A stretch of DNA of 64,000 nt from the NCBI GenBank assembly GCA_020831485.1, contig JAFIGG010000006.1, positions 1 through 64,000 of the forward strand, in the 5' to 3' direction. The notes beneath the pieces are model-generated. The model was not told the DNA's origin. It saw nothing but the letters and a program-made list of their open reading frames with translations, and searched no databases. The stretch is from Opitutales bacterium. Lineage in GTDB: Bacteria; Verrucomicrobiota; Verrucomicrobiia; Opitutales; Oceanipulchritudinaceae. Each line of letters begins with the position of its first letter. Within the stretch, counting starts at the first letter, position 1. Positions 1-64,000 of this stretch are shown piece after piece. Made by a program: the position numbers and the translations under genes.

Positions 1-210
1 CTCGGCGCTCCGGGAAGTCGCAAATTGCAGGATATTTTCACGGACCGTTCAATACCCGCAGATCGCCGGCGCTGCTTGCCGGTCGTTCGCGACCCGAACA
101 GTGGGGAGATTCTATGGGTTCCCGGCATTCCACCTTCGCATCGCTGGCGTATTCGAGACGATTGCAAGTCGGCTCTGAAGTTGACTTACGCTGAGCATTG
201 CACAGCTTGA
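1..210 (+). CDS. tilS: tRNA(Ile)-lysidine synthase, C-terminal end (partial)
   Basis: The frame is open from base 1 and ends at 210, so only about the last 69 residues are present. They include the stretch GSRKLQDIFTDRSIP followed by RRRCLPVV and GEILWVPGI, which matches the C-terminal tRNA-binding domain of TilS (typical pattern KLQDLFID..IPR..R..LPLV....EILWVPGL). TilS adds lysine to C34 of tRNA-Ile(CAU) so that it reads AUA. The catalytic PP-loop ATPase half lies outside the window. ftsH begins 11 bases downstream; tilS-ftsH adjacency is common in bacteria and supports the call. Confidence 0.85.
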   Translation, partial: LGAPGSRKLQDIFTDRSIPADRRRCLPVVRDPNSGEILWVPGIPPSHRWRIRDDCKSALKLTYAEHCTA

Positions 211-221
211 GCTAATTCAGT

Positions 222-2234
222 ATGGCAGAACCTCCATCAGATAATCGTAACAAGCCTTTGAAAAGCGGCGGCCAGTACCGCATGCTTTCCATTTGGCTCC
301 TGGTCTTTTTTGTTATCTTCAGTCTCCTCTATTTCGCTAATAGTGATCCAAGGCAGCCGGAGCAACTGACGATGCGCGAGGTGGTCGAAGAGGCCAAACT
401 CGGCAGCGACGGGCGCATACTGCCCAACGCGGTGCTTAAACTGAAGCCACAGGGTGGCCAGCGTTGGCATGAGGTCCGCGGCGAGTTGCATTCATCCAGC
501 GGGGAAAACATCCCGTTCAAGGCAGAGGGACAGCTAACTGAGGCGAATCTCGAGATTCTGCAGGATTCCGGACTGTTTAAGGAAGAGCCAGCCAGCACAT
601 TGTTCACAGACATCCTGTTGACGATGCTGCCAATCATGCTGATCATTCTGATCCTCTACTTCATCTTTGTGCGCCAGCTGCGCAGTGCGGGTAAGGGGGC
701 TATGAATTTTGGCAAGAGCAAGGCGCGCATGCTCACCCGTGACCGGGAGAAGGTAACATTCAAGGATGTAGCTGGCTGCGACGAGGCCAAGGAAGAGGTT
801 GCCGAAGTGGTTGCCTTCCTCAAGGACCCGAAAAAATTCCAGCGCGTGGGTGGCCGTATTCCCAAGGGCTGTCTTTTGGTGGGTCCTCCCGGAACTGGTA
901 AAACTTTGATTGCCAGGGCGGTAGCCGGCGAGGCCGATGTGCCGTTTTTCAGCATCAGTGGTTCCGACTTCGTCGAAATGTTTGTCGGGGTTGGTGCGGC
1001 TCGGGTACGCGACATGTTCGAGCAGGGGCGCAAGAGTGCTCCCTGTATTATCTTTGTGGACGAAATCGATGCGGTGGGACGCCAGCGCGGCGCCGGCCTG
1101 GGTGGTGGCAATGACGAGCGCGAGCAGACCCTGAACTCACTGCTGGTGGAGATGGATGGCTTCGACGGTCACGAAGGCGTGATCATCATGGCCGCGACCA
1201 ACCGCCCGGATGTGCTCGATAATGCCTTGCTGCGTCCCGGACGATTCGACCGTCAGGTCATCATTGATTTGCCGGATGTCAAAGGCCGGGAAGAAATCCT
1301 TTCGGTGCACGCCAAGAAGGTGACCCTGAGTGACTCCGTGAACCTCAACATTGTTGCCCGCAATACGCCCGGATTTTCGGGTGCGGACCTTGCCAATTTG
1401 CTCAATGAAGGTGCGCTGATCGCTGCCCGTCGGGACAAGGGTTCGGTAGAGCAGGCAGACATAGAGGCTGCGCGTGACAAAATCGCCTACGGGCGTGAGC
1501 GCCGCAAGCTGATGGACGACGAAGACAAGCGTATGACCGCTTATCACGAGGCGGGACACGCCCTGGTGCAGGCCTTGATCGATGACGGCCACCTGCCGTT
1601 GCACAAGGTGACGATCATTCCGCGTGGCCGTGCCTTGGGTCTGACAATGATGTTGCCGAAAAAGGATATCCTTGGGCAGTCCCGGAAGAATCTGCTCAAT
1701 CAGGTTTGCTGCGCGATGGCGGGGCGTCTGGGCGAGGAGATACAGACCGGAGATTTCAGCAATGGAGCCGCCAGTGACATCAAGCAGGCGACGAAGATCG
1801 CCCGCCACATGGTGTGTGACTGGGGTATGAGTGATCTGGGGCCGGTGTCCCTTGGGGAAAACCAGGAGCAGTTGTTTCTGGCCAAGGAAATCACTCGGAC
1901 ACAGAATTACAGCGAAGACACGGCCGAGAAGATTGACCGTGCCATCAAGCAGATTATCGACACCCAGTATGCGCGCGCCAAAGAACTCATCGATGCGCAC
2001 AAGGATGCTTTGGTGAATATTGCCGAAGCCTTGCTCGAATACGAAACGATTGAAGGCAAGCACGTTCATGAGATCATTGAGTTTGGTGAAATTCGCAGTC
2101 CGATCTCTACGGTTAAGTCTGAGGAAGACGAAGCAGCCAAGTCGGACGAGGATTCGGAAAAACGTTCGTCTGAAGACGGAAAAAAGGACGAGGGTGAAGA
2201 TGGGGTAGGTTCTTCCTCCCCGGCTTTGGCCTGA
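222..2234 (+). CDS. ftsH: ATP-dependent zinc metalloprotease FtsH
   Basis: Membrane-anchored AAA+ protease that degrades misfolded membrane proteins and short-lived regulators; it works as a hexamer facing the cytoplasm. 670 residues, near the usual 640-ish. Two membrane segments (about 22-40 and 128-148) flank a short periplasmic domain. The AAA module has Walker A GPPGTGKT at 221-228, Walker B IIFVDEID and an SRH-type [16 protein letters not shown]. The M41 protease zinc site HEAGH is at 442-446. The last 50 residues are an acidic Glu/Asp/Ser/Lys tail expected to be disordered. The stop codon overlaps the start of the following MFS gene by one base, suggesting translational coupling. Confidence 0.97.
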
Positions 2235-3604
2235 TGCAGCCCAAACCGGATAAAGACTCTAATAAGCTGGGCACCGATTCGAATACGGGTCTGGTCCCGA
2301 TGCTGGCTGGCTTCTGGGGCAAGGCAAGTGGTGTTTTCACACCGCGGAGTTTGTCCGATGGTGGCTATATCCGGTTTTACCGGACTTACTTCGGGGTGCT
2401 TTCCTTTGCGGCGCTCTTTACTCTTTTCTCGAGCCTAGGGCAGACCTTTCTGCTTTCCTTCTTTCAGCCTTACTGGATGGAGGCTTTCGACCTCAGTGCC
2501 GGCGCAATCGGCCGTTTCTACGGAATAGCAACCCTGGCGAGTGGCTTGCTGTTGCCCTGGGTCGGACGAAAATTGGATACGGTTCCGATTGAGCGCTTCA
2601 GCCTGGTATCCGGACTGGCTCTAGGAGGTTTTGCCTTGTTGACAGCCATGGTGTGGTCGCCCTGGGTGCTATTGATCTGTTTTTTTGGTCTGCGTTTTTT
2701 TGGTCAGGGTGTGGCACCCAATGTGGCGATGACTTTGACCGGTCGCTCATTCGACAAGGACCGCGGCAAGGCAGTCAGTATAGCTGGTTTGGGTTTTCCT
2801 TTGGGCGAAGCCTTCTTCCCCGCGCTGCTCACCGTGATGATCGTTGCCATCGGCTGGCGCATGTCCTGGGTGGTGCTCGCCGCTATGGTGTTTTTGCTGT
2901 TGGTGCCACTTTCTCACTATTTGCTTCGAATGGGAACGCCCCGTTCACAACTGGAAGAGAGCGGCTCAGGAGATGGGAAAACTGCAGGATCAGGTTCCGG
3001 AAAACCGTTGCCGCGTAGCTTCTTCCTTTCAGACTGGCGGTTTTACGGGATCGTCGTCGCTTTGTTACCGCTGCCATTTTTCACTACCGGCATTATATTC
3101 TTCCAAACGATTCTGGTGGAATCCCGCGGCTGGACTCCGGCTGCCTTTGCCTTTGGATTCGCCGTCTTTGCCTTTGTGCGGGCATCCTTCTCACTGGTAG
3201 CGGGGCACTGGATTGACCGCTGGAGCGCGCTGTCCCTGGTTTCCCTACAGCTGCTTCTCTACATATTCGCGCTGGCCGGTTTGACCCTCGACACGGTGGT
3301 CGGTGCCTATCTGTTTTTCATCGGGATTGGACTGAGCTTCGGCCTCGGGGGAAGCGTAATGTCGGCGGTATGGGCAGAAATCTACGGGACCACCAGTTTG
3401 GGAACGATCCGCGGGATCACCGGTAGTTTCGGGGTTTTCAGCACTGCTCTGGCCCCGGCCTTCTTCGGTATGTCGCTGGACATGGGTCTGAGCCTTCAAC
3501 AGCTTATCGTTCTGAGCTTTGTCAGCTCGGTTCTGGTCTTTCTGCCCCTCAGTCTGATTACGGTGCGTTCCCTTAAACAGAGGCCGCCGCAACTGCCTTC
3601 CTGA
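2234..3604 (+). CDS. MFS transporter
   Basis: 456-residue polytopic protein with about 12 hydrophobic segments after a roughly 45-residue polar N-terminus. It has the typical two six-helix halves joined by a hydrophilic Ser/Gly-rich loop (around residues 238-260). The segment GRKLDTVPIERF after the second helix resembles the cytoplasmic loop 2-3 motif of the major facilitator superfamily, and ITGSFGVFSTALAPAFFG near the end fits the second half. Substrate cannot be told from sequence; the overall pattern resembles monocarboxylate or nitrate-type MFS carriers, which is only an inference. Its ATG shares a base with the ftsH stop codon (TGATG), so it is probably translated from the ftsH message. 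Confidence 0.85.
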   Translation: MQPKPDKDSNKLGTDSNTGLVPMLAGFWGKASGVFTPRSLSDGGYIRFYRTYFGVLSFAALFTLFSSLGQTFLLSFFQPYWMEAFDLSAGAIGRFYGIATLASGLLLPWVGRKLDTVPIERFSLVSGLALGGFALLTAMVWSPWVLLICFFGLRFFGQGVAPNVAMTLTGRSFDKDRGKAVSIAGLGFPLGEAFFPALLTVMIVAIGWRMSWVVLAAMVFLLLVPLSHYLLRMGTPRSQLEESGSGDGKTAGSGSGKPLPRSFFLSDWRFYGIVVALLPLPFFTTGIIFFQTILVESRGWTPAAFAFGFAVFAFVRASFSLVAGHWIDRWSALSLVSLQLLLYIFALAGLTLDTVVGAYLFFIGIGLSFGLGGSVMSAVWAEIYGTTSLGTIRGITGSFGVFSTALAPAFFGMSLDMGLSLQQLIVLSFVSSVLVFLPLSLITVRSLKQRPPQLPS

Positions 3605-3620
3605 TATCCGTACAAACCGA

Positions 3621-3644
3621 CGCCGGGTCCTCCCAGACCCGGCG
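3621..3644 (+). terminator. Hairpin downstream of MFS gene
   Basis: Perfect 9-bp stem CGCCGGGTC / GACCCGGCG with a 6-base loop, starting 16 bases after the MFS stop. It is not followed by a T tract, so it may be a weak or Rho-assisted terminator or only an mRNA-stabilising hairpin. Confidence 0.45.
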
Positions 3645-3853
3645 CCAGGGCTCTGGTATGATTTGCATCATAGCCATCTGCCTTAGGAGGAGATGACTCC
3701 TACCTATACCCAACTACCAATGTTCTTATTTTCGAATCCACAGAATGGATCTCGATCTTAGAACAGAGACGTAACGAAAACATTTTGCTGAAAGATATCA
3801 AGCTTTTGTGCCAATGGTTTGGTTAATAAATTTGTGAGCCAATCTAATTGTAT

Positions 3854-3866
3854 ACCGTAAAACGGT
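3854..3866. promoter_or_regulatory. 13-bp palindrome, possible operator
   Basis: ACCGT-AAA-ACGGT is a perfect inverted repeat (5-3-5) 63 bases upstream of the preferred ATG at 3929 of the glycosidase-like gene. Size and placement fit a repressor operator such as those of the LacI or GntR families, but no cognate regulator gene lies nearby. Seen directly as a palindrome; the operator role is inference. Confidence 0.35.
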
Positions 3867-3928
3867 CTCAAGGTTGGTCAGCTTTGGAATTACGCCAAGG
3901 TTTTGTCCTTCAATTAGAGGAAAACTAT

Positions 3929-5512
3929 ATGCCTAAAGCGACCCAGATTCACACCGGTAATTCCGTTTACGATTCCTTCTATCCCCGTATCCGTGCCTTT
4001 CTCGAAAAGGATACGATGGACATGAATATCGATGGTCAGCAGATCCGCGGCTATCGTTCCCCGGACACGCCAGCGGTCTGGTTGCGCGACCATTCGGACA
4101 TGATGCGTGGCTTTCGCTTTTTCGAGCAGGACCTGACTTCCGCGGTGACGCACTTTGCCGACACCCAGGCGCGCAATGGGCGGATTTTTGATTACTTTAC
4201 TGTGCAGCCGGAGAAAGTTCCCTGCGAACGTGAAAACTGGTGCAAGTATGTGCGCGTGCCGGTCGAGGCGGATGTCGAATACCGCATGGTTCAGGCTGCC
4301 TATCTTGCTTGGCAGACTACCGGCGATGACAATTGGGTTCGCTCGGTATTGCCGGCGGTCGAGGCTGGGCTGGAATACATATTTTCCCACCCCTGGCGCT
4401 GGGATCCGGAATCGCGGCTGGTGAAGCGGCCGTATACCATTGATTCCTGGGATTTCGCTTACACCGCGGGAATGCATGACTGGCTGCAGTTCCAGATCGA
4501 TGAGAACACCTTCTGGGGCATTATGCACGGGGATAACAGTGGCTACTACAAAGCCTGCCGCGACCTTGCGACCATCTACCGGGCCTTGGGTGAGGGCGGC
4601 CGCGCGCAGCATTGGGAACTGTTTGCCGAAGGGCTTAAAGAGCGTATGAACAACGTCTGCTGGAATGGCCAGTTCTATACCCATTTCGTGAAGCATACTC
4701 CGGTGACGATTGAAGGGGTGGATGAGGACAGCCAGCTGAGCTTCAGTAATGCCATGAACATCAACCGTGGAGTCACCAGTCACTCTCAGGCGGTATCCAT
4801 TTTGCGCGAATACCTCAAGCGAGGTAAACAGAACAAGGCCTTTGCCGAGTGGTTCTCCATCGACCCTGCCTTTCCGGATGGGATTTTCGGCGAGGAAAAG
4901 ATCGTTGCCGGAGCCTATTGCAATGGAGGCATTATGCCGCTGGTCGGCGGCGAGTTGGCGCGTGCCTACTTTGAGCACGGCTTTGAAGCGGAGGGAGTGC
5001 GAACCCTGCAAAAATACCACGAGCTGATTGCACGCAACAACGAGACTTATCTCTGGTACTTCCCGGATGGGAAGGAGTCGTCTATCGACACCAGCAGCAG
5101 TCCGGACGCGATGCCGACCGATGGCTGGGGCTCGAGTGCTATGCTTTATGGTTTCATGGAAGGCTTGGTTGGTGTTCAGGATCGCTCCAAACTTATGCAG
5201 GACCTGACCCTTTGCCCGCGCTGGCATGCGGCGGATGTTACGGAGGCGGAGGTCCAGGTGGGCTATGAAGTGTCGGGGACGCAGTTTGGCTATCAGTATA
5301 GGGAACAGGCTGAAGGCCTGAAGCTGACTATTGAAGGGGCCAGGCACAACGTCAATGCACACATCCTGCTACCCAATGGGGCTAGGGTTGCCAATGTGCA
5401 AGTCGGCGGCAAGGACTGGACATTCCAACAGTCCAAAGTTGAGGAAAGTGCCTACCTTGACTTCGAATTCAGTGTCGATACCGGCACGGCGATCGAAGTG
5501 CGTTTCAAGTAG
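3929..5512 (+). CDS. Six-hairpin glycosidase-like protein
   Basis: 527 residues from the ATG at 3929. I prefer this start to an upstream in-frame TTG at 3848 because it has an AGAGG ribosome-binding site and the upstream 27 codons overlap a palindrome. The protein shows the repeated helical pattern and Trp/Asp/Glu-rich signatures of the (alpha/alpha)6 six-hairpin glycosidases: VWLRDHSDMMRGF near the N-terminus, then YTIDSWDFAYTAG, HGDNSGYYKACRDLA, WNGQFYTHF and YCNGGIMPLVGGEL, with a C-terminal beta-rich tail. Similar proteins are often labelled amylo-alpha-1,6-glucosidase- or MGH1-type. It lacks a signal peptide, so it is probably cytoplasmic. Substrate unknown. It ends 6 bases from the convergent yceH. 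Confidence 0.7.
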   Translation: MPKATQIHTGNSVYDSFYPRIRAFLEKDTMDMNIDGQQIRGYRSPDTPAVWLRDHSDMMRGFRFFEQDLTSAVTHFADTQARNGRIFDYFTVQPEKVPCERENWCKYVRVPVEADVEYRMVQAAYLAWQTTGDDNWVRSVLPAVEAGLEYIFSHPWRWDPESRLVKRPYTIDSWDFAYTAGMHDWLQFQIDENTFWGIMHGDNSGYYKACRDLATIYRALGEGGRAQHWELFAEGLKERMNNVCWNGQFYTHFVKHTPVTIEGVDEDSQLSFSNAMNINRGVTSHSQAVSILREYLKRGKQNKAFAEWFSIDPAFPDGIFGEEKIVAGAYCNGGIMPLVGGELARAYFEHGFEAEGVRTLQKYHELIARNNETYLWYFPDGKESSIDTSSSPDAMPTDGWGSSAMLYGFMEGLVGVQDRSKLMQDLTLCPRWHAADVTEAEVQVGYEVSGTQFGYQYREQAEGLKLTIEGARHNVNAHILLPNGARVANVQVGGKDWTFQQSKVEESAYLDFEFSVDTGTAIEVRFK

Positions 5513-5518
5513 ACTGGA

Positions 5519-6175
5519 TCAGTCGAACTGCTTGCGGAACTCGTCGAACTGCTGGCTCAACTGTTGCAGCTGGGTTTCCAGCTCAACGACGCGTTTTTCC
5601 AGGGCACTGATCGGGCTGCCGCTTGGTGCTGCTGTGACGGTCTCGGCAGCAGTCTCGCCGCCTTCAACCGGTTCGGGGAGGTCGGCGAAGGCGTGTTGGT
5701 AGCGGATTTCCTTAGTGCCCGGGCTGCGGGGCAGCCGCTGGACCAATACCTGCGGGTCGTCCTCCCGGTCCGTCATGGATTCGAGGGTGGATTCAACCTC
5801 ATTCAGGCTGTCAAAGGCGTAGAGTCGGTCGGTCCTTTGGCGCAACTGGCCAAGGGTCTGGGCTCCCCGTAGAAAAAGCACGCAGAGAAGGGCGTAGCTC
5901 GGGGAGTCGAGTTCCCACTTGTCGGTAAGGTTGTGCCGGAACTTGGGTACCCGGGATCCGGACACATCGACACGCAGGACAAAGCCTTTGTCGCGCAACT
6001 GGTCGAGGCCGTAGAGCACTTCGTCCTCATCGTAGCTGGTGATCGGATCGCGGCTCGTCTTCTGATTGCAGGCGAGGGTCAGGCTGTTGAGTGTCAGCGG
6101 GTAGTACTCGGGCGTGGTGATGGCTTTTTCCATCAGGGCTCCGATTACGCGGGTTTCGAGGGGTGAAAGTTTCAT
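5519..6175 (-). CDS. yceH: YceH family protein (DUF480)
   Basis: 218 residues. The N-terminus LSPLETRVIGALMEKAITTPEYYPL and LACNQKTSRDP are hallmarks of the DUF480/YceH family, which folds as two winged-helix domains. LRGAQTLGQLRQRTDR is the second conserved block. The C-terminus ends in a heptad-like coiled coil (about 185-218, rich in Leu, Glu and Gln), also seen in family members. The molecular role of YceH is not established; a DNA-binding or regulatory function is assumed from the fold. Encoded convergently with the glycosidase-like gene and downstream of the DUF255 gene, with a 30-base gap. Confidence 0.85.
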   Translation of the reverse strand: MKLSPLETRVIGALMEKAITTPEYYPLTLNSLTLACNQKTSRDPITSYDEDEVLYGLDQLRDKGFVLRVDVSGSRVPKFRHNLTDKWELDSPSYALLCVLFLRGAQTLGQLRQRTDRLYAFDSLNEVESTLESMTDREDDPQVLVQRLPRSPGTKEIRYQHAFADLPEPVEGGETAAETVTAAPSGSPISALEKRVVELETQLQQLSQQFDEFRKQFD

Positions 6176-6205
6176 CGGGATAATCGTAATGATTGAGGGA
6201 ATCGT

Positions 6206-8194
6206 TTAAAGCTTGTCAATGGTGCTGGCTGGGTCCGGGGACGGTTCACTGCAGCTGGTCCCGACGCAAAGTTCATAGCGCTCCATTTCTCCGGGAAGCA
6301 GGAAGACCCGGCGCCAGGGGCGGTCGCTGAGCAGGGATTGCAGTACAGCCCAGTCCGGTTTAGAGGGCAGGCTGATACGGGCAACGCCGGTGGCACGGTT
6401 GACCATGGATTCGAGGGCGCGGCAGGCGGCGTGGGGTGCCCGTTCAATCACTCCGCTGAAGGCGGCTTCGAGTCGTTGATACTGCTCCTGCCAGGGCCCT
6501 TCAGAATCGAGCATGGCGAAGTCGGCCAGCAAGCCCAGCAACACGCTGTTGCCCGAAGGGGTCGCGTGGTCCATCCATTCCTTGCCGCGGTGAACCGGGT
6601 TGGCGTGGTTCCTTGCGGTATAGAAATAGCCGGCGGCCTGGGGGTCTTCAAAATCAATCAGCAGGTTGGCGAGGGCGCTGCGGGCGGATTCGATCCATTC
6701 AGCACTCGAGCCCGGGCGAATCCATTCGATGCGGGATCCCAGGGTAAGGTAGGCCTGCACCGTGTAGCTGGCATCGTCGAGCAGGGCCCGGCCGCCCCAT
6801 TGCTTGCCGTATTGCAGATGCGGGGCAGGGGACTGCTCCATTTGCCCGCGCTGCAACCACTGGCACACCGATTCGGCTTCCTCCAGCCAGTCCTTGCGGT
6901 CAAAGGCGAATCCTGCTTCGGCCAGGGCGGTCGCTAGCAGGGCGTTCCAGCCGACGATAGCTTTGTCGTCGCGAGCCGGGGCCGCTCGTTTGGAGCGAAC
7001 TTCGAGCAGTTGCTTGCGCGCCGCGGTCCAGCGTTCGCGTTCTTCGGGGCGACCGTCCACCAGCATTGGCAGGCTTTTGCCCGAATCCTCGAAATTGCCG
7101 TCCTTGCTAATGCAATAAGCTTCGCCGAAGGCCTCCGCGTCTTCGCCGAGGATTTTACGGATTTCTTCTGGCGACCAGATATAGTAGGCGCCTTCGCCCC
7201 CTTCACTGTCCGCATCGAGTGCGCTCGCGTAGGCGCCTGAGGGCAGTTTCAACTCGCGCTGCAGGAATTCTATGGTCTCGGCGACGACGGCGGCGAACAG
7301 CGGGTCCTTGTAGCGCAGCCAGCCCAGAGTGTAGCTGCGCAGCAGCAAGGCGTTGTCGTAGAGCATTTTCTCGAAATGCGGAATGTGCCAGTGGCGATCG
7401 ACGCTGTAGCGGGCGAAGCCGCCGCCAATCTGATCGAACAATCCACCCAATGCCATTGCTCTCAGGGTTTTAGAGACGACAGTATCGATCGCTTCCGCGC
7501 GGTCGGGATTCATCAGTTCAACCGTTGCGGTGGCGCGCATGCTGAGGAGAAAGTCCAGGGCCATAGCCGGCGGAAATTTTGGTGCATCGCCAAAACCGCC
7601 AAATTCCTCGTCGGCCGCCTCGAGCAGACTGTCGAGGGCTTGGAAAAAGTGTTCCTTGCGCACTTCCTCGTGGACGGACAGTGGCACCGAGTTGGCTGCC
7701 TGAAGATTGCCGATGATGGCTTCGGCGTTCTCTTCCAGCTCGTTTCGTTTGCGCTTAAAGTAGTCACTGACTCTCGTCAGCAGCTGTGGCCAGGGTACGA
7801 GGGAGTAGCCCTTGGAGTCGTCCGGCGGGAAGTAGGTTCCACCGGCGAAGGGACGGCCATCAGGCAGGCAGAATACGTTTAGCGGCCAGCCACCGTGGCC
7901 ATTCATCATCTGCACGCTCTCCATATAAGTCCTGTCGACATCCGGGTGCTCTTCGCGGTCCACTTTGACGCACACGAAATGCGTATTCATCAACTTGGCG
8001 ATGTAAGGGTCAGCAAATGATTCGTGGGCCATTACGTGGCACCAGTGGCAGGAGCTGTAGCCAATGGAGATCAACATCGGCTTGTCGGATTCACGGGCTT
8101 TGGCAAAGGCCTCTTCGCCCCATGGGTACCAGTCGACTGGGTTGTCGGAGTGCTGTTGTAGGTAGAGACTGTTTTGGCTGGAGAGTCGGTTCAC
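6206..8194 (-). CDS. Thioredoxin-fold/DUF255 protein (YyaL, SPATA20-like)
   Basis: 662 residues. The N-terminal thioredoxin-like domain starts with [20 protein letters not shown] and carries a CHWC active-site-like motif at 49-52 followed by HVMAHESF, the signature of the DUF255 family. [11 protein letters not shown] and [10 protein letters not shown] follow. The remainder is an (alpha/alpha)6-barrel-like domain with ISKDGNFE and [17 protein letters not shown], resembling N-acylglucosamine 2-epimerase-fold proteins. Full length for the family (bacterial YyaL, human SPATA20). Function is uncertain; a redox role is suggested only by the CxxC. No signal peptide is visible. Confidence 0.88.
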
Positions 8195-8251
8195 AGCTCA
8201 AGGCTTCGCACGACTTGGCCCAATCGTCAAGAAAGCGGGCTCAGCTAAATC

Positions 8252-8290
8252 AAGAACCCCGCAGGAAAACCATTCTCCGACGGGGCTCTT
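8252..8290 (-). terminator. Terminator downstream of lipA
   Basis: On the minus strand the arms are AAGAGCCCCG and CGGGGTTCTT (10 bp with one G-U pair, 19-base loop), followed by GATTT. It lies 42 bases past the lipA stop and upstream of the DUF255 gene, so it probably ends the lipB-lipA transcript. The loop is long and the T tract short. Confidence 0.55.
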
Positions 8291-8331
8291 GTGGGTTTTC
8301 ACCCAAGCATCAATTTTTTACCCTCGTTTAG

Positions 8332-9225
8332 TCAGGCAACGGGAGCGGCAGTTCCTGCTTTTTCCTGATTTTTTTCGCGGAAATGATCCGACTGTTCGTC
8401 GGCATGGTAGCTGGAGCGGACGAGAGGACCGGATTCGACAACGTCAAAACCGAGATCGAGGCCGAACTGCTTCCAGTGGTCAAATTCTTTGGGTTCGACC
8501 CAGCGGAACATCTTGCGGTGTTCTTTGGTCGGTTGGAGGTATTGGCCGATAGTGATGATGTTGACTCCGATCGAATGGAGGTGGCGTAGGCAGTGTTCGA
8601 TTTCGTCCTGTTCTTCGCCAATGCCGAGCATGATCCCGGATTTGGTGGTAAAGCCGCGCGATTTGGAGTGGGCAAGCACCTTGCTGGTGATATCCCAGGA
8701 AGCCGTTTTGCGGACTGGGCGCTGCAGACGCTGCACGGTTTCCAGGTTGTGATTCAGAATATCCGGTTTGGCATCGAGCACGATGTCTAGCTGGTCGGTG
8801 TTGCCGCGAAAGTCGGGGATCAGCACTTCAATCGCGGTTTCCGGATTTTGGTAGCGGATCGCCTTGATCGTGGAGGCCCAGACCTGGGCACCGCCGTCGG
8901 GCAGGTCGTCGCGGGCCACCGAGGTGATAACCGCGTGTTTCAGGCCCATGCGTTTGACGGCGCCCGCAACCCGGGCGGGTTCAAAGAGGTCGAGTTCCTG
9001 TGGGCGCCCGGTTTCGATCGCGCAGAAGGTGCAGGCGCGGGTACAGGTGTTCCCAAGAATCATCAAGGTGGCAGTCCGACGAGACCAGCATTCGCCCATG
9101 TTCGGGCATTGGGCGCTCTGGCACACGGTGTGCAGGGCGTTCTCGTCCACTAAGTTGCGGACATTTCGGTACTCCGGGCTCGACGGCAGTTTCGCCCGCA
9201 GCCAATCAGGCTTACGCATTTCCAT
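8332..9225 (-). CDS. lipA: Lipoyl synthase
   Basis: Radical SAM enzyme that inserts two sulfurs into octanoyl groups on lipoyl domains of pyruvate/2-oxoglutarate dehydrogenases and GcvH. From the chosen ATG it has 297 residues. Both iron-sulfur sites are visible: the auxiliary cluster CQSAQCPNMGEC (C35, C40, C46) and the SAM-cluster CTRACTFC (C61, C65, C68). The C-terminal RSSYHADE contains the conserved RSSY serine ligand. In-frame ATGs also exist at 9261 and 9234; I chose 9225 (MEMRKPDWL) because the family normally starts close to this point. The gene overlaps the 3' end of lipB by 14 bases, so the two are likely co-translated. Confidence 0.95.
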   Translation of the reverse strand: MEMRKPDWLRAKLPSSPEYRNVRNLVDENALHTVCQSAQCPNMGECWSRRTATLMILGNTCTRACTFCAIETGRPQELDLFEPARVAGAVKRMGLKHAVITSVARDDLPDGGAQVWASTIKAIRYQNPETAIEVLIPDFRGNTDQLDIVLDAKPDILNHNLETVQRLQRPVRKTASWDITSKVLAHSKSRGFTTKSGIMLGIGEEQDEIEHCLRHLHSIGVNIITIGQYLQPTKEHRKMFRWVEPKEFDHWKQFGLDLGFDVVESGPLVRSSYHADEQSDHFREKNQEKAGTAAPVA

Positions 9226-9874
9226 AAGCGGCATGTTCGCCGAAAACTTTCCAGAATTCAAGAGACAATGTGGACTTCACCGTTTCGAGCTCCGGGCATT
9301 GTTCGCCGAGTTCCTGCTTCAGCGATGTCACGGTTCCGTCTGTAATCCCACAGGGAACGATGCCCGTGAAGTGACTCAGGTCCGGGCAGACGTTGAGTGC
9401 GAAGCCGTGGTAGGTGATCCAGCTTTTGACCGCCACACCGATGGCGGCGAGTTTGCGGTTTTCGATCCAGATGCCTGTTTTGCCCTCGCGGCGGTCGGCT
9501 TTGAGTCCGAATTGGGCGACAGATTGAATTAGCACATCTTCCAGTTTACGAAGATAGAGGTGGAGGTCGCGCTGCTCTTGCCAGCTGAGTATCGGATAGC
9601 CCACGATTTGGCCGGGGCCGTGGTAGGTGATGTCGCCACCGCGATTGGTTTCTACCACTTCGATGCCGGCAGCATTCAACTGTTCAGGATTCCAGACCAG
9701 ATGGCTTTGGGCGCCTGGGCGCACACCAACCGTGTAAACGGGGTGGTGTTCGGTGAAAATCAGGGTGTCCGGCACCATGTCCGCCTTGCGTTGGGTCACT
9801 CGGACTTTCTGCCGCTCCAGCGCCTCGCGGTAGCGGGTGCGGCCCCAGTCGATTGTTTTGCCAGAATGTTTCAT
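9212..9874 (-). CDS. lipB: Octanoyl-[ACP]:protein octanoyltransferase
   Basis: 220 residues. Transfers octanoyl from acyl carrier protein to lipoyl domains, the step before LipA. Conserved blocks are TEHHPVYTVG, RGGDITYHGPGQIVGYPI, KTGIWIENRKLAAIGV (catalytic-region lysine) and the cysteine in FTGIVPCGI, which acts as the acyl-thioester nucleophile in this family. Overlaps lipA, with lipB first in the operon; the pair makes a complete endogenous lipoate route. The upstream region to the divergent dus gene is 113 bases. Confidence 0.94.
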   Translation of the reverse strand: MKHSGKTIDWGRTRYREALERQKVRVTQRKADMVPDTLIFTEHHPVYTVGVRPGAQSHLVWNPEQLNAAGIEVVETNRGGDITYHGPGQIVGYPILSWQEQRDLHLYLRKLEDVLIQSVAQFGLKADRREGKTGIWIENRKLAAIGVAVKSWITYHGFALNVCPDLSHFTGIVPCGITDGTVTSLKQELGEQCPELETVKSTLSLEFWKVFGEHAAYGNA

Positions 9875-9987
9875 GGAATGAAAAGACTCAGGTTACGGGT
9901 GCGACGCTTACGCGCAATCCGCAAGCGCCGGATTGAGATAAATCCGCTTGGCATTTCTTCAAAGCTCGTTTCAAACGGAGTCTTCGA

Positions 9988-11019
9988 ATGGCACTCCCAT
10001 GGTTCAGTGAAGGGCGTTTCCCCCTGTTTTTGGCACCGATGGCCGGTTTTACCGACAAGGCCTTTCGTCAGCTGTGCAAGGAGCAGGGAGCGGATGTAAT
10101 GGTGACGGAGTTTGTCATGGCCAACCGCTTCCTGGATGAGCGCTCACAGAACGATGCCTGGAAGACGGTTGATTTCACCCCGGAGCAGCGTCCGATGGGC
10201 GTGCAGATTTTTGGCAGCGATCCGGAAAAGATGGCGGAGGCGGCGCGGCGCATTGTCGACCGCTTGCAGCCGGATTTCATCGATTTGAATTACGGCTGCC
10301 CGGCGCAGAAGATTGTCGACAACTGTGCCGGCTCCTCGCTGCTGCGCGACTTGCCTCTGCTCGGTCGAGTGACGGCAAAAGTGGTGGAGCGGGTCGGCGA
10401 AGACTGTCCGGTCACTGCAAAAATGCGTATTGGCTGGGACGCGGAGAGCATTGTTGCGGATGAGGCCGCGAAGGTTCTGGAAGAGGCCGGGGTGCAGGCC
10501 CTCGCTGTGCATGGCCGTACCAAGGAGCAGGGCTACCGGGGGGATGCGAATTGGGACATCATTGAGGGCGTTGCTGAGGTGGTTTCTATCCCAGTGGTTG
10601 GCAATGGCAGCGCCGACAGCGTAGAGCGGATCCGTGCGATTCGTGAGCGCGGCAAGGTGGCCGGTATCATGATCGGCCGAGCTGCGCTCGGATATCCCTG
10701 GCTGTTCCGTGAATTCAAGGCAGCCCTCGAAGGCGGGCCCATTCCGCCGTCACCGGATTTAACCGAACGCATGGCGGTGATGTTGCGTTACTGTCGCGAG
10801 TTGAATGCCCACAAGCACGAGGACGGCCCCTGGGGATACCTGAATTGGATGCGTGCGCGGCTCAAGTCCTTCACCAAGATTATGCCCGGCTGCCGCAGTC
10901 TTCGGACGCGCATCGACAAGGTTGAAAGCTACGAGGAACTTGAAGCTTTGGCCGAAGCCTATCTGGCTGAACAGGCTGCAATCAAGGCGAGCGAAGACCT
11001 TGCCGAACAACGGCTCTAG
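9988..11019 (+). CDS. dus: tRNA-dihydrouridine synthase (DusB-like)
   Basis: 343 residues. FMN enzyme that reduces uridines in tRNA D-loops. LFLAPMAGFTDKAFRQLC is the N-terminal TIM-barrel signature. DLNYGCPAQK has the catalytic cysteine C104, followed by GSSLLRD. VTAKMRIGWD, AVHGRTKEQGYRG and PVVGNGSAD are the FMN/phosphate-binding blocks, and GIMIGRAALGYPWLF is the second phosphate site. The helical C-terminal domain (after about 245) binds tRNA. Which position it modifies is not certain; the overall pattern is nearest DusB. Stands alone, divergent from lipB and convergent with the PhyH gene. Confidence 0.92.
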   Translation: MALPWFSEGRFPLFLAPMAGFTDKAFRQLCKEQGADVMVTEFVMANRFLDERSQNDAWKTVDFTPEQRPMGVQIFGSDPEKMAEAARRIVDRLQPDFIDLNYGCPAQKIVDNCAGSSLLRDLPLLGRVTAKVVERVGEDCPVTAKMRIGWDAESIVADEAAKVLEEAGVQALAVHGRTKEQGYRGDANWDIIEGVAEVVSIPVVGNGSADSVERIRAIRERGKVAGIMIGRAALGYPWLFREFKAALEGGPIPPSPDLTERMAVMLRYCRELNAHKHEDGPWGYLNWMRARLKSFTKIMPGCRSLRTRIDKVESYEELEALAEAYLAEQAAIKASEDLAEQRL

Positions 11020-11037
11020 GATTTTGTCTGCGGGCCT

Positions 11038-11907
11038 TCAGCATTCCACGTTTTTCCCTTCGCTGCCGAAGGTGGCGAGGCGTTCGGATTCGGGGACGGC
11101 CTCGGTGTTTTCGGCGAAGTAGTGAAACTGCAGGGCTTTGCGCCTTTCGCCGGAGTAATTGCTTGGGGTGCCATGGGGTAGAAGTCCGTTGAAGAGCAGG
11201 ATTCCACCTGGCTTGAGCGGAACGGCGACGCAGGGCTTGCCCATTATTTCCGTGTCGCAGATTTGCCAGTCCCGGCGTTTGAAGTGAATAACCGGGCCTT
11301 GCTGGTGGCCACGCGGCTGTACGTGCATACAGCCGTTGGCGCGGGTGGCTTCGTCCAGCGCGATCCAGACGCCGACCACCTTCGTTTCCAGGGGGTAGTT
11401 GAAGTAGGCCTGGTCCTGGTGCCAGGGTTTCTCGCGTCCAATCTTCGGCGGTTTGATCAGGGCCATGTCCTGAAACATTCTCGGCTTGCTGCCAATGATG
11501 CGCTGGATAAGCGCGAGTAGATCCGGGTCTGTGGCGAGTTGTTGCAGTCGCTTCTCGTAGTCGACAAAAAACATCAGCTTGCGCACCGCATCCTGGCGTT
11601 CTTCCACGCTCAGACTGTCCAGATTTGCGGCGGCTTTGGCTTCGAAGGAGATGCTCTCAAAGTCCGGAACACGGCCCATGATCAAATCGAGCAAGCCGTT
11701 TTTGGCTGCTTCGACACGTTCCCGGTCGAAGGCGTTCTCGATCGCGAGATAACCTTCCTGTGTATAAAAATCCAAATGTTCGTCTGTGACCGATGAGAAT
11801 CCATCGACTTTTTCGGCGATGACCAAGGTTTCGTAGAGGAGCGGGTCATGGTCGCCGTTGCCATCGTCAATTCTCGGGATATGCGGCTGTGTTCGCTGTG
11901 AATTCAT
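11038..11907 (-). CDS. Phytanoyl-CoA dioxygenase (PhyH) family protein
   Basis: Fe(II)/2-oxoglutarate-dependent oxygenase fold. 289 residues from the ATG giving MNSQRTQPHIP; an in-frame ATG 72 bases further upstream would overlap the divergent AraC promoter, so I prefer the shorter form. FYTQEGYLAIENAFDRE is the N-terminal family block. The iron site is HQD (in KPWHQDQAYFNY) plus the distal His in LLPHGTPSN. An Arg-containing ERRKALQFHYF segment may bind 2-oxoglutarate. Substrate unknown; related proteins in this phylum are numerous and mostly unassigned. It is divergent from an AraC regulator, which may control it. Confidence 0.85.
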   Translation of the reverse strand: MNSQRTQPHIPRIDDGNGDHDPLLYETLVIAEKVDGFSSVTDEHLDFYTQEGYLAIENAFDRERVEAAKNGLLDLIMGRVPDFESISFEAKAAANLDSLSVEERQDAVRKLMFFVDYEKRLQQLATDPDLLALIQRIIGSKPRMFQDMALIKPPKIGREKPWHQDQAYFNYPLETKVVGVWIALDEATRANGCMHVQPRGHQQGPVIHFKRRDWQICDTEIMGKPCVAVPLKPGGILLFNGLLPHGTPSNYSGERRKALQFHYFAENTEAVPESERLATFGSEGKNVEC

Positions 11908-11954
11908 TCCCACATAGTAGCAGGCAGTGGCGTGAAATGGTATTGCCGGATGCT

Positions 11955-11968
11955 GTACATTTTTGTAC
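11955..11968. promoter_or_regulatory. Palindrome in the PhyH-AraC divergent promoter region
   Basis: GTACA-TTTT-TGTAC is a perfect 5-4-5 inverted repeat located in the 77-base space between the divergent starts at 11907 and 11985, 17 bases before the AraC ATG. A site for the adjacent AraC protein or another dimeric regulator is plausible. Both arms contain GTAC, which is itself palindromic, so chance occurrence in this A/T-rich gap is possible. Confidence 0.35.
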
Positions 11969-11984
11969 TTTTCCGACATTAATT

Positions 11985-12821
11985 ATGTTTATTGAAGATA
12001 TCAGCTATTCTTTGGGGCGCGCCGGACGCGTGCGCTGTGCGCCCGGTTGGTCCTGGGATGCCCGCATGGAGGACTTTGATTTGTGGTATGTATGGGCAGG
12101 CAATGGCCGAATGTGGTGGGACAATCAGTCGGTTGATTTGAGTGCGGGAACCTGCATGTGGCTGCGGCCGGGGCCTCGCTATTTGGCTGAACACGATCCA
12201 TCGCGCCCATTGGGTGTCACCTATATTCACTTTACTGCCAGAGATGGGGCAGGGGCTGAATTGAGTCCAGAGCGGGTGCCTGGCACCAGTTTTGAGGTGC
12301 AGGATCCGGCCTTCTTCACGGTATCGGCGGCAAAAGTGGTGCGCCTGATGCGGCAGGCGGAAATCGGTGGGGGCGAGGCTCAGGCGCGGGATTGCAGGAT
12401 CCGGGCGGAGCGTTTGTTTAGCTGTTTGATCGATGAATTGTTGAGTTTTTCCGACGGAGCCGAGCCGGGGCCCATTCGCCGCCACCGAGCCGGAATTGAG
12501 CAGCAGCTGGCGCGGATTTACGAGCAGCCTGCGGCGGTGCCGCCGGTGGCGGAGCTGGCGCGTGAGGCCGGCTTGTCGGCGGATCATTATGCACGGGTTT
12601 TTCGAGCGGTCAGTGGGCGCTCGCCACGGGCATTGATTCAGGTAGCGCGGCTTGATCGGGCCCGGCAATTAATGCGGGAATCGGCTCTGTCTTTGAGCGA
12701 GATTTCGGAGCAGACCGGCTACAGCGATGTTTTTCAGTTCTCGCGTCTGTTCAAGCGGCATACGGGCAAGGCTCCGTCGGTTTGGCGCCGGGAATGTGAC
12801 TCAGATAGAAGGACTACTTGA
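11985..12821 (+). CDS. AraC family transcriptional regulator
   Basis: 278 residues. The N-terminal half is a cupin-like sensor (FDLWYVWAGNGRMWWDN, GTCMWLRPGPRYLAEHD, YIHFTARD), the type that binds small molecules such as sugars. The C-terminal half has the two AraC helix-turn-helix units: VAELAREAGLSADHYARVFR and LSLSEISEQTGYSDVFQFSR, ending KRHTGKAPSVWRRE. The start at 11985 places the sensor at the usual N-terminal position. Divergently oriented to a PhyH dioxygenase; local control of that gene is an inference. Its stop overlaps the convergent ABC ATPase 3' end by 8 bases. Confidence 0.93.
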   Translation: MFIEDISYSLGRAGRVRCAPGWSWDARMEDFDLWYVWAGNGRMWWDNQSVDLSAGTCMWLRPGPRYLAEHDPSRPLGVTYIHFTARDGAGAELSPERVPGTSFEVQDPAFFTVSAAKVVRLMRQAEIGGGEAQARDCRIRAERLFSCLIDELLSFSDGAEPGPIRRHRAGIEQQLARIYEQPAAVPPVAELAREAGLSADHYARVFRAVSGRSPRALIQVARLDRARQLMRESALSLSEISEQTGYSDVFQFSRLFKRHTGKAPSVWRRECDSDRRTT

Positions 12822-13602
12822 ACGAATAGGCGCTGGAAACCAGCATGCGGGTGTAGGCTTGTTTTGGGGACTGGAGCAGCTCATCGCAGGGGTTTTGCTC
12901 GACCAGTTTGCCGTCGTGAAGGACGACGATGTCGCTGCAGACCTCTTTGACAACGGCGAGGTCGTGGCTGATGAAGAGGTAGGTGAGGCCGTGTTCCTTG
13001 CGCAGGCGGCGCAGCAATTTGAGGATTTCGGCCTGAATGGAAACGTCGAGGGCAGATACCGGTTCGTCGAGGATCAGGACCTTGGGTTTGAGCATGAGCG
13101 CCCGGGCGATGGCGATCCGCTGGGCCTGGCCGCCGGAGAATTCGTGTGGGTAGCGGTCGAGGTAGCTCTCTTCCAACTGGGCTTCCTCGATCACCGTTTC
13201 GAGCCGTTTTTGGCGCTCTTCGGAGTTGAGGTTCGACAGCGCCTCAAGTGGAGCCAGCAGGGATCTGCGGATCGTCCGACGCGGATTGAGCGAGCTGAGA
13301 GGGTCCTGGAAAACGAATTGGATGTCCCGCAGGTAAGCCTTGCGGTTTTTGCGCAGCCAGTCGTCGATGGCGCGTCCGCGGTAATTGAGAACGCCGGAGT
13401 CGCGGTTTTCAAGTCCGGCGATGATGCGCGCCAGGGTGGACTTTCCACTGCCTGATTCTCCGACTATTCCGAGCGAACAGCCCTCTGGGATTTCCAGATC
13501 GATTGCATCCAGCGCGATAGTTTTGCGGCCCGATTGGATCCCTAGCCAACCGCCACTGCTGAAGGTCTTGCGAAGGTCGCTGATTTCAAATAACGGATCC
13601 AT
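12814..13602 (-). CDS. Peptide-type ABC transporter ATP-binding protein (DppF/OppF-like)
   Basis: 262 residues. Walker A GESGSGKST at 48-56, Q-loop FVFQDPLSSLNPR, signature FSGGQAQRIAIARAL, Walker B LILDEPVSALD and switch His in LFISHDLAVV. The N-terminal insertion before the Walker A site (about 15-28) and the C-terminal DELLQSPKQAYTRMLVSS are typical of the OppF/DppF/YejF branch that energises oligopeptide or nickel importers. No permease, binding protein or partner ATPase lies next to it, so it is an orphan here and its partners must be elsewhere. 3' end overlaps the AraC gene's 3' end by 8 bases on the opposite strand. Confidence 0.9.
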   Translation of the reverse strand: MDPLFEISDLRKTFSSGGWLGIQSGRKTIALDAIDLEIPEGCSLGIVGESGSGKSTLARIIAGLENRDSGVLNYRGRAIDDWLRKNRKAYLRDIQFVFQDPLSSLNPRRTIRRSLLAPLEALSNLNSEERQKRLETVIEEAQLEESYLDRYPHEFSGGQAQRIAIARALMLKPKVLILDEPVSALDVSIQAEILKLLRRLRKEHGLTYLFISHDLAVVKEVCSDIVVLHDGKLVEQNPCDELLQSPKQAYTRMLVSSAYSFK

Positions 13603-13674
13603 ACGACGAGACTGCCGTCAAACCTGCCTTAAATCAAGTTGTTATCTGTTGCACGAGTCGGCCGGTGAAGACCC

Positions 13675-14640
13675 TCAGCCCTCGATGAATTCACCGATGT
13701 TGCGGTATTTTTGGTAGCGCCGTTCGAGCAGCTCTTCGGTCGAGAGTGTCTTTAATTCCGCCAGATTGCGGCTGAGCGCTTCCCTGAGCGTTTCGCAGGC
13801 TGCTTCGATGTCGCGGTGAGCACCGCCCAGCGGTTCTTCGAGAACCTCGTCGGCAATGCCCTGATCCTTGAGCTCACGCGCACCCAGCTTAAGCGCATTG
13901 GCTGCCTTTTCAGAGAAAGAACGGTCGCGCCAGAGGATGGCGGCACAGCCCTCCGGCGGAATGACGGAGTAGTAGGCATGTTGCTGAACCAGCAGGCGGT
14001 CGACGACCGCGATGCCGAGCGCGCCACCGCTGCCCCCTTCGCCGATGATGAGGCCAACGGATGGAACCTTGAGCAGGGCCATTTCACGCAGGTTGCGGGC
14101 GATCGCTTCGGAGACGTGGCGCTCCTCGGAGCCGATCCCGGCAAATGCGGCTTTGGTGTCGATGAAAGAGATAACAGGCAGGTTGAAGCGCTCCGCCAGT
14201 TGCATCAGGCGCAGTGCTTTGCGGTAGCCTTCCGGATGCGGCATGCCAAAGTTGCGGCGCAGGTTTTCCTTCACATCGCGGCCCTTCTGCTGGGCGATGA
14301 TCATGACTGGAGACCCTTCAAACCAAGCGGTTCCGCCGATCAGTGCCTGATCGTCCCCGTAGCAGCGGTCGCCGTGCAGCTCCTGGAAATCGGTAAAAAT
14401 CCGGCCGATGTAGTCGAGCGAATAGGGGCGTTTGGGATGCCGGGCCAGTTGCACCCGTTGCCATGCAGTGAGGTCGGAATAAATCTGGCGTTTGGTAGCT
14501 TCAAGGCGGGCTTCAATCGCCTCCATTTCTGCCGAAACATCAAAGTTCTGCTCCTTGGAAGTCGCGTACAGAGCTTCCAGCCGCTGCTGAAGGTCTCTCA
14601 ATGGCTTTTCAAATTCCAGTGTGAATTCCGCTTTTTCCAT
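13675..14640 (-). CDS. accA: Acetyl-CoA carboxylase carboxyltransferase subunit alpha
   Basis: 321 residues, the usual length. Forms the alpha2beta2 carboxyltransferase with AccD and transfers CO2 from biotin to acetyl-CoA, the committed step of fatty-acid synthesis. Visible blocks: QLARHPKRPYSLDYI, ELHGDRCYGDDQA, GGTAWFEGSPVMIIAQQKGR, FGMPHPEGYRKALRLM, SFIDTKAAFAGIGSEER and GEGGSGGALGI, all diagnostic of AccA. The N-terminal coiled coil (about 1-60) is present. A TTGACA hexamer lies about 40 bases upstream. accD is not in the window. Confidence 0.97.
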   Translation of the reverse strand: MEKAEFTLEFEKPLRDLQQRLEALYATSKEQNFDVSAEMEAIEARLEATKRQIYSDLTAWQRVQLARHPKRPYSLDYIGRIFTDFQELHGDRCYGDDQALIGGTAWFEGSPVMIIAQQKGRDVKENLRRNFGMPHPEGYRKALRLMQLAERFNLPVISFIDTKAAFAGIGSEERHVSEAIARNLREMALLKVPSVGLIIGEGGSGGALGIAVVDRLLVQQHAYYSVIPPEGCAAILWRDRSFSEKAANALKLGARELKDQGIADEVLEEPLGGAHRDIEAACETLREALSRNLAELKTLSTEELLERRYQKYRNIGEFIEG

Positions 14641-14656
14641 AATGTAAGGGATGCAG

Positions 14657-14685
14657 GTTTAGTGAAGCGCCGTGGCATCTGTCAA
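14657..14685 (-). promoter_or_regulatory. Candidate promoter of accA
   Basis: On the minus strand a perfect -35 hexamer TTGACA (14680-14685) is followed 17 bases later by CTAAAC, a poor -10. The start codon is 17 bases further. The -35 is convincing; the -10 is weak and could instead be read one or two bases earlier. Confidence 0.3.
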
Positions 14686-14713
14686 TGTTAGGTGACTGGG
14701 GCTGAACTGTCAG

Positions 14714-16510
14714 TTAGAAACCCCAGATCAATGGGATTACAGTAATTGAGACGACAAAGGACAGAAGATTCAGCGGAATGCCGACTTTCAGGAAGTCGCC
14801 GAAACGATAGCCCCCAATACCGTAGACGTAAGTGTTGGTTTGATATCCAATTGGTGTCGCAAAACTTGCGGAGGCGGCCATTGCGACTGCAACTAAAAAA
14901 GGCTTAGGATCGATCCCCAGTGTCTCAGCCAGTCCAATCGCTAGAATCGCCATCAAGACTGCAGCAGCATTGTTGGAGAGGATTTCGGTCAGGAAAGAAG
15001 TCAGTAGGTAGACCAGTGCCAGCAGCACCAGGGGCTTTAGCGGGTCTGCGACGAAATTGGAAACGATGAAGTCAATTTGGGTAGCCATAAGCCTGGAGGC
15101 TCCAGTTAGCTCCATTGCCGCACCCATTCCGAGCATACCAAATATGATGAACAGGATGTTCCACTGTATGGCTTTGTAGCCCTCCTTCGGGCTGACGCAG
15201 CCGGTGAGGAAAAGAAACACACAGGCGACGATTGCTGCCGCTTCGATACGATACAGTCCCAGCGCCGAGCCTCCGACAACGGCAGCAATAGCTGCGATCA
15301 CCAGAGGCAGACGCCCACGGCGGTCCTGGGCAGGAACAGGCGGGCGATCCAGCGTGATAATGTCGTTGCTGGATTGCAGGTTTGTGACTGCGTTTTCGGT
15401 GCCCAGGAGCAACAGTGTGTCGCCGAACTCCAACTCAATGGAGTCGATCTGGCTGCGAAGGTTGCGTCCCCGCCGGTGAATTGCCAATACGACCATGCGG
15501 AAGCGTTGGCGAAAATTGATTTCGGGAAGTGTTTTTCCGATAATACTCGATTGTGGACCAATCACCGCCTCGACTATGATGCCCTCACTGGAAGAAATCG
15601 CCTCAACCCCTTCACCCAGTTCGGAAGACAGGTCGATGCCGTGCAATGCCCGCGCCTGGGCCACGCCCTTGGGACGGGCCGCCATCACCAGACGATCGCC
15701 TCCGAGCAACTGAACACTCGCTATCTCGCCCCTGAGCGCGACGCCATCGCGAATGACTTCGAGAATGCGAAGTCCGCTTCTGGAGCTCAGGGCTTCTTTG
15801 ACTGTCTTATTGATTAGCGCCGAATTGTCGTGGACAAATGCTTCCAACAGGTATTCCCGGCGTTCATCCTCGGAGAGGATCGACGAGAGGGTTTCCCGGA
15901 CAGGCAGGAGTTTGGAGCCAAAGAGAACCAAATAAAGCATGCCAGCCACCAGAATAGGGATACCCACCCAAGCCAATTCGAACATGTGAAAGCTTTCGAG
16001 TCCCCGGTCCGAACCAACCGAGCTGACCAGAATGTTGGTGCTGGTCCCGATCAGTGTGCAGCTGCCGCCAAAAATAGATGCGTATGACAGAGGGATCAGG
16101 AGCTTGGAGGCGTGAATATCCATCCGCCGGGCCAGGCTCAGGACGATTGGCAGGAAGACCACAACCACCGGGGTGTTGTTTATAAATGCAGAGATCGTCG
16201 CGACCGGCAGCATAACGCAAAGGAGCAGGGGCGCATACGCCATCATTGGTAGCTTATTCAATTTCCCGGCGAGCATATCGATGGCGCCACAGCGTTCGAG
16301 AGCAGCGCTGATGATGAACATGGCGGCGACGGTTATCGGGGCCGGGTTGCTGAAGACTCTGAGGGCGTCATTGATAGGGAGGAGTCCTGTGACGAGCAGG
16401 ATCGCAAACAACGACATCGCCGTAAGGTCCGGCGGGATTTTCTCCATCGCAAAGCTTGCCAGCGTCGCTATGAGCAGGACAAAGATCAGAATGATTTGCC
16501 AGTCGAGCAT
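14714..16510 (-). CDS. SLC13-type permease with two RCK_C (TrkA-C) domains
   Basis: 598 residues. Hydrophobic segments at both ends (roughly 1-190 and 400-598) enclose a soluble central region with two RCK_C-like domains: the first around 205-290 (ALSSRSGLRILEVIRDGVAL, GDRLVMAARP), the second around 300-385 (SIIGKTLPEINFRQRFRMVV, LEFGDTLLLLG). This arrangement is typical of the SLC13/DASS-like family proteins of bacteria often annotated as citrate/dicarboxylate/sulfate carriers. ISAFINNTPVVVVFLPIV and ILSNNAAAVLMAIL are the two SNT-type motifs that bind substrate and Na+ in this family. Substrate cannot be assigned. Confidence 0.88.
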   Translation of the reverse strand: MLDWQIILIFVLLIATLASFAMEKIPPDLTAMSLFAILLVTGLLPINDALRVFSNPAPITVAAMFIISAALERCGAIDMLAGKLNKLPMMAYAPLLLCVMLPVATISAFINNTPVVVVFLPIVLSLARRMDIHASKLLIPLSYASIFGGSCTLIGTSTNILVSSVGSDRGLESFHMFELAWVGIPILVAGMLYLVLFGSKLLPVRETLSSILSEDERREYLLEAFVHDNSALINKTVKEALSSRSGLRILEVIRDGVALRGEIASVQLLGGDRLVMAARPKGVAQARALHGIDLSSELGEGVEAISSSEGIIVEAVIGPQSSIIGKTLPEINFRQRFRMVVLAIHRRGRNLRSQIDSIELEFGDTLLLLGTENAVTNLQSSNDIITLDRPPVPAQDRRGRLPLVIAAIAAVVGGSALGLYRIEAAAIVACVFLFLTGCVSPKEGYKAIQWNILFIIFGMLGMGAAMELTGASRLMATQIDFIVSNFVADPLKPLVLLALVYLLTSFLTEILSNNAAAVLMAILAIGLAETLGIDPKPFLVAVAMAASASFATPIGYQTNTYVYGIGGYRFGDFLKVGIPLNLLSFVVSITVIPLIWGF

Positions 16511-16629
16511 GTCTTTAGAGTTCGATGCGAAGGTAGAGGAACAGAGTCAAAGGGAGCATTTTCACTGGGCTCGCAGTTTTCAAATGCAGTTTCGCACGGC
16601 AAGAAAAATGGAGGTTTGTTGAGTTCGCG

Positions 16630-17751
16630 TTATGCCAGCGGCAGGTGCTCAACGATTTCCAGACCATATCCATCCAGCGCAATGTGCCGCCGGTGGGAGG
16701 AGGAAAGCAGGCGGATCTGTTTGAGACCTAGCTCGGTGAGAATCTGGGCCCCTAGACCATAGCTGCGGAAATCGCTGCTTGAGCTGACTTCCACCTCGCA
16801 CTGGGCAGGATCGCCCGGCACTTTGCTTTTGAGGTCGAGCCCACCGCAGGGACGGGTGATGTAGACGAAGACCCCGTGGCCGTCTTTGGCGATTCGCGCG
16901 AGGCCGGCGTCGAGTGAACTTTTGCCGGTGGGTTTCGGCATGAAATGAAAGACATCTGCCAGCACGTTTTCTGACTGCACGCGCACCAGCGTGGGCTGCG
17001 GTCCCAATTCACCCAGGGTCAGGGCGAAATGGATGCGATTGTCGAGGATGGAACGGAAGATATGTAGATCGAAGTGGCCCAGTTCGTTTTCGAGGCGCTG
17101 CTGGCCGACCTTTTCAACCAGCTTCTCCCGGCTGTGACGGTATTCGATCAGCTGTTTGATCGAAACCATTTTTAGCCCGTGAGTTTTGCGGAATTCTATC
17201 AATTCCGGCAAGCGCGCCATGGTGCCGTCTTCATTGAGGATTTCGCAGATGACACCGGTTGGTGGCAGGCCCGCAAGGGAGGCGAGGTCCACGGCTGCCT
17301 CGGTGTGGCCGGCGCGTTGAAGCACACCACCCGGCCGGGCGCGCAGTGGGAAGATGTGACCCGGCTGCACGAGCAGGTCGGCCGTGGACTGGGGGTTGGC
17401 GAGGAGTTGAATCGTGTGGCAGCGGTCGGCGGCGGAAATCCCGGTTGTAATGCCTTCCGCGGCGTCAACGCTGACAGTGAAATCGGTGCTGTGGGATTCG
17501 CGGTTGTTGGCCACCATTGGATTGATACCAAGGCGCTTAAGCTGCGGTTCGGTAGTGGGGACACAGATGAGGCCGCGTGCGTGGCGGATCATCATGTTTA
17601 TTTTTTCCGGTGTGGCGAGGGTTCCGGCCAAAACGAGATCGCCCTCGTTTTCCCGGTCCTCATCGTCAGTGACGATCACCAGTTCGCCCGCCGCTATGGC
17701 GTCGATCGCTTCGGGGATGGTGTCGAAAGTGTCCGCATCAGCTGGTAGCAT
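16630..17751 (-). CDS. ribB: 3,4-dihydroxy-2-butanone-4-phosphate synthase with degenerate GTP cyclohydrolase II-like domain
   Basis: 373 residues in the RibBA layout. The N-terminal DHBP synthase (about 1-205) is intact: VIVTDDEDRENEGDLV, GLICVPTTE, TGISAADRCHTI, GHIFPLRARPGGVLQRAGHTEAAVDL and GVICEILNEDGTMA hold the Mg2+/ribulose-5-phosphate residues. The C-terminal GCH II domain (about 215-373) keeps the fold signature (HFALTLGE, YGLGAQIL) but has lost the zinc cysteines of SEC and RCDCG: the equivalents are N262, K273 and T275. RQEGRNIGL has become RPCGGLDLK, and the NNP(R/K)K loop SSSHRR. It should therefore supply the riboflavin C4 precursor but not open GTP. No FMN riboswitch precedes it. 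Divergent from the TPR operon. Confidence 0.9.
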   Translation of the reverse strand: MLPADADTFDTIPEAIDAIAAGELVIVTDDEDRENEGDLVLAGTLATPEKINMMIRHARGLICVPTTEPQLKRLGINPMVANNRESHSTDFTVSVDAAEGITTGISAADRCHTIQLLANPQSTADLLVQPGHIFPLRARPGGVLQRAGHTEAAVDLASLAGLPPTGVICEILNEDGTMARLPELIEFRKTHGLKMVSIKQLIEYRHSREKLVEKVGQQRLENELGHFDLHIFRSILDNRIHFALTLGELGPQPTLVRVQSENVLADVFHFMPKPTGKSSLDAGLARIAKDGHGVFVYITRPCGGLDLKSKVPGDPAQCEVEVSSSSDFRSYGLGAQILTELGLKQIRLLSSSHRRHIALDGYGLEIVEHLPLA

Positions 17752-17872
17752 GGGGGCGTAGGCTGGCAGCCGGGTGGGTGATTGTCAAATAACCAGAACA
17801 TCTGAAATTCGGATAGAGACTTTCTCTTGCCTTGGCGCAGGTGTCGCGAAAGATGGGATGCTTTAAGCGTTG

Positions 17873-20509
17873 ATGCGAAATCCCGTTTTAATAATCCTGT
17901 TGGCCGTAGGCTTCTGTCTGCCTGCGTTTTCCGGCGTGGCAGTTGCTCAGGCTTCTCCCGCGGGCGCTGTGCCCTTGGTCGATGTTCCGGTGGACAGTTT
18001 GGAGTGGGCGCGTGACCGCCTGCGGATCGAAGCGGCGGAATCGGCGCTCGCCAGTGGCTTTCCTGCCTTCGCTCTTGAGTTATTGCCTGAAGCTTCGGAC
18101 CGCAGCTACTGGGCCGATTCGGTATTGGAGTCGGTCTGGCTGATTCGTTTGCGGTCCTGGGTCGCGCTTGGGAATATGAGTCGGGCAGGGGCTGCGCTGC
18201 GGGCCTATCCGTTGCCTGACAATGACAGCCTGCGCCTGATCGAGGCTGCCATCGCATTCAGTCAGAACCAGCGTTCACGCATGCTGGAATTGTTGGCGGC
18301 GATCGATTCCGATCGACTCGACCGTGATGAGCGCGCCTGGTATGCATTGTTTCGGGCCCTAAATTATCAGGCGGACCGAAACCTCGATGTTGCCTCGGAC
18401 TGGTTTCAGCGGGCCGAGCAGCTTGCGGACTCGGCCGTACTTCGTGCCAATTTTGAGATTACACGATTTCGCCAGGAACTACGGGGCGGCCCGCCGAGCG
18501 AGGCGACTTTGGGTGGTTTGAGGGAAACCGCACGCCATTTGCAGGGCGAGCTCGGCGGCTTTGAAGCCGCGCGCCTGCTGGCCATCGGCTTGGCGCAGCA
18601 TGGCCGCATGGAAGAGGCTTTGCAGCTGATTGACCGTCAGTTGCAAATGCCCGGACTCACCCGCTCGGGTTTGCGGCCGCAGTTTCTGTTTTTATTGGGC
18701 ATGATCGCCGGTGAGCACAGTGGGCGCGGACGGCTGGCCCTGACCCAGCTTATTTCAGATACATCCGCAGACCTTTACACCCTTGAAGCGGCATTGTTTT
18801 TGCTCGCGCAGGGGTCCACTGATGGCAATCCCCGGGCCCGTTTTCTGGAGGCCTTGAGTGAGTGGTTGGATTCCCCCAGGCCTCATCCCCTGCGACAGCA
18901 GATGCTGGCCCTGAGGGCCACGCTCGCCGCTGCCGGGGGCGCCGTCGCCGAAGCGGAAACGGATGCGCAGGCGCTGTTGCAGAATTACCCGGATTCGCCG
19001 CTGGCGGTTGAGGCCCTGCGCCTGCTGGCGCAGCTGTCCTGGGAAAGGGAGCCTCCCCGTTACCGGACCGCTGCCGGCTACCTGAACCGCCTCCGCCAGC
19101 GGATTCCAGAGGGCGCGCGCCGGGCCCAACTGGGGCTTCTGATGGCAGACTGCTATTATTTGAACGGAGACTTTGTCAGTGCTTCGGACGCCTACAGTAG
19201 CGTCCTGCAGGAGTTGCGGGATCCTGAGCTCATCGCTCGGGCTCTGTATCAGCAGGTTCAGTCTGAAATAGAAGCCGGTCGTCTGGACCGCGCGACGGCA
19301 ATCCTCGACAATGCGGGCTCGGAGGGACGTCTGGACGCCGGAACCCGTTGGAGGGCCGAATGGAATTTGATGGACGCACTCAAGGCCGGGGATGCAGTCG
19401 ACGGGGCGCTTGAGCGCCTCGAAAACCTGCTTTCCGATTCCGGTATGACCGTTGCTGCGGATACTGAGCTGTCGGTGCGCCTGGCCTGGCTGCGTGCGCG
19501 CTTGACTCTGGATATCGGTGCTCCAGATTCCGCTCTGGAGCAGTCTCAGGTCCTGCTGGCGCGCTTGAGGGACGGCGATGGAAGCTACACCCAGTTGCAA
19601 GGGGAGTTGCGCGATGGGGTTATAAGCCATACCCTGATGCTGATCGGGGAGGCGTGGTATGCGCTCGGGGATGCGTCCGAGGCTCAGGCTGTATTCGCTC
19701 AATTGCGTGAGGAATTTGAGGGCTCGGGGCCTGCTATTCTGTCCTTTCTGGTTGAGGCGCGCCAGTCGGCGAGGGGCGATGCTCTGGTGGATGCTCAGCA
19801 ATCGCTGATTCAGTTGGTGAACCTGTTCCCGGACAGCCGCTACGCTCCCATCGCCCTGTGGGAGGCCGCGATTCATGCCGAAGGGCGGGGGATTCAGTCT
19901 CAATTGCGTGAGGCGGTTCAGCTTTTGGAGCGTCTGGTCGATGACTACCCGGATCATGGCCTTGTTTTCTACGCGCGCCTGAAGCAGGGAGACCTTTTGC
20001 GGCGGTTGAATGATTTTGGCACTGCGCTGATTGTTTACGACCGCTTGATCCGTTCCCATCCCGACCATCCGGAGCGCTACCGAGCGGAGATGAGTCGGGC
20101 GGATTGCCTGCTTGCGCAGGCCAGTCAGGATCCGGATAGACTGGAAGATGCGCTGGTTGCTTACGAGCGCCTTATGCTGCTGAGCTCGGCGCCTTCGGAC
20201 CTTCGCGCGGAAGCTGTTTACAAGGCTGCGACTGTTTATCAGATCCGTGGTCAGCTCGGCGCTCGGGCGGCGACCCTGTGGTTGCTGGCCGAACGCTATC
20301 TGCAGCCTGATTCCGAGCAGTACGGAACGCTTGGTGCGAGCGGGCGCTACTGGGTCGGTCGTGGCCTGATCGCCCTGGCCGAGCAGTTGGAGAGTCAGGG
20401 TGATACCGCCGGCGCCCGGCGCCTCTACCGAGGCTTGGTCGCCCATCAGTTCCCCGGGAGCCATTTGGCTGCCCGCCGATTAAATACAGAGCCTTTTGCG
20501 ATACCATGA
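17873..20509 (+). CDS. Secreted TPR-repeat protein of the Exb/TonB-like operon
   Basis: 878 residues from the ATG at 17873 (a TTG codon directly precedes it). The N-terminus MRNPVLIILLAVGFCLP followed by AFSGVAVA-QA looks like a Sec signal peptide with cleavage near 26. The rest is almost entirely helical with Ala/Leu/Arg/Glu-rich, 34-residue-like repeats. The clearest TPR units are in the C-terminal third (ALWEAAIHAEGRG; YPDHGLVFYARLKQGDLLRR; TALIVYDRLIRSHPDHPERY; RLYRGLVAHQFPGSHLAARR). Probably a periplasmic scaffold, analogous in position to YbgF/CpoB of Tol-Pal or the TPR partners of TonB systems. First gene of a four-gene operon; its stop overlaps exbB by 4 bases (ATGA). Confidence 0.8.
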   Translation: MRNPVLIILLAVGFCLPAFSGVAVAQASPAGAVPLVDVPVDSLEWARDRLRIEAAESALASGFPAFALELLPEASDRSYWADSVLESVWLIRLRSWVALGNMSRAGAALRAYPLPDNDSLRLIEAAIAFSQNQRSRMLELLAAIDSDRLDRDERAWYALFRALNYQADRNLDVASDWFQRAEQLADSAVLRANFEITRFRQELRGGPPSEATLGGLRETARHLQGELGGFEAARLLAIGLAQHGRMEEALQLIDRQLQMPGLTRSGLRPQFLFLLGMIAGEHSGRGRLALTQLISDTSADLYTLEAALFLLAQGSTDGNPRARFLEALSEWLDSPRPHPLRQQMLALRATLAAAGGAVAEAETDAQALLQNYPDSPLAVEALRLLAQLSWEREPPRYRTAAGYLNRLRQRIPEGARRAQLGLLMADCYYLNGDFVSASDAYSSVLQELRDPELIARALYQQVQSEIEAGRLDRATAILDNAGSEGRLDAGTRWRAEWNLMDALKAGDAVDGALERLENLLSDSGMTVAADTELSVRLAWLRARLTLDIGAPDSALEQSQVLLARLRDGDGSYTQLQGELRDGVISHTLMLIGEAWYALGDASEAQAVFAQLREEFEGSGPAILSFLVEARQSARGDALVDAQQSLIQLVNLFPDSRYAPIALWEAAIHAEGRGIQSQLREAVQLLERLVDDYPDHGLVFYARLKQGDLLRRLNDFGTALIVYDRLIRSHPDHPERYRAEMSRADCLLAQASQDPDRLEDALVAYERLMLLSSAPSDLRAEAVYKAATVYQIRGQLGARAATLWLLAERYLQPDSEQYGTLGASGRYWVGRGLIALAEQLESQGDTAGARRLYRGLVAHQFPGSHLAARRLNTEPFAIP

Positions 20510-21183
20510 TGGATGTTTACCTTGAATACTCTCTCCTCGAAAGGGGAGGACCCCTGGTCTGGCTGCTGTTTGCGGTCAGCCTGTTTGGCTTTACCATTTT
20601 TGTGGAGCGCCTTCTCTTTCTCCATAAGGGGCAGATCCGCACGGAACCCTTCCTGGACGGTATTAAAAACCTGCTCGGCAAGGGCCGCTTGGTGGAGGCC
20701 CTGACAGTTTGTGAAGAGACCCCGGGGCCGGTCCCGGGGGTTGTCAAAGCCGCTTTGTTGCATGCGCGGGAAGACGAGGCCTCTTTGCGGCGGTCAATCG
20801 AATCGGCAGCGCTGGTGGAGATTCCCATTCTTGAGCGGCGTATTGCAGCTTTGGCAGCCATTGCACGGATCGCACCCCTGCTCGGCCTGATTGGTACTTT
20901 ATTGGCGCTTATGGGCGGGTTTATGGCTCTACAGCGGGGCGATGCTACAGCTTATCCCACTTTTGGAGCGCTCGTGGGAACCGTTGGGGAGGCATTTTTG
21001 ACAACTGTAATTGGGCTGATCATTGCGGTGATGTCGCACGTCGCCCATCATTTTCTGAGCGGGCGGGTGCGGGCTTTGGTTCACGACATGGAGTATGCCG
21101 GGCACCATTTGATGCAGCACCTGCTAAACGGTGATGCCGCAAATGGCCCGAAAACGGAGCTTAAAGATGTCGAGCCTGGTTGA
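20506..21183 (+). CDS. exbB: MotA/TolQ/ExbB proton channel family protein
   Basis: 225 residues. Inner-membrane proton-channel subunit that, with ExbD, converts proton motive force into motion of a TonB-like protein. TM1 at about 16-36 (GPLVWLLFAVSLFGFTIFVE), a cytoplasmic domain about 40-120, then TM2-TM3 with IARIAPLLGLIGTLLALMGGF and TFGALVGTVGEAFLTTVIGL, the conserved signature of the family (Pro/Gly-rich TM2, Thr-lined TM3). Translationally coupled to the TPR gene upstream (ATGA overlap) and to exbD downstream (17-base overlap). ExbB and TolQ cannot be separated from sequence alone; the symbol follows the TonB-like gene downstream. Confidence 0.88.
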   Translation: MMDVYLEYSLLERGGPLVWLLFAVSLFGFTIFVERLLFLHKGQIRTEPFLDGIKNLLGKGRLVEALTVCEETPGPVPGVVKAALLHAREDEASLRRSIESAALVEIPILERRIAALAAIARIAPLLGLIGTLLALMGGFMALQRGDATAYPTFGALVGTVGEAFLTTVIGLIIAVMSHVAHHFLSGRVRALVHDMEYAGHHLMQHLLNGDAANGPKTELKDVEPG

Positions 21184-21622
21184 TCCTCTTAATTTGCAGC
21201 AGCGCATGCGGCGGCGCCCACAGGGCGGTCTGGATCCAACCCCATTTATCGACCTGTTGATCATTCTGGCGGTCTTTGCGCTGGCTGTTTCCCGCTTCGT
21301 TCAGGCCCCCGGCATGGAGCTGGATCTCGTGCGGGCAACCAGCTTTACGCACACGCTGGCCACTCCCACGGCCGCTCTAACCATCGATCTGCACGGCTCC
21401 GTATTCTTTCAGGGGCTGAAAATTCCTGAGGAACGGCTGGCTTCCACCTTGCGTGCTTACGTCGAGCAACAAGCCCAGGAACCACTGGTTCTGCTGGTGA
21501 TGGCAGATGTGAGCATGAATCTGGAACACCTGTTTGGGTTGATGGACATGGCCCGTGAAGCGGGCTTTCACCAGGTCCAGCTTGCTGCCGAAGATATATG
21601 GTCCGGACAAAACCCGTTTTGA
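21167..21622 (+). CDS. exbD: ExbD/TolR family protein
   Basis: 151 residues from the ATG at 21167, preceded by GGAG. An upstream in-frame ATG at 21131 lies deeper inside exbB and lacks support. A short cytoplasmic tail (QQRMRRRPQGGLDPTPFID) leads to one TM helix, with the conserved membrane-boundary Asp in PTPFIDLLIILAVF that carries protons in ExbD/TolR. The periplasmic part has the family's alpha/beta pattern (LTIDLHGSVFFQG, PLVLLVMADVSMNLEHLFGLMD, AGFHQVQLA). Works with the preceding ExbB homologue. Confidence 0.87.
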   Translation: MSSLVDPLNLQQRMRRRPQGGLDPTPFIDLLIILAVFALAVSRFVQAPGMELDLVRATSFTHTLATPTAALTIDLHGSVFFQGLKIPEERLASTLRAYVEQQAQEPLVLLVMADVSMNLEHLFGLMDMAREAGFHQVQLAAEDIWSGQNPF

Positions 21623-21625
21623 GCG

Positions 21626-22396
21626 ATGGAGAGCCCCTGGAAGCGCAATCCCTTTTCAATGCCCCTGATCGCAATTGCGATCGCGGTAGGAGGCTTGGCG
21701 GTTCACGTTGCCGGCCTGTTTTGGATTCAGGTTGAGATGCCTGAGAAGCAATCTCCGGTTCGGGACGAAGCCTTTGTTTTTTTTCTTTCCGGCAAGGAAG
21801 GTGCGCTTGATTCCATGCTCGCCGAGCAGGCGGCCTTGCGCGATCCCGCTTCGCTGTTCCTGCCGACCCGTTGGAATCACGCTGCCGACATCAATCAGGT
21901 TGCCAGCTTGCAGGAGGAAACCGAACTGTTTTCGTCCTATCCCCCTGATCTGACCCTGGCGGGTATCCGGTTGCCGACCCCCCAATCCGTTGGCAGCGTA
22001 CCATCTTTCAATGAGCTGGTGCCCGCTGAAGCTCGCTTGGATCTACGTGGTTTTGGGCGCCGGGGCCAGTTGCTGCCCGAAACTTCGCTTGCTGCAGCAC
22101 CTGAGATCCGGAACTTGCGGCTGGTGGGAGAGGCGGTCGACACGGTCAGTGGCAGGCGACAGTATGTGAGCCTGCCGATGGACAGCGACCGGATGCCCTT
22201 TGAAGGGATTCCTGATCCAGCGGTCACCAGTCATCAGATAGTTCACGGCCGCCTGCCGGGAAGCGTTCAGCTCGACCGCTCATCCGGTTTCTCGGATTGG
22301 GACCTCCAGCTTCTGGAGCGCATTGATGCCGGCTACATTCGGCCTGCAACCGGCGACGGTTACTGGCGCATCACCTGGTATTCTCTTGAGGAATGA
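21626..22396 (+). CDS. TonB/TolA-like single-pass periplasmic protein (diverged)
   Basis: 256 residues: a short positively charged N-terminus, one hydrophobic anchor (about 12-33), then a periplasmic region. There is no long Pro/Lys spacer as in classical TonB. The C-terminal 45 residues (GSVQLDRSSGFSDWDLQLLE ... GYWRITWYSLEE) have the shape of a TonB/TolA C-terminal domain: strand, SSG turn, a helix with Asp-Leu, and a final aromatic strand. The similarity is weak and judged by eye. Position directly after exbB-exbD, 3 bases from exbD, makes an energy-transducer role the most reasonable guess. Last gene of the operon. Confidence 0.5.
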   Translation: MESPWKRNPFSMPLIAIAIAVGGLAVHVAGLFWIQVEMPEKQSPVRDEAFVFFLSGKEGALDSMLAEQAALRDPASLFLPTRWNHAADINQVASLQEETELFSSYPPDLTLAGIRLPTPQSVGSVPSFNELVPAEARLDLRGFGRRGQLLPETSLAAAPEIRNLRLVGEAVDTVSGRRQYVSLPMDSDRMPFEGIPDPAVTSHQIVHGRLPGSVQLDRSSGFSDWDLQLLERIDAGYIRPATGDGYWRITWYSLEE

Positions 22397-22531
22397 AGAC
22401 GGCTGTCCATTGTAGGGAGTTAGACTTGCTGCAGCTTTTCAAAAAAAACCGATTCTTACCCGAATTATACTTGACCTTCGAGGGCTGGCTCAGCAAATTG
22501 CGCAACTTTCTTCGAATCCTTTTCTACATGC
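22397..22531 (+). promoter_or_regulatory. Leader of tRNA-Thr-tuf unit with candidate promoter
   Basis: 135 noncoding bases. TTGACC at 22471-22476 is followed after 17 bases by CAAATT (22494-22499), giving a plausible start about 26 bases before the tRNA. An alternative -10, TATACT at 22466-22471 (5/6 match), lies just upstream but lacks a -35 and is preceded by an A tract that could act as an UP-like element. Neither is strong. Confidence 0.3.
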
Positions 22532-22607
<76 letters not shown>

Positions 22608-22683
22608 TGTCTTAAAGATTCATTAAAGTTCAATCCATTCATCGCGTTTTTCGCACTAATTCAAATCAAACCGAATAGCTACC

Positions 22684-23874
<1,191 letters not shown>

Positions 23875-23904
23875 TTAACTTTCCGGGTATAAACCTTTTC
23901 GGTT

Positions 23905-23940
23905 GCCGGGTGTCCTGTAAAGGGCTCCCGGCTTCCCTCT
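23905..23940 (+). terminator. Terminator-like hairpin after tuf
   Basis: GCCGGG-tgt-CCT-gtaa-AGG-gct-CCCGGC forms a two-part stem with a symmetric 3x3 internal loop, followed by TTCCCTCTTCTC. It lies 30 bases after the tuf stop and 22 bases before tRNA-Trp. The T run is interrupted, so it may be a partial terminator or an RNA-processing structure between tuf and the tRNA. Confidence 0.45.
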
Positions 23941-23953
23941 TCTCAAATTTTGC

Positions 23954-24029
23954 AGGGCAGTAGCTCAATTGGTAGAGTAGTGGTCTCCAAAACCATTGGT
24001 TGGGGGTTCGAGTCCCTCCTGCCCTGCCA
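23954..24029 (+). tRNA. tRNA-Trp (anticodon CCA)
   Basis: 76 bases with encoded CCA. Acceptor arms AGGGCAG / CTGCCCT, D-arm AGCTC..GAGT, anticodon loop CTCCAAA with anticodon CCA, T-arm with GGTTCGAGTCC, discriminator G (the usual tRNA-Trp identity base). The order tuf-tRNA-Trp-secE-nusG is a classic bacterial arrangement. Confidence 0.96.
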
Positions 24030-24054
24030 TCTTTTCTCTTAAATCTAATCCACA

Positions 24055-24261
24055 ATGGCGAACCCATTTCGAAAAATCCGCATCTTCTTCGGGGAAACCT
24101 CGCTGGAGTTGAAAAAGGCCGTCTGGCCGACCAAGACCGAACTGCGTGACAGCACGATCGTTGTCTTTATTGCTACGATCCTGTTAGGTATTTACGTGGC
24201 TGTGGCTGACTTCAGTGTTTATAACTGGGTGCAGCTGCTGACGAATTGGGTGCGTGGTTAA
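24055..24261 (+). CDS. secE: Protein translocase subunit SecE
   Basis: 68 residues, the short single-TM form. A cytoplasmic amphipathic helix ends in ELKKAVWPTKTELRDST, the conserved SecE motif, followed by one membrane helix (about 37-58). Part of SecYEG; SecY is encoded at 47.9 kb. Lies 25 bases after tRNA-Trp and 47 bases before nusG. rpmG (L33), often found before secE, is not here. Confidence 0.95.
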   Translation: MANPFRKIRIFFGETSLELKKAVWPTKTELRDSTIVVFIATILLGIYVAVADFSVYNWVQLLTNWVRG

Positions 24262-24308
24262 GGCTCCGCCCGTGGAATCCTATTTTGTATCTATTAAGAG
24301 AAGGTTGA

Positions 24309-24899
24309 ATGGTGTCTGAAGTTAGCAATCCGATTCGCGATGGCCAGTGGTATGTGGTCCAGGTCCTCTCCAACAAGGAGCAGGCGGCCAAACGTTACAT
24401 TGATCGCTACATCGCTGACAACGAATTGGAAGACTACATCTTTGAGGTGTTGATGCCGACCGAGACCGTATCCGAGGTCAAGCAGGGCAAAAAGTCCCAG
24501 CGCCAGCGCAAGCTCTACCCAGGGTACATCTTCATTCACTGTCGTTTGTATGACGAGGATGGGGTGGTCAACCAGAAGGTTTGGTATTACATCAACGGTG
24601 CGGATGGCGTCATCGGCTTTGCCGGCGGCAAGAAACCCGCCGCACTCAAAACCTCCGAGATTGAACGCATTCTCAACCAGGTTGCTGAAGCCGAAGGTAA
24701 GGAAGTGCCAAAAGTTCAGTATGAAGTGGGTGAAGAAGTCAAAATCACCGATGGACCTTTCCTTAATCTCAACGGCCGGATCGACGAAATCGATCCCGAT
24801 CGCGGCAAGCTCAAAATTTCAGTGTCGATTTTCGGCCGCTTTACTCCGGTTGAACTGGAATACTGGCAGGTCGAACGCATTACCGAAGAAAACAACTAA
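24309..24899 (+). CDS. nusG: Transcription termination/antitermination factor NusG
   Basis: 196 residues. The N-terminal NGN domain (about 10-130) contains WYVVQVLSNKEQAAKRYI, RKLYPGYIFIHC and VIGFAGGKKPAAL, which contacts the beta' clamp. The C-terminal KOW domain has VGEEVKITDGPFLNLNGRID and SIFGRFTPVELEYWQVE. Couples RNA polymerase to S10/ribosome or Rho. Sits in the usual secE-nusG-rplK order; start MVSEV at 24309 is preceded by AGAGAAGG. Confidence 0.96.
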   Translation: MVSEVSNPIRDGQWYVVQVLSNKEQAAKRYIDRYIADNELEDYIFEVLMPTETVSEVKQGKKSQRQRKLYPGYIFIHCRLYDEDGVVNQKVWYYINGADGVIGFAGGKKPAALKTSEIERILNQVAEAEGKEVPKVQYEVGEEVKITDGPFLNLNGRIDEIDPDRGKLKISVSIFGRFTPVELEYWQVERITEENN

Positions 24900-24968
24900 T
24901 TAAATGACGTCCTGGCACCGAGATGCCTCTTCTTCGGAGTAGGGGACAGAAAAACCTAGCAAATCCCA

Positions 24969-25394
24969 ATGGCTAAAAAAATTACAGGAACCATCAAGTT
25001 GCAGCTTCCGGCTGGATCTGCCAATCCGGCACCTCCGGTTGGTCCCGCTCTCGGTGCGGCCGGTGTGAACATCATGGCCTTTTGTAAGGACTTCAATGCC
25101 CGTACAAAAGACCAGGCTGGCACGATTCTGCCGACTGTTATCACGGTCTATGCAGACCGCTCGTTTACCTTTATCACCAAGTCGCCTCCGGCTTCTATCC
25201 TCCTCAAAAAGGCGGCTGGAATTGCCAAGGGTTCGGGTGTTCCGAACAAAGACAAGGTCGGCAAGGTGACCCGCAAGCAGGTCGCAGAAATCGCTGAAAC
25301 CAAGAAAAAGGACCTCAATGCCAACTCGCCGGAAGCAGCTGGCCTGATCATCGAGGGCACCGCCCGCTCGATGGGCATTGAAGTCATCGACTGA
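24969..25394 (+). CDS. rplK: 50S ribosomal protein L11
   Basis: 141 residues, the family length. The N-terminal domain [20 protein letters not shown] and [18 protein letters not shown] is the thiostrepton-site proline helix region. The C-terminal rRNA-binding domain has [14 protein letters not shown] and ends [17 protein letters not shown]. Part of the GTPase-associated centre. Starts the L11-L1-L10-L12 group 69 bases after nusG; that gap, where L1 autoregulation acts in E. coli, contains a small GGCA..TGCC hairpin. Confidence 0.97.
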
Positions 25395-25442
25395 TTCGCT
25401 TTTTGAACAAACGCTAAAACCTCCACGGAGGGAGTTTATATC

Positions 25443-26141
25443 ATGCCCAATACAAGCAAACGCATTAATCAGGCCCGGTCGTCATTTGACCGCCTGAACA
25501 AATATCCGCTCGACGAGGCCATTGAGGTTCTCGCCAAGTTTCCCGCCGCAGGCTTCGACGAAACCGTCGAGCTATCCGCGCATCTCGGTGTCGATCCGCG
25601 CCAATCCAATCAGATGGTTCGCGGTATTGTTGAGCTGCCAAATGGCTCTGGCAAGTCGGTGCGTATTGTCGCTTTCTGTGACAATGCGGATGCTGCCAAG
25701 GAAGCGGGTGCAGTTGAGGCCGGAATGGACGACCTGATCGCCAAGGTGCTCGACGGCTGGACCGATTTCGACGTCGCAGTCGCCACGCCTGCAGCGATGA
25801 AAGAAGTGCGCAAGGTCGCCCGTGTCCTCGGACCCCGCGGCCTGATGCCGAATCCAAAATCCGGAACGGTGACCGACGATGTCGAAGCTACCATCCAGAG
25901 CTTGAAAGCCGGTGGCCGTGTTGAGTTCAAAATGGACAAGACCGCCAATATTGGAGTGGTTGTCGGCAAACGTTCTTTCAACGCCGAGCAGTTGAAGGAA
26001 AACCTGGAAACTGTTATTGAGGCGATTGGCAAGGTCAAACCTAGCGGCCTCAAGGGGCAGCGCTACATTCGTTCGATGTCGATTTCCGGCACCATGACAC
26101 CAGGAGTCCGTTTGGACCCCTCCATCTACGCAAAATACTAA
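25443..26141 (+). CDS. rplA: 50S ribosomal protein L1
   Basis: 232 residues. Forms the L1 stalk that guides deacylated tRNA out of the E site. The conserved rRNA-binding segments FDETVELSAHLGVDPRQS, MVRGIVELPNGSGKSVRI and MPNPKSGTVTDDV are seen, with GRVEFKMDKTANIGVVVGK in domain I. Preceded by a GGAGGGAG Shine-Dalgarno. Follows rplK by 48 bases. Confidence 0.97.
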   Translation: MPNTSKRINQARSSFDRLNKYPLDEAIEVLAKFPAAGFDETVELSAHLGVDPRQSNQMVRGIVELPNGSGKSVRIVAFCDNADAAKEAGAVEAGMDDLIAKVLDGWTDFDVAVATPAAMKEVRKVARVLGPRGLMPNPKSGTVTDDVEATIQSLKAGGRVEFKMDKTANIGVVVGKRSFNAEQLKENLETVIEAIGKVKPSGLKGQRYIRSMSISGTMTPGVRLDPSIYAKY

Positions 26142-26156
26142 TTCGAGGAATCCGTC

Positions 26157-26675
26157 ATGCAGATTGAAAAGAAATTTTTAGTAGAAGAAACCGGAGGCTA
26201 CCTCGACAAGTCGGACTACGTCTTCTTCGCAGATTTTACCAAAGTCACGGTTGCCGAGACCGAAAACCTGCGCAAGCAATTGGCTGAATATGGCGCAGAG
26301 TTTCACGTGGTCAAGAACCGCATTCTCAGCCGTGCAGCCCAGGAGCGCGAGATCGAAATCGCCTCCGAGTTGCTGTCTGGTCCGACCGCTATTGTGGTCG
26401 GCGGCACCAACCCTCCCGGCGTAGCCAAGGTTCTTGAAAAGTTCATAAAGGACACCAAGAAGCTTGAGGTTAAGGGTGGATCCCTGTCCAAAAACCCATT
26501 GAGTGCTGCCGAGATCACTGAGTTGTCCAAGCTGCCGACCGAGGAAGTCCTCAAGGCCCAGTTGCTTGGACTCCTCAATCAGCCAGCAACCATGCTGGTA
26601 CGCGTCGTTCAGGCCGTGCCGCAGAGCATGCTCAATGTCCTCCAGGCCAAAGCCGACAAGGAAGGCGAAGCCTGA
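26157..26675 (+). CDS. rplJ: 50S ribosomal protein L10
   Basis: 172 residues. Base of the L7/L12 stalk: the N-terminal rRNA-binding domain (YVFFADFTKVTVAETENLRK, FHVVKNRILSRAA) and a C-terminal helix that binds L12 dimers (LNQPATMLVRVVQAVPQSML). 15 bases after rplA. The 107 bases to rplL contain no clear terminator. Confidence 0.95.
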   Translation: MQIEKKFLVEETGGYLDKSDYVFFADFTKVTVAETENLRKQLAEYGAEFHVVKNRILSRAAQEREIEIASELLSGPTAIVVGGTNPPGVAKVLEKFIKDTKKLEVKGGSLSKNPLSAAEITELSKLPTEEVLKAQLLGLLNQPATMLVRVVQAVPQSMLNVLQAKADKEGEA

Positions 26676-26782
26676 TCGTTTCAATTTAACCCGAATGAAG
26701 TGGTTAGGGAGAAAGCTCCTTAAACGTCAAAAGCACATGCCGTGCGAGTCGCGCTAATCACATCGGAAAGGAAAGACACACT

Positions 26783-27169
<387 letters not shown>

Positions 27170-27206
27170 ACTGAACAGTTATCGTTCAAATCTTATTTCC
27201 AAACAG

Positions 27207-27236
27207 CCAGTCAGGTCCGTTCATGGACCTGTCTGG
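27207..27236 (+). terminator. Attenuator-like hairpin between rplL and rpoB
   Basis: CCAG-T-CAGGTCC / GGACCTG-T-CTGG makes an 11-bp stem with one T-T mismatch and a 6-base loop, followed by a broken T-rich tract (CCTGTTTGTGTTTTCTCTC). In E. coli a partial terminator occupies this same place and lowers rpoBC expression relative to ribosomal proteins. The structure is seen; the role is by analogy. Confidence 0.6.
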
Positions 27237-27311
27237 CCTGTTTGTGTTTTCTCTCTTTCCCGTTCCTGTTCCGGAATCTCACCCGCGTAATATTCCAAAT
27301 CGATCCAACAT

Positions 27312-31091
<3,780 letters not shown>

Positions 31092-31114
31092 CGCAAATTT
31101 ATTTTTAAGCTGCC

Positions 31115-34100
31115 ATGAGTGACGAAGTCCAAACACGCGAAGCCCGCGAAGCGCTCGGATTCGAGCACGACCAGTCTTTTGACCAGGTCTCCATTTCCAT
31201 TGCCTCTCCGGATACGATTCGTTCCTGGTCCCGGGGCGAGGTCAAGAATCCCGAGACTATCAACTACCGCACCTTCAAGCCCGAACCCGGTGGTCTTTTC
31301 TGCCAACGGATTTTCGGTCCGGTGCGCGACTACGAATGTGCCTGCGGAAAATACAAGCGCATCAAATACAAGGGTGTAATCTGTGACCGCTGTGGTGTTG
31401 AAGTTACCGTGAGCCGCGTGCGCCGTGAGCGCATGGGGCACATCGAGCTCGCCGTTCCCTGTTCCCACATCTGGTTTCTCAAGAGCATGCCAAGCCGCCT
31501 TGGTCTGCTGCTCGATTTGACCGCCCGCAACCTCGAGCGAGTCATTTACTACGAGAACTACATTGTCACCGATCCGGGTAAGACTCCACTCGAAGAAAAG
31601 CAACTCCTCACCGAGCAGGAATACCAGTCGGCCCTCGACGAGTATGGCGACGATTCCTTCGAAGCGAAAATGGGTGCCGGTGCCATTCGCGAGATCCTCG
31701 AGCACATGGAAATGCAATCCGTTGTGGATGAACTTCACGAGCAGATGCACAACACGCGCTCGAAGCAGATCAAGAAAAAGCTGTCCAAGCGACTGAAGGT
31801 GATCCAGGGCTTCATCCACTCCGAAACCCGTCCGGAATGGATGGTCCTCGAAGTGCTCCCAGTGATCCCGCCGGATCTGCGTCCTCTCGTTCCTCTGGAA
31901 GGTGGCCGTTTTGCGACCTCCGACCTCAACGACCTTTATCGCCGCGTTATCAACCGCAACAATCGCTTGAAGAACCTGTTGATGCTGAAAACGCCGGATG
32001 TGATCATTCACAACGAAAAGCGCATGCTTCAGGAAGCGGTGGATGCATTGTTTGATAACGGCCGCCATGGCCGTGCTGTCACCGGTGCCGGCAACCGTCC
32101 TTTGAAGTCCCTCAGTGACATGCTGAAGGGCAAGCAGGGTCGTTTCCGTCAGAACCTGCTCGGGAAGCGCGTCGACTACTCCGGTCGCTCGGTCATCGTT
32201 ATCGGTCCAGACTTGAAGCTGCACCAGTGCGGTTTGCCGAAGAAGATGGCCCTGGTTCTGTTCGAACCTTTCATCATTCGCCGGCTCAAGGAACTCGGTT
32301 TTGTGCATACCGTGCGCGGTGCTCGTAAAATGATCGAAAAGAAGTCGCCGGAAGTCTGGGACATCCTTGAAGAGGTTACCAAGGGACACCCGGTTCTCCT
32401 GAACCGTGCGCCGACCCTTCACCGCCTTTCCATTCAGGCCTTTGAACCCGTTCTGATTGAAGGGGATGCCATTCGCCTGCACCCGCTTGTTTGCGCTGCT
32501 TACAACGCTGACTTTGACGGTGACCAGATGGCTGTTCACGTTCCGCTTTCCCTCGAAGCAATCCTCGAAGCGAAGCTGTTGATGATGAGCACGAACAACG
32601 TGTTCTCGCCTTCAAGTGGTGACCCGATTCTTACTCCGTCGCAGGACATCGTTCTGGGCGCCTATTACCTGACCCTGGAGCCCCGCAATGAGCCTGTTGA
32701 AGGCGAGCGCGTGCCTATGTTCGGAGATGTGGATGAGGTCTTGATGGCCGAGGCCGATGGCGTCATTGGCAAGCACGATTGGATCCGTTTTGCCAACCCA
32801 AATGTGGGTAAGGACACTGTCTTTGGAAAGAAGGACGAAAAAGTGCTGCTGACAACTCCGGGACGGGTGCTGTTCAATGGCATCTGGCCCGAGAAGATCG
32901 GCTTTGTGAACTTTGCCGTTGCCAAGAAGAAGCTCGGTGAGCTCATTGACCAGACCTATCAGGTGGCGGGCCATGAGGAGTCTGTTTTGATGTTGGACCG
33001 CCTCAAGGAAGTCGGTTTCTCGATTGCAACTATGGCCGGTATCTCGATCGGCATGGAGGACATGATCATTCCGCCGGAGAAGGTGGACATTGTCCAGCGT
33101 GCCCGCGACCGCATCAAAGATGTGTTGAACCAGTACCGCAAGGGGATCATCACCGGTGGTGAGCGTTACAACAAGGTCATCGACATTTGGACCGCAGCCA
33201 CTGACGAAATCGCTTCTGCCGTATTCCGGCACTTGGACCACAACGGTGGCAAAAAGGAGGTCAATCCCGTCTACTTGATGATGGATTCCGGTGCCCGTGG
33301 TAACAAACAGCAGGTTCGCCAATTGTGCGGAACCCGTGGTCTGATGGCCAAGCCCTCCGGCGAGATCATCGAACGCCCGATCCTTTCGTCCTTCCGTGAA
33401 GGCCTGTCGGTCCTTGAATACTTTATTTCTACCCACGGTGCCCGTAAAGGACTCGCCGACACCGCCCTGAAGACGGCGGATGCCGGTTACCTGACCCGTA
33501 AGCTCTGTGACGTTGCAATGGATATCATTATCACTTGTGACGACGACGGCAACCGGGACGGTGTCTGGAAAGCCGCCATCTATGAAGGGGACGACGAGAT
33601 CGTGCCTCTGCGTGACCGTATCATCGGACGCTGTGTGGCTCAGGAAGTGCGTAATCCAATCAACCCGGACGAAGTTATCGTTCCGGAGGCCGGGATGGTC
33701 ACCAAGGAGCTCGCCAACCGGATTGATGAACTCGGTATCGAGCGGGTGAAGATTCTTTCTCCGTTGACCCACGCGACCAAGAACAGCCTTCCGGCCAATG
33801 CCTACGGTATCAACCCGGCAACCAACGCTTACGTCGAGGTTGGCACCGCAGTGGGCATCATCGCCGCCCAGTCCATCGGTGAACCGGGGACCCAGCTTAC
33901 CATGCGTACATTCCACATCGGTGGTATTGCTTCGGCGCTTGCTCAATCCGCGGATATCGTGGTTCGCAGCACGGGTAAGGTTCGTTTTGCTGGCCTGCGT
34001 CTGGTGGAAGTAAACAATGGTGCCGCTCTGGTTGTGCTCAACAAAACCGGTAAAATATTCATTCTTGATGCCAAGGGCAAGGAGCTGGAAACCTACAATA

Positions 34101-35242
34101 TCCCAGCCGGTGCGGTTCTGACCGTACGTGATGGCGACGGTATTGAAGAGGGTGCGACCCTCGCTCAGTGGGATCCCTTCAATGTGCCGATTTTGTCCGA
34201 AAAGTCCGGAACGATCCGCTTCAAGGACATGATTCCGGGTGTAACGGTCAAACGCGAAATCGATCCGGCCACCGGTCGGATTGCCACCGTGGTTGTGGAG
34301 CACAAGGAAGATTTGAATCCGCAGATTGAAGTGGTCGACGAGTCCGGAAAAGCACTCGCCACTTATTCGATCCCGACTGGTGCAACTGTGTCCGTCGTCG
34401 ATGGCGACGAAATCGATGGTGGTTCCCTGCTCGCCAAAACTCCCCGTCAGGCCTCAAAGACCCAGGACATCACCGGTGGTCTCCCTCGTGTGGCTGAACT
34501 GTTCGAAGGTCGCCGTCCAAAGGAAGCTGCTGAAATGGCCAAAATTGAGGGCATTGTCTCCATGAGTGGAACCGTTCGTGGTAAGAAACGCCTGATCATC
34601 ACCGATGAGGAGAGTGGCCAGGAGGAAGAACACCTGATCCCGCACGGTAAGCACATCATCGTTCAGCCGGGTGACATTGTCCGCAAGGGACAGCACCTGA
34701 CCGAAGGTGCGGCCGATCCGCATGAAATTCTTGATATTCTCGGCCCCAATGCGGTCCAGGAATACATTATCTCCGAGATCCAAAAGGTCTACCGTCTGCA
34801 GGGCGTAACCATCAATGACAAGCACATTGAGTTGATTGTTTCGCAGATGCTCAGCAAGGTCCGTATCACCGAACCGGGCGATGGCGAATTCTTCTGGGGC
34901 GAGCAGATTGATCGGGATAAGTTCATGAAGGACAATGACCGCATCACTGAAGCTGGCGGCCAACCCGCAGAAGGTGAGCCGATCCTGTTGGGGATCACCA
35001 AGGCATCGGTTGAAACCGAGAGCTTCATTTCCGCCGCTTCCTTTCAGGAAACCACGCGTGTGTTGACCGATGCTTCCACCCTTGGAAAAATCGATCACCT
35101 CGAAGGCTTCAAGGAGAACGTGATTATGGGCAACCTGATCCCTGCTGGAACAGGATTGCCGAAGTATCGCCGCCTCAAGATCAACACACTCACCCGTTCC
35201 TCTGTTTCCGATGAGGAATCCAATGTCCCGGATGTCGGGTAA
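31115..35242 (+). CDS. rpoC: DNA-directed RNA polymerase subunit beta'
   Basis: 1375 residues. The active-site loop [12 protein letters not shown] is at 464-475 (Mg-binding Asp 466/468/470). The first zinc site is intact: C75, C77, C90 and C93 in [10 protein letters not shown]...GVICDRCG. The second zinc site, normally four cysteines in the DDCGT and LTC....C..CYG segments, is gone: aligned residues are D811, H886, P893 and A896 ([27 protein letters not shown]), although flanking sequence ([26 protein letters not shown]) aligns without gaps. The trigger loop and rudder regions look normal. Ends 83 bases before rpsL. Confidence 0.98.
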
Positions 35243-35265
35243 GGATATTTTTAATAAGAAATTCC

Positions 35266-35293
35266 TTGCCGACCAAAGGGAAAAGTCTACTTT
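35266..35293 (+). promoter_or_regulatory. Candidate promoter of the rpsL-rpsG-fusA-rpsJ unit
   Basis: TTGCCG, a 16-base spacer and TACTTT in the 83-base gap after rpoC. The same TCTACTTT -10 context with the same 16-base spacing occurs before rplM at 56396-56423, which raises confidence in both. Confidence 0.45.
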
Positions 35294-35325
35294 GACCGCT
35301 TTTCTTTAATTTCGACGCGAAACCT

Positions 35326-35703
35326 ATGCCTACAATCAATCAACTCGTCCGCAAGCCGCGGGTGCTGGCCCGTGCCAAGAGCAAGTCGCCTGCACTGAAG
35401 TCCAACCCTTTCCGACGGGGCGTTTGCACCCAGGTGATGACCCGTACCCCGAAAAAGCCGAATTCGGCTATCCGTAAGGTTGCCAAGGTACGCCTCACCA
35501 GTGGGTATGAAGTCATCGCTTACATTCCGGACGAAGGTCACAGCCTCCAGGAGCACAGTGTTGTGCTCGTGCGTGGTGGACGTGTGAAGGACTTGCCGGG
35601 TGTGCGTTACCACATTGTTCGTGGTACTCTGGACTGCACAGGTGTTGAAAAGCGTCGCCGTAGCCGTTCGAAATATGGCGTTAAGCGTCCGAAATCCAAG
35701 TAA
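35326..35703 (+). CDS. rpsL: 30S ribosomal protein S12
   Basis: 125 residues. Decoding-centre protein. [31 protein letters not shown] (the TPKKPNSA loop has the streptomycin-sensitive Lys) and [19 protein letters not shown] (second loop with the conserved Pro-Gly) are all standard. First gene of the str operon, followed by rpsG after 26 bases. Confidence 0.98.
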
Positions 35704-35729
35704 ACCTCTATCCGTTTTATTGAATAGTC

Positions 35730-36200
35730 ATGTCCCGTCGACGCAAAGCTGAAAAACGCGAACATATCGCGGATCCTCGTTACAACAGCACCCTGGTCAG
35801 CCATCTGATCAATATGGTGATGCTGGACGGCAAGAAGTCCATTGCCCAAAGCATCGTTTATGGTGCCTTTGAACGCGTAAGCGAGAAACTCGAGAAAGGC
35901 GATCCGGTGGATCTGCTTCTCGGCGCTCTCGAAAATGTTCGTCCGAAACTCGAGGTTAAGAGCCGTCGCGTTGGTGGCACGACTTATCAAGTGCCTCTTG
36001 AGATTCCCTTCGAGCGCCAGCAGAGTCTTGCTTTCCGTTGGATGATCAATTCTGCCCGTTCCCGTCGCGGTAAGATGAGCGAGAACCTCGCGGCCGAAAT
36101 CGTCGATGCCTACAATAACACCGGCGGAGTGGTTAAGAAGAAGGATGACACTCACCGCATGGCCCAGGCCAATCGCGCATTCGCTCACCTTCGCTGGTAA
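35730..36200 (+). CDS. rpsG: 30S ribosomal protein S7
   Basis: 156 residues. Primary 16S 3'-domain binder near the E site. [54 protein letters not shown] and [15 protein letters not shown] are diagnostic; it ends in the usual FAHLRW-like tail without a long extension. 8 bases before fusA. Confidence 0.98.
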
Positions 36201-36208
36201 TAGTTCCC

Positions 36209-38377
36209 ATGAGTCACAAGATTGATCCCAAGAAAGTTTCTTCCGTTAATGCCAAGGACCGCCTTTGCCCGCTGGAATTCCAGCGTAATATTGGTATTGC
36301 AGCCCACATTGACGCAGGTAAGACAACCACAACAGAACGCATTCTCTTCTACTCCGGAAAGATCCACAAGATTGGCGAAACCCACGAAGGTGGCGCTACT
36401 ACGGACTGGATGGAGCAGGAAAAAGAGCGTGGCATTACCATTACTTCGGCAGCTATCACTGCTGAGTGGACGACTAAAAAGGGTCCATTTGCCAACATCC
36501 CGCACCGGATCAATGTGATCGACACTCCCGGGCACGTGGATTTCACCGCAGAGGTGGAGCGTTCCCTGAAGGTTCTTGATGGTGCCGTTGCAGTGTTCTG
36601 TGCGGTCGCCGGTGTGCAGCCTCAGTCCGAAACCGTTTGGCGTCAGATGAACAAATACGGCGTTCCCCGTATTGCCTTCATCAATAAGATGGACCGGACA
36701 GGTGCCGATTTTCATTCTGCAGTGAAGGAGATTCGTGAAAAGCTCGGCGCCAATGCCCATCCGCTTTTCCTGCCGATCGGCAACGAAGAGAATTTCCGTG
36801 GAATGGTCGACCTCGTGACCATGCGCGCCCACATGTATGAAGACACTGAATTTGGCAGCAAGTTCAGCGACGAAGATATTCCGGCCGATCTCATGGATGA
36901 GGCTGTCGAGTATCGTGAAAAGCTGCTTGAAGACGTCTCAGCCTTTGACGACGTGCTCGCCGAAAAATACATCGAAGGCGAAGAGATTTCTGAAGACGAG
37001 TTCCGTCTGGGCATCCGTAAAGCCACTTTGGCCCATGCCATCGTCGGCGTGATCCCAGGGACTGCTTTTAAGAACAAGGGGGTTCAGAAGGTTCTGAATG
37101 CCGTTGTTGACTACCTGCCCAGCCCGCTGGACATTCCGCCTCAGCCCGGTCACGACGCCGAAGATGAAGAGAAAATCATCGAAGTAGGGCCGGATGACAA
37201 TGATACACTTGTTGGCCTCGCTTTCAAATTGGCCACCGATCCATTTGTTGGGCGTCTTGTTTTCTTCCGTATCTACCGGGGCACCCTGCGCAAGGGTTCT
37301 GCGCTGATCAACAGCCGTACAGGTAAGACCGAGCGCATCAGTCGACTCATGGTCATGCACGCCGACCGTCGCGAAGACATAGACGTCGCCTTCTCAGGTG
37401 ATATCGTTGCCATCATTGGCGCCAAGGACGTGCGCACTGGTGACACACTCCGTGACAAGCATGTCGATATCGAGCTCGAGCCTCCGACATTCCCGGAGCC
37501 AGTCATCAGCATGAGTGTTGAACCTTCTTCAAAGAGTGATCAGGAAAAGCTGTCGCTCGCACTGCAGCGCCTGGCTGAAGAGGACCCAACCTTCCTGGTC
37601 AGCTCCGATGAGGAAAGTGGCCAGACCATTATTTCCGGAATGGGTGAGTTGCACCTCGACATTATTCGTGACCGGCTCCTGCGTGAGTTCAAGGTTGAGG
37701 CAGCTGTTGGCAAACCGCAGATTTCCTACCGCGAGAGCATCACGCTGCCCGCTGACGGTAATGGTAAGTTTGTTCGTCAAAGTGGTGGCCGTGGTCAATA
37801 CGGTCATGCCGAGATCAAGCTCGAACCTCTCGAAGCCGGCAAGGGTTACGAATTCTCCAACGAAATTGTTGGCGGCGTGATCCCCAAGGAATACATCAAG
37901 CCGACCGAAGAGGGCATCAAGGAAGCTTCCCGTAACGGAACCATTGCCGGATTCCCTGTGGTGGACTTCAAGGTGCGCCTCGTTTTCGGTTCCTTCCACG
38001 AAGTTGACTCCTCCGAAATGGCCTTCCGCATGGCAGGTATTTTCGCCTTCCGTGATGCTATGGCAAAAGCCAAGCCCGTGTTGCTGGAGCCTGTGATGAA
38101 GGTCGAAGTCGAGACACCGGATGAGTTCCAGGGTGACATCGTAGGCGATATCAATCGTCGCCGTGGCGTGATTCAGGGTATCCAGTCCAAGGGTGTGATC
38201 ACTAAGATCTCCGCCACTGTGCCACTCGAGCAGATGTTCGGTTACTCGACGGACGTTCGTTCCCTGTCCAAGGGTCGTGCTTCCTACTCGATGGAGCCAA
38301 GCCACTTTGAACCGGTGCCCAACAGCCTTGTTGAGCAGATTGTGAAAACTTCTTCCCGTGCCCCGGCACGGACCTGA
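36209..38377 (+). CDS. fusA: Translation elongation factor G
   Basis: 722 residues, slightly longer than E. coli (704). GTPase driving translocation. G1 [15 protein letters not shown], switch [13 protein letters not shown] (unlike EF-Tu here, the RGITI is retained), G3 DTPGHVDF and G4 [10 protein letters not shown]. Domain III starts [11 protein letters not shown]... and domain IV has the [14 protein letters not shown] loop; domain V has [12 protein letters not shown]. Only one EF-G copy is visible in the window. Confidence 0.98.
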
Positions 38378-38404
38378 TCCGAACCTTTTTGAGAATTATC
38401 CATC

Positions 38405-38713
38405 ATGAGTGGCCCACGCATTCGCATTAAACTGCAAGGTTATGACTACCGAGTCATTGACCAAAGCGCCTCTGAAATCGTCGACACCGCCAAGCGCTCC
38501 GGCGCCCGGGTTGCCGGCCCTGTGCCGTTGCCTACCCGCATCGAAAAGGTGACTGTCAATCGCTCTCCGCACGTTGACAAGAAGTCGATGGACCAGTTCG
38601 AGCAGCGCACCCACAAGCGCATGATCGACATCGTCGAGCCGACCGCGCAAACGGTCGACGAGCTGAAGAAACTCAACCTGCCAGCAGGGGTCGACATCAC
38701 GATCAACGTCTAA
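38405..38713 (+). CDS. rpsJ: 30S ribosomal protein S10
   Basis: 102 residues. [38 protein letters not shown] and the C-terminal [20 protein letters not shown] are the family blocks. Besides the 30S head it pairs with NusB/NusG. Here it closes the rpsL-rpsG-fusA unit and is separated from rplC by an intrinsic terminator, instead of leading the S10 operon as in E. coli. Confidence 0.97.
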
Positions 38714-38720
38714 TCTTTCC

Positions 38721-38748
38721 GGCGGGCAGTTCATGCCCGCCGTTTTTT
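38721..38748 (+). terminator. Intrinsic terminator after rpsJ
   Basis: GGCGGGCA-GTTCA-TGCCCGCC, a perfect 8-bp GC-rich stem with a 5-base loop, then GTTTTTT. It begins 8 bases after the rpsJ stop and marks the end of the str-type unit. Confidence 0.88.
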
Positions 38749-38760
38749 CAACTTTTCTCA

Positions 38761-38800
38761 TTGACAGAAGCTGTGGATCCACGTTTTCTCCACAGCTTCT
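38761..38800 (+). promoter_or_regulatory. rplC leader: TTGACA and a 12-bp inverted repeat
   Basis: TTGACA (38761-38766) is followed by AGAAGCTGTGGA / TCCACAGCTTCT, a perfect 12-bp inverted repeat (38766-38777 and 38789-38800, 11-base loop). A possible -10 at 17 bases (TTTTCT) is poor. The repeat could be a leader-RNA hairpin for autogenous control (as L4 does in E. coli) or an operator overlapping the promoter. It lies about 130 bases before the rplC ATG. Confidence 0.5.
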
Positions 38801-38928
38801 TCACTTTTCTACTTCGGGATAGCCGTCAGCCGGATGCTGCGGAACTCCATCGGTAGAATTCCAATCAATTTTTCTTAAACCTGACTAATGCAGGCAATGC
38901 ATTCTTTTGCATTTTCTGCCGCTTAGAA

Positions 38929-39570
38929 ATGAATACAACGATCATAGGCAAAAAGATCGGTATGACTCAGATCTTCAATGAAGAGAACGAGCTCGTGCCG
39001 GTGACCGTAATTGAGGCGGGACCCTGTCCGGTGCTCCAGGTGAAAACCCAGGAGACGGACGGTTACAACGCTGTTCAAATTGGCTTCGGCAGCCGCAAGG
39101 AGAAGAATACCTCCAAGGCGATGCAGGGTCACTTCAAGAAGGCTGGCGCAAGCATTTGCTCCCAGCTGACTGAAGTCCGTTGCGAAGAAGCACCTGAAGT
39201 GCAGGCTGGCGAGCAGTTGACTGTTGCCGCCTTCGAAGGTGTCGCAAAGGTCGACATCATCGGTGACACCAAGGGCCGTGGTTTCCAGGGCGTCGTCAAG
39301 CGTTATGGATTCGCCGGTGGTCCTGCCAGTCACGGTAGCATGTTCCACCGTCGTGGTGGTTCCTACGGTAACTGTCAGTGGCCGGGACACGTTTGGCCGG
39401 GCAAAAAGATGCCTGGTCGTTTCGGCAATCACCGCCGTACGGTGCAGAATTTGAAAGTCGTGAAGATCGATGCTGAAAAGAATCTGATCCTCGTGAAGGG
39501 AAGTATTCCCGGCGCAAACGGTTCCACGGTTTTGGTCCGTGGATCCATCAAGCGTAAGAAATCAGCCTAA
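38929..39570 (+). CDS. rplC: 50S ribosomal protein L3
   Basis: 213 residues. Peptidyl-transferase-centre assembly protein: IIGKKIGMTQIFNEENELVP at the N-terminus, the long loop GPASHGSMFHRRGGSYGN and GRFGNHRRTVQNL. Effective first gene of a new transcription unit, given the terminator after rpsJ. rplD follows within 20 bases. Confidence 0.97.
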   Translation: MNTTIIGKKIGMTQIFNEENELVPVTVIEAGPCPVLQVKTQETDGYNAVQIGFGSRKEKNTSKAMQGHFKKAGASICSQLTEVRCEEAPEVQAGEQLTVAAFEGVAKVDIIGDTKGRGFQGVVKRYGFAGGPASHGSMFHRRGGSYGNCQWPGHVWPGKKMPGRFGNHRRTVQNLKVVKIDAEKNLILVKGSIPGANGSTVLVRGSIKRKKSA

Positions 39571-39587
39571 TGCAGGAGGCCTCCAGG

Positions 39588-40217
39588 ATGAAACTGAAAT
39601 TTTATAATGCAGACGGCAGCGAAGCCGCTGAAAAGGAATATGCAATTCCGGAGTTTGAAGGCGACAAAGGCCTTCAGGCCCTGAAGCAGGTTCTGCTTGC
39701 TCTGATGGCAAACCGTCGCCAAGGCACGGTTTCCACCAAGACCCGCTCGACGGTTCACGGAACTGGCAAGAAGCCCTTTCGTCAGAAAGGCACAGGTCGC
39801 GCCCGTCAAGGTTCGATGGTTGGCCCGCAGCACACTCATGGTTCGGTTGCTCACGGTCCTCAGCCGCGCAAGTTTACTCAACATATCAACCGCAAAATGC
39901 GCCGTGCCGCCCTCGGTCGCGCACTTTTTGACCGGGTGTCCGATGGTGAAGTGGCAGTTATCGAAAAATGGGAAGTCGCTGAGGCGAAAACCCGTCTTTT
40001 CAACGCCATTGTCGGCAAGGTCGCCCCTGAAGGAAAAATTCTGGTTGTCGACGACAGCTGGGCCGATGCCACACTGTTGGCCGCTCGTAACATCGAGCGC
40101 GTTTCAGTCAACGATGCTTCCAGCCTCAATGTCCTCGATCTCGCTCGTTACGATCGCATCGTTCTGAGCGAAAAGGGGATTGAAAAACTGCTCAACCGTT
40201 TGAACGGAGAAAACTAA
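39588..40217 (+). CDS. rplD: 50S ribosomal protein L4
   Basis: 209 residues from the ATG at 39588 (MKLKFYNADGSE). An in-frame ATG at 39570 would place the AGGAGG ribosome-binding site inside the gene, so I reject it. The extended exit-tunnel loop is RSTVHGTGKKPFRQKGTGRA followed by RQGSMVGPQHTHG, and the C-terminal Rossmann-like domain has LVVDDSW. L4 represses the S10 operon in E. coli; the inverted repeat in the rplC leader is a possible target. rplW begins directly after the stop. Confidence 0.95.
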   Translation: MKLKFYNADGSEAAEKEYAIPEFEGDKGLQALKQVLLALMANRRQGTVSTKTRSTVHGTGKKPFRQKGTGRARQGSMVGPQHTHGSVAHGPQPRKFTQHINRKMRRAALGRALFDRVSDGEVAVIEKWEVAEAKTRLFNAIVGKVAPEGKILVVDDSWADATLLAARNIERVSVNDASSLNVLDLARYDRIVLSEKGIEKLLNRLNGEN

Positions 40218-40508
40218 ATGATCCAGGTAGAGAACATTCTTATCGAGCACCTGGTGACGGAGAAGGCGACCGCCGCTCTGTCCAACCAGAATCAATACAC
40301 CTTCCGGGTGGCAAAGAACACCAATCAGATTGCCATTCGCCAAGCGATTGAATCCCGCTTTGGGGTGAAGGTGCATTCTGTCCAAACCCTGAATGTCAAA
40401 CCAAAGGCTAAGCGCGACCGTATGCGCCGTGGCCAATCCGGTCTGAAGCCTGGCTATAAAAAAGCCATCGTGCGTCTGCAGGCCGGCGATACCATCGACA
40501 TCGCTTAA
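40218..40508 (+). CDS. rplW: 50S ribosomal protein L23
   Basis: 96 residues. IEHLVTEKATAALSNQNQY, FRVAKNTNQIAIRQAIESRF and VKVHSVQTLNVKPK are typical, with the short Lys/Arg-rich loop RMRRGQSGLKPGYKKAIVRL. Sits at the tunnel exit and docks trigger factor and SRP. Start codon abuts the rplD stop. Confidence 0.96.
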   Translation: MIQVENILIEHLVTEKATAALSNQNQYTFRVAKNTNQIAIRQAIESRFGVKVHSVQTLNVKPKAKRDRMRRGQSGLKPGYKKAIVRLQAGDTIDIA

Positions 40509-40523
40509 CCGGAGTTTTTCAAA

Positions 40524-41372
<849 letters not shown>

Positions 41373-41409
41373 TCCCAGCAAGTAATAACTGAACAAATCG
41401 ATACACGAA

Positions 41410-41679
41410 ATGGCACGTTCACTCAAAAAAGGTTTCTTTGTCGATCCAGGTCTCTGGAAGAAGGTGGAAGCAGCGCAGGCTACGGACAACAAACGTCCGA
41501 TCAAAACCTGGTCCCGTCGCTCCCAGATCACGCCCGAATTTGTCGGTCTGAATCTGGAAGTCCACAACGGCAAGGGTTTCATACCCGTTCACATCACCGA
41601 AAACATGGTTGGCCACCGGTTGGGCGAATTCTCGCTGACCCGGACCTTCAAGGGTCACCAACCGCACACCAAGAAGTAA
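41410..41679 (+). CDS. rpsS: 30S ribosomal protein S19
   Basis: 89 residues. [56 protein letters not shown] and [14 protein letters not shown] are all hallmark blocks. Binds 16S head with S13. 37 bases after rplB. Confidence 0.98.
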
Positions 41680-41698
41680 TCCCGAAGGCTGCGTCACC

Positions 41699-42040
41699 AT
41701 GCAAGTTACTGCACTTACAAGATATTCCCGCATTTCGCCGAAGAAGGCGCGCGAAGTGGCCCGTACGATCAAGGGCATGCCGGCGAACGAAGCGCTCGAA
41801 ACGCTTCGTTTCATACCGCGTAAAGCGGCCCGCCTGCTGCACAAGACCCTGCACAGCGCCATCGCCAATGCGGAAAACAACCACAACCTGAACTCTGACC
41901 GATTGATTGTCGCTGAAGCCATTATCGAAGAAGGCCCGACCTTCCGCCGCTTCAAGCCTGTCGCCCGGGGTTCCGCTCACCCGATCCGCAAACGCACCAG
42001 TCACCTGCGCATTGTCCTCGCTGAGGCTGCGAACAACTAA
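41699..42040 (+). CDS. rplV: 50S ribosomal protein L22
   Basis: 113 residues. [40 protein letters not shown] and [20 protein letters not shown] (tunnel-lining loop where macrolide-resistance changes occur) followed by HLRIVL. Usual length and place in the operon. Confidence 0.97.
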
Positions 42041-42051
42041 AGTATTTCACC

Positions 42052-42690
42052 ATGGGTCAAAAAGTAAATCCAATCGGCTTCCGCCTTTCTGTCCGCCGCG
42101 ACTGGGAGTCCCGCTGGTTCGCCCGCAAGGGTGAGTTCCGCGAACTCCTCAACGAAGACTATCGGATCCGCGAATTCCTGAAGGAAAAATTCCGCTATGC
42201 GGCAGTTCCCCGTATCTTTATCGAGCGTGCGGGTAACCGCGTCCGCATTAAGGTCCACACAGCCCGTCCGGGAATCGTGATTGGCCGCAAGGGTGCCGAG
42301 CTGGAAAAGATTAAGGAAGAACTGAACAAGATCGTTTCCAAGGACGTTCTGCTGGACATCCAGGAAGTGAAGAAGCCGGATCTCGTTGCCCAGTTGGTCG
42401 CTGAAAGCGTTGCTTTGCAGCTTGAACGTCGGATTTCCTTCCGCCGCGCTATTAAAAAGTCGGTTCAAAGCACTATGAGCATGGGCGCGAAGGGGATACG
42501 CCTGCAGATTTCCGGTCGCCTCGGCGGTGCGGACATCGCTCGCACTGAGAGCGCCCGCTCCGGTTCAGTACCTTTGCACACCCTGCGTGCGAATATTGAT
42601 TACGGTTTTGCCGAAGCCCGAACGGTCTACGGTATCATCGGCATCAAGTGCTGGATCTGTCTCGACACCGAGGAAAAGCTGCTCAACTGA
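42052..42690 (+). CDS. rpsC: 30S ribosomal protein S3
   Basis: 212 residues. [18 protein letters not shown], the KH-domain [20 protein letters not shown], and the C-terminal [40 protein letters not shown] and GIIGIKCWI. Part of the mRNA entry channel. Shorter C-terminus than E. coli (233), within family range. Confidence 0.97.
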
Positions 42691-42726
42691 GCTGGCACAA
42701 TTTAACTATCCAACTGATTTAGAGCT

Positions 42727-43143
42727 ATGCCTTTAATGCCATCCAGAACGAAGTTTCGCAAACTGCACCGCGGTCGCAACCGTGGCGCGGCCAAAGGGGG
42801 AGATACCCTTGCGTTTGGCGACTATGGAATTCAGGTCCTGGAACGCGGTCCGATTACCGCTCAGCAGATCGAAGCCGCCCGTGTGGCGATCAACCGCTAC
42901 CTCAGCCGTCGCGGTAAGGTCTGGATCCGCGTTTTCCCACACAAACCATTCACGAAAAAGCCGGCGGAAACCCGCCAGGGTAAAGGTAAGGGTAACGTGG
43001 AATTCTGGGGTGCCCAGGTGAAGCCCGGATTCATTCTTTTCGAACTTTCCGGTGTTTCAACTTCCGCCGCCCGTGAAGCCATGCGCCTGGCCGACGGCAA
43101 ACTGCCTTTGCATTGCCGCTTTATCAGCCGCGAGAATATCTAA
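42727..43143 (+). CDS. rplP: 50S ribosomal protein L16
   Basis: 138 residues. [57 protein letters not shown] and [17 protein letters not shown] are diagnostic. An alternative ATG three codons in (MPSRTKF) would also suit. Near the A-site tRNA elbow. 36 bases after rpsC. Confidence 0.96.
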
Positions 43144-43168
43144 CCGAATTTAACGGGAACTAAATACT

Positions 43169-43375
43169 ATGGCCCAGAAGTCCAAAGACATACGTGAATA
43201 CACGGTCAACGAGCTGGAGAAGAAGATTCGTGATACCAGCGAGGAGCTGCTTGGCAGCCGCCTCAAAAAGAAGACCGGTCAACTTGAAAAATCACACCTG
43301 CTGCGCGAGTTGCGCCGCGAAATCGCCCGCATGAAGACGATTCTCGCTCAGAAGAAGCAGGCTCAACAAGCCTGA
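43169..43375 (+). CDS. rpmC: 50S ribosomal protein L29
   Basis: 68 residues, two-helix bundle: IREYTVNELEKKIRDTSEEL and LLRELRREIARMKTILAQKK, with a basic linker. Position between L16 and S17 and the family pattern identify it despite low sequence conservation. Confidence 0.92.
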   Translation: MAQKSKDIREYTVNELEKKIRDTSEELLGSRLKKKTGQLEKSHLLRELRREIARMKTILAQKKQAQQA

Positions 43376-43407
43376 AGCGGCACCAATCAAAGATTTAGAG
43401 GTTAAAA

Positions 43408-43674
43408 ATGTCAGAACGCAACCAGCGCAAAACCATCACCGGGATCGTCACCAGCCGTTCCGGTGACAAATCGGTCAAGGTCACTTACGACTACAAAGTC
43501 CGCCACCCACTTTACCTCAAGGAAGTAAAGCAGAAGACCGTTGTCCACGCACACGATGCCGACAACGCCTGTGGTCTCGGCGACCGCGTAATCATCATGG
43601 AAACCCGACCGATCAGTAAGCTCAAACGCTTCCGCATCGTAGAGGTTGTCGAAAAAGCCCCGGTGATTAGCTAA
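43408..43674 (+). CDS. rpsQ: 30S ribosomal protein S17
   Basis: 88 residues. RKTITGIVTSRSGDKSVKV, HPLYLKEVKQKTVVHAHD and GDRVIIMETRPISKLKRFRI are standard OB-fold blocks. Primary 16S 5'-domain binder. 32 bases after rpmC. Confidence 0.96.
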   Translation: MSERNQRKTITGIVTSRSGDKSVKVTYDYKVRHPLYLKEVKQKTVVHAHDADNACGLGDRVIIMETRPISKLKRFRIVEVVEKAPVIS

Positions 43675-43704
43675 TAGGTTCCATTTTCCAAAGGAGAGAT
43701 TGTT

Positions 43705-44070
43705 ATGATCCAAATGCTTTCAACACTTAATGTGGCCGACAACACAGGCGCCAAAAAGGCGAAGATGATTCGTCGTCTTGGCCAGGTCAAAAAGACCGCC
43801 GGCGTCGGTGACGAAATCGTCGTTCACATCCGCGATGCTTCGCCGGATGCCACGGTCAAAAAGGGCACTGTTTGCCGCGCGGTTGTCGTGCGTACCAAAG
43901 CTCCTATCCGTCGTGCGGATGGCAGCTACCTGCGCTTCGATACCAATGCCATTGTTCTGATTACCAATGAAGGTGCTCCCCGTGGCAGCCGTGTCTACGG
44001 TCCAATCGCCCGTGAGCTCCGTCAGAAGAAGTTCATGAAAATCATCAGTCTCGCACCGGAGGTCCTCTGA
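43705..44070 (+). CDS. rplN: 50S ribosomal protein L14
   Basis: 121 residues. [80 protein letters not shown] and [17 protein letters not shown]. Forms an intersubunit bridge. Preceded by AAAGGAGAG. rplX follows with a one-base gap. Confidence 0.98.
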
Positions 44071-44071
44071 T

Positions 44072-44329
44072 ATGAAAGTTAAAATCAAAGCAGGCGACGA
44101 AGTCGTTGTCATTGCCGGCAACGCCAAGGGCGAGCGCGGAAAAGTCATGCAGGTTTTCCCCCGCCGCTCCCGTGTTATTGTCGAGGGTGTAAACAAGCGT
44201 AAGCACCACGAGAAGAAGACCCAGGAGAATCCCGAAGGCGCCATCGTCGAACGTGAGAATCCCATTCACCTTTCCAACATAATGTTGGCCGAGCGCTTCG
44301 AAGCCAAGGTTGCCACGAAGCAAAAATAA
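44072..44329 (+). CDS. rplX: 50S ribosomal protein L24
   Basis: 85 residues. KVKIKAGDEVVVIAGNAKGE and RGKVMQVFPRRSRVIVEGVN (KOW motif), KRKHHEKKTQENPEGAIVER and PIHLSNIMLA. Assembly initiator of 50S. Shorter than E. coli L24 (104) but within family range. Confidence 0.96.
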   Translation: MKVKIKAGDEVVVIAGNAKGERGKVMQVFPRRSRVIVEGVNKRKHHEKKTQENPEGAIVERENPIHLSNIMLAERFEAKVATKQK

Positions 44330-44357
44330 AATTTAAACCGGTTACCAAGGTCCCCAC

Positions 44358-44378
44358 CGTCCGGTCGGTCATCGGACG
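44358..44378 (+). promoter_or_regulatory. Hairpin upstream of rplE
   Basis: CGTCCG-GTCGGTCAT-CGGACG, 6-bp stem in the 73-base rplX-rplE gap, ending 24 bases before the rplE ATG and 9 bases before its AGGAG. In E. coli S8 represses the spc genes by binding near the rplE start; whether this hairpin serves that purpose is unknown. Confidence 0.3.
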
Positions 44379-44402
44379 CAGGAAACCAGGAGATTGCACC
44401 CA

Positions 44403-44975
44403 ATGTCTAAAGCATACTTACAACAGTTCTATCAGGAACAGGTCGCACCCGCTCTCAAAGAGAAGCTGGGTTGCAGCAACGTGCACGAAATTCCTCGTCT
44501 GGAAAAGATCGTCGTCAACAGTGGTTTCTCTGCTGAGCTCGACAAGAATCAGATCGAAGAAAGCGTGCGTGAGCTCGGCTTGATCACCGGCCAGAAGGTC
44601 GTCATCACCAAGGCGCGCAAGAGCGTTTCCAACTTTAAACTTCGCGAAGGCATGCCGAACGGCGCCAAAGTTACCCTGCGTGGCCGTTCCATGTATGAGT
44701 TCCTGTTCCGTCTGATTGCCATTGCCCTTCCGGGTATCCGCGACTTTCGCGGGATCAGCGACAAGTTTGATGGCAGTGGCAACTACACCCTGGGAATCAG
44801 TGACCACACCATCTTCGCTGAAATCAGCAATGACGGTGCAAAGCGTCAGTTGGGTATGGACATCTGTATCGTGACCACGGCGACTACGGACGAAGCCGGT
44901 CGTGAATTGCTGAGTCAGCTCGGAATGCCTTTCCGCAAACGCACCCCATCTTCAGCAACGGCTGTCAGCGCATAA
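44403..44975 (+). CDS. rplE: 50S ribosomal protein L5
   Basis: 190 residues from the ATG at 44403 (MSKAYLQQFYQEQ) with an AGGAG ribosome-binding site. Blocks: VHEIPRLEKIVVNSGF, LITGQKVVITKARKSVSNFK, LREGMPNGAKVTLRGRSMYE, LPGIRDFRGI and GNYTLGISDH. 5S rRNA-binding central protuberance protein. The C-terminus RKRTPSSATAVSA is a little longer than usual. Confidence 0.97.
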   Translation: MSKAYLQQFYQEQVAPALKEKLGCSNVHEIPRLEKIVVNSGFSAELDKNQIEESVRELGLITGQKVVITKARKSVSNFKLREGMPNGAKVTLRGRSMYEFLFRLIAIALPGIRDFRGISDKFDGSGNYTLGISDHTIFAEISNDGAKRQLGMDICIVTTATTDEAGRELLSQLGMPFRKRTPSSATAVSA

Positions 44976-44990
44976 AAGGAGATTTGAACA

Positions 44991-45296
44991 ATGGCTAAGA
45001 AATCAATGATCGCCCGCGACCACAAGCGTGCAAAGCTCATCCAAAAATTCGCTGCGAAGCGTGCGGAACTGAAACGGATCATGTCCGATCCCAACGTGTC
45101 CGATGAAGAATTTTATCAGGCTCAGCGCAAGCTGACCCAATTGCCGCGTGACTCCAGTCCGATCCGCCTGCGCAACCGCTGCAGCATTACCGGTCGTCCA
45201 CGCGCTTATATCCGCAAGTATGGCGTCAGCCGTATTACTTTCCGTGAACTCGCTTCCCAGGGGAAGATTCCCGGTGTGACAAAGTCCTCCTGGTAA
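44991..45296 (+). CDS. rpsN: 30S ribosomal protein S14 (zinc-free type)
   Basis: 101 residues. [20 protein letters not shown], a linker, then [20 protein letters not shown] and [20 protein letters not shown]. This is the long C-minus form lacking the CxxC pairs of the zinc form (only one Cys in the core). Located between L5 and S8. Confidence 0.97.
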
Positions 45297-45332
45297 TCAC
45301 CTTCGTTTAATTGTCTACAAGAGAGAACGACC

Positions 45333-45725
45333 ATGTCTGATCCTATCAGTGACTTTCTCACGATCATCCGCAACGCTTACCGTGCCGGTAAGGAAACTTG
45401 CGACGCCCGTTATTCCAAGATCCACCTTCGTATCGCAGAGATACTGAAGGAGGAAGGATACATCTCCAATGTTGAGAAGATTGAGACCGAGCGCGGCTTT
45501 GCTGCGCTTCGCCTCACTCTCAAATATGTGGATGAGGTTCCCGCTGTGACCGGCATTCGCCGTATCAGCAGTCCCGGAAAGCGTATGTATTACAAGGCTC
45601 CCGATATCCCGCGCACCTTGGGCGGTCTCGGTGTGAGCATCCTAACTACCTCGAAGGGCATTCTGCGTGACCGCGAAGCCCGCCGGGAAAACATTGGTGG
45701 CGAGTTGATCTGCGCCATTTGGTAA
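45333..45725 (+). CDS. rpsH: 30S ribosomal protein S8
   Basis: 130 residues. PISDFLTIIRNAYRAGKET, GLGVSILTTSKGILRDREAR and GGELICAIW give the family N- and C-terminal domains; RISSPGKRMYYKAPDIP is the linker. Central-domain 16S binder and, in E. coli, the autoregulator of the spc operon. Confidence 0.97.
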   Translation: MSDPISDFLTIIRNAYRAGKETCDARYSKIHLRIAEILKEEGYISNVEKIETERGFAALRLTLKYVDEVPAVTGIRRISSPGKRMYYKAPDIPRTLGGLGVSILTTSKGILRDREARRENIGGELICAIW

Positions 45726-45744
45726 AGCATAAGGAACACCTGCA

Positions 45745-46281
45745 ATGAGCCGTATTGGAAAACTTCCCGTAGAAATCCCTGAAAAAGTGACCGTTCAGGT
45801 CCAGGGACAAGAAATCACCGTCAAAGGCCCGAAGGGTAGCCTCACGCGTTCGTTCGACCGCGCGGTTACGATCAGCGCCGACGACAAAGAGGTAAAGGTC
45901 GCTCCCGCGAACAAAACCCGCCATGCAAATGCAATGTACGGCACTGCCCGTAGTATCATTGCCGGCATGGTTGAAGGCGTCGCCAAGGGTTTTGAGAAAC
46001 GCCTGACGATCAATGGCGTTGGTTTTCGTGCCAACGTTCAAGGCAATGTCCTGGACCTCGCTTTGGGTAAATCTCACCCGATCAAACACCCGATCCCTGA
46101 AGGCCTGACCATCACGGTCACCGACCAGACGAAGATCCGGGTTGAGGGCTACGACAAGCAGGCGGTGGGAGAATTCGCCGCCCAAGTGAAACGTTATTAT
46201 CCCGTTGAGCCCTACAAGGGTAAGGGTGTCACGATTGACGGTGAGTTTGTTCGCCGCAAGGAAGGCAAGAAAGCCGGTTGA
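45745..46281 (+). CDS. rplF: 50S ribosomal protein L6
   Basis: 178 residues. MSRIGKLPVEIPEKVTVQVQ, GTARSIIAGMVEGVAKGFEK, LTINGVGFRANVQGNVLDLA and the second-repeat PYKGKGVTIDGEFVRRKEGK. Two duplicated RNA-binding-like folds beside the GTPase centre. 19 bases after rpsH. Confidence 0.97.
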   Translation: MSRIGKLPVEIPEKVTVQVQGQEITVKGPKGSLTRSFDRAVTISADDKEVKVAPANKTRHANAMYGTARSIIAGMVEGVAKGFEKRLTINGVGFRANVQGNVLDLALGKSHPIKHPIPEGLTITVTDQTKIRVEGYDKQAVGEFAAQVKRYYPVEPYKGKGVTIDGEFVRRKEGKKAG

Positions 46282-46302
46282 TCCCGGAAGGAGAACTGAA
46301 CG

Positions 46303-46665
46303 ATGCATTTACAAAAGAAACAAAAATTACGCACCAAGCGCATTTGGCGGATTCGCAAGAAGGTTTCGGGCACGCCCGAACGCCCGCGCCTCTGTGTTAG
46401 CTTTACGAACAAGCACATCTATGCTCAGGTCATCGATGACACCACCGGCCGCACACTGGCCGCCGCGTCTTCAGTGGCAAAGGAGCTCAAGGATGCTTCC
46501 CTCCTTCCCAACATTGAAGGAGCTCGGAAAGTTGGACAACTCGCTGCCGAAAACGCAAAAAAAGCCGGTATCGAGTTGGTTGTATTCGATCGCCATGGCA
46601 AACGTTATCACGGCCGGACCAAGGCTTTTGCAGACGCTGCCCGCGAAGCTGGCCTGAACTTCTAA
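46303..46665 (+). CDS. rplR: 50S ribosomal protein L18
   Basis: 120 residues. [60 protein letters not shown] and [20 protein letters not shown]. 5S rRNA binder. 21 bases after rplF. Confidence 0.97.
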
Positions 46666-46677
46666 ACTATTTTTGAA

Positions 46678-47355
46678 ATGAGCGAAGAAAATCCAAATCC
46701 GGAGAATCAGGAAGCCCCTGAAAACAGCGCGGCCGAAACCGAATCCAGCAGCAGCGATATCATCGCCGCACCCGGTAAGCGCGAACAGCGTCCCAGTGCC
46801 GTTATCGGTAAGATCGATCGTCCCATTGCCACACCGAACAATCGGGGCCGTGGTGGACGCAACCGTCGCCAGCAGAAACCAGCACCTGAATCCGATGAAG
46901 ACGCTCTGTTTGAAAAGGTTGTCCACATCAACCGTTGCGCCAAGGTCGTAGCCGGTGGACGTCGTTTCAGCTTTTCGGCCCTGGTTGTCGTGGGTGACCG
47001 CAATGGCAACGTTGGGGTTGGCTACGGTAAGGCCAAAGAAGTGCCCGAATGTATCCGCAAGGGTACTGAGCAGGCGAAGAAGAACATGGCGCCGGTTCAG
47101 TCTCGCAACAACACTGTTCCACACATGACGATTGGCAACCACGACGGAGGCCGCGTGATGCTGCGTCCGGCCGTTCCCGGAACCGGTGTTATCGCCGGTG
47201 GCGGCGTCCGTGCGGTGCTCGAGGCTGCTGGGATTAAGGATGTGCTGACCAAAAGCCTGCGCTCCAATAACCCCAGTGCCATGGTATTTGCCACCCTGGA
47301 TGCGCTCAAGCAGATGCGCTCCCAGGAAACGATTCGGAATCTGCGTAAAGCTTGA
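46678..47355 (+). CDS. rpsE: 30S ribosomal protein S5 with N-terminal extension
   Basis: 225 residues against about 167 in E. coli. The core begins near residue 77 ([20 protein letters not shown]) with [40 protein letters not shown] and [19 protein letters not shown]. The first 75 residues are a Glu/Asn/Ser-rich segment followed by an Arg/Gly/Gln-rich patch, likely disordered. No internal start has a better ribosome-binding site, and the reading frame of the extension is clean, so it appears to be translated. rpmD (L30), usually next, is missing; rplO follows after 51 bases. Confidence 0.95.
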
Positions 47356-47406
47356 TTCAAAGCTTTACGCCATCTCTCATCGCAATCAACTTAAGAGGTT
47401 TTAGAC

Positions 47407-47868
47407 ATGCGTTTGCACAATTTGATTAAAAGCGGCGGCACCAAGAAGCGGAAGCGTATTGGCCGCGGTGAAGGTAGTGGCCTTGGTAAAACATCCGGTC
47501 GCGGACACAAGGGTCAGCGCTCACGCTCGGGCCATAGTCTGCGTCCAGGCTTTGAGTCCGGCCACGTGCCACTCTACCGGAAACTGCCAAAGCGCGGTTT
47601 CAGCAACTTCCGTTTCCGTACCGAGTATGCGGTTGTTAACCTGGCTGATCTCAGCCGTGTTGAAGCAACCGATCTCGATCGTGACGCCTTGGTCAAAGCC
47701 GGCCTGGTTCGTGCTTCCGACCAACTGGTGAAAGTCCTCGGCGATGGCGAGATCGATCGCGCCATCAATGTCACCGCTCATAAATTCTCTGCCTCAGCCA
47801 AAGAAAAGATTGAAAAGGCTGGCGGCAAGGTGACTGTCATCGAACAAAAGCCTGCTACAGGCGAGTAA
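47407..47868 (+). CDS. rplO: 50S ribosomal protein L15
   Basis: 153 residues. The Gly/Arg/Lys-rich N-terminus KRIGRGEGSGLGKTSGRGHK and GFESGHVPLYRKLPKRGFSN, then a globular C-terminus with VIEQKPA. Preceded by TTAAGAGG. secY starts 3 bases after its stop, as in many spc operons. Confidence 0.96.
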   Translation: MRLHNLIKSGGTKKRKRIGRGEGSGLGKTSGRGHKGQRSRSGHSLRPGFESGHVPLYRKLPKRGFSNFRFRTEYAVVNLADLSRVEATDLDRDALVKAGLVRASDQLVKVLGDGEIDRAINVTAHKFSASAKEKIEKAGGKVTVIEQKPATGE

Positions 47869-47871
47869 TCC

Positions 47872-49377
47872 ATGATCTCCGCTTTTGTAAACGTCTTCAA
47901 GATTCCGGAACTAAGGGATAAGATTTTTCTTACCCTTTTTCTGCTCTTCATCGCGCGCGTTGGCGCAAACATTCCGTTGCCTGGTATCGATCCGATGCCG
48001 TTGCAGCAGTTTTTCGATGATCAGAGTCGAACCGGGGGAGGGAGTCTGCTGGGACTTTACAACATGTTCACCGGCGGTGCTCTGCTGCGGGGTGCAATTT
48101 TTGCACTCGGCATCATGCCCTACATCAGCGCTTCGATTATTTTCCAGTTGTTGACTGCCGTTGTGCCTTCCCTGGCGCGTTTGCAGCAGGAAGGGGAAAT
48201 CGGCCGTCAGAAGATAACCCAGTATACGCGCTACGCGACTATTGGTATTTGTTTGGTTCAGGCGGTTCTGTTGATCCTCACGCTTGAGAACCCTCAGCGC
48301 CTGTTTCCGGACTACGATGTCAATCGCTACGGTGACATTATTCTGCTGAGCCACACCTGGTTCATGATCACATCGGTGATCTTCCTGACCTCGGGCACTG
48401 TCCTCTTAATGTGGATTGGCGAGCAAATTACGGCGCGCGGTATTGGCAATGGTATTTCTATCCTGATCACTGTAGGCATCCTTGCCGATTTGCCGGCTGC
48501 CGTTGTTTTGACCTATCAGTTGTTCACTGCACCTGTCGGTGAGGCGGCTCAGTTGGGCTTGGGTGAAGGCATCCTCATGTTGCTTTTCCTCTTCCTGGTA
48601 ATCGCCGGTGTTGTAATGGTGACTCAGGCGGTCCGCAAGATTCCTGTGCAGTATGCCAAGCGGGTTGTTGGCCGCAAGGTGTTCGGAGGCCAGAGCAGTT
48701 ACCTTCCTTTGAAGGTCAATTACTCCGGGGTGATGCCGATCATCTTTGCTTCCGCCATCCTGATGTTCTTCACCACTATGTTCGGCCAACTCGGCAGTGC
48801 GGTGGATGCGGGCTGGTTGCGTGACGCTGGTCTGATGTTCCAACAGGGCCAGTTCAGCTATTACCTGGTCTTTGGTATCCTAATCTTTGGTTTCGCCTAC
48901 TTCTGGGTTTCCGTGATGTTCAAACCGGTTCAAATCTCCGAAGATTTGAAGAAACACGGTGGCTACATTCCGGGTGTTCGTCCTGGTGAGCCGACTTCAA
49001 GGTATCTTGATTTCACCATGACCCGTCTGACCCTCGCCGGGGGCTTGTTCCTGGTTGTGATTGCGGTCATTCCGGATGGTGTGCTCTTCGCCACAGGTGT
49101 GCCATATCAAACGGCACAGTTCTTTGGCGGCACCGGTTTGCTGATTATTGTCGGCGTGCTGCTGGACTTCCTGCGCCAGATCGAAACCTACCTGTTGCAA
49201 CGGCACTACGATGGTTTCCTCAAGAAGGGCCGGATCAAGGGCCGTAGCCAGGGCAGAACCAAACAACTGGTCGACACCGTGGGCTTGGCCGAAGGCCGTG
49301 CCCTCTGGCGCTGGTTGCTGGTAATGTTTGCAGTGGGTTTTGTCGCCTGGATCCTGAATTGGATCTATTTCTCCTGA
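47872..49377 (+). CDS. secY: Preprotein translocase subunit SecY
   Basis: 501 residues, longer than E. coli (443). Channel of the Sec translocon with about ten TM helices: TM2 region FTGGALLRGAIFALGIMPYI, LQQEGEIGRQKITQYTRYAT, GNGISILI, LKVNYSGVMPIIFASAIL (TM7 start), KKHGGYIPGVRPGEPTSRYL. The extra length lies mainly in the first periplasmic loop and in the 8/9 and C-terminal parts. rplO-secY spacing of 3 bases suggests coupling. adk does not follow; map does. Confidence 0.96.
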   Translation: MISAFVNVFKIPELRDKIFLTLFLLFIARVGANIPLPGIDPMPLQQFFDDQSRTGGGSLLGLYNMFTGGALLRGAIFALGIMPYISASIIFQLLTAVVPSLARLQQEGEIGRQKITQYTRYATIGICLVQAVLLILTLENPQRLFPDYDVNRYGDIILLSHTWFMITSVIFLTSGTVLLMWIGEQITARGIGNGISILITVGILADLPAAVVLTYQLFTAPVGEAAQLGLGEGILMLLFLFLVIAGVVMVTQAVRKIPVQYAKRVVGRKVFGGQSSYLPLKVNYSGVMPIIFASAILMFFTTMFGQLGSAVDAGWLRDAGLMFQQGQFSYYLVFGILIFGFAYFWVSVMFKPVQISEDLKKHGGYIPGVRPGEPTSRYLDFTMTRLTLAGGLFLVVIAVIPDGVLFATGVPYQTAQFFGGTGLLIIVGVLLDFLRQIETYLLQRHYDGFLKKGRIKGRSQGRTKQLVDTVGLAEGRALWRWLLVMFAVGFVAWILNWIYFS

Positions 49378-49414
49378 TCGGCCCCAACCCGGGGCGCTGA
49401 GTGGAACTCGCAGA

Positions 49415-50188
49415 ATGATACCGGTTAAAACCGCGGCAGAAATCCGCAAAATGCGTGAAGCCTGTCGCATCGCGGCCACGGTGCTTCACAAATTGTGTGA
49501 ATTCGCCGGTCAGGGAGTGAATACCTATGATCTCGATCAAGAAGGTAAGCGCCTGTTGCAGTCTTATGGTGCAGAGAGCGCCTGCTTTCAGTATCAGGTG
49601 GGCAGTTTGATTTATCCGGCCCATACCTGCCTCTCGGTCAACGAGGAGATTGTCCATGGAATAGGCGATCTTCGCAGGGTGCTGCAGGATGGCGATATTT
49701 TGACCGTTGACGTTTGTGTCCGTTATGAGGGTTTCATTGGCGACAATGCCCGGACGATCGCGATCGGTGAGGTTTCACCAGAGAAGGCATTCCTCCTAGA
49801 GGCAACGGAAAAGGCACTCTACAAGGGCATCGATAAGGCGAGAACTGGCAATCGGGTAGGGGAGATTTCCAACGCAGTCGAGAAGTTCATTTGCGCTCGT
49901 GATCTCGGAATTGTTCGGGATTTTGTCGGCCACGGAGTTGGTCGCAGTATGCACGAGGCACCGCAGATCCCCAATTTCGGTCCCCGCAAACGCGGTGAGA
50001 AACTTCGCCCCGGAATGACCCTCGCCATCGAGCCCATGATTACCCTCGGCTCACCACGGGTGAAGATGGCCGACGACGGCTGGACCGCTCTGACAGCCGA
50101 CGGCAGTCCCAGTGCACACTTTGAACACACCGTCCTTGTCACGGACGGGGAGCCTGAAATTCTCACCATTCCTGATTTGAGTTCTTGA
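49415..50188 (+). CDS. map: Methionine aminopeptidase, type I
   Basis: 257 residues. Removes the initiator Met from nascent proteins. Pita-bread fold with the five metal ligands in VDVCV, GDNARTIA, FVGHGVGRSMHE, TLAIEPM and HFEHTVLV; VNEEIVHGI carries the substrate-binding His. Lies 37 bases after secY. infA and rpmJ, which usually come next, are absent; the 104 bases after map hold only hairpins. Confidence 0.97.
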   Translation: MIPVKTAAEIRKMREACRIAATVLHKLCEFAGQGVNTYDLDQEGKRLLQSYGAESACFQYQVGSLIYPAHTCLSVNEEIVHGIGDLRRVLQDGDILTVDVCVRYEGFIGDNARTIAIGEVSPEKAFLLEATEKALYKGIDKARTGNRVGEISNAVEKFICARDLGIVRDFVGHGVGRSMHEAPQIPNFGPRKRGEKLRPGMTLAIEPMITLGSPRVKMADDGWTALTADGSPSAHFEHTVLVTDGEPEILTIPDLSS

Positions 50189-50192
50189 CACC

Positions 50193-50227
50193 GAAGAGAA
50201 AGCTCTCTTCTTTCTCCTCTTTTCTCC
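50193..50227 (+). terminator. Hairpin with pyrimidine tract between map and rpsM
   Basis: GAAGAGA-AAGC-TCTCTTC (7 bp) followed by TTTCTCCTCTTTTCTCC, 4 bases after the map stop. A second small hairpin (CCGAAA / TTTCGG) follows. This could reduce transcription into the rpsM-rplQ group or mark its own promoter region (a TTGACA occurs at 50185-50190, overlapping the map stop). Confidence 0.45.
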
Positions 50228-50292
50228 GAAAAGATTCCGTTTCGGGGTTCCTGTACATTTTTAAACTGAAACAATTTTAATCCTAATTAACC

Positions 50293-50667
50293 ATGCCACG
50301 TCTTTTGGGTGTTGATATTCCTGGGAACAAGAAGGTTCCATTTGCCCTCCGTTATATTTACGGAATTGGGCCCACTCTCGCTGACCAGTTGGTCGCCGAA
50401 ACCGGTCTCGACCCCGATGCCCGCGCGCACACGTTGTCGGAGGAGGAGCTGAACAAGGTTGCCGAGGCGATCGTTGCCAAAGGCATCCTCGTCGAAGGTG
50501 ACCTGCGTCGCGAAGGCAGTGCGAACCTGAAGCGTTTGCTCGCCATCCAGTGCTACCGTGGCATTCGCCACCGTCGTGGCCTTCCGGTCCGTGGCCAGCG
50601 CACGCAGACCAATGCCCGTACTCGTAAGGGCAAGCGCAAGACGACCAGCACCATAAAGAAAAAGTAA
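50293..50667 (+). CDS. rpsM: 30S ribosomal protein S13
   Basis: 124 residues. RLLGVDIPGNKKVPFALRYI, YGIGPTLADQLVAETGLDP, CYRGIRHRRGLPVRGQRTQT and NARTRKGKRKTTSTIKKK. Contacts 50S and the P-site tRNA. First of the alpha group here. Confidence 0.98.
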   Translation: MPRLLGVDIPGNKKVPFALRYIYGIGPTLADQLVAETGLDPDARAHTLSEEELNKVAEAIVAKGILVEGDLRREGSANLKRLLAIQCYRGIRHRRGLPVRGQRTQTNARTRKGKRKTTSTIKKK

Positions 50668-50684
50668 TTTTTTAATCATCTATC

Positions 50685-51242
50685 ATGAGCGACGAAAATA
50701 AGAAGGAGCAGACTGAATCCAAGTCTCCCGCTGCGGAAAAAGAACTCAAAGCCACCGCAGCCACCCCGGCAGAAAATTCTGCTGAAGGTGCTGACACCGG
50801 CGAGTCAGAAGAAAAGAAGAGCGGTCAGCCAACGGCAGCCGATCTTCTAAAGAGTGAGGTTGACCTCAATGTTCGAAAGGCCAAGGGCAGTAAGAACATC
50901 ACCAGTGGCATCGTGAATGTGCTGGCGACGTTCAACAATACCAAGGTGTCTTTCACGGACAAGAAGGGCAATGTGGTCTCCTGGTCCAGCGCTGGTAAAA
51001 TGAACTTCCGTGGTTCCCGCAAGAGCACCGCATATGCTGCTCAGGTCGTGACTCAGGATGCCGGTAAGGTTGCCTTGTCACACGGTATGAAGGAAGTCGA
51101 GATCCGCGTAAAGGGTCCGGGTATGGGACGTGATTCCGCAATTCGCGCAATTCAGTCACTCGGCATGGTGGTCACTGCAATTGTCGATGTCACCCCTGTC
51201 CCGCACAACGGCTGCCGTCCTAAGAAACGCCGCCGCGTATAA
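50685..51242 (+). CDS. rpsK: 30S ribosomal protein S11 with N-terminal extension
   Basis: 185 residues against about 129 normally. Core from about residue 63: [60 protein letters not shown] and [17 protein letters not shown]. The first ~60 residues are Lys/Glu/Ala/Ser-rich with no predicted fold ([20 protein letters not shown]...). The rpsE extension begins in a similar way (MSEEN). 17 bases after rpsM. Confidence 0.95.
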
Positions 51243-51284
51243 ACCGGACCTCATTCAATTTTAATCTTCTGATTTAGTTTACCA

Positions 51285-51893
51285 ATGTCTCGTTACACAG
51301 GACCCACGACCCGCATTAATCGCCGGTTCGGCATGTCAATTTTCCCGCCGAACAAAGCCCAGGACCGCAAGCCGCACCCTCCTGGTCAGCATGGCCCCCG
51401 GCTTCGCCGCAAGCTTTCCGATTATTCGATCGGTTTGAACGAAAAGCAGAAGCTGCGGTATTTGTACGGTCTCACCGAAAAACAGTTCCGTCGCACCTTT
51501 GACCGCGCAAAGTCCATTCGTGGCGTTACCGGCGAGGTCTTCATTTCGCTGTTGGAGCGTCGTCTCGATTCCGTAATTTACAGCATCGGTTTTGCCAAAA
51601 CCCGTCGCCAGGCGCGTCAATTCGTGAACCACGGCCACGTCCGCGTGAATGGTCAAAAAGTGGACATCCCGAGTTTTCAGGTCTCTGCCGGCGACACGGT
51701 TGAAGTCAAAGAAGCGACTTCCTCCCGCCAGTTGGCTACCCGTGCACTTGAGGATACCCGTATCCGCACCGTGCCGCTTTGGATTACCCGCAACGAGGAT
51801 GCCCTCACCGCTACCGTAAATCGGGAGCCCTCTGCTGAAGATACTGAAACTGGGATCAACGTTCAGCTGATCGTTGAGTTCTACTCCCGTTAA
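51285..51893 (+). CDS. rpsD: 30S ribosomal protein S4
   Basis: 202 residues. MSRYTGPTTRINRRFGMSIF, RRKLSDYSIGLNEKQKLRYL, YGLTEKQFRRTFDRAKSIRG, LLERRLDSVIYSIGFAKTRR and QARQFVNHGHVRVNGQKVDI (S4 domain). Zinc-free form: the N-terminal cysteines are absent. Autoregulates the alpha operon in E. coli. Confidence 0.97.
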   Translation: MSRYTGPTTRINRRFGMSIFPPNKAQDRKPHPPGQHGPRLRRKLSDYSIGLNEKQKLRYLYGLTEKQFRRTFDRAKSIRGVTGEVFISLLERRLDSVIYSIGFAKTRRQARQFVNHGHVRVNGQKVDIPSFQVSAGDTVEVKEATSSRQLATRALEDTRIRTVPLWITRNEDALTATVNREPSAEDTETGINVQLIVEFYSR

Positions 51894-51956
51894 TCAGTTT
51901 TCTTCAGATCAAACAAACCCACAGCACCTTAACTTCAGCATAGTCCGGATACAATC

Positions 51957-52958
<1,002 letters not shown>

Positions 52959-52998
52959 AGTTAACGATTCCAATAATTTTTAATTTCCAGGCACAGCC

Positions 52999-53580
52999 AT
53001 GCGTCACTTAAAACACCGTCACCAATTGGGCCGCACCAAGGAGCACCGTGCTGCTTTGATGGCCAACCTTGCTTCCGCCCTCATCACCCACGGCCGGATC
53101 CGGACCACCTTGGCCAAGGCCAAGGCACTGCGTCCCTTCGTAGAAAAGATCATCACCCTGGCCGTCAAGGCCCAGGGCAGCTCTCCTGAGCGGTCGCTCC
53201 ACTTTCGCCGCCTTGCCGTGGCCCGTATTCGGGACCGTCAGGCCGTGCACCTGCTTTTCAATGAGAAAGCGGGCGAGTTCAAGGACCGTCCGGGTGGCTA
53301 TACCCGCATCTATAAGTTGGGCAATCGGATCGGCGATGCCGCTGAAATGGCTGTGATTCAGCTGATTCCAGGTTCTGACACAGGTTACGAGAAGCGCAAG
53401 GCTTCCAGCAAGAAGGCAGCAAGTGCTGCCACAGAGGCTGCTGCGCCTTCTGGGGAATCAGAAGCGGCTGCTGAACCTGAAGCTGTGGAAGAGTCTGCCA
53501 AGGCAGCTGCTGAAGCGGGCGCTGAGGCTGCTGACGAAGCTTCCAGTGATGAAGCCGAGAAGAAAGAAGGCGACAAGTAA
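52999..53580 (+). CDS. rplQ: 50S ribosomal protein L17 with C-terminal extension
   Basis: 193 residues against about 127 in E. coli. Core 1-125: MRHLKHRHQLGRTKEHRAAL, ANLASALITHGRIRTTLAKA and RPGGYTRIYKLGNRIGDAAE, MAVIQL. From about 132 the chain becomes a Lys/Ala/Glu/Ser tail, very acidic toward the end (KKEGDK), likely disordered. Last gene of the ribosomal block; a strong terminator follows 40 bases downstream. Confidence 0.95.
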   Translation: MRHLKHRHQLGRTKEHRAALMANLASALITHGRIRTTLAKAKALRPFVEKIITLAVKAQGSSPERSLHFRRLAVARIRDRQAVHLLFNEKAGEFKDRPGGYTRIYKLGNRIGDAAEMAVIQLIPGSDTGYEKRKASSKKAASAATEAAAPSGESEAAAEPEAVEESAKAAAEAGAEAADEASSDEAEKKEGDK

Positions 53581-53620
53581 TTTTGTCTCCTGAGCTCAAT
53601 CGAGTTCTTTTAACTTTCCC

Positions 53621-53658
53621 AAGCGGATAAAATGGGTTTCCATTTTATCCGCTTTTTT
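53621..53658 (+). terminator. Intrinsic terminator after rplQ
   Basis: AAGCGGATAAAATGG-GTTT-CCATTTTATCCGCTT, a perfect 15-bp stem with a 4-base loop, running into TTTT. Ends the rpsM-rplQ transcription unit. Confidence 0.93.
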
Positions 53659-53678
53659 GTGTCCCTACTTATGTAGCT

Positions 53679-53903
53679 ATGGGGTTTCCGCTTTTTATCA
53701 TTCTATTCCTCGTCAGCGGTCTGCTTTTATTTGCCGGCCTTTGGCTCTATTATGACCAGCGGGATCGAAAATACTATGATCGCAAACGCCAGCTGAGTGT
53801 GTATCACTGCGTAAGGTGCGGGTATTTGTACTCCCAAAGGGATATAAGAAAACCCGCAGCCTGTGTGCGCTGCGGGTTTGTGAATGATTCGTTGAAGTTT
53901 TAA
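53679..53903 (+). CDS. Small membrane-anchored zinc-ribbon protein
   Basis: 74 residues. One N-terminal TM helix (about 4-25), a basic/Tyr-rich linker (YYDQRDRKYYDRKRQ) and two CxxC pairs (C44/C47 and C62/C65) in the repeated pattern CVRCG, which looks like a zinc ribbon with its soluble part probably in the cytoplasm. No family recognised. It follows the rplQ terminator and needs its own promoter. A perfect 11-bp inverted repeat lies inside its 3' coding part (53850-53879). Codon use resembles the neighbours, and the paired CxxC argues that the frame is real. Confidence 0.7.
   Translation: MGFPLFIILFLVSGLLLFAGLWLYYDQRDRKYYDRKRQLSVYHCVRCGYLYSQRDIRKPAACVRCGFVNDSLKF
53850..53879 (-). terminator. 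Terminator of the tal-Dabb operon lying inside the opposite gene
   Basis: On the minus strand: AAACCCGCAGC-gcacacag-GCTGCGGGTTT, perfect 11 bp with an 8-base loop, then TCTTATATCC (giving TTTTCTTATAT across the stem end). It is 54 bases past the Dabb stop. On the plus strand the same repeat encodes KPAACVRCGF of the zinc-ribbon protein. Confidence 0.7.
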
Positions 53904-53932
53904 GGGCTCGCTGGTGCTGTTTTTAGCAGAGT

Positions 53933-54238
53933 CTATCGGTCCCAGTAGTCGACTACCGCGCGCTCACTGGTGACCCGGCCGACCAGCTCAACCACAGCCT
54001 GATGGTCTGGGTGAACCCGGTAGGCTTCCAGGTCCTCGGTAGAATCGAAAGCCGAATAGAGGGCCAGATCCCAGGATGCAGGGGACCGACTGACGTCGTC
54101 GCCCACCTCAAAGCTGCGGATTTCCTTAATGGTGGCAGGCAGCGCCTCAAGTCGTTCCTTGAGCAGTGCCTGGTTTTGATCGCCTGCGCGGTTATCCGCC
54201 TCGGCTTTCATGCGAAAGAATACGATGTGTTTGAGCAT
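53933..54238 (-). CDS. Dabb family (stress-responsive A/B barrel) protein
   Basis: 101 residues. MLKHIVFFRMKAEADNRAG, FEVGDDVSRSPASWDLALYS, FDSTEDLEAYRVHPDHQAVV and a final VVDYWD match the Dabb ferredoxin-like barrel. Bacterial members are mostly of unknown function. Lies 14 bases downstream of tal and is probably co-transcribed with it. Confidence 0.88.
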   Translation of the reverse strand: MLKHIVFFRMKAEADNRAGDQNQALLKERLEALPATIKEIRSFEVGDDVSRSPASWDLALYSAFDSTEDLEAYRVHPDHQAVVELVGRVTSERAVVDYWDR

Positions 54239-54252
54239 GCTTATAGTCTTGT

Positions 54253-55236
54253 TCAGTCGATGACTTCGCTGGCAATAATGTCCGCGAGTTTTTCCGTGTC
54301 GGCCGCGAAGTTGCGAATGCCTTCAGCCAGCTTTGCTGTGGCCATGGGATCGGCGTTCATGTGCCAACGGAAGTTTTTTTCATCCATTGGAATGCGCTGA
54401 ATCGGTTCCTTGCGGGCTTTGGCCTCGCTCAACTTTCGCTCCAACGGTTCGTGACTATTCTGTAGCTCATCCAGAAGGTTGGGGCTGATTGTCAGCAGGT
54501 CGCAGCCAGCGAGCTCGCGGATTTCCCCGGCATTGCGAAAACTTGCGCCCATAACCTGAGTCTTGTAGCCGTAGTGCTTGAGGTAATGGTAGATTTGCGT
54601 GACGGATTGCACCCCCGGATCTTCCACCGGGCTGTAGTCACGTTTGGTCTTCTCCTTATACCAGTCGAGGATACGGCCGACAAATGGGCTGATCAGTGTG
54701 ATTTTGCCTTCAGCGGCTTCAATCGCCTGAACCAGGGAGAAGAGCAGGGTCAGGTTGCAGTGAATGCCTTCTTTTTCGAGTACCCGGGCGGCCTGCAGGC
54801 CCTCCCAGGTAGAGGTAATTTTGATCAGGACGCGGTCGGAATCAATGCCTTTTGCCTGATACATGGCGATGATTTCGCGCGCTTTGGTAATCGTGCCCTG
54901 GGTGTCAAAGGATAGGCGGGCATCGACTTCTGTCGAAACGCGTCCCGGGATGATTTTCAGGATCTCCTGGCCAAAAAGAACCAACAGGTGGTCCATAACT
55001 CGATCGATCAGCGCATCCCCGTGTAGTCCGGATGCCTCTGCTTCCGCCGTCGCCTTCTCCAGTAAATGGCTGTAGGCGTCCATCTGAACCGCTTTGAGGA
55101 TCAGCGTTGGGTTCGTGGTCGCATCCTGTGGCTCATACGCCTTGATGGACGTGAAATCGCCGGTATCGGCGACAACCGTCGTGAAGGTTTTCAGCTGGCT
55201 CAGCTGATCGGTCTGGGCTTTCGTTTGTAGACTCAT
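54253..55236 (-). CDS. tal: Transaldolase (class TalB)
   Basis: 327 residues from the ATG giving [20 protein letters not shown]; an upstream in-frame ATG at 55269 adds 11 residues with no family support. Transfers dihydroxyacetone from sedoheptulose-7-P to glyceraldehyde-3-P in the pentose phosphate pathway. [56 protein letters not shown] (Schiff-base Lys), [36 protein letters not shown] and [11 protein letters not shown] match TalB-type enzymes closely. Confidence 0.96.
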
Positions 55237-55625
55237 AATGGGGCCAATGTTAATTCCTGATGCCGACAAGTGTCAAATGCAAGCAGGGTGGGGGCTATGA
55301 AAATTACGAGGCAATTTCCCGAACAAAATTCAAGTTGAAAAAAGCATCGGGCAGGTTCTGGCAATGGGTTGATTGCCGGAGTTTTGCCCTGATCAACTGC
55401 ACACCAAAAAGGCGTTTTTTTGTTCTTTGGCTTTTGTTGATGTAAAATAGATGCAATCTGGGCCGATTTTTACCGTCATTTTAAATAATCTAAAAAAACA
55501 TACGGATTGGAATGACAAATGCTGAAATTGTTTCCGATTACTGTTGACAGTTGAGTTTTTTAAACTTGTTTCATTCACCTTCATTCAAGCATCAGCATAA
55601 CAAACAAACAACCTGAACATAACCT
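55237..55625. other. A/T-rich intergenic region between tal and outer-membrane protein gene
   Basis: 389 bases of divergent-promoter DNA, clearly richer in A/T than the surroundings after about 55390. The only feature I can support is a -35-like TTGACA at 55544-55549 about 75 bases before the downstream ATG, with an A/T-rich spacer and an indistinct -10 (TTGTTT). A short ORF inside (55260-55445) has no recognisable product or good start and is not called. Confidence 0.5.
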
Positions 55626-56315
55626 ATGAAAAAAATCATCGCACTTCTCGCTGCAACCGCAGCCAGTGTCAGCCTGACTCAGGCACAAGAGTTGTCCGTG
55701 ACTACGGACATCGCTTGGGAATCTGCTTACGTGTTCCGTGGTGAACAACTTGCACGTTCCTACTTCGCTCCCGGCGTTGACGTTGCCTATGGCGACTTCT
55801 ACGCAGGTATCTGGGCCGCTCTGCCTGTCAGCAGCGGAACCTTCGATACCGAAGTTGACTACTACGTTGGCCATACCTTCGCCCTGGAAAACGGTATTGA
55901 GCTCGATATTGGTGCTACTTACTACACCTTCCCGAGCATCGACACCGATTTCTTCTCCAGCGACAACAGCTTGGAGTTCTACATCGGCGGTTCTTTGGAA
56001 GCTCCGTTCAGCCCTTCGGCTTACCTCTTCCATGACATCGATCTGGACACCTTCACATTCGAATTCGCAGCTGGCGAGTCCTTCCTCTTGGAAGAAGACC
56101 TCAGCCTCGACGTTGACATTTATGGTGGTCACGTAGCAGTTAGCGGCAGCGGAAACTACCTTTACTACGGTGTTTCCACCGCCCTGTCCTACACCTTGAC
56201 CCCTGCAGCGGTTGTTTCCGCTTCGGTCAACTACGGTGGTTCGGAAAATCGCCTGATCTTCGGTGACAAGCGCGCCAAGCTCTGGTTCGGTCTTTCTGTG
56301 ACCGCTGGATTCTAA
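55626..56315 (+). CDS. Secreted outer-membrane beta-barrel-like protein
   Basis: 229 residues. Signal peptide MKKIIALLAATAASVSLTQA with cleavage near residue 20. The mature part alternates aromatic/hydrophobic and polar residues in roughly ten strands (TTDIAWESAYVFRGEQLARS, YGDFYAGIWAALPVS, FDTEVDYYVGHTFAL, ELDIGATYYTFPS, ...) and ends in Phe (KLWFGLSVTAGF), the outer-membrane-barrel C-terminal signature. The opening VTTDIAWESAYVFRG resembles the TorF-like/TIGR02001 family often seen with TonB systems, which is an inference. It has its own promoter region and a strong terminator. Confidence 0.65.
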   Translation: MKKIIALLAATAASVSLTQAQELSVTTDIAWESAYVFRGEQLARSYFAPGVDVAYGDFYAGIWAALPVSSGTFDTEVDYYVGHTFALENGIELDIGATYYTFPSIDTDFFSSDNSLEFYIGGSLEAPFSPSAYLFHDIDLDTFTFEFAAGESFLLEEDLSLDVDIYGGHVAVSGSGNYLYYGVSTALSYTLTPAAVVSASVNYGGSENRLIFGDKRAKLWFGLSVTAGF

Positions 56316-56350
56316 TCACAGCCTGCAGACGACTCGATAAGGCTTTACCA

Positions 56351-56383
56351 GATCGCGCCCGTTTCGGGCGCGATCTTTTTTTT
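56351..56383 (+). terminator. Intrinsic terminator after outer-membrane protein gene
   Basis: GATCGCGCCC-GTTTC-GGGCGCGATC, perfect 10-bp GC-rich stem followed by TTTTTTTT. Separates this gene from rplM. Confidence 0.95.
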
Positions 56384-56395
56384 CCGTAATTGTCA

Positions 56396-56423
56396 TTGAC
56401 AGTCCTTAAGCAGAATCTACTTT
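56396..56423 (+). promoter_or_regulatory. Promoter of rplM-rpsI
   Basis: Consensus -35 TTGACA, 16-base spacer, -10 TACTTT, 18 bases before the rplM ATG at 56442. The short 5' leader is consistent with a start near 56430. The -10 context TCTACTTT matches the candidate promoter before rpsL. Confidence 0.6.
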
Positions 56424-56441
56424 CTATCTCTTTTTCTGAGG

Positions 56442-56870
56442 ATGAAAACCTATCTTGCCAAAAAGTCCGAAGTCCAGCCCAAGTGGTTCGTAGTCGATGC
56501 CTCAGGTCAGGTGTTGGGACGTCTTGCTGTGGAAATTGCTAATATCCTGCGGGGTCGGCATCGCCCGACCTACACACCGCACACGGATACCGGCGACTTC
56601 GTAATCGTAATCAACGCCGATAAAATCGCTGTAACTGGTCGTAAAGAAGATCAGAAGAAATACATGTTCTACAGCGGCTATTTCGGCAATGAGAAGTATG
56701 TAACCCTGGGTGAATTCCGTGAGCGTAAGCCTGAGTTCATTATTGAACACGCGGTCAAGGGCATGTTGCCCCGCAACCGTCTGGGTCGTCAGCAGCTTTC
56801 CAAGCTGAAGATCTACCGTGGCTCTGAACACCCGCACGCTCCGCAGAACCCAGAAGTTCTCGAAGCCTGA
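56442..56870 (+). CDS. rplM: 50S ribosomal protein L13
   Basis: 142 residues. [77 protein letters not shown] and [20 protein letters not shown]. Early assembly protein. Pairs with rpsI 21 bases downstream, the standard bacterial arrangement. Confidence 0.98.
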
Positions 56871-56891
56871 ATTTTTTAGGAATTCCGATTC

Positions 56892-57296
56892 ATGTCTGAA
56901 ACCACCACACAACCAATTTTGGCCACCGGTCGCCGCAAAATGGCGAGCGCCCGTGTGCGTTTGATCCCCGGCGGTACCGGCAAGATCACCGTTAACGGCA
57001 AAGAGCTTGAAGATTACTGCTATGCAGAAGTCTTGTCACGTGCTGTTGAAGCGCCGTTGTCGATTACTGAGAACAAGGGTAATTTCGATGTCATTGCCAG
57101 CGTGCATGGCGGCGGACCGAATGGTCAGGCCGGTGCGATCGCTCTCGGCTTGGCTCGGGCCTTGGAGAAGTTTAACGGTGAACTGCGCCCTCAGCTGAAA
57201 AAAGCGGGCCTGTTGAAGCGCGACCCGCGTCGTCGTGAGCGTAAGAAGTCCGGTCAGCCGGGCGCACGCAAGCGATTCCAGTTCAGCAAACGTTAA
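56892..57296 (+). CDS. rpsI: 30S ribosomal protein S9
   Basis: 134 residues. ATGRRKMASARVRLIPGGTG, KITVNGKELEDY, VASVHGGGPNGQAGAIALGL and LKRDPRRRERKKSGQPGARK, ending RFQFSKR; the C-terminal Arg touches P-site tRNA. Followed by a terminator. Confidence 0.98.
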   Translation: MSETTTQPILATGRRKMASARVRLIPGGTGKITVNGKELEDYCYAEVLSRAVEAPLSITENKGNFDVIASVHGGGPNGQAGAIALGLARALEKFNGELRPQLKKAGLLKRDPRRRERKKSGQPGARKRFQFSKR

Positions 57297-57331
57297 TCGG
57301 CGCAGCCGCTATCAGGAAGTTCCCTTTACTC

Positions 57332-57378
57332 AAGGTCCTTTTCACTGGCGGGTACCGCTGGCTGAAAAGGGCCTTTTT
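57332..57378 (+). terminator. Intrinsic terminator after rpsI
   Basis: AAGGTCCTTTTCA / TGAAAAGGGCCTT, 13-bp stem with one G-U pair around an 18-base loop containing a small CGG..CCG helix, then TTT. Located between rpsI and argC. Confidence 0.8.
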
Positions 57379-57413
57379 GTTTCCCAGTTTTCACCTTTAC
57401 AATTTTTCGCAGC

Positions 57414-58445
57414 ATGCAATCCAAATCTGTTGGCATCGTAGGCGCCTCCGGATATTCCGGAGAGTTGCTGGTGCGGTTGTTATCCCGGCATCAGGGTGTT
57501 GAAAGCCTCGTTGTCGCTTCGCGCAGTCATGCGGGCAAGCGGCTTTCCGAGGTTCTGCCTTCGATCGGCCCCAGTCGTTTCGACGAGTCCTGTTTTATTG
57601 AATCGGACCCTTCGGCGCTTGCGGCTTCAGATACGGAGGTCTTTTTCCTGGCCCTGCCGCATGGAGTGGCCAGTGAGTTTGCTCTGCCCCTGGTGAAAGC
57701 GGGCAAGACCGTTATCGACCTCAGTGCGGATTTTCGTTTGTTTTCAGCGGAGGTTTACCGGGAATACTATGGAGAAGCCCACCCAGCGGCTGAATGGTTG
57801 AAAAAGGTGCCCTACCTGTTGCCTGAATGGAGTGGCAGGGAGGCCCTGGGCGCATCCTTGATCGCTTGCCCGGGTTGCTATCCCACGAGCATTCTGCTGC
57901 CGCTGTTGCCTTTGATTAAAGGCGGTCTGGTGGATGCCGGCCAAGTGGTCATCAATGCAGTTAGCGGAGTTTCGGGCGCAGGTAAGAAGGCCTCAGAGTT
58001 CTATAGTTTTTGCGAGCGGACTCAGTCCGTCCTGGCCTATGGCCTCGCCAAGCATCGGCACCTGGGTGAGATTGAGGAGCAGTTGACTGAGGCTGCTGGA
58101 GAGCCGGTGGTGCTGCAGTTTACTCCACACCTGGTGCCGATGGACCGCGGCATTGCAAGCACAGTGGTGGCGCCGTTGAAGGCTGACCTTGATGCGGTGT
58201 ACGCGGCTTGGAACGCGCAGTATGGGCAATGCCCGTTCGTGCGGATTCTGGCGCCTGGAAAGGCCGCCAATACCCGCAATGTTGTGGGCAGCAATTGCAT
58301 TGAGTTTTCGGCAACCGCAGATCCCAGGACCGGTCGGGTCATTCTGACTTCGGTGATCGACAATTTGATGAAGGGGGCGAGCGGTCAGGCCTTGCAGATT
58401 TTTAACCTCAAGTTCGGCTTTGAGGAAACCGAAGGGTTGCTCTGA
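57414..58445 (+). CDS. argC: N-acetyl-gamma-glutamyl-phosphate reductase
   Basis: 343 residues. Reduces N-acetylglutamyl phosphate to the semialdehyde with NADPH. N-terminal Rossmann motif VGIVGASGYSGELLVRLLSR, FFLALPHGVASE, VIDLSADFR, the catalytic cysteine in LIACPGCYPTSILLP, and APGKAANTRNVVGSN. First gene of the arginine cluster; its stop overlaps argJ's region by one base (CTCTGATG). No obvious ARG box is seen upstream. Confidence 0.97.
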   Translation: MQSKSVGIVGASGYSGELLVRLLSRHQGVESLVVASRSHAGKRLSEVLPSIGPSRFDESCFIESDPSALAASDTEVFFLALPHGVASEFALPLVKAGKTVIDLSADFRLFSAEVYREYYGEAHPAAEWLKKVPYLLPEWSGREALGASLIACPGCYPTSILLPLLPLIKGGLVDAGQVVINAVSGVSGAGKKASEFYSFCERTQSVLAYGLAKHRHLGEIEEQLTEAAGEPVVLQFTPHLVPMDRGIASTVVAPLKADLDAVYAAWNAQYGQCPFVRILAPGKAANTRNVVGSNCIEFSATADPRTGRVILTSVIDNLMKGASGQALQIFNLKFGFEETEGLL

Positions 58446-59692
58446 TGAAAAAAGGAATGACTTGGTTGGACCAGCCCTCGGGTTGGGTCGACGCAAAAGG
58501 TTTTGAGGCTGCTGCAGCTAGTTGCGATATCCGCAATAAGCAGAACGATCGGCTGGATCTGGCCTTGTTCGTATCCAGCGCGCCCTGTACCGCAGCAGGG
58601 GTTTTCACTTTGAATGCAGTTAAGGCTGCGCCAGTGCGGCAGTGTCAGGCGGCATTGGCAAGCGGAAAGGCAATTCATGCCATCGTTGCGAACAGCGGCA
58701 ACGCCAACGCCTGCACAGGCGCGCGGGGCGAGCAGGATGCGGCGTCGATGCAGGCGGCGACTGCCAAGGCATTGAATGTGGATCTGTCCTCCGTATTGGT
58801 CTGTTCGACCGGACGGATTGGCGAGTTCCTGCCAATGGCTAAAATCGAACAGGGCATTCCGACCGCCGCGACTGAATTGGATGGCAAGGACAGCTCCGGG
58901 CATGCGGCCGCTGATGCGATTTTAACCTCGGACACGCGGCGCAAGGTAGCTGCGCTTGAAGTCAGTGTTGGCTCAGGCAGCTATCGGATATCAGCAGTAG
59001 CCAAGGGCGCTGGTATGATTCAGCCGAATATGGCGACCATGCTGGCCTTTGTTTCCACGGATGCCGGGCTCGATACCGAACTGCTGCAGTCCTGCCTGCG
59101 CAAAGCCGTCGACCAGTCCTTCAATGCGATTACCGTGGACGGGGATATGAGCACCAACGACACGGTCCTGCTTTTGGCCAACGGTGCTTCCGGGGTTCGG
59201 ATCGATGCCGCGGACAGCGCTGCTGTCGCCGCTTTTCAGGAAGCCCTGAATGCGATTTGCTATGACTTGGCGGAAAAGATTGTCGGCGATGGCGAAAAGA
59301 TCACCAAGGTGGTCGAACTCAGGATTCTTGGCGCCGCTGATGACGGCGATGCCGAAAAAGTTGCCCGGGCCATCGGCAATTCCCTGCTGGTGAAAAGTTC
59401 CTGGTACGGCGAGGATCCCAACTGGGGACGGTTGCTGGATGCGGCTGGCTATGCGGGAGCTCGACTCGAAGAAAGCAAACTCAAACTGCATTACCGCGCC
59501 GCTGCGGGTGAAGAGGCGGTGCCCGTGTTTGTCGATGGGCTTGGCTTGGCGGAGCGCAAACCGGATTGGAAGGCTATCGTCCGGCGGAAGCGGTTCATTA
59601 TCGAAATGGACCTTGGGATCGGGCAGGGCGCTTTCCGCCTGCTCGCCAGTGACCTCACCGAGGGTTACGTGCACTTCAACAAATCGGAATAA
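58445..59692 (+). CDS. argJ: Ornithine acetyltransferase / N-acetylglutamate synthase
   Basis: 415 residues. Transfers the acetyl group from N-acetylornithine to glutamate, giving the cyclic pathway. The precursor cleaves itself at the Ala-Thr bond in IQPNMATMLAFVSTDAG; the new N-terminal Thr is the nucleophile. Other marks are AIVANSGNANACTGARG, SVLVCSTGRIGEFLPM, FNAITVDGDMSTNDTVLLLA, GDGEKITKVVEL and GEDPNWGRLLDAAGYAG. Whether it is bifunctional (also using acetyl-CoA) is not visible; no argA lies here. Overlaps argC and argB at single bases. Confidence 0.97.
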   Translation: MKKGMTWLDQPSGWVDAKGFEAAAASCDIRNKQNDRLDLALFVSSAPCTAAGVFTLNAVKAAPVRQCQAALASGKAIHAIVANSGNANACTGARGEQDAASMQAATAKALNVDLSSVLVCSTGRIGEFLPMAKIEQGIPTAATELDGKDSSGHAAADAILTSDTRRKVAALEVSVGSGSYRISAVAKGAGMIQPNMATMLAFVSTDAGLDTELLQSCLRKAVDQSFNAITVDGDMSTNDTVLLLANGASGVRIDAADSAAVAAFQEALNAICYDLAEKIVGDGEKITKVVELRILGAADDGDAEKVARAIGNSLLVKSSWYGEDPNWGRLLDAAGYAGARLEESKLKLHYRAAAGEEAVPVFVDGLGLAERKPDWKAIVRRKRFIIEMDLGIGQGAFRLLASDLTEGYVHFNKSE

Positions 59693-60576
59693 TGGCTATG
59701 AATCACTCAATTGATATCCACACCAAAACTGAAGTGCTGCTTGAGGCCTTACCCTATATCCAGCAATTCAAGGGGGCGACTTTCGTGGTTAAATTCGGAG
59801 GTTCCTTTCTGGATACCGAACACGCACGCATCGGAGTGGCCACGGATCTGGTTTTTCTGGCGGCTGTAGGTATTCGGGTTGTTGTTGTTCATGGCGGTGG
59901 TCCGGCTATCAACAAAGCCATGGCGGAGGCCAAACTGGAGCCGGTTTTCAGCAATGGCCTGCGGGTCACCGACGCCCGGACCGTTGAGTTGGTTGAGGCG
60001 ACACTGAACGGTGTGATCAATCGGGAGATTTGTGATAACATCCGCAAGCGGGGAGGCCAGCCGCAGAGCGTCCTGGGCCAGGAGGTTTTCAACTGCAGCA
60101 GACTCGACCACGATCCGGATGGCAATCCCATCGACATAGGTTTTGTGGGGCAGGTCAAGGCGGTGAACCCGACGCCGATTGAGCAAGCGCTTGAAACCGG
60201 AAACCTTGCAGTCGTTTCTCCGGTGGGCAGTGACCTGAAAGGCCAGTTTTATAACATCAACGCGGACACGGCTGCGGCCCATGTTGCCATGGCCCTGGGT
60301 GCCCGTCGGTTGGTTTTCCTCTGCGATGTTCCGGGTTTGCTCAGGGACCCGCAGGATCCTTCGAGCCTGATCTCTACCTTGGCTGAAAACGAGGTCCCGG
60401 GGCTGCGCCGTGCCGGTATTATCGGAAAGGGCATGCTGCCAAAGGTCGAAAGCGCGGTGCGTGCTCTGCAGTCCGGCGTGCGTCGCGTCCACCTTATCGA
60501 CGGGCGTATGACTCACAGTATTCTACTCGAGATCTTCACCATTAAAGGTGTGGGTACGGAAATTGTTCACTCCTGA
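59692..60576 (+). CDS. argB: Acetylglutamate kinase
   Basis: 294 residues. Phosphorylates N-acetylglutamate. ATFVVKFGGSFLD (nucleotide lysine), VVVVHGGGPAINKAMAEA, FSNGLRVTDARTVELVEATL, GNPIDIGFVGQVKAVN, NINADTAAAHVAMALGARRL and GIIGKGMLPKVESAVRALQS. The N-terminal helix (about 1-25) is the one through which arginine inhibits hexameric ArgB, so feedback control is likely. Start ATG overlaps the argJ stop (TAATGG); an ATG two codons on is an alternative. Confidence 0.97.
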   Translation: MAMNHSIDIHTKTEVLLEALPYIQQFKGATFVVKFGGSFLDTEHARIGVATDLVFLAAVGIRVVVVHGGGPAINKAMAEAKLEPVFSNGLRVTDARTVELVEATLNGVINREICDNIRKRGGQPQSVLGQEVFNCSRLDHDPDGNPIDIGFVGQVKAVNPTPIEQALETGNLAVVSPVGSDLKGQFYNINADTAAAHVAMALGARRLVFLCDVPGLLRDPQDPSSLISTLAENEVPGLRRAGIIGKGMLPKVESAVRALQSGVRRVHLIDGRMTHSILLEIFTIKGVGTEIVHS

Positions 60577-60588
60577 TTATTTTTGACC

Positions 60589-61821
60589 ATGAAATCGGTT
60601 ACAGCCTCAAAGGTCACCAGCAAAAAAGTCGCCAAGGTTTATGACGAAGTGGGGATGAAAACTTATGCCTCACTGCCTATTTCCCTCGTCCGTGGTGAAG
60701 GCTCCATGGTTTGGGACGCCGAGGGCCGCCGCTATCTGGACTTCATGTCGGGCATTGCGGTCAATACCCTGGGCCACTGCCATCCCGAGTGGGTTCGAAA
60801 AGTGCGGGAACAGCTCGAAACGCTGGTCCATGTGAGCAATATTTTCCACATCCCGGGCCAGGCTCAGCTGGCCGCGCGGCTGGTTGAGCACGCGGGTCCT
60901 GGTCGGGTGTTCTTTTGCAATTCCGGGGCGGAAGCCAACGAATTTCTGATTAAACTGGCTCGCCTTTGGGGTCGGCAGAAATCTGCAGGCGAAGAAGGCC
61001 GCTGTTACAAGGTGATCACCGCAACCAACGCCTTTCACGGCCGGACCTTTGGAGGCATGGCGGCGACCCCACAAGCAAAGATCCAGAGCGGCTTTGCGCC
61101 GATGTTGCCCGGATTCAAGCACGCTGAATTCAATGACCTCGCCAGCTTTGAGGCGCAGATTGACGAAGAGTGCGCGGCCATCATGCTGGAAACCATTCAG
61201 GGAGAGGGTGGCATCCACGTGGCCAGTGCGGAATTCCTGCAGGGCATTCGGGACCTCTGCGATCGCCATGGATTGATGATGATCATGGACGAAGTTCAGT
61301 GTGGCCTGGGCCGGACCGGGAAATTCTTCGCCTACGAACATGCCGGAGTGACTCCGGACGCCATCGGCATGGCCAAGGGCCTCGGCGGCGGTTTCCCGAT
61401 TGGGGCTGCCTGGGTTGCCCGCGGCTACGATGAACTTTTCCAGCCAGGCTCACACGGCACCACTTTTGGTGGCAGCCCGCTCGCCTGCGCTTCTGCCAAT
61501 GCAGTGCTCGACGTCATGGAAGCGGATAACCTGCTCGACCGGGTTATTGTACAAAGTCCGGCTTGGCACAATGCTTTGAAGCAGCTGGCCGAACGGCATT
61601 CGCAGCATGTGGCTGGAATGCGTGGCCTGGGCTATCATGTCGCGTTGGTGATGCGGACGGATCCCGCCGCCTGGATCACACGCTTCCGCGAAAACGGATT
61701 GCTGACGGTGCGCGGCGGTAACGATGCCATCCGCCTCATGCCGCCCCTCACCGCAAGCGCCACTGAACTCGAAAATGCAGTCGATGTAATCGACTTTGTT
61801 TTGGGAACCACCAATGCCTGA
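60589..61821 (+). CDS. argD: Acetylornithine aminotransferase
   Basis: 410 residues from the ATG at 60589. PLP enzyme making N-acetylornithine. WDAEGRRYLDFMSGIAVNTL, GHCHPEWV, FFCNSGAEANEFLIKLAR, NAFHGRTFGG, MLETIQGEGGIHVAS, DEVQCGLGRTGKFFAYEH and the PLP lysine in AIGMAKGLGGGFPIGA; HGTTFGGSPLACA closes the site. Has a ~20-residue N-terminal lead (SKVTSKKVAKVYDEVG). Confidence 0.97.
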   Translation: MKSVTASKVTSKKVAKVYDEVGMKTYASLPISLVRGEGSMVWDAEGRRYLDFMSGIAVNTLGHCHPEWVRKVREQLETLVHVSNIFHIPGQAQLAARLVEHAGPGRVFFCNSGAEANEFLIKLARLWGRQKSAGEEGRCYKVITATNAFHGRTFGGMAATPQAKIQSGFAPMLPGFKHAEFNDLASFEAQIDEECAAIMLETIQGEGGIHVASAEFLQGIRDLCDRHGLMMIMDEVQCGLGRTGKFFAYEHAGVTPDAIGMAKGLGGGFPIGAAWVARGYDELFQPGSHGTTFGGSPLACASANAVLDVMEADNLLDRVIVQSPAWHNALKQLAERHSQHVAGMRGLGYHVALVMRTDPAAWITRFRENGLLTVRGGNDAIRLMPPLTASATELENAVDVIDFVLGTTNA

Positions 61822-61827
61822 TTTTCC

Positions 61828-62781
61828 ATGAGCCAATCGTTTCTCAAGTCCACTGATTTCACCCGCGATGAAGCCGCTGCGCTCTTTCACCTGACCGCTG
61901 AGCTGAAGGCCCGACGCGGCAAGGGGCACATCGAGCCTCTGAATGGCCAAACCTGGGCCATGCTGTTTCATAAATCCAGCACCCGCACCCGGATTTCTTT
62001 CGAAGTCGGAGTTCATGAACTGGGCGGACATCCGATGATTCTGGATCCCAACTCGTTGCAGCTGGGCCGTGGCGAGTCGGTTGAGGATACAGCGCGGGTG
62101 ATGTCCCGCTACCTGCATGGAATCATTATCCGAACCTACGAACAGGCTCTGCTCGACCAGTTTGATCATGCGGGATCGATTCCGGTGGTGAATGCACTCA
62201 CCAACGAACTGCACCCTTGTCAGATTTACACGGATGCCTTCAGCCTTATTGAGCGCTGGTCAGAGCCGGGCAAGGCCGACCTCGCCTCGCTCGCGGGACG
62301 GCAGATCTGTTTTGTCGGAGATTGTGCGTCCAATATGGCCCACAGCTGGATTCTGGCTTCAGCTCTGTTTGGCATTCAATTGCACCTCACAGGGCCGAAG
62401 GCCTACCAGCCTTTGCCCTTTGTGGCCGACCTGTTGAAGGATGCCGGCCTGGAGCCAACCTGGAGCTTTAGTGACGATGCCAAGGCAGCAGTTGAAGGCT
62501 CGGACATGGTCTATACTGATGTCTGGGTAAGCATGGGCGATGAGGATGAAAAAGAGCAGCGACTGCGGGATTTCATGCCTTATCAGGTCAATAAAGCGCT
62601 GATGTCGGTTGCCAAACCGGACGCCTATTTTATGCACTGTCTGCCGGCACACGAGGGTGAAGAGGTGACCGCAGAGGTTCTGAAGGATCCACGCTCCATC
62701 ATTTTTGACCAGGCCGAGAACCGGCTGCACACACAGAAGGCGATTCTGGCCGGCTTGGCGGATCCGAGTTTGCTTCGTTGA
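61828..62781 (+). CDS. argF: Ornithine carbamoyltransferase
   Basis: 317 residues. Makes citrulline from ornithine and carbamoyl phosphate. Carbamoyl-phosphate loop HKSSTRTRISFEVG, LGRGESVEDTARVMSRYLHG, NELHPCQIYTDAFSL, DVWVSMGDEDEKEQR and MHCLPAHEGEEV (catalytic HCLP). Last arg gene of the cluster, 6 bases after argD; argG and argH are not in the window. Confidence 0.97.
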   Translation: MSQSFLKSTDFTRDEAAALFHLTAELKARRGKGHIEPLNGQTWAMLFHKSSTRTRISFEVGVHELGGHPMILDPNSLQLGRGESVEDTARVMSRYLHGIIIRTYEQALLDQFDHAGSIPVVNALTNELHPCQIYTDAFSLIERWSEPGKADLASLAGRQICFVGDCASNMAHSWILASALFGIQLHLTGPKAYQPLPFVADLLKDAGLEPTWSFSDDAKAAVEGSDMVYTDVWVSMGDEDEKEQRLRDFMPYQVNKALMSVAKPDAYFMHCLPAHEGEEVTAEVLKDPRSIIFDQAENRLHTQKAILAGLADPSLLR

Positions 62782-62856
62782 CCTGGCTTACCCCGCCCCC
62801 GCCATTCAATTGCCGGTCGACCGGTTAAGCTTGATGCTGGGGCAGAGTGGCACAGC

Positions 62857-64000
62857 ATGAAAGCGTGGGTGTCCCCGCACTGTATGAAACCTAAATCTAA
62901 ATCGGCCAATCGGATCACTCAGTCCACTCGTGTGGTCCGGAGGTATTTGGATAAGCGCCTCTGGGAGCCGATGAGTTCGGAGGGCAATCGTTGGGAGCAC
63001 CGTTTGCGCAATCTTTTGCGCGTTGGCGTAATATGCGTCAACGGTATGAAGGAAAACGGACTCTTCAGCAGGGCGGCGGGTTTGAGCTACGGTGCACTGA
63101 TGGCAATGGGGCCCCTGATTGCCATTGCTGTCTGGATTTCCGGAGCCTTTGTGCAGACGGATGCCGAAACACAGATCAAGAAATTGCTGCTGTTTGTTTC
63201 CCCCTCGTTGAATGAATACCTGGTGGTCGAAGAGGCGGCAAACGGCAATGGAGTGGGGGAATTGGACAACCTGATCAATCAGGTCGTTTCCGGTGCCCAA
63301 AATCTGGTGGAACAGATAAATCTTGGCGGTTCCAAAGCCTTTGGAACCTTTGGGGCAGTGCTGCTTATATGGTTGTCTATCCAGTTGATGACAACGATTG
63401 AGACCACCTTGAACCGGATCTGGGGGGTGAGCAAGGGGCGTCCCTGGGGGCAGCGCATCATTACCTATTGGTCCTTTATCAGCCTTGGAGCTGTGCTTGG
63501 ACTTGGCTCCACCGCTTTGGTGTCTGCGAGCAACCTTGCCATGTTTTTTGAGTGGGTTCCGTTTGGTAGCGCGTTGACGCCCTTTTTCATCGCCCTGACC
63601 CCAGTGCTGTCCTACCTGATGCTGGTGGCTCTGCTGTGCCTGTTCTATATGTTTTTCCCTCACATTCGGGTGCAGTTTAAACCCGCACTGATTGGTGCCG
63701 CGGTTGCCGCTATTTTGCTGATCGCCAACAATTACCTGTCAATCCTCTACATTCATCGCGTGGTATCCCTGCAGAGCCTCTATGGCTCACTCGGCATTAT
63801 CATTGTGCTGATGTTTGGCATGTACCTGTTCTGGGTGTTTATCCTGCTGGGTGGTCAGTTGAGTTTTGCAGTGCAGAACCTCCGCTTTTTGAGCGACCAG
63901 CAGACCTGGAAACGCCTGAGCCCGCTTTCCCGCGAACTGCTCGTTCTGGCTGTCTTTCTGAACGCTTCACGCCGTTTCGCCCGCTGCGAACGGGCCCCCT
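62857..64000 (+). CDS. YihY/BrkB family membrane protein (partial at 3' end)
   Basis: Open frame to the end of the window, at least 381 residues. The start is either the ATG at 62857 or, 27 bases later, the ATG at 62884 (MKPKSKSANRI); neither has a clear ribosome-binding site. ENGLFSRAAGLSYGALMAMG is the family's first-helix signature, with GAVLLIWLSIQLMTTIETTL (the NRIW motif follows), RPWGQRIITYWSFISLG, and AAVAAILLIANNYLSILYIH, YGSLGIIIVLMFGMYLFW, ILLGGQLSFAVQN. Six or seven TM helices. Formerly called ribonuclease BN in error; the function is unknown. Confidence 0.9.
   Translation, partial: MKAWVSPHCMKPKSKSANRITQSTRVVRRYLDKRLWEPMSSEGNRWEHRLRNLLRVGVICVNGMKENGLFSRAAGLSYGALMAMGPLIAIAVWISGAFVQTDAETQIKKLLLFVSPSLNEYLVVEEAANGNGVGELDNLINQVVSGAQNLVEQINLGGSKAFGTFGAVLLIWLSIQLMTTIETTLNRIWGVSKGRPWGQRIITYWSFISLGAVLGLGSTALVSASNLAMFFEWVPFGSALTPFFIALTPVLSYLMLVALLCLFYMFFPHIRVQFKPALIGAAVAAILLIANNYLSILYIHRVVSLQSLYGSLGIIIVLMFGMYLFWVFILLGGQLSFAVQNLRFLSDQQTWKRLSPLSRELLVLAVFLNASRRFARCERAP

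Follow-up and report, generated by a model that had tools for sequence, protein, structure and literature searches.

Four adjoining genes of an Opitutales bacterium are likely to encode a single proton-driven, cross-envelope machine that is built like Ton or Tol but is neither, and that has been kept in the core Opitutaceae despite loss of ExbD Asp29 and of His27 in its fourth protein. The genes lie in a 64,000-nucleotide stretch of DNA analysed here as a whole (the window) and specify, in order, a large TPR protein, an ExbB-type and an ExbD-type motor subunit and a fourth protein, P4. They add an order-wide candidate TonB/TolA-like transducer, missed by current family models, that has a putative dedicated large TPR partner. 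A single traceable operon comprises both apparently energised members, the window's among them, and orthologues lacking the proton carrier, and this Asp/Asn contrast allows one to ask what role the machine plays without proton drive and which of its parts, the TPR protein and P4, matter alone.

Organization of the operon in the window

The genes and the features discussed below are, in window coordinates:

17873..20509, + strand: TPR gene, 878 aa, ATG start at 17873
20506..21183, + strand: ExbB gene, ExbB/TolQ-type motor subunit, 225 aa
21167..21622, + strand: ExbD gene, ExbD/TolR-type subunit, 151 aa, one transmembrane (TM) helix
21251..21253, + strand: ExbD Asp29 codon GAC, where ExbD/TolR have their proton-carrying Asp; Asn or Ser in core Opitutaceae
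21626..22396, + strand: P4 gene (fourth gene), TonB/TolA-like force-transducer candidate, 256 aa
21704..21706, + strand: P4 His27 codon CAC; TM-helix residue (GGLAVH) matching TonB His20/TolA His22 in position
21842..21877, + strand: P4 family signature in the periplasmic part, DPASLFLPTRWN in the window; consensus DSAPLFLPTxWN
22115..22393, + strand: P4 C-terminal domain, predicted beta-hairpin followed by a TonB-like beta-beta-alpha-beta unit
22532..22607, + strand: tRNA-Thr (GGT), 3' of the operon and ahead of EF-Tu, in a conserved neighbourhood

The open reading frames of the initial annotation, with their 4-base and 17-base overlaps and 3-base gap, were borne out to the base: the TPR and ExbB genes overlap in the sequence ATGA, the ExbD ATG (21167) lies 17 bp inside the 3' end of the ExbB gene, and 3 bp separate ExbD from P4. 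An in-frame TTG (17870) stands just 5' of the TPR start codon, and a scan of positions 17600-22800 detected no promoter-like sigma-70 site on the + strand. The operon is flanked upstream by a divergent RibBA gene and downstream by tRNA-Thr, EF-Tu, NusG and L11; the tRNA is probably not part of the TPR-ExbB-ExbD-P4 machine. TolB, Pal and receptor genes are absent from the four-gene cluster, as had been stated, and TolB and Pal are absent also from its flanks in the window; such genes sit elsewhere in the genome.

Conservation of the gene order

The usual arrangement in Opitutales is TPR-ExbB-ExbD-P4-(tRNA-Thr)-EF-Tu. Of 36 relatives from this order, 33 have a TPR match, nearly always a single strong one per genome, and the best ExbB matches within the order show 34-65% identity. 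In about 21 of the 36 relatives the four genes are contiguous and in the same order, mostly with EF-Tu-NusG-L11 downstream. The same order recurred, split genomes excepted, wherever the contig was long enough among 51 loci fetched with a TPR alignment, a sample that partly overlaps the 36 relative genomes. Over 79 distinct loci, in a count that registers only genes lying on the same fetched stretch, adjacency was observed for TPR-ExbB in 71/72, ExbB-ExbD in 73/73 and ExbD-P4 in 74/74 cases, and P4 adjoined EF-Tu in all 45 loci holding both. Since orthologues of all four proteins occur in this order across Opitutales, the operon is not a chance assembly, and this synteny supports the earlier suggestion of a lineage-specific envelope machine.

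That suggestion had been made dependent on the genes staying together in related genomes, which holds in part: the set is split in a few of the 36 relatives, but the genes are still kept. By whole-genome search, the TPR and ExbB genes have moved away from an intact ExbD-P4 pair in five of the 36 (genus g3, comprising G002, G009 and G013; G005; G024), P4 lies apart in G019 and the TPR gene lies apart in G028. Retention of the separated genes points to a shared function. In G027 and G035, no P4 was seen next to ExbD. In the incomplete genome G004 the TPR gene occupies two open frames (L046:9606-12093), which could be a sequencing error.

Named records encoding TPR orthologues belong to Opitutales, Puniceicoccaceae and Opitutaceae, which places the window's genome with Opitutales. 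A class-wide search returned TPR homologues of ~850 aa in many families, most of them without an adjoining ExbB, so the TPR gene alone is no marker of the system. The full order with a P4-like fourth gene was encountered outside Opitutales in one family, f27, in six genomes from another order of the class (L171, L236-L240; a guaB-like gene follows in L171).

The motor subunits and the TPR protein

The ExbB protein, with three hydrophobic helices, matches the Pfam family MotA_ExbB at 5e-22 (78 bits against a cut-off of 22.9) and TolQ below the cut-off, and ExbD matches the ExbD family at 6e-15 (56 bits against 25.4). Thr131 and Thr167 of ExbB occupy the positions of ExbB Thr148 and Thr181; together with ExbD Asp29 in the TM helix, the window has the proton-carrying Asp and both pore Thr expected of a 5:2 motor. 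Trp19 of ExbB (codon 20560-20562) is nearly invariant in the family and is, by its position, a candidate equivalent of the TonB-contacting Trp38 of ExbB.

The TPR protein gives a Pfam match to PF13174 (1e-19) and matches below the cut-off to the YbgF and BamD models. Residues 1-27 form a hydrophobic N-terminal signal, and no lipobox was seen. Its orthologues are essentially single-copy across Opitutales, at 24-44% identity to the window protein.

The fourth protein is a probable divergent relative of TonB/TolA

P4 of the window is matched by no Pfam or NCBIfam model, TonB (PF03544) included. Like a TonB/TolA transducer, it has one N-terminal hydrophobic TM helix (residues 8-36) bearing a His, His27, at the position of TonB His20/TolA His22, a residue described as essential and as contacting ExbB Trp38/Ser34 (PMC12215075); where the Ser-x3-His motif has its Ser, the window protein has Gly. 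The 126-residue linker contains 9.5% Pro and 1.6% Lys, in agreement with the initial view that P4 lacks a classic Pro/Lys spacer. Orthologues share the TM helix, the DSAPLFLPTxWN signature and a C-terminal pattern, GxxGxPxLxxSSGxxxxDxxLxxxL...GYYRVxxxP, at a mean column identity of 26-29%. A scan of genome contigs with the single P4 sequence recovered no relative, because P4 diverges too fast.

The TonB/TolA-like character proposed at the outset for this protein is supported by the comparison of profiles, by the fold predicted for it, by a family of intermediate character and by the TM His. Compared by hhalign with a TonB_C profile built from its own genome, the C-terminal part gave P=1.8e-4 and Prob 48, as against Prob 1.3 or less for controls with unrelated profiles and with shuffled and reversed columns, and TonB topped the matches of the P4 profile to PDB sequences (E=0.011). 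As the disordered linker diluted the Foldseek search of the full-length model, the C-terminal domain was refolded alone; AlphaFold predicted a beta-hairpin followed by beta-beta-alpha-beta (pLDDT 83, pTM 0.73). The highest Foldseek probabilities for this model were to the TonB C-terminal domains 9dc4 (0.54), 5lw8 (0.51), 6fip (0.30) and 9ddz (0.23) and to TolA domain III (1lr0, 0.28), though no E-value was below 1 and TM-scores were moderate; TonB matches of the full-length model likewise had E-values >1. The P4-like proteins of f27 bridge the two groups: they align with P4 over its length at P=4e-10 (Prob 96.7) and with TonB_C at P=1.2e-5 (Prob 81) in hhalign, and match Pfam TonB_C at E=0.002-0.014, below the cut-off. 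They carry DPSLMSLPxxxxFS where P4 has DSAPLFLPTxWN.

These lines are individually weak and none is conclusive alone; jointly they make a persuasive case for a TonB/TolA-like C-terminal domain. P4 would nonetheless be a divergent relative and is not plain TonB, since it has an extra beta-hairpin, has a non-classic spacer poor in Lys and scores below every TonB model cut-off; the DSAPLFLPTxWN signature also sets it apart.

Loss of the proton-carrying Asp and the coupling His

ExbD Asp29 is present in the window and in most relatives, but in every one of 28 operons of a core Opitutaceae clade its position is occupied by Asn, once by Ser (L120, L122 (Ser), L130, L131, L134, L139-L143, L145, L147, L150, L051, L186-L192, L196-L202). 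These rows represent all 15 genomes read from family f14, six of them single-contig, plus 13 further rows. In a TPR tree they fall into one clade with support 99, whose sister, L138, also from a record labelled Opitutaceae, has both Asp and His. A second, separate Asn was noted in L048/L117, with a sister that has Asp but is already without His. Outside the core clade, Asn is present also in L073:5962-6426 and Leu in L054:5899-6360, the latter locus having no P4 and Ala at both ExbB pore Thr positions.

Both sites could be read in 73 distinct operons: Asp and His occur together in 31, Asp without His in 13, neither in 29 and His without Asp in none. The presence of the TM His in 31 of the 44 distinct operons with Asp speaks for the proposed machine, while its absence from the other 13 shows that it is not indispensable there. 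The ExbB position of Thr181 is Ala in 9/31 Asp-less operons versus 0/42 Asp-bearing ones. The joint loss traces essentially to a single event and a few isolated further cases, and an independent-pairs test, with only two pairs, has no statistical power.

As a control, 29 other ExbDs sampled from eight genomes (six of f14, G008 and G028) all keep the Asp; one further sampled locus was G028's own copy of the operon, with Asn. Assembly error can be dismissed as the origin of the Asn, which is present in six single-contig genomes. Nor was gene decay seen: reading frames of the Asn clade are full length, and when operons at matched TPR distance are compared, its ExbB, ExbD and P4 show no clearly faster divergence than those with Asp. 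Replacement of Asp29 in Opitutaceae by a second Asp, located six residues before it, was also rejected, as that position varies among D, N, S, G and E.

Motor activity is described as absolutely dependent on the Asp of ExbD/TolR/MotB (PMC12905483), so the simplest reading of the Asn clade is that proton drive was lost and another role kept. Our search of the open-access literature found no paper on a TPR-ExbB-ExbD-P4 operon or on a naturally Asp-less ExbD. We see about an even chance that a motor which lost the proton Asp and the coupling His, once in core Opitutaceae and independently in two or more further lineages, has been kept with its operon under selection, de-energised and put to use as a passive complex that spans the envelope, or else driven in some other way.

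Proposed mechanism

In our reading, the window operon specifies a force transducer of the Ton/Tol type that is energised and has a TPR protein as its dedicated partner. By conserved residues and the literature on related motors, ExbB and ExbD would form a 5:2 motor with protons carried by Asp29, along a path that may comprise this residue plus ExbB Thr131 and Thr167. The TM helix of P4 would dock on ExbB via His27, and its linker of ~125 residues and C-terminal domain could carry motion across the periplasm, the domain possibly reaching a periplasmic or outer-membrane partner. Judging by its conserved linkage, the large secreted TPR protein may be a dedicated periplasmic partner or scaffold. 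The job of the machine would most likely be upkeep or assembly of an envelope structure and not uptake via one receptor, a preference that follows from the lack of a linked receptor and from the ordinary TonBs that serve the genome's receptors. In the core Opitutaceae version the complex would, most simply, no longer be proton-driven.

Relation to other Ton and Tol systems

The genome of the window (3.86 Mb, 96.8% complete) is well supplied with other parts of this kind. It contains ten ExbB-family loci, 12 TonB_C matches over the cut-off outside the operon, several in proteins with Pro-rich spacers, and 28 TonB-dependent receptor plug domains over the cut-off, none linked to the operon. A TolQ-TolR-TolA-like trio (L093:4475-6421, G000:C137) includes a TolA-like protein with a long Pro/Glu-rich spacer, a Pal-like lipoprotein is encoded away from the operon, and a TolB-like propeller scores 224 bits, below the cut-off. 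The Pal-like and TolB-like genes occupy contigs other than that of the trio. With ordinary Ton and Tol parts present elsewhere, the TPR-ExbB-ExbD-P4 operon is an extra one.

Ton systems, foremost Vibrio TonB2 with TtpD2, resemble the operon in the ExbB/ExbD motor, the TM His, a probably TonB-like C-terminal domain and a TPR accessory protein (PMC6957404). It is conceivable, if unlikely, that the four genes form a nutrient-uptake TonB system that serves some of the 28 receptors at a distance with the TPR protein as an auxiliary like TtpD2. The requirement of Vibrio TonB2 for the TPR protein TtpD2 (PMC6957404), the many receptors in the genome and the TonB-like look of the P4 C-terminal domain favour such a system; against it stand the twelve other TonB_C matches, several with Pro-rich spacers, the absence of a receptor gene from both the operon and its conserved surroundings, the beta-hairpin ahead of the TonB-like unit of P4, and the Asp loss in core Opitutaceae, which would abolish uptake. 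The TPR proteins also differ in size, 878 aa here against 425 aa for TtpD2.

We consider it rather improbable that P4 does not transduce force and is a single-pass periplasmic component of an ExbBD-TPR complex with no kinship to TonB, the resemblance being the coincidence of a small beta-beta-alpha-beta fold. Foldseek E-values >1 with moderate TM-scores, the absence of a Pfam match for the window P4 and the several lineages that lost His but kept Asp would fit a coincidence, but the sequence profile, the fold, the intermediate family and the TM His all point the same way.

The operon shares with Tol-Pal (TolQRA-TolB-Pal-CpoB) a motor, a transducer and a periplasmic TPR protein, and the initial annotation had likened the two; as an identity this does not stand, the operon having no TolB or Pal and the Tol-like trio, TolB-like and Pal-like genes being at other loci. 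A lineage variant in which the TPR protein is CpoB/YbgF, ExbB/ExbD are TolQ/TolR and P4 is TolA, acting on a distant Pal, draws on the sub-cut-off TPR-YbgF and ExbB-TolQ matches and on the Pal-like and TolB-like proteins of the genome, but is very unlikely given the separate trio with its long Pro/Glu spacer, the lack of TolB or Pal in the conserved gene order and the size of CpoB, which is far smaller than 878 aa.

The preferred reading, a cross-envelope machine distinct from Ton and Tol, has a further parallel in clusters of the PVC group, Verrucomicrobia among others, that contain genes for a TPR protein, a tolQ-like, two tolR-like and a vWA transducer protein (PMC12204202). These are like the operon in the leading TPR gene, the tolQ/tolR motor and a single-pass transducer; the operon differs in having one ExbD and a P4 that ends in a small TonB/TolA-like domain, and Pfam gave no match to a vWA domain in the window P4. 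On another contig of the window's genome (G000:C98; L081, L084, L086), genes for small TonB_C-domain proteins without an evident spacer adjoin one another, and one of these proteins has two TonB_C matches.
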